Shown here piece by piece: positions 1 through 36,101 of a DNA stretch of 36,101 bases. The notes under the pieces are model-generated. The model searched no databases and had not been told where the DNA came from. It worked only from the letters and a program-made list of their open reading frames with translations. Source of the stretch: Pseudomonadota bacterium (GTDB lineage: Bacteria; Pseudomonadota; Gammaproteobacteria; Burkholderiales; Thiobacillaceae); NCBI GenBank assembly GCA_021802945.1, contig JAJZRE010000026.1, positions 1 to 36,101 of the forward strand. Reading direction: 5' to 3'. Numbering within the stretch: position 1 is the stretch's first letter; each line of letters begins with the position of its first letter. The position numbers and the translations under genes were made by a program.

Positions 1-763
1 CCCGCCCCCGTCATCAAGGTGCGCGGCGAACCGCTCACCGAGCTGCCGCAGGATCTCTACATTCCGCCGGATGCGCTCGAGGTCTTTCTCGAGGCCTTCG
101 AGGGCCCGCTCGACCTGCTGCTGTATCTCATCCGCCGGCAGAACCTGGACGTGCTGGATATTCCGATGGCGGCGCTGACCAGGCAGTACATGGCCTACGT
201 CGAGGCGGCGCAGGCGACCCGGCTGGAGCTGGCGGCGGAATACCTGCTGATGGCGGCGATGCTGATCGACATCAAGTCGCGCATGCTGCTGCCGCGCCGC
301 GAGCAGGCCGACGAGGCGAACGAGGGCGACGACCCGCGCGCCGAGCTGGTGCGCCGCCTGCTGGAATACGAGCAGATGAAGCTCGCCGGCCGGCATCTCG
401 ACGCGCTGCCGCAGGCCGGGCGCGATTTCGATACAGTCAGCGTGTTCCTGCCGGCGGCGGCCAGGCGCCTGCCGAGCATCCATCCCGAAGAACTCGCCGC
501 CGCCTGGCTGGCGATCCTGTCGCGCGCGAAGAACCGCACCCATCACCGCATCGGCCGCCAGGAACTGTCGATCCGCGAGCACATGAGCCGCATCCTGAAA
601 CGGCTGACGCCGGGCGAGTTCATGGAATTCAAGGACCTGTTCCCGGATGCCTCGACCGTGCACGAACTCGTGGTCACCTTTCTCGCGGTGCTGGAACTGA
701 CCAAGGAAACCCTGCTCGACGTGACGCAGGCCGAGCCGTTCGCCCCCATCTACGTGAAGCTCC

Positions 764-783
<20 letters not shown>
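1..783 (+). CDS. scpA: Segregation and condensation protein A (5' end probably outside window)
   Basis: Kleisin subunit of the bacterial SMC-ScpA-ScpB condensin, which compacts and segregates the chromosome in the cytoplasm. The diagnostic kleisin N-terminus is present: [19 protein letters not shown] followed by [15 protein letters not shown], which in the family binds the SMC neck. A helical middle and a C-terminal winged-helix-like segment follow ([28 protein letters not shown]). The frame is open from base 1 to the TGA at 781-783. The first in-window start is a GTG at base 19, but it has no ribosome site, and betaproteobacterial homologues normally have extra residues before the [15 protein letters not shown] stretch, so the true start is probably upstream. 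The stop overlaps the scpB start by 20 bp, as expected for a coupled scpAB operon. Confidence 0.93.
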
Positions 784-1426
<643 letters not shown>

Positions 1427-1428
1427 AT

Positions 1429-2319
1429 ATGGCCCGCCCCGCATCCCCCATCCGCCGTTCGCCCGCCGCCCCCATGGGGCGCGCGGCGAGCCGCCTGCAG
1501 CAGGCGATCGCCCCCGAGGCACCGAGCGAGCGCCTGCAGAAGGCGCTGGCCTCGGCCGGTCTCGGCTCGCGCCGCGAGATGGAGGAATGGATCGCCGAGG
1601 GGCGGGTGCAGGTCAACGGCGAGACCGCCACGATCGGCAGCAAGGTCGGGCCGCGCGACATCGTCAAGGTCAGCGGCCGCCGGGTCTACCTGCGCTTCGA
1701 TGAAAAGCGCACGCGCATCCTGATCTACCACAAGTCGGAAGGCGAGATCGTCACCCGCGACGATCCCGCGGGGCGAGCCACCGTGTTCGACGCCTTGCCC
1801 AAGCTGCGCGGCGCCAAGTGGATTTCCATCGGCCGGCTGGACTACAACACCGACGGCCTGATGGTCTTCACCACCTCGGGCGAACTGGCCAACCAGCTGA
1901 TGCACCCGCGCTTCGAAGTCGAGCGCGAATATGCGGTGCGCGTGCTGGGCGAACTGACCGAGGACATGATCGCGCAGCTGCTGGCAGGCGTGGAGCTCGA
2001 GGACGGCCCGGCGCAGCTGCAGAGCTGCTTCGCCGCCGGCGGCGAGGGCGCCAACAAATGGTATCGCGTGGTCATCAAGGAGGGCCGCAAGCGCGAGGTG
2101 CGGCGGCTGTTCGAGCACTTCGGCCTGACGGTGTCGCGCCTCACCCGCATCCGTTTCGGCCCGATCGTCCTGCCGCCGCAGCTGCGCCGCGGGCAGAAGA
2201 TGGAACTCGACGACGAGCTGGTCGCGCGCGTGATGGAATGGGCCGGGATGGCCCCCAGCCCGCGCCGCCAAACACGCGGCGTACCGGACAAGCACACCCG
2301 CAAGCCGCGTATTCGTTAG
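1429..2319 (+). CDS. rluB: 23S rRNA pseudouridine synthase (RluB type)
   Basis: Converts a uridine in helix 80 of 23S rRNA (U2605 in E. coli) to pseudouridine. The protein (296 aa) has a basic, low-complexity N-terminal tail of about 30 residues. An S4 RNA-binding domain follows (about residues 34-80; ERLQKALASAGLGSRREMEEW, RVQVNGE). The catalytic domain carries the signature IGRLDYNTDGLMVFT, whose Asp is the catalytic residue. KEGRKREVRRLFEHFG and RIRFGPIVLP near the C-terminus are the RsuA/RluB family motif. The gene follows scpB by 2 bp, the usual scpA-scpB-rluB order of proteobacteria. Choice among RluB/RluE/RluF rests on gene order and on IGRLDYNTDGL. The N-terminal start is not fixed by a clear ribosome site; a second Met lies 14 codons in. 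Confidence 0.92.
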   Translation: MARPASPIRRSPAAPMGRAASRLQQAIAPEAPSERLQKALASAGLGSRREMEEWIAEGRVQVNGETATIGSKVGPRDIVKVSGRRVYLRFDEKRTRILIYHKSEGEIVTRDDPAGRATVFDALPKLRGAKWISIGRLDYNTDGLMVFTTSGELANQLMHPRFEVEREYAVRVLGELTEDMIAQLLAGVELEDGPAQLQSCFAAGGEGANKWYRVVIKEGRKREVRRLFEHFGLTVSRLTRIRFGPIVLPPQLRRGQKMELDDELVARVMEWAGMAPSPRRQTRGVPDKHTRKPRIR

Positions 2320-2347
2320 GTGTTCTTCCTGATCGTCCGGTCGGGGC

Positions 2348-3013
2348 TTATTTTTCCGTCAATTTCTTGATCACGGCGGCCGCCCATTCGCGGCCGCCCA
2401 GGCCGAACGCCAGCGCAAACGCCAGACCGACGGCGCCGAAGCCGATCTGGAACGCCGCGGTGAGGAGGCTGGTGCCGATCTGGAGTTGCTCGAGCGCCAC
2501 GAACACCACGAAGATGATGACCGCATATTCCGACAGCGTGCTGATGGTGAGCGCGCCCTGCACGCCGATGTTGTTGAGGTAGGCGAACACCATGCGGTTG
2601 ATGAAACGCGCCACCAGCACGCCGAACACCAGCACCAGGATGGCGACGATGATGTTGGGGATGTAGAGCACGATCTTGTTGAACAGGTCGGCCACGATAT
2701 GCAGGCCGAGGCTGTTGGCCACGGTGACGACGACGACGAAGATGACGACCCAGTACGCCAGCTTGGCCAGCAGGCGCGACAGGCTCACGTCGAGATTGCC
2801 CTGCTTGAGAAAGGCCTCGATGCCGGTTTTTTCGGCCATGTTATCGAAGTGCAGGACGTCGAGCAGCTTGGTGACGCCGGTGCGCACCAGATTGGCGAGC
2901 AGCCAGCCGACGAACAGCAGCAGCAGGGCCGCCAGCAACTGCGGGACAAACGCCGCCAGTTGTGTCCAGAAAGACGTAAGGGACGTAACGAACACATCGA
3001 GTTGTTGCTGCAT
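2348..3013 (-). CDS. MscS-related mechanosensitive channel family protein (conserved TM-helix type)
   Basis: Inner-membrane protein of 221 aa with about five hydrophobic helices. It contains two copies of the 'conserved TM helix' element found before or in place of the MscS pore domain: LLAALLLLFVGWLLANLVRTGV near residue 25 and IIVAILVLVFGVLVARFINRM near residue 120. A glycine/alanine-rich final helix (GFGAVGLAFALAFGLGGREW) resembles the MscS pore helix, but the large cytoplasmic beta domain of true MscS is missing. Osmotic or small-solute leakage is therefore inference. The start at 3013 is chosen because AGGAG lies 6 nt upstream; an in-frame ATG five codons earlier lies before that site. 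Transcribed alone, divergent from the hydrogenase operon. Confidence 0.8.
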   Translation of the reverse strand: MQQQLDVFVTSLTSFWTQLAAFVPQLLAALLLLFVGWLLANLVRTGVTKLLDVLHFDNMAEKTGIEAFLKQGNLDVSLSRLLAKLAYWVVIFVVVVTVANSLGLHIVADLFNKIVLYIPNIIVAILVLVFGVLVARFINRMVFAYLNNIGVQGALTISTLSEYAVIIFVVFVALEQLQIGTSLLTAAFQIGFGAVGLAFALAFGLGGREWAAAVIKKLTEK

Positions 3014-3045
3014 GACACACTCCTTCATTACTGCGGAAATGCCGC

Positions 3046-3051
3046 ATTATA
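3046..3051 (-). promoter_or_regulatory. Candidate -10 box of the MscS-like gene
   Basis: Read on the minus strand this is a perfect TATAAT hexamer, about 33 nt upstream of the chosen start codon at 3013 and in the only AT-rich part of the 157-bp divergent spacer. The sequence 17 bp further upstream is not a good -35 (AAAGGC), so either an activator helps or the match is by chance. Confidence 0.4.
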
Positions 3052-3170
3052 ACGAACGCGACATGACAGCCTTTCCGGGTGCATGGCGCAGCCGCGACCG
3101 CATCTCAACACCTGTCCCGCATGCGATTTTATGCATACACTGTGAAAAACCAAGCGGAGGCGCCCGGCCC

Positions 3171-4289
3171 ATGTTCTCCCAACCCGATCGTGCTGGATTC
3201 ATGCCGTTTGCGCAGTTGCCCTCGCTGGTGTCCCGCCTCAGCGCGCTCGGCTACCGCTGCCTGGGGCCAACGCGGGAGAACGGCGCCATCGTCATGCGCG
3301 AGCTCGAATCGCCGGCGGATCTGCCGCGCGGACTGCAGGCCGAACAAGCCCCCGGGCACTACCGGCTTACATCCGATCCTCATAACCGCTACTTCGCCTG
3401 GTCCAACGGGCCGCAGGCGATCAAGCCGCTGAGCTTTGCACCGCAGGAATCGCTGTGGCGCGTCGAGCGCGACGAAGCGGGCAGCCTGCGGTTCGCGGCC
3501 GTGCTTCCGGCAGCCGATAAACAGGCCATCATCGGCGTGCGCGCCTGCGACCTCGCTGCACTGGCCTTGCAGGATGCCCATTTCCTGCGCGCAGGCCGGC
3601 GCGATCCGCATTACGCCCGCCGGCGCGAACAGCTGTTCCTCGTCGCGGTGCAATGCGCCGAACCGGCTTCAACCTGCTTCTGCGCCTCCACCGGCGACGG
3701 ACCGACGCCGACCGCCGGCTACGATCTCGCACTCGCCGAACTGGCGGACGGCTTCGTCGCCGTGGCAGGCAGCGACAAGGGGGACGCGGTGCTCAAGACG
3801 CTGAGCCTTGCGCCGGCCACCTCGCGGCAGATCGAAGCGGCACGCCAGCAAGGAGCGGCTGCGGCGGCGGCGCAGACGCGCCGGCTGCCGGGACGCAACC
3901 TGCGCGACGCGCTGATGAGCCGGCTGGAGCATCCGCGCTGGGATGAAGTGGCGGCGCGCTGCCTCGCCTGCGGCAACTGCACCGCGGTGTGCCCCACCTG
4001 TTTCTGTCACGCCGAGATCGACGAGCCCGCATTGAACGGCCAGGCCAGCCGCCATGAGCGGATCTGGGATTCGTGCTTCGGCGAGTCGCACGGCCACCTG
4101 CACGGCTTCAACGTGCGGCCCGACATCCGCAGCCGCTACCGCCAGTGGCTGACCCACAAGCTTGCCACCTGGCACGACCAGTTCGGCCGCAGCGGCTGCG
4201 TCGGCTGCGGCCGCTGCATCGCCTGGTGCCCGGTCGGCATCGACCTGACCGAGGAAACCGCTGCGCTGATTGAAGGCGGGCAGCCATGA
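3171..4289 (+). CDS. hydB: Group 3b [NiFe]-hydrogenase (sulfhydrogenase) beta subunit, 4Fe-4S protein
   Basis: Electron-transfer subunit (372 aa) linking the hydrogenase small subunit to the NAD(P)-binding gamma subunit, cytoplasmic. It carries two ferredoxin-type clusters near the C-terminus: CLACGNCTAVCP (Cys264, 267, 270, 274, with additional Cys277 and Cys279 in TCFCH) and CVGCGRCIAWCP (Cys343, 346, 349, 353). The N-terminal two thirds (VIIGVRACDLAAL-like segment around residue 125) match the sulfhydrogenase beta family known from Pyrococcus HydB. The frame stays open well upstream, but ATG 3171 is chosen: GGAGG lies 10 nt before it and the family N-terminus begins here. First gene of the operon; its stop overlaps the next start (ATGA). 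The gene symbol follows the Pyrococcus hydBGDA order. Confidence 0.88.
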   Translation: MFSQPDRAGFMPFAQLPSLVSRLSALGYRCLGPTRENGAIVMRELESPADLPRGLQAEQAPGHYRLTSDPHNRYFAWSNGPQAIKPLSFAPQESLWRVERDEAGSLRFAAVLPAADKQAIIGVRACDLAALALQDAHFLRAGRRDPHYARRREQLFLVAVQCAEPASTCFCASTGDGPTPTAGYDLALAELADGFVAVAGSDKGDAVLKTLSLAPATSRQIEAARQQGAAAAAAQTRRLPGRNLRDALMSRLEHPRWDEVAARCLACGNCTAVCPTCFCHAEIDEPALNGQASRHERIWDSCFGESHGHLHGFNVRPDIRSRYRQWLTHKLATWHDQFGRSGCVGCGRCIAWCPVGIDLTEETAALIEGGQP

Positions 4290-5134
4290 ACGCGCCGCTC
4301 AGCCTCGACGCCGGGCCGCCGCACGCGGCCACCGTGGTGGCGCGCATCCAGGAGTCGCCCACCATCTTCACCCTGCAGCTGCGCCTCGACGATGCGGCGG
4401 CGCAGGCCGCCTACCGGTTCGCGCCCGGCCAGTTCAACATGCTGTATCTGGTTGGCGTGGGCGAGGTGGCGATTTCCATCATGTCCGACCCGGAAGATCG
4501 CAATGGGGTCGGCCACACCATACGCGCGGTTGGGCGCGTCACCCAGGGCCTCGCGGCGCTGCAACCCGGTGACCGGGTGGGACTGCGGGGGCCGTTCGGG
4601 CGTGGCTGGCCGCTGCAGGAAATGGGCGGACGCGATGTCGTGCTGGTGCTCGGCGGCCTTGGCTGCGCGCCGGTGGTGTCGGTGATTCACTACATCCTGC
4701 GGCGGCGCGAACGCTTCGGCAGGCTGGTCATCATCCAGGGGGTGAAACACGCCGAGGACCTGATCTGGCGCGAACAATACGACCGCTGGTCAAAGCTGCC
4801 GGATACCCAGGTATTGGTGGCGGCCGACCAGGGCGCCGCGTTGTGGCCCTGGCATGTCGGGCGCGTGACCGCGCTTTTCGACTTGGCCAGTTTCAATCCG
4901 GAACGGGCGGCTGCGATGATGTGCGGACCGGAAGGCATGATGCGCGTCGCCGCCGAACAACTGCTGGCGCGCGGACTACCCGAATCGAGTCTGTATCTGA
5001 GCATGGAGCGCAACATGCAGTGCGCCGTGGGCCGCTGTGGCCATTGCCAGCTGGGCGGGTCGTTTGTCTGTCGCGATGGCCCGGTGTTCAGCTGGGGCCA
5101 GGTCAAGGCCTTGCTGGCACACCGGGGGTACTGA
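4286..5134 (+). CDS. hydG: Group 3b [NiFe]-hydrogenase gamma subunit, FAD/NAD(P)-binding
   Basis: Diaphorase subunit of 282 aa passing electrons between NAD(P)(H), FAD and the iron-sulfur chain. It has a ferredoxin-reductase fold: an FAD-binding barrel (FAPGQFNMLYL, VAISIMSDPED, HTIRAVGRVTQGL), GDRVGLRGPFGRGWPL, then an NAD(P)-binding Rossmann half with VLVLGGLGCAPV and MMCGPEGMM. The C-terminus has a [2Fe-2S] site, Cys246-x4-Cys251-x2-Cys254-x7-Cys262, followed by RDGPVFSW, as in dihydroorotate dehydrogenase electron-transfer subunits and Pyrococcus HydG. It starts in the hydB stop (ATGA) and its own stop forms TGATG with the small-subunit start. NADP versus NAD preference cannot be read from the sequence with confidence. 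Confidence 0.9.
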   Translation: MNAPLSLDAGPPHAATVVARIQESPTIFTLQLRLDDAAAQAAYRFAPGQFNMLYLVGVGEVAISIMSDPEDRNGVGHTIRAVGRVTQGLAALQPGDRVGLRGPFGRGWPLQEMGGRDVVLVLGGLGCAPVVSVIHYILRRRERFGRLVIIQGVKHAEDLIWREQYDRWSKLPDTQVLVAADQGAALWPWHVGRVTALFDLASFNPERAAAMMCGPEGMMRVAAEQLLARGLPESSLYLSMERNMQCAVGRCGHCQLGGSFVCRDGPVFSWGQVKALLAHRGY

Positions 5135-5937
5135 TGAAGGGACCGACAGCGATTCCCGTCAAGCCGCGCGTGGCGGTGCACAAGTTCAGTTCCTGCGACG
5201 GCTGTCAACTGGCACTCCTCAACCTTGGCGAGGACCTGCTCGAACTCGCCGAACGGGTCGAACTGGTGCACTTTGCCGAAGCCGGGCCGATCGACCCGAT
5301 GGCCGAGGTGGACGTCGCCTTTGTCGAAGGCAGCGTGTCGACGCCGGAAGACCTGGAGCGGATCCGGCACATTCGCGAACACAGCCGCATGCTGATCGCC
5401 ATCGGCGCCTGCGCCACCTCGGGTGGCATCCAGGCTTTGCGCAACAACGCGGACGGCGCGGAATGGGTGACGCGGATCTACAGCCATCCCGAAGCGATCG
5501 CCAGCCTGGCGCATTCGACGCCAATCTCCAGTCACGTGAAGGTGGACTTCGAACTGTGGGGCTGCCCGGTCAGCGGCCCGCAGATGCTGGCGGTGGTGAA
5601 TGCGCTGCTGCTTGGCGCCGCGCCGCGCGACAATGCCGACAAGGTGTGCACCGAGTGCAAGCGCCACGGCTACCCCTGCGTGATGGTGAGCCGCGGCATC
5701 GCCTGCATGGGGCCCGTCACGCGGGCGGGCTGCGGCGCGCTGTGTCCCGGCCTCGGGCGCGACTGCTACGGCTGCTACGGCCCGGCGGAGAACGCCAATA
5801 CCGACGCGCTGGCAGCGCAGTTCGGCCGGCAGGGGCTCGAACCGCGGGCCGTCGTGCGGCGCTTCCAGTCGATCAACAGCCAGGCGCCGGCGTTTCTGGC
5901 GGCGGCGGACAAGGCAAGGATGGCATGCGATGAGTGA
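5134..5937 (+). CDS. hydD: Group 3b [NiFe]-hydrogenase small (delta) subunit
   Basis: Small subunit (267 aa) that holds the iron-sulfur relay next to the NiFe site. The proximal-cluster motif SSCDGCQ sits at Cys21/Cys24, with partners in IGACATSGG and LWGCPVSGPQ. A Cys-rich second half (VCTECKRHGYPC, GCGALCP, RDCYGCYGP) supplies two further [4Fe-4S] clusters. There is no Tat signal or membrane anchor, which fits a soluble cytoplasmic group 3 enzyme rather than a membrane-bound uptake hydrogenase. The frame extends upstream, but the ATG overlapping the hydG stop (TGATG) is preferred because the family begins a few residues before the SSCDGCQ motif. The stop overlaps the start of the large-subunit gene by 8 bp. 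Confidence 0.92.
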   Translation: MKGPTAIPVKPRVAVHKFSSCDGCQLALLNLGEDLLELAERVELVHFAEAGPIDPMAEVDVAFVEGSVSTPEDLERIRHIREHSRMLIAIGACATSGGIQALRNNADGAEWVTRIYSHPEAIASLAHSTPISSHVKVDFELWGCPVSGPQMLAVVNALLLGAAPRDNADKVCTECKRHGYPCVMVSRGIACMGPVTRAGCGALCPGLGRDCYGCYGPAENANTDALAAQFGRQGLEPRAVVRRFQSINSQAPAFLAAADKARMACDE

Positions 5938-7231
5938 GCAGCGGCGCAGCGTGGCGATTCATGTCCCGGTGCTCGCGCGGGTGGAAGGCGAGGGTGCGCT
6001 CGACCTGCGCATCGAGGGGGGCGACATCAGCGAATTGCGCCTGCGCATCTTCGAGCCGCCGCGCTTCTTCGAGAAATTCCTCGAGGGTCGCCACTACACC
6101 GAAATCCCCGACATGGTGGCGCGCATCTGCGGCATCTGCCCGGTGGCGTACCAGGTCACCGCGGCGCAGGCGCTGGAACAGCTCTTCAACGTCGAGTTGA
6201 GCCCGTGGGCGCGCGCGATGCGCCGGGTGTTCTACTGCGGCGAATGGATCCAGAGCCACAGCCTGCACATCCATCTGCTGGCCGCGCCGGATTTCTTCGG
6301 TTGCAACAATGCCATCGAGCTGGCGCGCATCGCGCCGGACGAAGTGCGCCGCGGCCTGCGCATCCAGGCGCTGGGCAACGAACTGATGGAACTGTTCGGC
6401 GCGCGCTCGGTGCATCCGGTGGGCGTGCGCATCGGCGGCTTCCATGATGCGCCGTCGCTGGCCCGCATCCGCGAGCTGCGGGAAAAGCTGCGTGCCGCGC
6501 TGCCCGAGGCCGAGGCGCTGGTCCGCTGGACAGCCGGCATCGCGGTGCCGCAGGACGACCAGGCCTTCGTTTCCGTCGCCATGCGGCACCCCCGCGACTA
6601 CGCCATCGAGCGCGGCGTCATCGGTGCCAGCGATGGCCTGCTGATCGAGCCCGCCGCCTTCGACGACCACTTCGCCGAACGCCACGAACCCACGTCCACC
6701 GCGCTGTTCGGCAGCTATCACGGACAGCCCTACCTGGTCGGGCCGCTCGCGCGGCTGAACCTCAACCACGCCCGCCTGCCCGAGCCCGTCCAGGCGCTGC
6801 TGGCCGAAACCGGCCTGGTGCCGCCCAGCCGCAACATCTTTCACAGCCTGGTCGCGCGTGCCGTCGAAATCCTGCTCGCGCTGCACGAGGCGTTGCGCCT
6901 GCTCGACGATTACCGCGTGCCCGATTCGCCCTGGGCGCCGGCGACGCCGCGCGCCGGCGTGGCGACCGGGTGCACCGAGGCACCGCGCGGCCTCTTGTGG
7001 CATCGCTACGAGATGGATTCCGAGGGCTGCGTGGTCAACGCGCGCATCGTGCCGCCGACCAGCCAGAACCAGGCGCGCATCGAGGAGGACCTGCGGCTGT
7101 CGCTGCTCGAGTTCGGGCTCGATCATCCGGACGATGCGCTGCGGCTGCATTGCGAAAAGGTCATCCGCAACTACGATCCGTGCATCTCCTGCGCCACGCA
7201 TTTCCTGCGCCTGAACGTCGAGCGGACGTGA
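5930..7231 (+). CDS. hydA: Group 3b [NiFe]-hydrogenase large (alpha) subunit
   Basis: Catalytic subunit (433 aa) that binds the NiFe(CN)2CO centre and reversibly oxidises H2. Both nickel-ligand motifs are intact: L1 RICGICP with Cys67 and Cys70, and L2 DPCISCATH with Cys418 and Cys421. His424 is followed by a nine-residue tail (FLRLNVERT), the size and position of the peptide removed by a maturation protease after nickel insertion; a candidate protease gene follows immediately. The N-terminus VPVLARVEGEGALDL is the usual hydrogenase large-subunit opening. Gene order beta-gamma-small-large is that of archaeal sulfhydrogenases and bacterial group 3b enzymes. Its TGA overlaps the GTG start of the protease gene. 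Confidence 0.94.
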   Translation: MSEQRRSVAIHVPVLARVEGEGALDLRIEGGDISELRLRIFEPPRFFEKFLEGRHYTEIPDMVARICGICPVAYQVTAAQALEQLFNVELSPWARAMRRVFYCGEWIQSHSLHIHLLAAPDFFGCNNAIELARIAPDEVRRGLRIQALGNELMELFGARSVHPVGVRIGGFHDAPSLARIRELREKLRAALPEAEALVRWTAGIAVPQDDQAFVSVAMRHPRDYAIERGVIGASDGLLIEPAAFDDHFAERHEPTSTALFGSYHGQPYLVGPLARLNLNHARLPEPVQALLAETGLVPPSRNIFHSLVARAVEILLALHEALRLLDDYRVPDSPWAPATPRAGVATGCTEAPRGLLWHRYEMDSEGCVVNARIVPPTSQNQARIEEDLRLSLLEFGLDHPDDALRLHCEKVIRNYDPCISCATHFLRLNVERT

Positions 7232-7698
7232 GCGGCATACGCATCCTCGGCATCGGCTCGCCGTCGGGCGACGACCAGGCCGGCTGGCTGACCGTCGACG
7301 CCCTGGCGGCCTGCGGCGTGCATGCGGATCGTGATCTCACCCTCGAAAAACTCGACCGGCCCGGCGCCCATCTGATTTCCCGGATGGAGAACGCGGGCTG
7401 GGTCATCCTCGTCGATGCCATGCAAAGCGGCGACCCGCCAGGCCGGATAAGGCGCTTTGACCGGAACGGCTGGCAGGCGTACGCGCATGGTCTCTCCAGC
7501 CATGGCCTGGGTGTGCTCGAGGCGCTGTCGCTGGCGCGCGCACTCGGCACGCTGCCGCCCCGACTTGATCTGTATGGAATCGGGATTGCCACGGCAGGCC
7601 CGGCCGATCAGATGAGCGTCGAGGTTCATGCCGCCGTGCGGCAACTCGCGCGGCACATTGCCGCCGACCTGGCCACGACGATTCCACGCGGGCCGTGA
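7228..7698 (+). CDS. Hydrogenase maturation endopeptidase (HycI/HybD family)
   Basis: Nickel-dependent protease (156 aa) expected to clip the C-terminal tail of HydA. The fold signature GIGSPSGDDQAG lies at residues 8-19. The three nickel-sensing residues known from E. coli HybD (Glu16, Asp62, His93) have counterparts at Asp16, Asp63 (VDAMQSGD) and His92 (SSHGLGVLEAL). The GTG at 7228, overlapping the hydA stop, is chosen since the family starts only a few residues before the glycine-rich motif; longer readings run through hydA in another frame. No hypABCDEF accessory genes are nearby, so the remaining maturation proteins must be encoded elsewhere. Confidence 0.88.
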   Translation: MSGIRILGIGSPSGDDQAGWLTVDALAACGVHADRDLTLEKLDRPGAHLISRMENAGWVILVDAMQSGDPPGRIRRFDRNGWQAYAHGLSSHGLGVLEALSLARALGTLPPRLDLYGIGIATAGPADQMSVEVHAAVRQLARHIAADLATTIPRGP

Positions 7699-7822
7699 GC
7701 CCGTGACAGATTGCCATGCGCATCTCACGGCTACTCCCTTGATTCCCCGTATTCTTTCAGTGGCCGACGCTGGACGCTCCCTCTATACTTGCGTCAGTTC
7801 CGGATACGCTTGGGAGGTGGCG

Positions 7823-7867
7823 ATGCGCAAGACGACTCAATCTCCAAGGAAAACTATCGCGTGGTAA
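7823..7867 (+). CDS. 14-codon leader ORF overlapping the GGDEF-EAL gene start
   Basis: A short frame, MRKTTQSPRKTIAW, has a strong ribosome site (GGGAGG, 6-7 nt before the ATG). Its TAA (7865-7867) lies just inside the downstream gene, whose GTG start is at 7861. The arrangement suits translational coupling or a leader peptide that controls entry of ribosomes into the signalling gene. The peptide is basic and has no recognisable domain. Whether it is translated is inference; the alternative is that this ribosome site is fortuitous. Confidence 0.4.
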   Translation: MRKTTQSPRKTIAW

Positions 7868-10110
7868 ACCGTATCTTCCTGCGCGTCTGGCTGCTGTGGC
7901 TGCTGTCGTTTGCTCCGGCGTGGGCTACCCAGGGGGGGACGCCGATCCGGATCGGCGTGTTCGACAATCCACCGATCGTCACGGCCACGCCCGGCAAGCC
8001 TCCCGAGGGAATCGCGATCGACATGATCCGATGGATCGCCAAGCGTGAGGGCTGGAAGGTCAGCTACGTTGCCGATTCCTTCAACAACCTCCTTTCCCGA
8101 CTGGACAAGGGCGATATCGATCTGATCGCGGTCATCGCCTATAGCGACGAACGCGCGAAGCGTTTCCAGTTCAGCAAGGAAAGCCTGCTCAGCAACTGGG
8201 GGATGGTATTCAGGCGTGCGGGCGTTCATGTCGAGTCGCTGCCCGACCTCAAGGGCAAGCGGGTCGCACTGATGCGCGGCGGCACCCACACCCAGGCGCT
8301 GATCGAGTTGTCGAGGCAGTTCGACGCGCCGTTCACGCCGGTTTATGTGGGCAACTTTCCCCAGGTGCTGGCCGCGATCGCCGAAGGCCGCGCCGATGCA
8401 GGCGCGGTGAACAGGGTATTTGCCGCCGTGCATGCCCACCAAGCCGACGTGGTTGCGACAAGCATCGTGTTCAATCCGATTTTCGTCCACTATGCGGCGC
8501 CGAAACACGCCAACCCGGCGTTCCTGCAGGCGCTCGACCGGGATCTGGCCGCACTCAAGGCGGACCCCCAGTCGGCCTACTACGACTCGTTGCGACGCTG
8601 GCTCGAAGTGTCCTCCACGGAGCGCTATCCGCAGTGGCTGCCGTGGGCCGCGACCGCAGCCGCAGGCCTGTTCGTCCTGGTGCTGGCGGTCGCGGGTTTT
8701 CTGCGCTATCAGGTCCGGCGACAAACCGGCGAACTGCAGCGGCGCGCCGACCGGCTGCAGTCTGAAATCCGGCAGCGTGAGCAGGCCCAGCAACACTTGA
8801 ACCAGCTGGCCTACTTTGACGGATTGACCCAACTGCCGAATCGCGAAGGCTTCCGCACCGCACTCGAGCAGGCGCTGTCCGCCATGCAAGGCACGAATGA
8901 GCGACTGGCCCTGCTGTTCATCGACATCGACCGACTGAAAAACATCAACGACGGCCTGGGGCATGGGGCCGGCGATCTGCTGTTGCAGCAGGTCGCCCTG
9001 CGCCTGCAATCCGTATTGCGCGCACACGATCACCTGAGCCGCTTCGGCGGGGATGAGTTCGTGGTCATCGTGTCCGAGATCGATCAAACATCGGATGCCG
9101 AACTCGTGGCCACCCGCCTGCTGAGCAGCCTGACCATGCCGATCGATATCGGCTCCACCCAGATATACAGCAGCGCCAGTGTCGGCATTGCGCTGTATCC
9201 GGACGATGCGACGTCGATGGAAGTGCTGCTCAAGCATGCCGACACGGCCATGTACCAGGCCAAGGAGCAGGGCGGCAACCGCTTCCTGTTCTACCATGCG
9301 CAGCAGACGGCGCGCGTGGTCGAGCGGCTGACGCTTGATACCCGTCTGCGCCAGGCGCTGGAGCGCGACGAGCTGCTATTGCATTACCAGCCGATCGTGG
9401 ACATGCACAGCGGGCATATCGTCGGAGTCGAGGCGCTGCTGCGCTGGGACGACCCGGAGCAGGGGCTGGTGCTGCCTGGCGCATTCATTTCCGCCGCCGA
9501 AGACACCGGCCTGATCATCCAGCTCGGCGAATGGGTGCTTGAGGCAGGCTGTGCCCAACTGCGCGCGTGGCAGGAACAGGGCCGGGCCGGCCAGATGACG
9601 CTGGCGGTGAACGTCTCGACCCGGCAGTTCGAGGGCGGGCGGCTCGTGAAATCGGTCGAGCAGGCGCTTGCGCGAACCGGTCTGGCAGCGGAGTTTCTCG
9701 AACTCGAAATTACCGAGAACGTGATGCTGATCATGAACGACGAGGTGCGCTGCTGCCTCGACTGCCTGCGCGGCATGGGCGTGCGGCTCTCGCTTGATGA
9801 TTTCGGCACCGGCTATTCCAGCCTGAGCTATCTCAAGCAGTTGCCGTTTCACGCGCTCAAGATCGATCAGTCATTCGTACGCGGAATCCCGGGGCAGCCG
9901 GGCGACACCCAGATCGTCACGACGATTCTTGCCCTGGCAAAAGGCCTGGAGATGCAGGTCATCGCCGAAGGCATCGAGACGCGCGAACAGTATGACTTTT
10001 TGCGTGACCGCGGCTGCGAATTCGGCCAGGGCTATCTGATGAGCCGGCCGCAGCCTGCGGACAGGCTGGTCGATCTTCTGGATCGGCCAACTTGTCCGCG
10101 CTCGGTCTGA
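7861..10110 (+). CDS. Periplasmic-binding-domain sensor with GGDEF and EAL domains
   Basis: Predicted inner-membrane c-di-GMP enzyme of 749 aa. Order: signal peptide (LRVWLLWLLSFAPAWA, residues 7-22), an SBP_bac_3 solute-binding domain (about 28-255; IRIGVFDNPPI, LDKGDIDLIAVIAYSDERA), a transmembrane helix (WAATAAAGLFVLVLAVAGFL), a short coiled coil, then GGDEF and EAL. The GGDEF active site is intact (GGDEF at 396-400), with an RxxD inhibitory site five residues before it (RAHD). The EAL domain has EALLRW at 524, EITENV, DDFGTGYSS near 646 and AEGIET, so both halves look catalytically competent. Start: GTG 7861 with AAGGA 10 nt upstream gives a proper signal peptide; earlier in-frame starts do not. 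Its stop abuts the convergent prmB stop with no base between. Confidence 0.9.
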   Translation: MVNRIFLRVWLLWLLSFAPAWATQGGTPIRIGVFDNPPIVTATPGKPPEGIAIDMIRWIAKREGWKVSYVADSFNNLLSRLDKGDIDLIAVIAYSDERAKRFQFSKESLLSNWGMVFRRAGVHVESLPDLKGKRVALMRGGTHTQALIELSRQFDAPFTPVYVGNFPQVLAAIAEGRADAGAVNRVFAAVHAHQADVVATSIVFNPIFVHYAAPKHANPAFLQALDRDLAALKADPQSAYYDSLRRWLEVSSTERYPQWLPWAATAAAGLFVLVLAVAGFLRYQVRRQTGELQRRADRLQSEIRQREQAQQHLNQLAYFDGLTQLPNREGFRTALEQALSAMQGTNERLALLFIDIDRLKNINDGLGHGAGDLLLQQVALRLQSVLRAHDHLSRFGGDEFVVIVSEIDQTSDAELVATRLLSSLTMPIDIGSTQIYSSASVGIALYPDDATSMEVLLKHADTAMYQAKEQGGNRFLFYHAQQTARVVERLTLDTRLRQALERDELLLHYQPIVDMHSGHIVGVEALLRWDDPEQGLVLPGAFISAAEDTGLIIQLGEWVLEAGCAQLRAWQEQGRAGQMTLAVNVSTRQFEGGRLVKSVEQALARTGLAAEFLELEITENVMLIMNDEVRCCLDCLRGMGVRLSLDDFGTGYSSLSYLKQLPFHALKIDQSFVRGIPGQPGDTQIVTTILALAKGLEMQVIAEGIETREQYDFLRDRGCEFGQGYLMSRPQPADRLVDLLDRPTCPRSV

Positions 10111-11013
10111 TTACACGCCGGCGAGATCCTCGCGCCGCAGCATGAACACGAACTGGTCGCCGCTTTCGGTGTCGAGCCAGGTGAAGGGCAGGGTGGGGTA
10201 GGCGGCTTCGAGGGCGTCGCGGTTGTGGCCGATTTCCACGACCAGCAGCCCGCCGGGATTGAGATGGGCCTGGGCGTGGGTCAGGATCTGCCGCGTGGCG
10301 TCCAGGCCGTCCTCGCCCGAGCCCAAAGCCAGCGCCGGTTCCGCCTGGTATTCCGGCGGCAGCGCGGCGACCGATTCGGCGTTCACATAGGGCGGGTTGC
10401 TGAGGATGACGTCGTAACGACGGCCTGTCAGCGCAGCGAACAGATCCGACTCGATCAGCTCGATGCGATCCGTGAGGCCGTAATCGGCAACGTTCCTTGC
10501 GGCGACAGCCAGCGCATCCTTCGACAGATCCACCGCATCGACCCGGGCATCGGGGAAGGCCAGCGCCGCCAGGATCGCGAGGCAGCCGGAACCGGTGCAC
10601 AGGTCGAGTGCGCGCGACACCTCATCCGGATTGTCGATCCACGGCGCCAGCTGCTCGTGCAGCAGCTCGGCGATGAAGGAGCGCGGCACGATCACGCGCT
10701 CGTCCACATAGAAACGGTGCTCGCCCAGCCAGGCCTCGTGCGTGAGGTAGGCGGCGGGCAGGCGTTCGCGCACGCGGCGTTCGATCACCGCCTGCACCTG
10801 CTCGGATTCGCCATGCGTGAGGCTGGCGTCGAGGAAGGGCTCCAGCCGGTCGAGCGGCAGATGCAGCGTATGCAGGATCAGGTAGGCCGCCTCGTCGAAG
10901 GCGTTGTCGGAGCCGTGGCCGAAAAACAGACGGGCCTCGTTGAAGCGCGACACCGCGAAGCGCAGCCAGTCGCGCACGGTGATGAGGGATTCGGTATCGT
11001 CGAAATGTTTCAT
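10111..11013 (-). CDS. prmB: 50S ribosomal protein L3 glutamine N5-methyltransferase
   Basis: SAM-dependent methyltransferase (300 aa) that modifies a glutamine of ribosomal protein L3. The N-terminal helical domain carries the PrmB-diagnostic RDWLRFAVSRFNEARLFFGHG. The Rossmann domain carries the SAM-binding LDLCTGSGCLAI and VDAVDLSKDAL, and the catalytic NPPY (in VILSNPPYVNAES) that holds the glutamine side chain. The N-terminal signature separates it from release-factor methyltransferase PrmC. Third gene of yffB-dapE-prmB: its start is 4 bp after the dapE stop. It converges on the GGDEF-EAL gene with abutting stop codons, leaving no room for a separate terminator. Confidence 0.94.
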   Translation of the reverse strand: MKHFDDTESLITVRDWLRFAVSRFNEARLFFGHGSDNAFDEAAYLILHTLHLPLDRLEPFLDASLTHGESEQVQAVIERRVRERLPAAYLTHEAWLGEHRFYVDERVIVPRSFIAELLHEQLAPWIDNPDEVSRALDLCTGSGCLAILAALAFPDARVDAVDLSKDALAVAARNVADYGLTDRIELIESDLFAALTGRRYDVILSNPPYVNAESVAALPPEYQAEPALALGSGEDGLDATRQILTHAQAHLNPGGLLVVEIGHNRDALEAAYPTLPFTWLDTESGDQFVFMLRREDLAGV

Positions 11014-11017
11014 GTCA

Positions 11018-12154
<1,137 letters not shown>

Positions 12155-12502
12155 TCAGGCTCCGAATAGGGCTTCGTATTGATCTTCGGCAAAGCCGAGA
12201 TGGTAGCGGCCGTCGCGCTCCAGCAGCGGGCGCTTGATCACGCTCGGCTGGGCCAGCATCAGCGCAATTGCACCGGCCTCGTTGCTGGCGGCCGCCTTTT
12301 CCGCGTCGCTCAGCTTGCGCCAGGTGGTGCCGCGCGTATTGAGCAGCGCCTGCCAACCGGTTTGCGCGACGACGTGGCGCAGCCAGGCCGCGTCGACGCC
12401 CTGTTTCTTGAAATCGTGGAAGACGACGTCGAGCGCGTGCCCGGCAAGCCAGGCGCGCGCTTTTTTCACCGTGGTGCAGTTGGGTATACCGTAGAGCTTC
12501 AT
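12155..12502 (-). CDS. yffB: ArsC/Spx-family protein (YffB type)
   Basis: Small thioredoxin-fold protein of 115 aa. The N-terminus MKLYGIPNCTTVKKARAWL has a single active-site-position cysteine, and RGTTWRKL and PSVIKRPLLE are typical of the YffB branch of the arsenate-reductase-related family. The substrate is not established for this branch; glutathione-dependent thiol chemistry has been proposed, and arsenate reduction should not be assumed. The start is set at the Met opening the thioredoxin fold; an in-frame Met 12 codons earlier would add residues not expected in the family. First gene of the yffB-dapE-prmB unit, divergent from the ABC exporter. Confidence 0.86.
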   Translation of the reverse strand: MKLYGIPNCTTVKKARAWLAGHALDVVFHDFKKQGVDAAWLRHVVAQTGWQALLNTRGTTWRKLSDAEKAAASNEAGAIALMLAQPSVIKRPLLERDGRYHLGFAEDQYEALFGA

Positions 12503-12584
12503 GCCATTCTTTTCGCCCGGCGCCGGAATGCGCCGCATGGACGTAAAATCAGGAAAAACCGAATCCGTGATTCTACCCGACCTG

Positions 12585-14381
12585 ATGCATCCCGCCGTTC
12601 ATTCCCATTCCGCTCCGCCGCCGCCCGGCGACCCCAGCCTGCGTTCCATCGGCCGCCTGTTCCCCTATCTGTGGGAGTTTCGGGGCCGGGTGCTGCTGTC
12701 GCTGGCGCTGCTGATCGGCGCCAAGCTCGCCTCGGTGGCGGTGCCGCTGGTGCTGAAGGACATCATCGATGCGCTCGACAAGCCGCGGCCCGAGCTGGTG
12801 CTGCCGCTGGCCTTCATCCTGAGCTACGGCGCGTTGCGCTTCGCCAGCACCACCTTTGCCGACCTGCGCGACGTGGTCTTCGCCAAGGTCACGCAGCGCG
12901 CCATGCGACGCATCAGCATGGCGGTGTTCCAGCACCTGCATGCGCTGTCGCTGCGCTTCCATCTCGAGCGGCAGACCGGCGGCATCACCCGCGACATCGA
13001 GCGCGGCTCCAAGGCGCTGTCCAGCCTGGTCGGCTACCTGCTGTTCCGCATCGCGCCCACGGTGCTGGAAATCCTGCTGGTCGCGGGCATCCTGTTCGTC
13101 AAGCTCGACTGGGTGTTCGGCGTGCTGACGCTGGCCACCCTGGCGGCCTACATCGGGTTCACCGTCACCATCACCGAATGGCGCACCCAGTTCGTGCGGC
13201 GCGCCAACACGCTCGATTCGGAAGCCTACGGCCGCGCCATCGACAGCCTCTTGAACTACGAGACGGTCAAATACTTCGGCAACGAGAAGTACGAGGCCGC
13301 GCGCTATGACAAGAGTCTCATCGAGTGGGAGGACATGGCGCTGAAATCGCAGCGCTCGCTGGGCATGCTGAATGCCGCCCAGGCCGGGACCATCGCGATC
13401 GGCGTGACGCTGATGGTGCTGCGCGCCGCCAACGGCGTGGTCCACGGCACGCTGACGCTGGGTGACCTGGTGATGGTCAACGCCTTCCTGCTGCAGATGT
13501 TCCAGCCGCTCAGCTTTCTCGGCGTGATGTACCGCCAGATCAAGGAATCGATCACCGACGTCGAGCGCATGTTCGCGCTGCTGCAGCGGCCGCGCGAGAT
13601 CGAGGATGCGAAGGATGCGCGCAACCTCGACGTGGCGGCGGGCGAGGTGCGGTTCGAGCACGTGAGCTTCGCCTACAATGCCGACCGCCCGATCCTGCAC
13701 GACGTCAGCTTCACCATCCCCGCCGGCAGGACGGTGGCGGCGGTAGGCGCCAGCGGCGCCGGCAAGTCGACGCTGGCCCGGCTGCTGTTCCGCTTCTATG
13801 ACGTCGGCGCGGGCAGCATCCGCATCGACGGCCAGGACATCCGCCAGGTCACGCAGGACAGCCTGCGCGCCGCCATCGGCGTGGTGCCGCAGGATACCGT
13901 GCTGTTCAACGACAGCATCTACTACAACATCGCCTACGGCCGGCCGGATGCAAGCAGGGAAGAAGTCATCGAAGCCGCGCGCGCCGCGCACATCCTGCGC
14001 TTCATCGAAAGCCTGCCGCAGGGCTGGGACACGGTGGTGGGCGAGCGCGGGCTGAAACTGTCGGGCGGCGAGAAGCAGCGCGTGGCGATCGCCCGTACCC
14101 TGCTGAAGAATCCCGCGATCCTGATTCTCGACGAGGCCACCTCGGCGCTCGACACCAGGACCGAAAAGGCCATCCAGGCCGAACTGCTGGAAATCGCCAG
14201 GAGCCGCACCAGCCTCATCATCGCCCACCGCCTCTCCACCGTGGTCGAGGCCGACGAGATCCTGGTGATGGAAGGCGGCCGCATCGTCGAGCGCGGAAGG
14301 CATCCCGACCTGCTGGCGAAGAACGGCGTGTACGCCCACATGTGGGCGCTGCAGCAGCAGGCCGAGGAAGCGTCCGCCTGA
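12585..14381 (+). CDS. Atm1-type ABC exporter (fused permease and ATPase)
   Basis: Half-transporter of the Atm1/HMT family; homologues export glutathione-linked sulfur or metal species across the inner membrane. A membrane domain of six helices (about residues 25-300) precedes an ATPase with Walker A GASGAGKST, Q-loop VVPQDTVLFND, signature LSGGEKQR, Walker B ILILDEATS and H-loop IIAHRLST. ETVKYFGNEKYE and FQPLSFLGVMYRQIKES are typical Atm1 signatures. The frame is open upstream to ATGs at 12501, 12528 and 12537 and a GTG at 12567 (AGGA 12 nt before it). None is compelling, and 12501 would overlap the divergent yffB start, so the N-terminus is uncertain by up to 28 codons. Its stop overlaps the MFS start (TGATG). 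Confidence 0.88.
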   Translation: MHPAVHSHSAPPPPGDPSLRSIGRLFPYLWEFRGRVLLSLALLIGAKLASVAVPLVLKDIIDALDKPRPELVLPLAFILSYGALRFASTTFADLRDVVFAKVTQRAMRRISMAVFQHLHALSLRFHLERQTGGITRDIERGSKALSSLVGYLLFRIAPTVLEILLVAGILFVKLDWVFGVLTLATLAAYIGFTVTITEWRTQFVRRANTLDSEAYGRAIDSLLNYETVKYFGNEKYEAARYDKSLIEWEDMALKSQRSLGMLNAAQAGTIAIGVTLMVLRAANGVVHGTLTLGDLVMVNAFLLQMFQPLSFLGVMYRQIKESITDVERMFALLQRPREIEDAKDARNLDVAAGEVRFEHVSFAYNADRPILHDVSFTIPAGRTVAAVGASGAGKSTLARLLFRFYDVGAGSIRIDGQDIRQVTQDSLRAAIGVVPQDTVLFNDSIYYNIAYGRPDASREEVIEAARAAHILRFIESLPQGWDTVVGERGLKLSGGEKQRVAIARTLLKNPAILILDEATSALDTRTEKAIQAELLEIARSRTSLIIAHRLSTVVEADEILVMEGGRIVERGRHPDLLAKNGVYAHMWALQQQAEEASA

Positions 14382-15718
14382 TGGCGGCTCCTTCGACCCG
14401 GCTCAGGACAGGCCCTTCGGCGGCGCTCAGGACAGGCCTGCTGCAGCCGGGCGTGCGCAAGCGCGAGGTGTGGGCGTGGGCGATGTACGACTTCGCCAAC
14501 TCGGGCTACACCACGGTCGTCATCACCGCGGTGTTCAGCGCCTACTTCGTCTCCGTCGTGGCCGGCAACGCGCCGTGGGCGACCTTGGTCTGGACGCTGG
14601 CCCTGTCGGCCTCCTACGCGCTGGTGATGCTGACCGCGCCGCTGATCGGTGCCTACGCCGATGCCCACGCCAGCAAGAAGCTGCTGCTCGTGCTGACCAC
14701 CCTGGGCTGCGTCGGCTTCACCGCGCTGCTGTATTGGGCTGCGCCGGGCGCGCTGGTTCTGGCGATTGCCGCCCTGGCGCTGTCCAATTATTTTTTCGGT
14801 ACCGGCGAGAACCTCATCGCCGCGTTCCTGCCCGAACTGGCGCGTCCGCGGGCGCTCGGCAGGGTGTCGGGCTGGGGCTGGTCGCTCGGCTACGTCGGCG
14901 GGCTGGTGTCGCTCGGCGCCTGCCTGGCCTACATCAACCGGGCGCAGGCGCAGGGGCAGGGGGCGGTCGAGTTCGTGCCCGTGACCATGCTCATCACCGC
15001 TGCGATTTTCATCCTGGCAAGCCTGCCCACGCTCGTGCTGCTGCACGAGCGCGCCACGCCGCAGCCGGGGCTCGCCGCTCGCGGCGCCTGGCAGCAGGTG
15101 CGCCGCACGCTCGGCCATCTGCGCCATTTGCCGGACCTGAGGCGCTTCCTGATCTGCACCGTGCTCTACCAGGCGGGCATCCAGGCCGTCATCACGCTGG
15201 CGGCGATCTACGCCAGCCAGGTCTTCCATTTCGACACCGCGCATACCATCCTGCTGGTGCTGGTGGTCAACATCACGGCCGCGGCGGGGGCCTTCGTGTT
15301 CGGTCACGTGCAGGACCGCATCGGCCATGTGCGCGCGATCACCTGGACGCTGATCGGCTGGATCGCGATGGTGGCGATTGCCTGGGCCGCGCCCGACGAG
15401 CGCATGTTCTGGCTGGCCGCCAATCTGGCCGGACTGTGCATGGGCGCCTCGCAGTCGGCGGGGCGTGCCATGGTGGGCCTGCTCGCGCCGCCGGCGCAGC
15501 AGGCGGAGTTCTTCGGCCTGTGGGGACTGGCGGTCAAGCTCGCCTCGATCGTCGGCCCGCTGACCTACGGCATGGCCAGCTGGGCCACGCGTGGCGACCA
15601 TCGGCAGTCGCTGCTCATCACCGGCAGCTATTTCATCGCCGGCCTGTGGACGCTGCGCGGAGTTCAAGCTGCGCGCGGCCATCGCGCGGCGCGGCGATTC
15701 GCCCGCATCGGCATGTGA
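14381..15718 (+). CDS. MFS transporter, UMF1/Atg22-like family
   Basis: Inner-membrane protein of about 445 aa with some twelve hydrophobic segments. VWAWAMYDFANSGY is the hallmark opening of the UMF1 (Atg22-like) family; FGTGENLIAAFLPEL and SQSAGRAMVGLLAP are further family segments. The substrate is unknown in bacteria. The ATG sits in the stop of the ABC exporter gene. Oddity: residues 3-19 before the family start are encoded by two tandem copies of a 24-bp interspersed repeat (14389-14436), giving STRLRTGPSAALRTG. The C-terminal segment is arginine-rich. The gene ends 3 bp before the GNAT gene, so they are likely co-transcribed. Confidence 0.86.
   Translation: MAAPSTRLRTGPSAALRTGLLQPGVRKREVWAWAMYDFANSGYTTVVITAVFSAYFVSVVAGNAPWATLVWTLALSASYALVMLTAPLIGAYADAHASKKLLLVLTTLGCVGFTALLYWAAPGALVLAIAALALSNYFFGTGENLIAAFLPELARPRALGRVSGWGWSLGYVGGLVSLGACLAYINRAQAQGQGAVEFVPVTMLITAAIFILASLPTLVLLHERATPQPGLAARGAWQQVRRTLGHLRHLPDLRRFLICTVLYQAGIQAVITLAAIYASQVFHFDTAHTILLVLVVNITAAAGAFVFGHVQDRIGHVRAITWTLIGWIAMVAIAWAAPDERMFWLAANLAGLCMGASQSAGRAMVGLLAPPAQQAEFFGLWGLAVKLASIVGPLTYGMASWATRGDHRQSLLITGSYFIAGLWTLRGVQAARGHRAARRFARIGM
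14389..14436 (+). repeat. Two tandem 24-bp interspersed-repeat units inside the MFS gene
   Basis: Units at 14389-14412 and 14413-14436 match at 19 of 24 positions and share the ends CCTTCG and GCTCAGGACAGG. A third unit lies at 16349-16372 in another gene, matching the second unit at 21 of 24 positions. The 24-bp period is eight codons, so the insertion keeps the reading frame. Confidence 0.75.
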
Positions 15719-15721
15719 ATC

Positions 15722-16150
15722 ATGGCGGCCTTCTTGATCAGCGCAACCGGCTGGGTCCGCGACGCCGCACGCCTCGGTGCGGTACGCCGCGCGGTGTTCA
15801 TCGACGAGCAGGGGGTGCCGGAGGAAATGGAATGGGACGCGCACGATGCCGTCTCGGCGCATTGGCTCGCCATCGCGGAGGACGGCTCGCCCATCGGCTG
15901 CGCCCGCCTGCTGCCCGATGGACACATCGGCCGCATGGCGGTGCTGCCGGCCTGGCGCGGGCGCGGCGTGGGCCGTGCCCTGCTGGCCGCAATTCTGCGC
16001 GCGGCACAGGAACGGGGCCACCGGACCCTGATGCTCAGCGCGCAAACGCATGCGGCGGGGTTTTACGCGCGCGCGGGATTTGCGGTCGTGGGCGAGGAAT
16101 ATGAAGAAGCCGGAATCCCGCACGTTGCCATGCGGAAATCCCTGCCCTGA
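15722..16150 (+). CDS. GNAT-family N-acetyltransferase
   Basis: Cytoplasmic acyltransferase of 142 aa. The acetyl-CoA-binding motif A is clear: RMAVLPAWRGRGVGRALL, the RGxGxG/A loop. It is followed by an AAGFYARAGF segment typical of GNAT motif B. The N-terminal VFIDEQGVPEEMEWD resembles the ElaA/YjcF subgroup, in which FV-EQ-VP-E-E-D is conserved. The acceptor is unknown. It starts 3 bp after the MFS stop. There is no proof of functional linkage to the transporter beyond co-orientation and spacing. Confidence 0.88.
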   Translation: MAAFLISATGWVRDAARLGAVRRAVFIDEQGVPEEMEWDAHDAVSAHWLAIAEDGSPIGCARLLPDGHIGRMAVLPAWRGRGVGRALLAAILRAAQERGHRTLMLSAQTHAAGFYARAGFAVVGEEYEEAGIPHVAMRKSLP

Positions 16151-16322
16151 CTGCGTCCGAATCAGCCCTGCCTGGATTGCGTGAATGGCTGGCGCAGGGG
16201 ACTCTTGGGCGTGAACTGGTAAAGTTCGCAATTCGTCAACTGCGATGGATGCAGACCGGCAGCCATGCCGTCTTCATCAATCGAATCGTCATCGAGCAGT
16301 CGCAACAGGAACAAACAGAAAT

Positions 16323-17318
16323 ATGGCAACAGGCATACGCAGGGCAGGCCCTTCGGCAGGGCTCAGGGCAGGCATCGTCGGAGCGGGCATCGCCGGCGCC
16401 AGTTGTGCCGGCACGCTCGCCGCCGCGGGCTGGGACGTCGAGGTATTCGACAAGGCGCGCGGCGCGGGCGGACGCCTGTCGGTCCGGCGTACGGAACAGG
16501 GCTGGGCCACGCTCGGCACGCCCTTCATTTCGGCCAAGCGCGAGCCTTTCCGCAGCCAGCTGCGCGACTGGGTGCGGCATGGCTGGGTCGCCCCGGTTCG
16601 CGGCCACGTCTGGCAGGGACGCGCCACCCTCTCGTGGGGGCAGGCGCAGCTGCAGAACCACTATCGGCCCACCATCGAGCCGTCGCAGCTGGTACGCAAG
16701 CTGCTCGGCAATGCCCGTCTGCATACCGGATCGCGGGTGGTCACCCTGCAGCCGCGCACGCTCATCCTGGAAAACGGCGAGGTTCGCGGCGACTACGACT
16801 GCGTGATCTGCAGCGTGCCCACGCCGCAGGCCATCCCCATGCTCGATGCGTTGCCGCTGCTGCGCGAGCGCCTGGGCGCGGTGCGCTATCGTCCGATCTG
16901 GTCGTTCCTGATGCGCTGGGACGGCGGTCCCGCGGCGGACGTCATCAAGTTCGACGACCATCTGCTGAATCTGGCGGTGCGCCAGACTGCCGACGGCCCC
17001 GGCCTGTGGGCGGTGCACAGCAGCCATGAGTTCGCCGAAACCTATCTCGAAGCCTCCGAGATGGAAGCCAGCAACCGTGCGGCCTCGGCGTTGATGGGGC
17101 TGCTCGGGCTGCCGTGGCCGGTCGAGATCGAGGCCTCGCATCTGTGGCGCCATGCGCGTCCGGAAACCACGGTCGGCGGCTTCTGGGTGAGCGACCGCGA
17201 AAACCGCGTCGCCCTGATCGGCGACGGCATCGCCGGCGTCGGCGTCGAACGTGCGTGGGAAAGCGGCGTGCGCCTGGCGCAGGCGCTGGTGCAGGCCAGG
17301 GAAGAACTCCTGATCTGA
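16323..17318 (+). CDS. FAD-dependent NAD(P)-binding oxidoreductase (renalase/amine-oxidase-like)
   Basis: Flavoprotein of 331 aa. The dinucleotide-binding motif GIVGAGIAGASCAGTL sits at about residues 17-32, followed by VEVFDKARGAGGRLSVRR, the second FAD-binding element of the amine-oxidase/renalase group. The C-terminus has the FAD-closing motif VALIGDGIAGVGVERAWESG. Function is not known for most bacterial members. The start at ATG 16323 has AGGA 12 nt upstream. Oddity: between the start and the Rossmann motif the sequence AGPSAGLRAG is encoded by a unit of the same 24-bp interspersed repeat found in the MFS gene, in the same reading frame. Confidence 0.84.
   Translation: MATGIRRAGPSAGLRAGIVGAGIAGASCAGTLAAAGWDVEVFDKARGAGGRLSVRRTEQGWATLGTPFISAKREPFRSQLRDWVRHGWVAPVRGHVWQGRATLSWGQAQLQNHYRPTIEPSQLVRKLLGNARLHTGSRVVTLQPRTLILENGEVRGDYDCVICSVPTPQAIPMLDALPLLRERLGAVRYRPIWSFLMRWDGGPAADVIKFDDHLLNLAVRQTADGPGLWAVHSSHEFAETYLEASEMEASNRAASALMGLLGLPWPVEIEASHLWRHARPETTVGGFWVSDRENRVALIGDGIAGVGVERAWESGVRLAQALVQAREELLI
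16340..16372 (+). repeat. Interspersed repeat unit inside the flavoprotein gene
   Basis: A complete 24-bp unit at 16349-16372 follows the last 9 bp (CAGGGCAGG) of what looks like a previous unit at 16340-16348, so the tandem boundary seen in the MFS gene recurs here. GCCCT and AGGGC within the unit can form a small hairpin. Confidence 0.7.
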
Positions 17319-17347
17319 GCGGATACGACCCAAGCCCGCCTGCCTGA

Positions 17348-17644
17348 TCAGCGCCCGAGCTGCGCCCGCAGCGTGTCCATCTCCTCCAGCAGGTCGGCCA
17401 TCAGGGCGGCGAGCTCGGGCACGGCATCGAAATCGCGTTCGAGTTGCCGCATGCGCCGCGCGCGCACCAGGCTTGCGCCGGAAAACCGCCAGGTGCCCGC
17501 CACGCTCTCGGCGTGCGGAAAAAGTCCTTCCTCGATATGACGGATGAGCCACTCCGGCTCCACGCTGCAGGCTGCGGCGACCTGTTCCAGGGTCAGCCAG
17601 GAATCTTCCATCAGACAGCCGATGAGAATGTCGTCGTCACGCAT
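17348..17644 (-). CDS. cbpM: Chaperone modulator CbpM
   Basis: Small protein (98 aa) that binds the J-domain of CbpA and restrains its stimulation of DnaK. It has a MerR-like helix-turn-helix opening (WLTLEQVAAACSVEPEWLIRH), an EGLFPH motif, and a predicted C-terminal helix (ELAALMADLLEEMDTLRAQL). Length matches the family. It lies directly downstream of cbpA with 3 bp between, the normal cbpA-cbpM order, which supports the assignment more than the divergent sequence alone. Confidence 0.88.
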   Translation of the reverse strand: MRDDDILIGCLMEDSWLTLEQVAAACSVEPEWLIRHIEEGLFPHAESVAGTWRFSGASLVRARRMRQLERDFDAVPELAALMADLLEEMDTLRAQLGR

Positions 17645-17647
17645 GGC

Positions 17648-18601
17648 TCAGGCCCTTTCCTGTCCGCGCGGATCGAACGCCAGTTCGCGCGCCATGGTTT
17701 CGTACAGCTCCCGCGCTTTCGGTGTGCTGGCCGGCGGCAGCACCACCTGGATGTCGAGCAGCAGATCGCCGGGCGGCTGGCCGGGAATGCCGTGGCCGCG
17801 CACGCGCAGCTGCCGCCCGCTCTGGGCGCCCTCGGGAATGCGCACCTTGACGCTGCCGTGCGGCAGGTCCACCGCAACGACGGCGCCCAGCGCCGCTTCC
17901 CACGGCGCCACCGGCAGGATCCGGTGGAGGTCGCGGCCCTCCGGCCGAAAGCGCGGATGCGGCTTGAACTGCACTTCCAGCAGCAGGTCGCCGGCGGGCG
18001 CACCGCCCATCCCGGGCGCGCCCTGGCCCGCCAGGCGGATCACCTGGCCGGCGTGCACGCCCCTGGGAATCTTCACGTTGAGCGTGCGGGTCGCCAGTTG
18101 AACCCGGCCCTGGGCGTCCGTCTTCGGAACCCGCAGTGAAATCTGCCGGGTGGCCCCGCTGAAGGCGTCTTCCAGGTCGAGCAGCACCTTGGCGTGGTGA
18201 TCCTCGCCCTGCGCCCGGAAGCCGGCGTGGGCATAGCGGGCGCCTGCATGCGCGCCGCCCATGCGGCCGAACAGCTCGGAAAAGAAATCGCTGAAGCCGG
18301 CGGCTTCACGGGGGGAATAGCCCTGGCCAGAAAACTCGAAGCCCGCGTCCCAGTCCGGCGGCGGGCGGAAATCCTCGCCGGGCCGATGGCCGCGTCCCAG
18401 CTGATCGTAGGCAGCGCGTTTCTCCGGGTCGGAGAGCACGGCGTTGGCCTCGTTCACCTCCTGCATGCGCAGCTCGGCGTCCGGCTCCCTGGAGACGTCA
18501 GGGTGGTATTTGCGCGCCAGCCTGCGGAAGGCCTTCTTGATGTCGTCCGCCGTGGCATCGCGCGCCACGCCCAGCGTCTGGTAATAGTCCTTGAATTGCA
18601 T
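17648..18601 (-). CDS. cbpA: Curved-DNA-binding DnaJ-family co-chaperone CbpA
   Basis: DnaK co-chaperone, also a nucleoid DNA-binding protein in E. coli. The J-domain lies at residues 1-70: FKDYYQTLGVARDATADDIK, the catalytic HPD in KYHPDVS, and NEANAVLSDPEKRAAYDQLG. A Gly/Phe-rich linker and two DnaJ C-terminal substrate-binding barrels follow (DLEDAFSGATRQI, LNVKIPRGVHAGQVIRLAGQG, KVRIPEGAQSGRQLRVRGHG). The zinc-finger domain of DnaJ is absent, which is the CbpA class. Start at 18601 with GGAA 5 nt upstream; further in-frame upstream Mets are not needed. 317 aa, the usual length. Confidence 0.93.
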   Translation of the reverse strand: MQFKDYYQTLGVARDATADDIKKAFRRLARKYHPDVSREPDAELRMQEVNEANAVLSDPEKRAAYDQLGRGHRPGEDFRPPPDWDAGFEFSGQGYSPREAAGFSDFFSELFGRMGGAHAGARYAHAGFRAQGEDHHAKVLLDLEDAFSGATRQISLRVPKTDAQGRVQLATRTLNVKIPRGVHAGQVIRLAGQGAPGMGGAPAGDLLLEVQFKPHPRFRPEGRDLHRILPVAPWEAALGAVVAVDLPHGSVKVRIPEGAQSGRQLRVRGHGIPGQPPGDLLLDIQVVLPPASTPKARELYETMARELAFDPRGQERA

Positions 18602-18697
18602 CCGGTTTCCTTTTTTGATTCGACAGGCGCTCCCGGATTTATAGATGATGCCGCCTGTCGCTTCCATCAAGGTCCGGAGGGCGCGTGGGCTGGCGTG

Positions 18698-19052
18698 TCA
18701 GGGTTCGGCGATGACGTAACGATTGCGGCCGTCCCGCTTGCCTTCGTAAAGCGCCAGGCCGGCCCGCCATGATGTCGCTGCAGATCGACCGGATGGCGTC
18801 GTGCATGGTTTGATGCACCCCGTCCACGCGCGCGGCGGACGGGGCGTCGAGCATCTCGAAGTGACCGCGGTTCGCCATGAACCGGCCGCCGAAACGACAC
18901 AGGGTGTGCGCCTGGGAATCGAGCACGTCCTCGCCGGGGGTCGACCGCAGCACGGCGCAGCGCACGATCCGGCGCGTCCAGTCCATGTGCGCCTCGAAGG
19001 CGGCGTCGAGCTCGGTGACAAACGTGCCGGTTTCTGCCGGCAGGTCGGGCAT
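18698..19052 (-). pseudogene. Remnant of a CZB-GGDEF diguanylate cyclase (DgcZ/YdeH-like)
   Basis: The first 95 codons encode a chemoreceptor zinc-binding (CZB) domain: FEAHMDWTRRIV, TLCRFGGRF, DGVHQTMHDAI. Candidate zinc ligands are His22, Cys52, His80 and His84, close to the His22, Cys52, His79 and His83 known for E. coli DgcZ. At about 18758-18768 the reading shifts. In the -1/+1 frame the next residues are AGLALYEGKRDGRNRYVIAEP-stop, the characteristic last 20 residues of a GGDEF domain. The end of CZB and nearly all of GGDEF, including the active site, are missing. The simplest explanation is a deletion that also broke the frame. The frame that continues from CZB runs to 18639 through sequence resembling nothing. 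Confidence 0.78.
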
Positions 19053-19122
19053 GGGCGTGTTCCCGGGCCGTCATGAGCCGGTCAACAAGGGGACCATCCT
19101 GATCGCGTGCCCCGCGGCAGGC

Positions 19123-19995
19123 CTATATCTCGCGCACCACGCGGAAGCCCAGATTGATATCCAGCTCGTTCTCCAGCCTGCGGCGGCGGGCGGCGGCGCG
19201 GCAGTCCTCGGGGCCGTCGAACCAGGAGCCGCCCTTGGTGACGACGGCGTGCGGCCTGCCGGGCAGGGGGCGCTCGGGCAGGCTCGCGTGGTCGCGGGTC
19301 CAGGGGCTGGCGGTGAATTCCCACACGTTGCCCGGCATGTCGTGCACCCCCCAGCGGTTGGGGCGCAGCTTGCCGACTTCCATCGCGCCGCACCGGACGA
19401 AGCAGCGCGACAACAGGCGCGGCCGCTTGGGTCGCGCGGCGTCATAGCCCTGGCTGGCGTTGTAGAGCGCATCCGCCGGGGTGATGCGGTCGCCCTGCGG
19501 ATACGCCGTCGCCGCGCCGGCACGGCAGGCGTATTCCCATTCCTGCTCGCTGGGCAGGCGGTAGCGCTGCCCGGTCTGCCGGCTCAACCAGACACAGTAA
19601 TCGCGCGCCTCGGTCTGGCGCACATTGATCACCGGCTTGCGGCCGGACAGCCACACCAGTTCCGCGCGCGGCCGCCAGCCGGTGGCGCGGGCATAGGCCT
19701 CGAATTCCTCGGTGGTGACCGGGTGCACGCCGATGGCGAAGCTGCGCTCGACCAATGCCGCGCGGCGCGGGCGGTCCTGCGCCGGCGCAGATTCCTGCGG
19801 CGCGGCACCGTATTCGAATCCGCCCGCCGGGATGAGGACCAGCGCGGGCGCGGACGAGCCGTCGGGCAGGGGGTCCTGAAAATGGGTGTCGGCCAGGCCC
19901 AAGGCATGTGCGGCGTTGACCTGCAGCGCGATCAGTTCGCCCTCGTGCAGGGCCAAGGTATCGGGCAGGGCGGAGGGGGTGCGGTCGGGATTCAT
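19123..19995 (-). CDS. SUMF1 (formylglycine-generating-enzyme-like) domain protein
   Basis: A 290-aa protein with the SUMF1 fold: LVLIPAGGFEYGA, FAIGVHPVTTEEFEAYARATGW, ARDYCVWLSRQTGQRYRLPSEQEWEYACRAG, PNRWGVHDMPGNVWEF, VTKGGSWFDG and GFRVVREI. Of the two copper-binding cysteines of true formylglycine-generating enzyme only the second has a counterpart (PEDCRAAAR); the first is Asp, so sulfatase activation is unlikely. Related proteins act in unrelated oxidations (EgtB, NirV) or bind ligands, and no specific role can be assigned. The start Met is the first after a gap with no coding signature; upstream in-frame residues are low-complexity. The catalytic neighbourhood contains no sulfatase gene. 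Confidence 0.82.
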   Translation of the reverse strand: MNPDRTPSALPDTLALHEGELIALQVNAAHALGLADTHFQDPLPDGSSAPALVLIPAGGFEYGAAPQESAPAQDRPRRAALVERSFAIGVHPVTTEEFEAYARATGWRPRAELVWLSGRKPVINVRQTEARDYCVWLSRQTGQRYRLPSEQEWEYACRAGAATAYPQGDRITPADALYNASQGYDAARPKRPRLLSRCFVRCGAMEVGKLRPNRWGVHDMPGNVWEFTASPWTRDHASLPERPLPGRPHAVVTKGGSWFDGPEDCRAAARRRRLENELDINLGFRVVREI

Positions 19996-20190
19996 GGTGT
20001 CGGGCAGGGCGCGGATGACTGGAATTATGCCATTTCCGCGCAGGATCCATGCGGCACGCGGCCGCATGGAATGAAGGCCCGACGAAGCGCGGCCTGCCCT
20101 GGCGTGGCCACGACATCGTCGCGCCACGCCGCCGTCGGCGGACAGCGACGGCGTGTGCCTGGCGCCCGGGCCGGACGGAAAAGCATCGAA

Positions 20191-20203
20191 TTGACACTAA
20201 AAT
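20191..20203 (+). promoter_or_regulatory. AT-rich promoter-like element upstream of ferritin-like gene
   Basis: TTGACA at 20191 is followed immediately by TAAAAT at 20198. They overlap too closely to be a -35/-10 pair, so one is likely the active box: TAAAAT as a -10 with a weak -35, or TTGACA with an unseen -10. This is the only AT-rich stretch in the 234-bp divergent spacer 19996-20229, which otherwise shows no coding signal. Confidence 0.25.
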
Positions 20204-20229
20204 ACCGCCCATCCAGACAACCCCGGCCC

Positions 20230-21099
20230 ATGGGACACCCCAGGTCCTCCCGCGCCCTTTCAACCGACATGCTTTACATCGACCTCTTCAAATCCCTGGA
20301 ACGCGCCCGCTGGAACATGGAAACCGACATTCCGTGGGACCAGTTCGACGCCGGCAAGCTCACCGACGAGCAGGCGCTGACCATCAAGATGAACGCCATC
20401 ACCGAGTGGGCGGCCTTGCCGGCCACCGAGATGTTCCTGCGCGACTTCGTGCACGACAGCGACTTTTCCGCCTTCATGTCGATCTGGTTCTACGAGGAGC
20501 AGAAGCACGCGCTGGTGCTGATGGAATACCTGCGCCGCTTCAGGCCCGAGTTTGCGCCGACCGAGGAAGAACTGCACGCCATCCGCTTTCCGTTCGATCC
20601 GGCGCCGCCGATGGAAACCCTGATGCTGCATTTCTGCGGCGAAGTGCGGCTGACGCAGTGGTACAAGTGCGCCTCCGAATGGCACACCGAACCGGTGATC
20701 AAGTTCATCTACGAGACGATCTCGCGCGACGAGGGCCGTCACGGCGGTGCCTACCTGCAGTACATGAAGCGCGCGCTGAAGGAGGGCGGGACGGGCGTCG
20801 CCGCGGCCTTCGCCAAGATCGGCTTACTGATGGCGTCGAGCCGGCGTTCAGACAAGGCGCTGCATCCCACCAACCTGCACGTCAACGAAGCGCTGTTCCC
20901 CCAGGACACCATCCAGTCGCGCCTGCCCAATCCCGAATGGCTGGAACACTGGCTCGACGAGCAGATCCGCTTCGACGAAACCTGGGAAAGCAAGGTGGTC
21001 GGCGGCATCCTGCGCAACCTCTCGAACCTGCTGGGGCAGACCTTCGAGAACGTGCGCGACCTCAACAAATACCGCAAGCAGGCGCTGGCTGCGGCCTGA
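20230..21099 (+). CDS. Ferritin-like diiron protein
   Basis: Protein of 289 aa, all-helical, with the carboxylate/histidine pattern of a ferritin-like diiron site: ITEWAALPATE near residue 60, FYEEQKH at about 88-93, FCGEVRLTQWY, then ISRDEGRHGGAYL. The EExxH and DExRH spacing recalls acyl-ACP desaturases and related oxidases (rubrerythrin-superfamily fold) more than storage ferritin, and no thioredoxin-like or rubredoxin domain is fused. The reaction is unknown. ATG 20230 is used; MLYIDLF at 20269 is an alternative start close to the first helix. Transcription probably ends at the strong hairpin 15 bp after the stop. Confidence 0.72.
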   Translation: MGHPRSSRALSTDMLYIDLFKSLERARWNMETDIPWDQFDAGKLTDEQALTIKMNAITEWAALPATEMFLRDFVHDSDFSAFMSIWFYEEQKHALVLMEYLRRFRPEFAPTEEELHAIRFPFDPAPPMETLMLHFCGEVRLTQWYKCASEWHTEPVIKFIYETISRDEGRHGGAYLQYMKRALKEGGTGVAAAFAKIGLLMASSRRSDKALHPTNLHVNEALFPQDTIQSRLPNPEWLEHWLDEQIRFDETWESKVVGGILRNLSNLLGQTFENVRDLNKYRKQALAAA

Positions 21100-21113
21100 C
21101 ACGCACCCCGAGC

Positions 21114-21150
21114 ACAAACAAGGGCCAGCGTTCGGCTGGCCCTTGTTTGT
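21114..21150 (+). terminator. Perfect 16-bp hairpin terminator
   Basis: A perfect inverted repeat of 16 bp (21114-21129 with 21135-21150) encloses the loop GTTCG. The arms end in the A-rich ACAAACAA and T-rich TTGTTTGT, so the structure can act on either strand. It follows the ferritin-like gene by 15 bp and insulates it from the bufferin cluster. Confidence 0.88.
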
Positions 21151-21300
21151 GGGTCCGATTCTTGAGGGGGGATGTCCGGAAGAGGGGGCCATCATTTTTT
21201 GCCGGCGAGGTGGAAGACGGGCAGGCGACTGCGCCACATCGGGCAAAGGGGATGCGCGGCGGGCCTGTCCATCGTGCATTGAAGGGGACGAAAAAGAACC

Positions 21301-21330
21301 TGTAAGGAATGACGGCCGGGCGCGACTCAT
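21301..21330 (+). promoter_or_regulatory. Candidate ECF-sigma-type promoter of the bufferin cluster
   Basis: TGTAAGGAAT (21301-21310) could serve as an ECF-type -35 (GGAA core) and CGACTCAT (21323-21330) as its -10, about 80 nt before bufA1. Bufferin operons in other bacteria are controlled by ECF sigma factors, but no sigma or anti-sigma gene is in this window, so the assignment is tentative. The rest of 21151-21408 contains no convincing gene. Confidence 0.3.
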
Positions 21331-21408
21331 GCCTGTCCGCAGCACTTTTGCCGGCGGATGCTGGCCAAGGCCGGCGACATTTTCGAACCTTATCTGGAGA
21401 GTCACATC

Positions 21409-21735
21409 ATGGACAAGCGTCACTTCGTCAAAACCGCCGCCTCCTCGCTGCTTGCACTGGGCATCGTTGCCGCTGCCGCGCCCGGCCAGGCCGCCAGCAT
21501 GGACAAATGCTTCGGAGTCGCCAAGGCCGGGCAGAACGATTGCGCCGGCATTTCCGGGCTGCATTCCTGCAAGGGATCGAGCACGACGAGCTACGATCCG
21601 GGCGATTTCAAGGCGGTTCCCACCGGCACCTGCGCGAAGATGGGCGGCCTGAGCATGCAGCAGGCCAAGGAAACGCTCAAGGATCCCGCCAGGGTGAAAG
21701 CCTTCGAGCAGGCCATGCAAAAGCGCATTTCCTGA
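21409..21735 (+). CDS. bufA1: Bufferin-1 precursor peptide (DUF2282 family)
   Basis: Precursor of a ribosomally made, modified copper-binding peptide of the bufferin class, 108 aa. A signal peptide ([26 protein letters not shown], cleavage after about residue 28) directs export. The core has four cysteines at 34, 45, 54 and 75 within [22 protein letters not shown] and [11 protein letters not shown], the pattern of DUF2282 proteins. In studied bufferins, cysteines are converted by the MNIO enzyme to thiooxazoles that bind copper, and the peptide is exported to the periplasm. GGAGA 8 nt upstream supports this start; the earlier in-frame Met lacks one. It is followed in order by bufB, bufC and a DoxX gene. 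Confidence 0.9.
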
Positions 21736-21797
21736 ACCTGACGCAGGGGCCGGGAAAGCGCCGGCCCCTGAATCGTCCCTGTCCTGGAATCACGCCC

Positions 21798-22691
21798 ATG
21801 CAGCCTGCCCACCCCATGAATGGAATCGGCCTGCGCCAGCCCCACTATCGGGAATTTCGTGCCGCGCGCCCGACCCTGGGTTTCGTCGAGGTGCACTCGG
21901 AGAATTTTTTCAACCCTCACGATGCCGCGGCGCAGGTTCTCGCCGCCGTCCGCCAGGACTACGCGATCAGCCTGCACGGCGTCGGCCTGGCGCTGGGTTC
22001 GGCCTGCGGCGTCGATGATGCGCATGTCGAACGACTGGCCGCGCTGGTCGAGCGCATCGACCCCGTGCGCGTGTCCGACCACGCCAGTTTCGCGCGCGCG
22101 CCCTGGTCGCAGCGCGGCATCATCCACGCCAACGACCTGCTGCCCATTGCGTTCACGCACGATTCACTGGACATTCTGTGCAGCAATGTCGAGCAGGTGC
22201 AGGAACGTCTCAAGCGGCCGCTGCTGGTCGAGAACCTGAGCGCCTATCTGGATTTCGCCGAGCGCGATTTCAGTGAGCCGCAATTCTTGGCCGAACTGGG
22301 CCGCCGCACCGGCTGCGGCCTGTTGCTCGACGTCAACAACCTGATGGTCAACGCCCTGAATGCTCATGAAGCCGATCCCGTCCAATCCGTGTGCGACTGG
22401 ATCGACGAGCTGGCGCATGTGGCGACGCCCGGCCTCGTCGGGGAAATTCACCTGGCCGGGTTCAGCGCGCAGGAAGGCCTGATCATCGACGATCATTCCG
22501 CCCTCGTGTCGGAGCCGGTCTGGCTGGCCTGCCGGCACGCGTTGCAGCGGCTGGGGCCGGTCCCCACGCTGATCGAGTGGGATGAACGCCTCCCCGCGCT
22601 GTCCGTGTTGCTCGGCGAGGCCGCCAAGGCCGAGGCCCTATGCGCGGCGCACCGCGACGCACGGATTGCCGTCGAAGGCGCTGCGGCATGA
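21798..22691 (+). CDS. bufB: Bufferin maturation enzyme, DUF692 multinuclear iron oxidase (MNIO)
   Basis: Cytoplasmic enzyme (297 aa) of the MNIO family, a TIM-barrel binding two or three iron ions that oxidises peptide cysteines. Conserved metal-ligand segments are all present: EVHSENFF (33-38), SLHGVG with His60, VSDHASF with His95, LVENLSAY with Glu145, LLLDVNNL with Asp178 and Asn180, GEIHLAGF with His218, IDDHS (231-234) and LIEWDE with Glu260. Together with the adjacent precursor and partner gene this identifies a bufferin-type rather than a methanobactin- or TglH-type system. The open frame extends far upstream, but the ATG at 21798 starts a few residues before the family's GIGLRQPHY opening. 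Its stop overlaps bufC (ATGA). Confidence 0.92.
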
Positions 22692-23518
22692 ACGGGGAAC
22701 CCCGCATGTCCGAGGCGCGGCGCCAGCGCGAACTGATCGACGCGATATTCTCAACCCGGACGCCGGATGCCCCGTGCGCGGGCGCGCGGCAAAGCGGGAC
22801 GCGCTGGCGGACGGGGCTCGCGGCCTACCGCGGCAACGGCCGCGCCCATGCGTGCAATGCCTTGCAGGTGCAGTTTCCCACCATTCTGGCCATGCTCGGT
22901 GCGGAGACATTCGACGCCTTGTGCTCCAGCTATTGGCGGACATGCCCACCCCGCCGGGGCGACCTCGCCTGGGTCGGTGAAGCATTGCCCGCTTATATCG
23001 AAACGCTGGACACCCTGGCCGAATGGCCCTGGCTGGCCGACTGCGCGCGCCTGGACTGGACCGTGTGGCAGATGTCCGGCGCGCCCCCGGCGACATTCTC
23101 CGAGGGCGACCTGCGTCGCCTGGCCGACGGCGATCCCGCCGCGCTCGCACTCAGGCTTTCCCCCGGCGTGCGTCGGCTGTCCTCGGCGTGGCCCATCGTG
23201 ACCCTCTACGACGCCCACCGCCAGGCGCATCCGGACTGGGCGGCGGTTACCCGGGCAATCGCGCAAAAGCGCGCGCAGACGGCCTGGGTATGGCGTCCGC
23301 GGGAGAATCTTGCCGCGGCGCCAGCGGTGGAAACGCTCGATGCGGCAAGCGAACGCTGGGTCGCTGCGCTGGACGCCGGGCAAACGCTCGACCTTGCGCT
23401 CGATTCGGCCGGCGAGGCGTTTGATTTCGCCGCCTGGCTGGAACAGGCAATCCGGCAGGGTTGGCTCGACGCCGTGGCCGATAGGCATGCGCCGTCCGAT
23501 GCGATGGACAACGCCTGA
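22688..23518 (+). CDS. bufC: Bufferin maturation partner, DUF2063 family
   Basis: Protein of 276 aa that accompanies the MNIO enzyme. DUF2063 proteins are thought to bring the precursor to the enzyme. Family features: an N-terminal [10 protein letters not shown] helix, [18 protein letters not shown] (the R-N--A-ALQ--FP element continues as [12 protein letters not shown]), [12 protein letters not shown] and [11 protein letters not shown]. The C-terminal half is less conserved ([25 protein letters not shown]). It starts within the bufB stop, indicating translational coupling and near-equal expression of the two proteins. The ATG at 22688 is preferred over an in-frame GTG/ATG upstream inside bufB. 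Confidence 0.88.
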
Positions 23519-23574
23519 ATCCACGCCGCCTCCCGCGAGCTTCAACTCACCCCGGCAACTTGAGGAACGACACC

Positions 23575-24057
23575 ATGAATACGTTGAGTCCCAACAGTAC
23601 GGCCCATCGGGAATCCGGCATGCTCCGACGGGGCTGGTCCGGCCTGGAGGCCGTGCTGGCCTGGCTGCAGGCGCCGGCGCTTCTGGCCGCCAGGCTCTAT
23701 GTCGCCTATGTGTTCCTTGCGTCCGGACTCGAAAGCCTGCGCAGCTGGGATGCCACACGCTATCTGTACGAGAGCGAATTCCATGTCCCGGTCCTGCCGC
23801 CGCATGTCGCGGCCGTGCTCGGCACGGCAGGGGAGGTGCTGCTGCCGCCGCTCCTGCTGCTGGGGCTGTTCGGCCGCTTCGGCGCGCTGGGCCTGTTCGT
23901 GGTCAATGCCGTGGCCTTGCTGTCCTACCTGTATGCGCTGCAGCCCCCGGCCATCCTGTTTCACGTCATCTGGGGCATTCTGCTGGCCGTGGTGGCCCTG
24001 TGGGGACCGGGCAGGTGGTCGGTCGATCACCTGCGAGAGCGGGCCAGTCGCAGATAG
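23575..24057 (+). CDS. DoxX-family membrane protein of the bufferin cluster
   Basis: Inner-membrane protein (160 aa) with four hydrophobic helices, starting with RLYVAYVFLASGLESLRSW, then the VLGTAGEVLLPPLLLLGLFGRFGALGLF segment, the usual DoxX core. AGGA lies 8-9 nt before the ATG. DoxX-type genes commonly close DUF2282/DUF692/DUF2063 operons; their role may be in quinone-linked electron transfer or export, but this is unproven. A 56-bp spacer separates it from bufC, without a hairpin, so it is probably in the same transcript. Confidence 0.85.
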   Translation: MNTLSPNSTAHRESGMLRRGWSGLEAVLAWLQAPALLAARLYVAYVFLASGLESLRSWDATRYLYESEFHVPVLPPHVAAVLGTAGEVLLPPLLLLGLFGRFGALGLFVVNAVALLSYLYALQPPAILFHVIWGILLAVVALWGPGRWSVDHLRERASRR

Positions 24058-24348
24058 GGGGGCGAAACGATGACGCGTTATCGGCAGTCGAGGCGGGCTT
24101 ACCGTTCGTGCGAGCGTCCGTTATGAGGTTGTACTCATACAGGGCCGAAATCGGCCAATGGAACGGACGATCAGGCCTCTCTCGGAGAAGGTCCGGTTGT
24201 CTGCTGACTACAGGCCCTTAACGGTACCGCCAGGGTCGGCGTCGACAAAGCGCAACTCGCCCGATTACCGCGCTACAGAAGATCGGAATACCCCGTCCTG
24301 CGATCTTGCGGTGCTCAGGCGAGTTGGATTGACAGGTTGTGGACAGGG
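24058..24348. other. Gene-free spacer with a nested inverted repeat
   Basis: No frame here resembles a gene. The region contains an outer inverted repeat CAACTCGCC (24253-24261) / GGCGAGTTG (24318-24326) that encloses an inner one AAGATCG (24279-24285) / CGATCTT (24301-24307). It may be a decayed mobile-element end or a terminator-like structure between the bufferin cluster and the convergent outer-membrane gene; there is no T-tract. Confidence 0.45.
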
Positions 24349-25131
24349 TCAGAAAACACGCGTGAGCATTGCACCCGCGCCCCAGTCCGGGCTGGCATGC
24401 GAGAAGCCGTCCACCCAATAGCCCTGTGCTTTCCAGTCCTGGTTGAGCTTGTGGCTGACAAACGCAGTCACTTCACGCTGTGCCGCGCCCGTTGGCGTTA
24501 CCTTCTGACGCAAATCCAATATCAGGCCGCCACTGGTTTGCTGCGTGATTTTGTATACGCCACCCACCGAGCCGAAGAACACGTTGTCTAGCTTAAGCCC
24601 GGGCGCGTCGCCCATCACTTTGTAGCCCACAGTGCCCAAGGCGGTGAACATACCGGCGGTTTTGTACATATCCACTTGCGCAGAATAGTCATTCGCGCCG
24701 GTGCCCAGGCCTTTTTTCTCATCCGCCGTTCCGAACTTGACCTTGCCGGTCAGGTCGACCAGGAATGGGTTCGACCCGGTTTCGCGATAGAGGTTATAGG
24801 TGGCGCCCGCCACGACATCCCCCAGGCCTGCTTTGGCAGTGCGGGTAGCCTTGGCAGTGCCCACCACAATACCCCCTTGGACCACGTTGCCGGGACCTGT
24901 AATCCGGACATAGGGAACAGTAAGCTTGTAAACCCAGCGCCCGGTTTCGTAGCTTCCGGTGAGAGGAATGTACAGAATATCGGTGGATTGCGTGCCGCCA
25001 TATTTGCCCGAACTATAGTCCACCCCTGTAGTGAGGCTGAAGCCGGAGTCTCCAGCGACCGCCTGGAATGACACCATGATCAGGGTAGCGAGGGCGCTAG
25101 CCAGGGGCGCACTTTGTGTGATTTTTTTCAT
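24349..25131 (-). CDS. Outer-membrane beta-barrel protein (MetA-pathway phenol-degradation family-like)
   Basis: Secreted protein of 260 aa. It has a signal peptide (KKITQSAPLASALATLIMVSFQAVA), alternating short beta-strand-like segments (FSLTTGVDYSSGKYGG, YETGRWVYKLTVPYVRITGPG, AKAGLGDVVAGATYNLYRE) and a terminal phenylalanine (LTRVF-stop), as expected for an outer-membrane barrel. The pattern 'GLGDV--G--Y' resembles the Phenol_MetA_deg transporter family, but the substrate is not known. AAGG sites precede the start. Base composition is visibly lower in GC than that of the neighbours, which suggests acquisition. It lies 26 bp downstream of the repeat-protein gene, so they probably form an operon. 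Confidence 0.75.
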   Translation of the reverse strand: MKKITQSAPLASALATLIMVSFQAVAGDSGFSLTTGVDYSSGKYGGTQSTDILYIPLTGSYETGRWVYKLTVPYVRITGPGNVVQGGIVVGTAKATRTAKAGLGDVVAGATYNLYRETGSNPFLVDLTGKVKFGTADEKKGLGTGANDYSAQVDMYKTAGMFTALGTVGYKVMGDAPGLKLDNVFFGSVGGVYKITQQTSGGLILDLRQKVTPTGAAQREVTAFVSHKLNQDWKAQGYWVDGFSHASPDWGAGAMLTRVF

Positions 25132-25157
25132 TGCCTTACCTTAGAAATGCGGGAGCA

Positions 25158-25616
25158 TTATGAGTGTTCGGGACGTTCGACCTGTTCGGGACGTTCGACC
25201 CGCTCGGGACGTTCGACCCGCTCGGGACGTTCGACCCGCTCGGGACGTTCGGCCCGCTCGGGACGTTCGGCCCGCTCGGGACGTTCGATCTGTTCTGGGC
25301 GCTCCACCCTTTCCATACCCTCCGCTTTCCCGGCCCGCTCCACTTTTTCTGGTTTTTCGGCTTTTTCAATACGCGCTTCATTGCGCTCCAGCCGCTCATG
25401 TGCGTTTTTCAACCCGCGGTTGTCCGGACTCCTGTCAAGATTTTTGTCAACGCTGGTCAATGCCTGGCTGAGCGGTTGCCCGGGTGTCGCGGTTGCTGAG
25501 CTGGCGCCGCTTGAGGTGCCCCCGGGAAGCGGAGTGGCGGTAGTCGTGCTCGCAGCCATTACAAGATTGCTGCCGCCGATAAGAAATACTGCGGCAATAG
25601 CGGTTTTAGTGAACAT
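25158..25616 (-). CDS. Exported protein with ERPERV/ERPERA hexapeptide repeats
   Basis: Protein of 152 aa, unrecognised. A signal peptide (FTKTAIAAVFLIGGSNLVMA, residues 2-21) is followed by a Ser/Thr/Gly/Pro linker, a basic-acidic segment (DKNLDRSPDNRGLKNAHERL) and a C-terminal array of hexapeptides of the ERPERV type from about residue 105 to 150, ending ERPEHS. The array is highly charged and devoid of hydrophobics apart from V/A/I every sixth position, so it is probably extended or disordered. Start at 25616 is set by AGGAGA 5-6 nt upstream; the frame runs further upstream without signal. It is immediately upstream of the outer-membrane gene. A role in metal binding or surface anchoring would be guesswork. 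Confidence 0.7.
   Translation of the reverse strand: MFTKTAIAAVFLIGGSNLVMAASTTTATPLPGGTSSGASSATATPGQPLSQALTSVDKNLDRSPDNRGLKNAHERLERNEARIEKAEKPEKVERAGKAEGMERVERPEQIERPERAERPERAERPERVERPERVERPERVERPEQVERPEHS
25166..25309 (-). repeat. Eight 18-bp tandem repeats (coding)
   Basis: Eight adjacent 18-bp units, of which seven are near-identical and the last (25292-25309) is degenerate. On the plus strand each reads roughly GCTCGGGACGTTCGACCC. Each unit encodes one hexapeptide of the exported protein. The similarity of the units at the DNA level indicates recent amplification by slippage or recombination. Confidence 0.9.
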
Positions 25617-25947
25617 GAGCGTCTCCTGTTGAGTAGTGATCCTGTCTGTCCGGGCTGGTATAAAATTTAAATAATCCAAGCCGTTGGCAGCAGACCATAT
25701 TGTCTGGATCGTGTCAAACACCGGCCGACAAACGGCATGGCATGGGGGATGTATGGCTACCTGGAAAATATTGTCAGCCTGCGCTCCGCTTGACCGCCCA
25801 ATCAGTGCCAGCGGCTCTTGATGTCATCGGGTTGGATTCGTCAGGTTGGTCGATGGGCATGACACAAGGCAAAACCGTGAACCAGGGCAGTGTTATTCCT
25901 CGCGATTCGTATGGATTGTTCCGATAGGATCACTCATGCCCCACGCC
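25617..25947. other. Spacer between repeat protein and fluoride operon
   Basis: I see no convincing gene. A 75-codon plus-strand frame (25700-25927) has no family features or conserved residues. The stretch 25659-25675 is AT-rich and probably holds the promoter of the repeat-protein gene, although no clean -35/-10 pair can be named. Confidence 0.5.
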
Positions 25948-27126
25948 TCAGGCTGGATGGCCGACACGCAACGCCCACAGCGGCAGCAAGATTGCCGCCA
26001 TCAGGGCGCAGGTTGCAGAAAAGGCGAAGGCCGCCGGCGCGCCGGCCTGCTGGTAAATCATGCCGAAAATCAGCGAAGCCGGCAGAAGCATGACCCCGGC
26101 CGTCAGGTTGAACCAGCCGTAGGCGGTGCCGAGCCGGTCTTGCGGCGCGAGGTCGGCTACCAGGGCCTTCTCGGCGCCTTCCGTGGCCGCGAGGAACAGG
26201 CCGTAGAAGGCGAACAGCGGCCACAACAGCAGGGGATGGAAACCATTCAGGCCCAGCCCCAGATAAAACAGGCCGTACACCCCCCACCCGGCCAGGATCA
26301 GCCGGGTGCGGCCCAGCCGGTCTGACAGGGCCGACAGCGGCGTGGAGAACATCATCGCCACGGCCGAGGTCAGCGCCCACAGCAGCGGCACCTGATAATC
26401 GGGCAGCCCCAGTTCCTTGGCCCGCAGCAGCAGGAACATGTTGGACGAGTTGCCCAGGGTGAACAGGGCCAGCACCGCGAGATAGCGCCTGAAGGCGGGT
26501 GGAAAGCCGGCCGGTTTCCAGGAGAACGGCTTGCGCGCGACGTGCGTTGCGGCAGGCGGCTCCTTGATGCCGAGCGCCAGCGCGACGGTTATGACGCCCG
26601 GCACGATGGCCCAGAGGAACACCTCGCGCAGCGCCATGCCCCGCGCCAGCAGCCAGGCCGCCAGCAGCGGGCCGATCACCGCCCCGGCGTTGTCCATCGC
26701 GCGGTGCACGCCAAATGCCAGACCGCGACGGTCGTCGCCGACCGACCCGGCCAGCAAGGCATCGCGGGGCGAGGTGCGCAGGCCTTTTCCGACCCGGTCG
26801 GCAAGACGCAGCGCCAGCACCATCGGCCAGCTTGCCGCCAGATAAAACAGCGGACGCGAGAACGCGGCAAGTCCGTAGCCCCCTGCCACCCAGCCCTTGG
26901 CATGGCCTCGCCGGTCCATAAGCACGCCGGAGAAGAGCTTCAGCAGGCTGGCCGTCGCCTCGGCGACGCCCTCGATCAGGCCGAGCGCCTTGGGGCCGGC
27001 CATCAGCACCGAGGTCAGGAACAGCGGCACCAGCGGATAGACCAGTTCGCTGGTGCTGTCGTTGAACAGGCTGACGAGACCCAGCAGCCAGACGGTGCGG
27101 GGCAGGGAGAAGAGCGTCCTAAGCAC
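25948..27126 (-). CDS. MFS transporter, last gene of the fluoride-riboswitch unit
   Basis: Twelve-helix major-facilitator protein of 392 aa. TVWLLGLVSLFNDSTSELVYPL and the cytoplasmic-loop motif RLADRVGKGLRTSPRDALL are the features of a subgroup of bacterial MFS proteins annotated as multidrug or unknown-substrate carriers; the DRVGKGLRTSPRD loop is strongly conserved there. LSDRLGRTRLIL is the second symmetric loop. The start overlaps the end of the preceding chimeric ORF by 8 bp, and all genes back to crcB run the same way with tiny gaps, so it is expected to be transcribed from the fluoride riboswitch. Fluoride or an associated anion as substrate is inference only. Confidence 0.87.
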   Translation of the reverse strand: MLRTLFSLPRTVWLLGLVSLFNDSTSELVYPLVPLFLTSVLMAGPKALGLIEGVAEATASLLKLFSGVLMDRRGHAKGWVAGGYGLAAFSRPLFYLAASWPMVLALRLADRVGKGLRTSPRDALLAGSVGDDRRGLAFGVHRAMDNAGAVIGPLLAAWLLARGMALREVFLWAIVPGVITVALALGIKEPPAATHVARKPFSWKPAGFPPAFRRYLAVLALFTLGNSSNMFLLLRAKELGLPDYQVPLLWALTSAVAMMFSTPLSALSDRLGRTRLILAGWGVYGLFYLGLGLNGFHPLLLWPLFAFYGLFLAATEGAEKALVADLAPQDRLGTAYGWFNLTAGVMLLPASLIFGMIYQQAGAPAAFAFSATCALMAAILLPLWALRVGHPA

Positions 27127-27397
27127 GCGGCCGCACCACCGTCACCGCGCAGGGTGCGCAGGCAATCACCTGGCGCGCCACCGAGCCGGTCAGCCAGCGC
27201 TCGAACAGGCCGTGGCCGCGATGGCCGACCACGATGTGGTCGATGCCGTGGTCTTCGGCATAGAGCACGATGGCCCCCGCGCCGGGCAGGAACTTGATCC
27301 AGGACGCGTCGCCCGCCAGCAGCGCGCCGCCGATGACGAGCTGGGCCACCAGGGCCAGCCCCAGCCACAGTGCCGCTTGCGCCCAGATTGCGGTCAT
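27119..27397 (-). CDS. Chimeric ORF: antiporter N-terminus joined to universal-stress-protein C-terminus
   Basis: 92 aa. Residues 1-18 (MTAIWAQAALWLGLALVA) and 19-45 (QLVIGGALLAGDASWIKFL, PGAGAIVL) look like two non-contiguous pieces of the N-terminal helices of a CPA2-type cation/proton antiporter. Residues 46-92 are the end of a UspA domain: YAEDHGIDHIVVGHRGHG, with the nucleotide-loop pattern G58-x2-G61-x9-G71-S72 and CAPCAVTVVRP at the end. Neither part is complete: the antiporter core and the N-terminal half of Usp are gone. The simplest reading is an in-frame deletion scar fusing two adjacent genes. It may be translated, since spacing to both neighbours is tight (9 bp after DUF190, 8-bp overlap with MFS). 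Function is doubtful. Confidence 0.6.
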   Translation of the reverse strand: MTAIWAQAALWLGLALVAQLVIGGALLAGDASWIKFLPGAGAIVLYAEDHGIDHIVVGHRGHGLFERWLTGSVARQVIACAPCAVTVVRPRA

Positions 27398-27406
27398 GGC
27401 GCGCGC

Positions 27407-27751
27407 CTAGTTGGTTTCCTGTGGATCGCCGGATTCCGGGTTCACGACGCCGAACCGGGCCGGGATGTGGGCGTAGAAGGCCCGCAGTTTTTCCCGGTGC
27501 AGCAGGGTCAGCAACTTTGCCGACTCCGCTTCGGTGACGACGAACTCCACCTCCACCGCGAGATTGCCGGCCAGTTCGAAGAAATGGTCTTCCATCAGGT
27601 GATGGTGATGGCCGAAACCGGCCATGGCGCGAAACGCCGTGCCGCCCCGGATGCCGAGACCGTTGGCCGCATCGAGCAGCCATTCCCAGGCCAGCTTGCC
27701 GTGGCAGCGCTGGTTCTCGTGCAGGTAAAACCTCAGAAAACAGCCTTCCAT
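27407..27751 (-). CDS. DUF190 protein of the fluoride unit
   Basis: Cytoplasmic protein of 114 aa. GCFLRFYLHENQRCHGKLAWEWLL, GIRGGTAFRAMAGFG and HFFELAGNLAVEVEFVV are the signature of DUF190, a small PII-like ferredoxin-fold family that very often accompanies the fluoride channel gene crcB. Its biochemical role is not settled; a regulatory or nucleotide-binding role by analogy with PII is inference. The start is at the Met preceded by GGAG; five extra in-frame residues upstream are unlikely. It follows the HIT gene by 11 bp. Confidence 0.87.
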   Translation of the reverse strand: MEGCFLRFYLHENQRCHGKLAWEWLLDAANGLGIRGGTAFRAMAGFGHHHHLMEDHFFELAGNLAVEVEFVVTEAESAKLLTLLHREKLRAFYAHIPARFGVVNPESGDPQETN

Positions 27752-27762
27752 ATCGACTCCTT

Positions 27763-28131
27763 TCAATAGCTCTGTTTGGATGGGATCACGCCCCGCACGC
27801 CCCCGCGCGGGTTCGCCACGTCGCCCCGGTAGCGGGGAATGAGATGCAGATGGACATGAAAGAGGGTTTGTCCCGCCATGTCGCCGATATTGATGCCCAG
27901 GTTATAGCCGCCAGGATGGAACTCGGTGTCGAGCCATGCCTTGGCGGCGTCGGCGAGTTCGAACATCGCCTGCCGTTCCTGCGCCGAGGTATCGAACCAG
28001 TCGGCCACGTGGCGACGGGGCAGGACGAGCAGATGGCCGGGGTTGACCGGAGATTGGTCGCGGATCACACAGGCCAGATCGTTCTCCAGCAACAGCCCGG
28101 TTGGCTGGCAGAACGGGCAGTCCGTGCTCAT
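27763..28131 (-). CDS. HIT-family nucleotide hydrolase
   Basis: Histidine-triad protein of 122 aa, acting on nucleoside phosphoramidates or dinucleoside polyphosphates in the family. A CPFC pair near the N-terminus fits the HIT branch with a structural zinc. [19 protein letters not shown] is the family substrate loop and HVHLHLIPR the catalytic triad HxHxHx, complete. The ATG overlaps the crcB stop (ATGA). A longer frame upstream runs through crcB in another phase and is not used. HIT genes beside crcB are unusual enough to note but not unprecedented. Confidence 0.9.
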
Positions 28132-28514
28132 GCCGCGCCCCTGACCCAGGCCACGGTGGCGATACCGGCAAAGGTCATCAATACCGAACCGATCACGTGC
28201 GTCGCCACCGAGGCCAATGCCCAGGAGGGGCGTCCCTGTTGCAGCAGGGTGGCGATTTCGGCAGAGAAGGTGGAAAAGGTGGTCAGCCCGCCGCAGAAGC
28301 CGGTCACGACGAGGAGCCGCCATTCAGGCGCGAGACCCGGCAAGGCGGAGAAGAACGCGAGGCCCAGGCCGATGACGTAGCCGCCGATCAGGTTGGCGGC
28401 AAGGGTGCCGGGAGGAACGGTGGGGAAGAGTGCGTTGAGCTTGAGGCCCAACTGCCAGCGCAGCAAGGCGCCTAACGCGGCGCCGAGGGCAATGGCGGAA
28501 ATGGATTTCCACAT
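28128..28514 (-). CDS. crcB: Fluoride ion channel CrcB/Fluc
   Basis: Four-helix inner-membrane fluoride channel, active as an antiparallel dimer, that lets cytoplasmic F- leak out. 128 aa, the usual size. Signatures: the opening [31 protein letters not shown] with the pore Asn, and [15 protein letters not shown] containing the central sodium-site TTFSTF. Start at ATG 28514 with AAGGA 7 nt upstream. It is the first gene after a fluoride riboswitch (28588-28641) and heads the unit crcB-HIT-DUF190-chimera-MFS. Confidence 0.96.
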
Positions 28515-28517
28515 GCG

Positions 28518-28553
28518 TCTGTCCTTGCAAAGCGATCACACATCACGGACAGA
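28518..28553 (-). promoter_or_regulatory. Hairpin masking the crcB ribosome site
   Basis: TCTGTCC (28547-28553 read on the minus strand) is exactly complementary to GGACAGA (28518-28524), which contains the GGA of the crcB ribosome site. The 7-bp stem, with a 22-nt loop, would hide the site when formed. This suggests control at translation, in addition to or instead of transcription. Confidence 0.5.
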
Positions 28554-28560
28554 GCAGACA

Positions 28561-28594
28561 TGCCTGCACCGCCCGTGCCGGGTTCGTGCAGGCA
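28561..28594 (-). promoter_or_regulatory. Riboswitch expression-platform hairpin
   Basis: TGCCTGCAC / GTGCAGGCA form a 9-bp stem (28561-28569 with 28586-28594). Its 5' arm, in the transcript, includes the last bases of the aptamer, so aptamer and hairpin are alternatives. No U-run follows, so a classical intrinsic terminator is not evident. Confidence 0.6.
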
Positions 28595-28641
28595 TCATCA
28601 GCCGGGGCGTCCCGGCGGTTATTAGGAGGAATGCCATCTCC
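28588..28641 (-). ncRNA. Fluoride riboswitch (crcB motif)
   Basis: On the minus strand the leader of crcB reads GGAGATGGCATTCCTCC, then TAATAACCGCC and, at the 3' end, GGCTGATGATGCCTGC. These are the three conserved blocks of the crcB-motif aptamer (GGxGATGG-xxTTCxCC, TAA-xACxGCC, GGCTGATGxxxCCTGC) in the right order and spacing. Fluoride binding would stabilise this fold and allow expression of the genes downstream. Confidence 0.92.
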
Positions 28642-28841
28642 TGTGCGGGGCATTGTCCCATGCATCTGGGTGAATGGGAAAGTCTCCGTCCTCCGACTGC
28701 GGTTCCCGACCCGAATGCGGGCTTGCGATCTCCAGCACTTGAGCGTTCGCCAGGCATGGAAACCGGATTGGTTAAATGTCCGTTTTCAAATGCCAGGCTT
28801 TTCGGGCATGACGATAATCAGGCCCGGGGCCGTCCGGTCGT
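28642..28841. other. Spacer upstream of the fluoride riboswitch
   Basis: Gene-free, presumably holding the promoter of the fluoride unit and the 3' end of the ggt transcript. I found no confident promoter boxes or terminator. Confidence 0.4.
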
Positions 28842-30623
28842 TCAACGCCCGATTCGAATCACCGTCCCCTCGCGCCGCTTGTCGGCGGCGCCGCGATGCG
28901 CGCCGGTCGCGGGATCGATGGCGACGGCCTGCACCGAGCCGATCGCGTCCTGGCAGCCGTCCGTTCCCGTCCCGCCCAGCCCGGCATGCCCCAGTTTGCG
29001 CAGCGCGTCCTGCGTGGCGATGCTGACACGCGGTTGCATGAAGGTTTGGCCGCCTTCGCAGCTCACCTTGCCTGTTGCGTTCGTGACCGACAGGCGCGGC
29101 GCATCGATGGCCTGCTGCAGCGTCATGCCGTGGTCGATGAGGTTGAGCGTGACGTTGAGCACCGAGTTGATGATGGTGGCGCCGCCCGGCGAGCCGTAGG
29201 CGGCGACGGGCTGGCCGTCTTTCAGCAGCAGCACGGGGGCCATGCTGGAACGCGGGCGCTTGCCGGGCGCGACGTCGTTGGCGCCGGGGTTGCCCGCAGC
29301 TGCGTCGGCGCCGGGCAGGAAGTTGAAATCGGTCAGCTCGTTGTTGAGCAGGAAGCCGTAGCCGGGCACGGTGATGCCCGAGCCCCAGGTGTATTCGATG
29401 GTGGTGGTATAGCTCACCATGTTGCCCCAGCGGTCGACGATGGCGAAGTGCGTGGTGTGGAGGCTTTCTTCGCGGGCGCGCGACGGCTTCGGCCGCACGG
29501 CGGCGGCATCCCAGGGTGTAAGGTCGCCTGCCTGCGGCGTGTCCATGCGGCGATCCGTTTTGATCAGCGCCGAACGCGCCGCCAGATATTCGGGATTCAG
29601 CAGGGCGCGTTGCGGAACCGGCGCGGCATCGTCATCGCCGACCCACACCGCGCGGTCGGCGAAGGCCAGGCGCATCGCCTCGATCATCACGTGCAGGGTC
29701 CTGGGGCTGCCGAAGCCGTAGCCCTGCGCCACGTCGCCGAGCGGAAAGCGCTCGAGCAGCTTCAGGATTTCCAGCAGGGTGAGGCCGCCGGAAGAGGGCG
29801 GCGGCATGGCGGCGAGGGTCCAGCCGCGGTAATGGCCGATCAGGGGCGGACGGATCGCCACCCGATACCGCGCCAGGTCGGCCAGCGTCATGCGGCCCCG
29901 GCCGGCTTCGCCGAGTTCGCTGCGCGCGCGCCGCTGGGCCTTGACGATGGCCCGCGCGATCGGGCCGCGATAGAAGGCATCCGGTCCTTTGGCCGCGATC
30001 AGCTTCAGGGTTTTGGCCAGGTCGGGCTGCACCAGCCAGTCGCCCTCGGCCAGCGGCACGCCGCCGGGGCGGAAGATCGCGGCGGTTTCGGGCTGCAACT
30101 GCGTGCGGCCGTCGTCGTTCGCGATGTCGGCCGCGAGGAAGCGGTTGACGCGAAAGCCGTGCTCGGCGAGTTCGATCGCGGGGGCCAGCGTGGCCGCCAG
30201 TTTCATCGTGCCCCAGCGGGCGAGCGCGGTGTCAATCCCGCGCAGGGTGCCCGGCACGCCGACCGCGAGGCCGCTGGTCGAGGCTTGCCGGAATGCCATC
30301 GGCAGGCCGTCGGGCGCGAACATGCCGGCGCTCGCCGCGGCCGGGGCGCGCTCGCGCGAATCGACGAAGAAGGTCTCGCCGCTCCCGGCCAGACGGACCA
30401 GCATGAAGCCGCCGCCGCCGATGCCGGACGACTGCGGCTCGACCACGTTGAGCGCGAACTGCACAGCGGCGGCGGCATCGATGGCGTTGCCGCCCGCAGC
30501 CAGGATGCGCGCGCCGGCGGCCGCGGCGGCGGGCTGCGAGGCCGCCACCACGCCGTCGGGCGAGCCGGCCCACGCCGGAAATGACAACAGACAGAGGACG
30601 AGCCAGCGCGCAATGCGGTTCAT
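28842..30623 (-). CDS. ggt: Gamma-glutamyltransferase
   Basis: Exported N-terminal-nucleophile hydrolase (593 aa) that cleaves gamma-glutamyl bonds of glutathione in the periplasm. A signal peptide (NRIARWLVLCLLSFPAWAG) is followed by the large-subunit core: GGNAIDAAAAVQFALNVVEPQSSGIGGGGFML, with VDSRERAP, and PPPSSGGLTLLEIL. Autoprocessing should occur before the Thr of HTTHFAIVD (LHT|THFAIV). Small-subunit motifs include YTWGSGITVPGYGFLLNNELTDF and KRPRSSMAPVLLL, and YGSPGGATIINSVL forms the oxyanion region. All active-site elements are present. Transcribed alone between nnrS and the fluoride unit; a 10-bp hairpin separates it from nnrS. Confidence 0.95.
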   Translation of the reverse strand: MNRIARWLVLCLLSFPAWAGSPDGVVAASQPAAAAAGARILAAGGNAIDAAAAVQFALNVVEPQSSGIGGGGFMLVRLAGSGETFFVDSRERAPAAASAGMFAPDGLPMAFRQASTSGLAVGVPGTLRGIDTALARWGTMKLAATLAPAIELAEHGFRVNRFLAADIANDDGRTQLQPETAAIFRPGGVPLAEGDWLVQPDLAKTLKLIAAKGPDAFYRGPIARAIVKAQRRARSELGEAGRGRMTLADLARYRVAIRPPLIGHYRGWTLAAMPPPSSGGLTLLEILKLLERFPLGDVAQGYGFGSPRTLHVMIEAMRLAFADRAVWVGDDDAAPVPQRALLNPEYLAARSALIKTDRRMDTPQAGDLTPWDAAAVRPKPSRAREESLHTTHFAIVDRWGNMVSYTTTIEYTWGSGITVPGYGFLLNNELTDFNFLPGADAAAGNPGANDVAPGKRPRSSMAPVLLLKDGQPVAAYGSPGGATIINSVLNVTLNLIDHGMTLQQAIDAPRLSVTNATGKVSCEGGQTFMQPRVSIATQDALRKLGHAGLGGTGTDGCQDAIGSVQAVAIDPATGAHRGAADKRREGTVIRIGR

Positions 30624-30676
30624 GGGAAGCAGCCGGGATCGGCAGGAACGGGGGCAGGGGGAGCCTGCACCGGTTC

Positions 30677-30702
30677 GGCCGCGCGCGTCAATGCGCGCGG
30701 CC
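30677..30702 (-). terminator. GC-rich hairpin after nnrS
   Basis: A perfect 10-bp stem (GGCCGCGCGC with GCGCGCGGCC, loop of 6 nt) lies 5 bp after the nnrS stop and before the ggt start. No T-run follows, so it is a terminator or mRNA-stabilising structure by position only. Confidence 0.5.
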
Positions 30703-30707
30703 GGGGA

Positions 30708-31901
30708 TCAGCCGGGTTTGCCGTCGACGCGCGGGCGCAGCAGCATCGGGGCATACACCCACGCGAACAGGCCGAATGCGGCGATCCAGACCAGCCCGGC
30801 CCCATCCAGGATCAGCGCATAGGCGGCCGGGAATGCCAGCGGCAGCGCGACACGGGTCAGCGCGGCCAGATTGACCGCCACGAAGGCCAGCGTCATGACG
30901 GGCGGCGGTTCCAGCTGGCGTCCGGTGTGGCCGAGCGACACCCGCGCCATCATGCCCAGCGTCAATACGCCGATGGCGCCGACGGTAAAGGCATGCAGCG
31001 CGGGGCCGGTGGCGGCGCCCCATCCGGCCGCAGACAGCGCGAGCAGCGCGAAGCCGAGCACGATCCAGGCATAGCCCAGGTGCAGGATCCACAGCAGCGG
31101 CACCGACCAGACCTTCGGCGTATACCAGCCCGCAAGGCGAAGCGCATGCGCCGCTGCAGCAACGGCGGCGAGCACGGCGGTCACGTTCGAATCCGGCGCG
31201 GCCAGGGCGGCAATGAGCGCAAGCACGGTGACGACCGGCACCAGCCGTTCGATCGGTTTCCAGCGCCGCGCGCGGGTGTGCAGCTTGTTGTCGGTGAAAC
31301 TGGGAATCACCCGCCCGCCCATCACCGTGATCATCGTCACCACCACATAGGCCGCCAGATGCAGGCCCAGTGTGGCGGTACGGGATAGTCCGAGCGCTTC
31401 GGCGTGTACCAGCGCGTTGGCTGCAGCCAGCCCCAGCAGCATGAACGGGAAGGGGGCGTTGTGCAGTTGCCGCGCCTTGAGGATGGGCAGCGCAAGCGTC
31501 AGTGCGAGTAGCGGCAGGAACGACAGGTCGATCGCTGCGACGACGCCGGGGGGAAGGCCCGGAACCAGGAAGCCCAGGCGGCCCGCCAGCCACACGAGAA
31601 ACAGCGCGGCCAGCGGCCGGCCAGACAGCGTTCGAATGCCGGTCCAGTTCTGCGCGGCGGTCAGCAGAAAACCCGCGATCACCGCGATGGCAAAGCCGAA
31701 CAGCATTTCGTGGCCATGCCACAGGGTGGGGGGCATTTCGCGAGGGGTGATGATGCCGCCCAGAACCAGCAGCCACAGCGCCATCAATATTACGGCGTAG
31801 ATGCCTGCGGAGAGAAAGAACGGCCGGAAGCCCAGCGCGAACGGCGCCCATCCGATGCGCGGCGGGCGCTGCTTCAGATCGCCGATACCGATCACGGCCA
31901 C
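30708..31901 (-). CDS. nnrS: NnrS family membrane haem protein (nitric-oxide/nitrosative stress associated)
   Basis: Twelve-helix inner-membrane protein of about 397 aa. FALGFRPFFLSAGIYAVIL, MPPTLWHGHEMLFGFAIAVIAGFLLTAAQNWTG, GGRVIPSFTDN and LTLGMMARVSLGHTGR are the NnrS signatures; the histidines in WHGHE and GHTGR are likely metal or haem ligands. In denitrifiers NnrS protects against NO-linked stress without reducing NO. Start: GTG 31901 with GGAGG 10 nt upstream (a second GTG is two codons on); an upstream ATG would overlap the neighbouring gene's end. It is immediately downstream of the DsrC-family gene in the nar block. Confidence 0.9.
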   Translation of the reverse strand: MAVIGIGDLKQRPPRIGWAPFALGFRPFFLSAGIYAVILMALWLLVLGGIITPREMPPTLWHGHEMLFGFAIAVIAGFLLTAAQNWTGIRTLSGRPLAALFLVWLAGRLGFLVPGLPPGVVAAIDLSFLPLLALTLALPILKARQLHNAPFPFMLLGLAAANALVHAEALGLSRTATLGLHLAAYVVVTMITVMGGRVIPSFTDNKLHTRARRWKPIERLVPVVTVLALIAALAAPDSNVTAVLAAVAAAAHALRLAGWYTPKVWSVPLLWILHLGYAWIVLGFALLALSAAGWGAATGPALHAFTVGAIGVLTLGMMARVSLGHTGRQLEPPPVMTLAFVAVNLAALTRVALPLAFPAAYALILDGAGLVWIAAFGLFAWVYAPMLLRPRVDGKPG

Positions 31902-31923
31902 GTTCGCTTCGCCTCCTGGCGGG

Positions 31924-32244
31924 TCAGCCCGTGCTCCAGGCACGCGGGCGCTTCATGCCGGCGATCTTGCAGGCCTGCTTCACATAGCCGTACGGAAACA
32001 GCTCGAACAGCTTCTTCTGGGCTTCGCGTCCGAAACGCTCACCCAGGTGCTTGATGACGTAGCGGGCGTCTGCCGCGATCTGGTGCTCGTCGTAATACGC
32101 GCGCATGAAGCGGATCGCATCCCAGTGGTCATCGGTGAGCTGGATGTTCTCGCCCTCGGCCAGGACTTTGGCCACGTCCTCGTTCCAGTCCCCGGGTTCG
32201 ATCAGATAGCCTTCCGCGTCGCGTTCGGGCAGGTCGGTCGCCAT
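31924..32244 (-). CDS. DsrC/TusE-family protein lacking the terminal redox cysteine
   Basis: Small sulfur-carrier-fold protein, 106 aa. GYLIEPGDWNEDVAKVLA, LTDDHWDAIRFMRAYYDEH, and the C-terminal arm LFPYGYVKQACKIAGMKRPR are family hallmarks. In true DsrC the arm carries Cys(B)-x10-Cys(A). Here Cys92 matches Cys(B), but the Cys(A) position (residue 103) is Trp and the tail ends STG. TusE keeps only Cys(A), so this protein is neither DsrC nor TusE in the strict sense. A regulatory or accessory sulfur role, as proposed for cysteine-poor family members, is inference. AGGAG lies 9 nt upstream of the ATG. The gene is placed between nnrS and the SQR-like gene. Confidence 0.85.
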   Translation of the reverse strand: MATDLPERDAEGYLIEPGDWNEDVAKVLAEGENIQLTDDHWDAIRFMRAYYDEHQIAADARYVIKHLGERFGREAQKKLFELFPYGYVKQACKIAGMKRPRAWSTG

Positions 32245-32276
32245 AGCTTGGTTCTCCTTTCCGTGCGTTTCTTAAT

Positions 32277-32295
32277 GATTCATGTGGTATGAATC
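32277..32295. promoter_or_regulatory. Palindromic operator-like site upstream of the DsrC-family gene
   Basis: A perfect 7-bp dyad, GATTCAT-N5-ATGAATC, lies 33-51 bp before the ATG in the 102-bp spacer. It has the size of a dimeric repressor or activator site. It does not match FNR (TTGAT-N4-ATCAA) or a standard NarL pair. Confidence 0.45.
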
Positions 32296-32346
32296 TTTGC
32301 ATGTTATGCCACTGCGATCAAGTGCATGATGCGCGTCTGTCCAGGA

Positions 32347-33900
32347 TCACGTCCCGCCGCCATGGAATTCGACGCCTGGCTGCCGCTCCGGAAGGGATTC
32401 GACCAGCAGTGCCCGACGCGCATGGGCCATTGCCTCGACGCCGGATTCATCCAGATACGATTTGGCGTCGGACACCGCGGCGGCCAGCAATTCGGCCGCG
32501 AGTGCGTCGGGGTCGCGTCCCACCGATCTGGCCAGCGCCCTGAGTTCGACGCAGGGATCCTGCGGCAGCCGGATCTCCAGCGGCTTGCCGCTCCCCGCGG
32601 CGGCCACGGGCGGCGACACCGGCTCACCGCCTTTTTCCGCCAGCACGCGGCTCATCACGCCGGCGATCCGTGATGCGGCGGAAGGCGACTGGCCCGCCGG
32701 TTGCAGGCGGATCCTGTTGACGAAATATTTTTCAAAGTCGACCTTGGCCTGGTGCACCCAGCGCCCCTGGCGCATCCAGTTGATGTCGCGCAGCGGCACC
32801 TGGGGTTCCGCCAGATACGCGGCGCCGTTTGTACCCATGTCGGTCAGCCATTTGGCACGCTGCGGCACGTGGCTCGCCAACGGCGCATCGCCGATCTGGG
32901 CGAGGATGTTCTGCACCACGATCTCCCCGGCCTTGGAAATGGAGTACACCGAATCGGGTGCGCCCACCGGCACCGGCGTCGTGTCCACCGCCGGCTGCGC
33001 AACGCAGGCGCCCAGGGCGAATACGTTGGGGAAATCCGGGTTGCGCAGGTATTCGTCCACCACCACCAGCCCGCGGCCGTCCACCAGCCCGGTCGAGTTG
33101 CGCAGCGCCGGCACGCCGCCGAATGCCGGCCAGTAAACCGAATAGGCATAGGGCAGGTCGTGGGTCTGCTTGTCGTTGCCGGCGGCGTCGACCTCGACGA
33201 GGTGAATGGTGTCCTTGTCGATGCGCTGCGTGCGCGCATTGCAGATGACGCTGATCTTGGTGTCGACCAGCGCGGCGGTGACCGCGCCGCGGCTGGGGCC
33301 TTCGCGGCCGAGCCCGAGATGGCCGGGCCAGGGTTCGGGGGTGACCAGGGTGATCGTCACCCGCTCGCGGATGTTGCGGCGCTTGAGGTCGGCGTCGATC
33401 AGGAAGGCATATTCATAGAGCGGGCCCAGTACGCTGGCGCCCGGCGCCGCGCCGATCACGATGGGGCCCGGGCGGCGCACGAATTCGCGGTAGGCAGCCA
33501 GCGCACGTTCGGCCTGATCGATGTGGATCACCGACTGGGTATGCTCGGCCAGGCCCGGAACCTCGCCGGTCATGCCCTCCGCGCCGGTGGCGATCAGCAG
33601 ATAGTCGTAGAACAGCACGTCGCCGTTCTCCAGATCGACCTGGATGACGTCGGGCTGGATGCGCTTGACCCCGCTCTGGATGAACTTGATGCCGCGCGAT
33701 TCGAGATAGGGGCCGATCGGGAAAGCGATGTCGGATCGCTCGCGCCAGCCCATGGCGATCCACGGATTCGACGGCACGAAGTGGAAGTAGGGCTTGTCCG
33801 ACACCACCGTCACCTCGTCGTGCGGTCCCAGTTTGGATTTGAGGGCATAGGCCGCGGTCACGCCCGCGATGCCGGCACCCAGGACGACAACATGTGTCAT
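32347..33900 (-). CDS. Sulfide:quinone oxidoreductase-like flavoprotein with C-terminal extension
   Basis: FAD-dependent membrane-associated oxidoreductase, 517 aa. VVVLGAGIAGVTAAYAL is the FAD motif, DYLLIATGAEG the second strand, FVPSNPWIAMGW the SQR/flavocytochrome c family segment, and PVPVGAPDSVYSISKAGEI the region near the quinone pocket. The cysteine of the SQR motif GAxxGAScFGPxYE is Val157 (GAAPGASVLGPLYE); Cys220 and Cys299 remain. Ordinary sulfide chemistry using a two-cysteine site is therefore doubtful. Residues after about 400 form an extension (PSAASRIAGVMSRVLAEKGG; PLEIRLPQDPC and SVGRDPDALAAELL) not typical of SQR. AGGAG precedes the ATG. It lies 43 bp after narI and is probably co-transcribed. 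Confidence 0.78.
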   Translation of the reverse strand: MTHVVVLGAGIAGVTAAYALKSKLGPHDEVTVVSDKPYFHFVPSNPWIAMGWRERSDIAFPIGPYLESRGIKFIQSGVKRIQPDVIQVDLENGDVLFYDYLLIATGAEGMTGEVPGLAEHTQSVIHIDQAERALAAYREFVRRPGPIVIGAAPGASVLGPLYEYAFLIDADLKRRNIRERVTITLVTPEPWPGHLGLGREGPSRGAVTAALVDTKISVICNARTQRIDKDTIHLVEVDAAGNDKQTHDLPYAYSVYWPAFGGVPALRNSTGLVDGRGLVVVDEYLRNPDFPNVFALGACVAQPAVDTTPVPVGAPDSVYSISKAGEIVVQNILAQIGDAPLASHVPQRAKWLTDMGTNGAAYLAEPQVPLRDINWMRQGRWVHQAKVDFEKYFVNRIRLQPAGQSPSAASRIAGVMSRVLAEKGGEPVSPPVAAAGSGKPLEIRLPQDPCVELRALARSVGRDPDALAAELLAAAVSDAKSYLDESGVEAMAHARRALLVESLPERQPGVEFHGGGT

Positions 33901-33943
33901 TTCAGTCTCCTATTTCAGTTGCGGCAGCTTGGGGGCGCGCTGT

Positions 33944-34627
33944 TCAGGCGCGGGGGCGCACAAGCTGCCAGGCACGCACCGCGTAGGTCGTTGCGGCAAA
34001 GCCGCTCCACACATGCACCAGACGGGTGAACGGGAAGACGAGGAAGATCGTCATGCCGAGGAACAGGTGCGTCTTGAACACCCAGCCCGCACCGGCCAGC
34101 AGTTCGACCGCACCGCCGCGGAAGGTGACGATGCGCTGCGCCCACTCGGCCAGCCGGATCATCATGCTGCCGTCCAGGTGCTGGGCCGACAGCGGAATGG
34201 TCGCCAGTCCCAGGAGCAGCTGCAGCCACAGCAGCAGCAGGATCAGGATGTCGCTGAATTTCGAGGTGGCGCGGATGCGCGGCTCGGTCAGGCGGCGGTG
34301 CAGCAGCAGCGAGATCCCGATGAACGCGAGCGTGCCGGCGGTGCCGCCCGACACCATCGCGAGCACCTGCTTGGCGCCGGCGCTGATGAAGGGCTCATAC
34401 ACGAAATGCGGCGTCAGCATGCCGAAGAAGTGGCCGAAGAACAGGAACAGGACGCCGACGTGGAACAGGTTGCTGCCCAGCCGCAGCTGGCCGCGTTTGA
34501 GCAATTGCGACGAATCGCTCTTCCATGTGTACTGCTCGCGGTCGAAGCGGATCAGGCTGCCGAGCAGGAAGATCGTCAGGGCGATGTAGGGGTAGATTCC
34601 GAACAGGAACGTTTGCGAGTAGGACAT
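33944..34627 (-). CDS. narI: Respiratory nitrate reductase gamma subunit (cytochrome b)
   Basis: Membrane di-haem subunit that oxidises quinol and feeds NarH, 227 aa with five helices. Haem ligands are at the positions known from E. coli: His56 (NLFHVG), His66 (FGHFFG), His187 (KTHLFLG) and His205 (RLVHVWSG). It follows narJ by 16 bp. Length and helices are complete. Confidence 0.97.
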   Translation of the reverse strand: MSYSQTFLFGIYPYIALTIFLLGSLIRFDREQYTWKSDSSQLLKRGQLRLGSNLFHVGVLFLFFGHFFGMLTPHFVYEPFISAGAKQVLAMVSGGTAGTLAFIGISLLLHRRLTEPRIRATSKFSDILILLLLWLQLLLGLATIPLSAQHLDGSMMIRLAEWAQRIVTFRGGAVELLAGAGWVFKTHLFLGMTIFLVFPFTRLVHVWSGFAATTYAVRAWQLVRPRA

Positions 34628-34643
34628 TTTCAGATCCTCCTGA

Positions 34644-35309
34644 TCAATGCGTTGAGGCGGCCGCCTGGCGGCGCGATGCCGGCATCTGCATCACCGACAC
34701 CTGCGGGCCTGGCTTGAGCAAAGGTTCGACGCCATCGGCCGACGGGCCGAACAGTTCCATCGCCTCGTCCATGTCGCGCACCGGCGGCTCGGCCAGTTCC
34801 TGCGCCGCCACCGGCGACAGCGCTTCCAGCACCTGGAACACGGTGGCATAGGGGCTGCCGTTGGCGTCGAGCTTGCGGCCGATGGCGGCGAGCACGTGCA
34901 CGGCGTCGCCGAGCAGTTCAAGGGCCTCGTCGGCCGGCAGCAGCGAGAGGAACTCGAGGAACAGCGGAACGTAATCCGGCAGTTCCGCGGCGCTGGCGTC
35001 GAAATCGCGCTTCCAGTATTCCTGCAGCAGGTCGATCATCGCCGAGCCGCGGTCGCGCGATTCGCCGTGGATGTGCTCGAACAGATGCAGCGAGTGCGAG
35101 GGATTGCGGTCGAAGGTGGCGACGTAGTTTTCCTGCAGCGCGATCAGTTCCGACTCGTGCAGCAGATCGAACAGCGGCGCCAGGCGGATGGCCGCGCTGC
35201 CGTTTGATCCGGCTTCGTCGATCAGCGCCGCATGCAGCTCGGGCAGCGCGGCCAGCCACTCGGATTCCGGGTAGCACAGCAGCAGGGACAGGACTTTGAA
35301 GGTTTTCAT
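34644..35309 (-). CDS. narJ: Nitrate reductase assembly chaperone NarJ
   Basis: Cytoplasmic redox-enzyme maturation protein of 221 aa that helps insert the molybdenum cofactor into NarG and couple NarGH to NarI. Family motifs: FKVLSLLLCYPESEWLAAL, ALQENYVATFDRNPSHSLHLFEHIHGESRDRGSAM and LLPADEALELLGDAVHVLAAIGRKL. The last 40 residues (LFGPSADGVEPLLKPGPQ to the end) are less conserved. It lies 12 bp after narH and 16 bp before narI. Confidence 0.96.
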   Translation of the reverse strand: MKTFKVLSLLLCYPESEWLAALPELHAALIDEAGSNGSAAIRLAPLFDLLHESELIALQENYVATFDRNPSHSLHLFEHIHGESRDRGSAMIDLLQEYWKRDFDASAAELPDYVPLFLEFLSLLPADEALELLGDAVHVLAAIGRKLDANGSPYATVFQVLEALSPVAAQELAEPPVRDMDEAMELFGPSADGVEPLLKPGPQVSVMQMPASRRQAAASTH

Positions 35310-35321
35310 GGTGCGGGCTCC

Positions 35322-36101
35322 TTAACCGGTTTTCTTCTTGGCGTGCAGCTGGGACAGATCGACCGGCACGGCATTCTTGCGGTTGCCGAAGAGCGTGGTC
35401 TTGGGCGTTACGCCGTCCGAGCATCCGTTGCCGAAAGTGAAGCCGCAGCTCGACTTTTCCTCGAAGGTGTTGAGCGCCTCTTCGCGGTGACCGGACGGAA
35501 TGACGAAGCGGTCCTCGTAGTTAGCGATCGCCAGGTAGCGGTACATCTCGTCGGCCTGCGCCGAGGTCAGCCCCACCTGGTCGAGCGCGGCGGTGTTGGG
35601 AATGCCTTCCACCGATTTGCCGCGCATGTAGGCGCGCATCGCCAGCAGGCGGTCGAGCGCGGTGACGATCGGCTTTTCCTTGCCGCCGGTGAGCAGGTTG
35701 GCGAGATAGGTGATCGGGATGCGCAGCGACTTGGTGTCGGGGATGATGCCGTTCATGCCCATCTGGCCGGATTCGGCCGCGGCCTGGATCGGGGAGAGCG
35801 GCGGCACGTACCACACCATCGGCAGGGTGCGGTATTCCGGGTGCAGCGGGAAGGCGATCTTCCAGTCGATCGCCATCTTGTACACCGGCGAGTTCACCGC
35901 GGCGTCGAGCCAGGCTTCCGGGATGCCTTCGGCGCGCGCGGCGGCGATGACTTCGGGATCGTTGGGGTCGAGGAAGATCTTCAGCTGCGCCTCGTAGAGT
36001 TCCTTCTCGTCGGTCACGCTGGCGGCTTCCTCGATGCGGTCGGCGTCGTACAGGATCACGCCGAGGTAGCGGATGCGGCCGACGCAGGATTCCGAGCACA
36101 C
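35322..36101 (-). CDS. narH: Respiratory nitrate reductase beta subunit, C-terminal part (cut by window edge)
   Basis: Iron-sulfur subunit that carries electrons from NarI to NarG. Only the last 259 codons are in the window; the frame enters at base 36101 with VCSESCVGRIRYLGVILYDADRI, the NarH segment binding one of its clusters. LDPNDPEVIAAARAEGIPEAWLDAAVNSPVYKM, FPLHPEYRTLPMVWYVPPLSPI and IPSGHREE are typical NarH. The C-terminal tail (CGFTFGNGCSDGVTPKTTLFGNRK) matches the family. The 5' cluster-binding part and narG lie outside. Confidence 0.97.
   Translation of the reverse strand: MCSESCVGRIRYLGVILYDADRIEEAASVTDEKELYEAQLKIFLDPNDPEVIAAARAEGIPEAWLDAAVNSPVYKMAIDWKIAFPLHPEYRTLPMVWYVPPLSPIQAAAESGQMGMNGIIPDTKSLRIPITYLANLLTGGKEKPIVTALDRLLAMRAYMRGKSVEGIPNTAALDQVGLTSAQADEMYRYLAIANYEDRFVIPSGHREEALNTFEEKSSCGFTFGNGCSDGVTPKTTLFGNRKNAVPVDLSQLHAKKKTG

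Follow-up and report, generated by a model that had tools for sequence, protein, structure and literature searches.

What switches on the operon for a bufferin, a small copper-binding peptide of the periplasm, when it lies apart from any sigma/anti-sigma gene pair? This question is raised by a 36,101-nucleotide stretch of DNA (the window; contig JAJZRE010000026.1 of assembly GCA_021802945.1), in which a bufferin cluster had been predicted from the sequence and its regulator left open. Comparison with related loci points to an ECF sigma factor of the TIGR02943 type with a ZAS anti-sigma factor, which is unlinked to the operon in this genome. We consider it quite likely that the operon is turned on in trans by such a factor, akin to meningococcal sigmaE and Haemophilus RpoE2, and now propose for buf a specific promoter, the sigma and anti-sigma genes that would act on it and a few further genes under the same control.

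The Buf1 operon and its products

Positions 21409–24057 hold a complete Buf1 (DUF2282) bufferin operon, bufA-bufB-bufC-doxX, read from the forward strand, and in a profile search all four genes scored above their Pfam cut-offs. The first gene, bufA1 (21409–21735), encodes a 108-aa bufferin precursor whose PF10048 score (78.7 bits; cut-off 22.4) places the predicted four-cysteine protein inside DUF2282. It is followed by bufB (21798–22691), encoding a 297-aa MNIO (DUF692) enzyme (PF05114, 286.8 bits; cut-off 25), by bufC (22688–23518), encoding a 276-aa DUF2063 partner protein (probably PME type 1; PF09836, 58.1 bits), whose start was read in the sequence to overlap the end of bufB by exactly 4 bp (ATGA), as had been proposed, and by doxX in the bufD position (23575–24057), encoding a 160-aa membrane protein (PF07681, 54.2 bits). 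The DUF2063 match covers residues 12–104 of BufC, whose length of 276 aa comes close to that published for DUF2063 + RRE partners, and in an NCBIfam search the DoxX protein scored 54.4 bits with the HvfX family model, below its cut-off of 80. The predicted architecture fits published Buf1 clusters, and the nearest relative, locus L026, carries the same four genes, with identities of 88, 87, 82 and 93% for BufA, BufB, BufC and DoxX, respectively. The cluster itself is thus an ordinary member of the Buf1 type, which has already been described (PMC12452194, where thousands were collected, and PMC13097082, where Buf1 clusters are grouped with captophorins). Indeed, a four-Cys DUF2282 precursor, an MNIO, a DUF2063 partner and DoxX occur in the same order in Caulobacter CC3254-3257 and in C. 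metallidurans gigPABT; unlike those clusters, however, the precursor described here has a clade-typical C-terminal tail, which starts at about residue 82 in an alignment of 20 precursors.

In the same alignment, Cys34, Cys45, Cys54 and Cys75 of BufA were invariant. By analogy with what is known for the family, BufC would present BufA to BufB, with Cys45 and Cys54 being oxidised to thiooxazoles, and the product is predicted to be exported by Sec, to form a Cys34–Cys75 disulfide and to bind copper in the periplasm. The N-terminus looks Sec-type by eye, with a charged start, a hydrophobic stretch and an AQA-like end. Its KRxFV/L start resembles the Tat motif in its KR form, but some close relatives start with MNKQHLL or MNKYQIL, and we therefore do not claim Tat export. 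The AlphaFold model of BufA was poor (mean pLDDT 48), which counts against our explanation. In BufB, one segment reads LAGF, where LAGH is the usual form. The loss of a metal ligand was considered and rejected, since the cpMbnB sequence likewise has F at this position. All metal-ligand segments of the original prediction were present by motif and contain H60, H95, E145, D178, N181, H218, D231 and H233, which we paired by segment, aided by HMMER alignments, with the VcMbnB iron ligands His55, His91, Glu135, Asp165, Asn168 and His194 and its conserved loop residues Asp209/His211 (PMC8888699, whose ligand list was incomplete in the part available). Of five MNIO models listed for BufB, the NCBIfam equivalog MNIO_BufB (NF050167) scored highest, by more than 130 bits, with 296.2 bits, 14 bits short of its cut-off of 310; we treated this shortfall as a matter of threshold rather than as a defining trait, yet still counted it against our explanation.

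Two hairpins flank bufA. Upstream of the operon, a 17-bp palindrome with a 5-nt loop (21113–21151; fold −34.5 kcal/mol) follows a gene that we named ferritin-like by eye. It corresponds to the insulating terminator that had been predicted here and is terminator-like and presumably insulating; its U-run forms part of the stem, and a simple terminator scan of the sequence did not list it. The second hairpin, between bufA and bufB (21744–21770, forward strand), has a GC-rich 10-bp stem without a U-run and was identified from its fold and from relatives. Scores against dinucleotide shuffles were modest (z of −2.1 for the window; 15/58 below −2), and windows of the same locus were therefore taken as the control. 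Against such random windows, 16 of the 26 testable Thiomonas-type loci fell within the lowest 5% of folding energies, with a binomial p-value that overstates independence because the loci are related. This hairpin probably protects the bufA mRNA or lowers read-through, and might thereby hold precursor mRNA in excess over that of the maturation enzymes.

A candidate promoter upstream of bufA

A possible ECF-type promoter had been noted ahead of the precursor gene, and its conservation across relatives now strengthens this proposal. Positions 21301–21327 (forward strand) read TGTAAGGAA-N13-CGACT, with a predicted −35 element at 21301–21309 and a −10 element at 21323–21327. Among 30 regions upstream of Thiomonas-type buf operons, that of the window being one of them, 23 contained the motif TGTMAGG..-N-CGAC, as compared to 0.06 on average after mononucleotide shuffling; these 30 regions omit loci without a BufA match and locus L039, whose start is unclear and which has the motif in our 65-locus survey. 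Its spacing was fixed although the upstream regions are highly diverged. The seven close upstream regions that lack the motif, two of them by a single mismatch, count against the ECF model. In the 87.6% complete assembly, the candidate bufA promoter is one of two strict matches.

The candidate promoter resembles the meningococcal sigmaE consensus, GTMAGBWTT-N12/13-CGTCTAAH (PMC2893595, partial text), more than that of Caulobacter sigmaF. The elements are similar to those in meningococcus, with the difference, counted against the model, that the −10 reads CGTC there and CGAC here. The Caulobacter buf genes, in contrast, depend on sigmaF/NrsF and GTAACC-N16-CGAA (PMC3511200, as far as its accessible text goes), as opposed to TGTMAGGAA-N-CGACY here. 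Could another regulator, such as a housekeeping sigma factor with a copper sensor or a Caulobacter-like SigF/NrsF pair, nevertheless drive the operon, the motif being a coincidence or a remnant? Sigma/NrsF genes do accompany some Buf1 clusters (PMC12452194), and a regular expression found a SigF-type gene in 4 of the 65 loci. Moreover, deletion of rpoQ raised gig expression in C. metallidurans, where gig is accompanied by rpoQ and rsqA, a predicted membrane-bound anti-sigma factor, in contrast to the absence of a linked pair here; in the available part of that report (PMC10304878), no promoter was identified upstream of gig, and RpoQ dependence, still assumed by its authors, is not shown given the effect of the deletion. 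However, the 87.6% complete assembly gave no match to NrsF (PF06532), no sigma-70-type sites of the kinds scanned were found in 20500–25000, and the motif was present in none of the four SigF-type loci. Its elements also keep a constant distance from each other even though the regions around them have diverged strongly. We thus regard this alternative as improbable.

An unlinked ECF factor and its proposed regulon

Consistent with the prediction that no sigma/anti-sigma pair is linked, the operon's contig carries no sigma-70 region 2 gene, all eight matches in the genome lying on other contigs. The assembly's single TIGR02943 ECF gene (G000:C28:11403-11966, reverse strand) scored 183.5 bits (cut-off 162.2), and this cut-off was likewise exceeded by the four divergent ECFs that were tested and by one ECF of genus member G015. 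Directly downstream lies a ZAS anti-sigma gene (NF052368, 61.2 bits; cut-off 50), in which HxxxCxxC was read by eye. Copper genes, namely PCuAC and a TonB receptor, adjoin this ECF gene. We discarded both as targets, since no motif was found upstream of them with either the strict or the relaxed pattern, and therefore dropped this copper neighbourhood as evidence.

Thiomonas and related loci (L027-L054, L086, L091, L098; among them L032 and L035, from Thiomonas delicata DSM 16361 and T. bhubaneswarensis DSM 18181) mostly share the gene content, the precursor tail and the motif with the operon described here, and many the hairpin behind bufA; many of the Thiomonas-type loci include an ECF/anti-sigma pair, either divergent to bufA or at another place, whereas here it is unlinked. 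Across the survey, 21 of the 65 loci had a homologous ECF gene near bufA, either divergent and directly upstream (13 loci) or elsewhere in the locus (8 loci), with an anti-sigma match in 18 (11/13 and 7/8, respectively). The motif was present in 18 of these 21 loci versus 0/4 with a SigF-type gene; it was absent from 21 of the 40 loci in which neither type of sigma gene was found, which counts against the model. So does the distribution of the contig-28-type ECF, found in 25/36 genus genomes compared to 3/36 for DUF2282, so that this factor must have a role without buf, and so does the region upstream of its gene, which has another conserved element but lacks the motif.

One might ask whether the driver is a second, buf-type ECF paralogue in a part of the genome that the assembly lacks, with the cluster otherwise as described. 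The assembly is 87.6% complete, the DUF2282-bearing genus members G015 and G028 have a second type of this ECF within about 3–5 kb of a DUF2282 gene, and the contig-28 ECF is only about 39–47% identical to buf-linked ECFs, which we counted against our model. Yet G060, the genome of L026 with its nearly identical operon, gave a single match at E <= 1e-20, of the genus-wide type and with 95% identity (G060 matches share coordinates with those of genus member G078). In addition, the genus-wide ECF has the motif in its own gene (26/26), which would fit a factor that recognises this motif. A hidden paralogue is therefore unlikely in our view, and we continue with the contig-28 factor as the preferred driver.

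This factor probably also controls the repair of oxidised methionines. A related site precedes the genome's own msrP (C73:6335), and in genus members the motif precedes msrP, msrAB, doxX and other captophorin genes, with msrP and msrAB being most frequent (23 of 45 motif sites in the stretches read). The 56 genus genomes contained 99 matches versus 20 for the reversed pattern, and a match outside the ECF gene occurred in 21/26 ECF-bearing but 1/9 ECF-less genomes. In this genome, the relaxed pattern did not outnumber the reversed control (8 versus 9 matches), which counts against the model; the msrP assignment therefore rests on comparison and not on the genome count. In nine Thiomonas-type loci, doxX is reversed relative to buf, and a separate copy of the motif precedes it in 9/9, versus 0/4 SigF-type loci.

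The likeness to known systems extends to the regulon. Meningococcal sigmaE/MseR and H. influenzae RpoE2/HrsE are likewise ECF factors with a small ZAS anti-sigma, and their regulons comprise a methionine sulfoxide reductase and a DoxX-containing operon (PMC2893595 and PMC7907618, both in partial text), which we read, following PMC13097082, as a captophorin cluster. In contrast, H. influenzae and N. gonorrhoeae have EGKCG-type captophorin precursors rather than DUF2282 ones (PMC13097082), and the meningococcal sigma gene lies within the DoxX operon, according to the available excerpt, while the targets here would be msrP and a Buf1 operon on another contig. By homology, the ECF would be freed from its zinc-binding anti-sigma factor by thiol stress or stress in the periplasm, caused by copper, oxidants or perhaps sulfite; the ECF would then transcribe buf and msrP from their respective sites, MsrP repairing oxidised methionines while the bufferin binds copper. 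In such a model, environmental bacteria would couple the sequestration of copper to the repair of methionines, much as sigmaE/RpoE2 do for the DoxX operon in Neisseria and Haemophilus.

The regulon shared with methionine sulfoxide reductases could also reflect oxidative or sulfite stress, with the product serving above all to trap oxidants or non-copper metals and copper being secondary, a reading that we find somewhat unlikely. Copper stress can oxidise methionine, so that the copper and oxidant readings overlap, which we counted against this alternative. The prevalence of msrP and msrAB behind the motif is in its favour, as are the response of H. influenzae RpoE2 to hypochlorite (PMC7907618, partial text), that of S. 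meliloti ECF26 factors, a different group, to sulfite (PMC3511301, partial text) and the roles in gold and mercury raised in PMC12452194. The characterised Caulobacter Buf1, however, is a ligand of Cu(I)/Cu(II) and helps cells to grow when copper is in excess (PMC12452194).

A motif copy inside the ECF gene

The second strict match of the genome lies on contig 28, within the ECF gene and ahead of the anti-sigma gene. Its position inside a gene at first suggested a chance match, which we rejected, since every one of the 26 genus-type ECF genes contains the site and encodes the Cys by TGT. Altogether, this codon was TGT in 55 of 57 ECF genes (Fisher tests on codons count these related genes as independent), and its retention, although TGC is usual, suggests that the ECF gene contains an intragenic promoter for the anti-sigma gene. 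Transcription from it by the ECF itself would constitute negative feedback.

Taken jointly, we lean slightly towards the view that the buf/methionine-repair ECF carries its own target promoter within codons of its DNA-reading domain (C-[KQ]-E-L-x-I-[TS]-[PS]-T-N). The same DNA would thus serve as promoter of the anti-sigma gene while also coding for a portion of the domain that should recognise the −35 element. Selection on synonymous positions would have preserved this feature in diverged genera, where it would act as a built-in feedback switch; the copper/oxidant regulon under its control would be widespread, with Buf1, Buf2 and EGKCG captophorins among its members. If true, this offers a simple testable prediction about feedback. 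The sigmaE/MseR and RpoE2/HrsE accounts do not mention an intragenic promoter in their available parts (PMC2893595, PMC7907618), and our literature search returned no report of one of this kind; papers pairing ECF terms with 'internal/intragenic promoter' exist, and among those listed in one search none contains TIGR02943. Finally, a Cys-Lys/Gln codon-pair bias was rejected as the cause of TGT: in 286 long ORFs taken from L026-L105 and L197, ECF genes included, TGT stood before AAG or CAG in only 4 of 71 cases.

The buf operon and its relatives

All four products of the predicted bufferin cluster exceeded their Pfam cut-offs at the coordinates originally proposed, namely BufA (21409-21735, + strand; DUF2282, the HMM used to check the precursor), BufB (21798-22691, +; MbnB_TglH_ChrH), BufC (22688-23518, +; DUF2063) and DoxX (23575-24057, +; DoxX). 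DUF2282 and MNIO each gave a single match in the whole assembly (87.6% complete). BufB scored 296.2 bits with the NCBIfam BufB model, 14 under its cut-off and far over the other MNIO models listed. The metal-ligand segments expected of an MNIO enzyme were indeed present in BufB, in a comparison limited to the MbnB iron ligands named in the accessible part of PMC8888699. Buf1 gene content, chemistry and copper function have already been described (accessible parts of PMC12452194 and PMC13097082).

To find relatives, genome contigs were scanned with BufB, and the best 80 of 87 loci were used, with BufA matched on the same strand in 65. The nearest among the matches listed, L026 from a groundwater Hydrogenophilales MAG, has all four genes in common with the window (82-93% identity), followed by Thiomonas species and proteobacterial MAGs. 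Within the window's own genus DUF2282 is patchy (3/36 genomes, own genome counted). A C-terminal BufA tail, modeled by AlphaFold as two short helices at low confidence (mean pLDDT 48), is common to 15 of 16 aligned Thiomonas-type precursors and missing from L045 and the four other Burkholderiales precursors in the alignment. Two DUF2282 precursors (L028 4627-4968, L027 4630-4971) have five rather than four cysteines in their mature part, of which three central ones may be modifiable, and tandem bufA pairs precede a single bufB in L037 (3992-4769) and L098 (568-1344).

After bufA lies a hairpin (21744-21770, +) with a 10-bp GC-rich stem and no U-run. Among the listed loci whose bufA and BufB match are 50 nt or more apart, the post-bufA fold fell within the lowest 5% of same-locus random windows in 16/26 Thiomonas-type loci (BufB identity of 63% or more) and in 3/19 others. 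Stem sequences differ among loci, so structure rather than sequence recurs, and we infer that the hairpin keeps the precursor above the enzyme.

Several neighboring features were also noted. A long palindrome (21113-21151) lies between the operon and the gene preceding it. An FGE-sulfatase-domain protein (19126-20127, -; 152 bits) is encoded about 1.3 kb upstream of buf on the opposite strand; fusions involving Buf1, cytochrome c and FGE-sulfatase are mentioned in the accessible part of PMC12452194. Downstream lie two adjacent genes whose products a Pfam search left unmatched. One (24349-25131, -) encodes an outer-membrane-like protein that resembles the amyloid transporter FapF weakly and below threshold (19.1 bits, cut-off 700); the product of the other (25158-25721, -) looks secreted and contains many VERPER-type repeats in one long series.

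A putative promoter motif and its candidate sigma factor

The possible ECF-type promoter proposed ahead of the precursor proved to be conserved. Aligning up to 200 nt upstream of 29 Thiomonas-type bufA genes and that of the window, we found the two-block motif TGT[A/C]AGGAA then CGAC[C/T]AA in 23 of the 30 regions (window 21301-21327, starting with the first base of the predicted interval). The spacer after the first ten bases measures 12 nt in 15 of these and 13 nt in the other 8. When the 30 regions were shuffled by mononucleotide, the mean was 0.06 matches. Among the seven misses, L027 and L038 are one base off, L086 carries the motif just past the limit (detected with 260 nt), and in L047-L049 the stretch ahead of bufA resembles a further small gene. 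Some of the more distant Burkholderiales likewise have the motif 5' of bufA. It is close to the meningococcal sigmaE consensus (GTMAGBWTT, 12-13 nt, CGTCTAAH; PMC2893595, in part), whereas the Caulobacter sigmaF promoter is GTAACC-N16-CGAA (PMC3511200, in part).

In the window's 2.55-Mb assembly, the strict pattern TGTMAGGAN{9,14}CGAC had two matches, one at buf and the other inside an ECF sigma gene on contig 28 (11403-11966, -; TIGR02943 183.5 bits, cut-off 162.2). This gene is directly followed by a ZAS-type anti-sigma gene (HxxxCxxC; NF052368 61.2 bits). As remarked earlier, no sigma/anti-sigma pair is linked to the cluster; that the ECF/ZAS pair of this genome is unlinked is new as far as our searches of the open-licence literature go. 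The pair adjoins genes for a PCuAC copper chaperone and a TonB-dependent receptor (contig 28, 7000-14500), neither of which is preceded by the motif. NrsF was not found in the assembly (87.6% complete). According to the accessible part of PMC12452194, sigma and NrsF genes accompany Buf1 and none accompany Buf2; the terms zinc, zf-HC2 and Thiomonas are all absent from the main text of that paper.

When both contig 28 proteins were searched by tblastn against the best 80 of 87 buf loci, homologues appeared beside buf. Among the matches listed, the ECF gene was divergent and directly upstream of bufA in 13 loci and elsewhere in the locus in 8; 18 of these 21 contained the motif, and 18/21 had an anti-sigma match. 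In forty loci neither this ECF nor a SigF-type gene was found, and 19 of them have the motif. Five ECFs of relatives were scored, and all exceeded the TIGR02943 cut-off: the divergent ones of L035, L032, L055 and L066, plus the second-type genus ECF of G015.

In nine Thiomonas-type loci among the matches listed, some closely related to one another, doxX is reversed relative to buf and hence shares no transcript with it. In 9/9 the motif precedes the reversed doxX match by 74-110 bases, an independent check on the proposed regulon. Among the matches listed, doxX is reversed in four further loci, which are the four SigF-type ones; they had the motif neither at buf (0/4) nor before their reversed doxX (0/4).

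A motif copy within the sigma factor gene

Across 57 non-redundant ECF genes (26 genus-type and 31 others), the internal motif falls on the codons that specify C-[KQ]-E-L-x-I-[TS]-[PS]-T-N or variants, and it is fully intact in 26/26 and 24/31, respectively. The motif cysteine is encoded by TGT in 55/57 genes, versus 34/161 for their other cysteines, 15/55 for an equally placed conserved cysteine further along, 289/1841 for all cysteines of 286 long ORFs from L026-L105 and L197, and 4/71 for the cysteine codons that stand before AAG or CAG in those ORFs. This bias indicates that selection acts here on the DNA and not on the protein.

The copy lies about 80 nt ahead of the anti-sigma start in the window's genome, and no motif was found upstream of genus-type ECF genes (25 loci). 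We infer an internal promoter for the anti-sigma gene; the copy may instead serve another DNA-level function. Unlike the genus-type genes, three second-type ECF genes carry the motif upstream. The second-type gene of G015 (L154) has lost the internal -10, and the strict motif there points away from the ECF gene. As far as searches of open-licence papers, accessible in part, go, the intragenic motif is new, and no report of an intragenic promoter was found for the TIGR02943 ECF family.

Motif-preceded genes in the genus

Searching 56 genus genomes with TGTMAGGAN{14,15}CGACY gave 99 matches, compared to 20 for the reversed pattern. At least one match outside the ECF gene occurred in 21/26 genomes with the ECF versus 1/9 without it (G029, whose ECF match was weak and which gave no hit, was left out, and 20 genomes without an ECF search were unused). 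Downstream genes were read, mostly by eye, in 40 stretches chosen mainly among the matches outside the ECF gene, which together contain 45 motif sites. The first gene was msrP at 14 sites, msrAB at 9 (the L224 frame breaks off early), a Buf2-like precursor at 6 (MNIO next in five; L220 at a contig end), doxX and DUF302 at 3 each, DUF1223 at 2, and an EGKCG-type precursor at 2 (for L200 the site is the copy within a partial ECF gene, 347 bases off). Another 3 sites lie ahead of second-type ECF genes (L200, L201, L235), and 3 had no clear first gene. Pfam backed five representatives (DUF1223, DUF302, molybdopterin oxidoreductase, PMSR, DoxX) and gave no match for the Buf2-like one.

The window's genome has an msrP homologue (NCBIfam MsrP, 481.7 bits) with TGTAAGG-N15-CGACT about 37 bases ahead of its start, and the relaxed pattern was not enriched there (8 matches versus 9 control). 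Twelve buf-bearing genomes chosen among the loci gave 37 matches versus 7 control, all twelve with the ECF-internal copy.

These genes resemble known target sets: msrAB and a DoxX operon are both controlled by RpoE2 in H. influenzae (PMC7907618, in part) and by sigmaE in N. meningitidis (PMC2893595, in part). Caulobacter sigmaF targets include a YedY-type gene and two DUF2282 operons (PMC3511200, in part). Judged from sequence, Buf1 and Buf2 operons of Thiobacillus/Thiomonas-like bacteria would belong to a TIGR02943-ECF/ZAS regulon that also takes in msrP and msrAB; as far as our searches of the open-licence literature go, this assignment is new.

In a Thiomonas MAG, a motif (L238 169-195) stands ahead of an apparent dsbD, assigned by eye; if correct, the regulon would gain thiol-disulfide exchange. 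In L236 (2266-2387), two copies about 70 bp apart point away from each other, one to an EGKCG-type captophorin precursor and one to a DUF302 gene.
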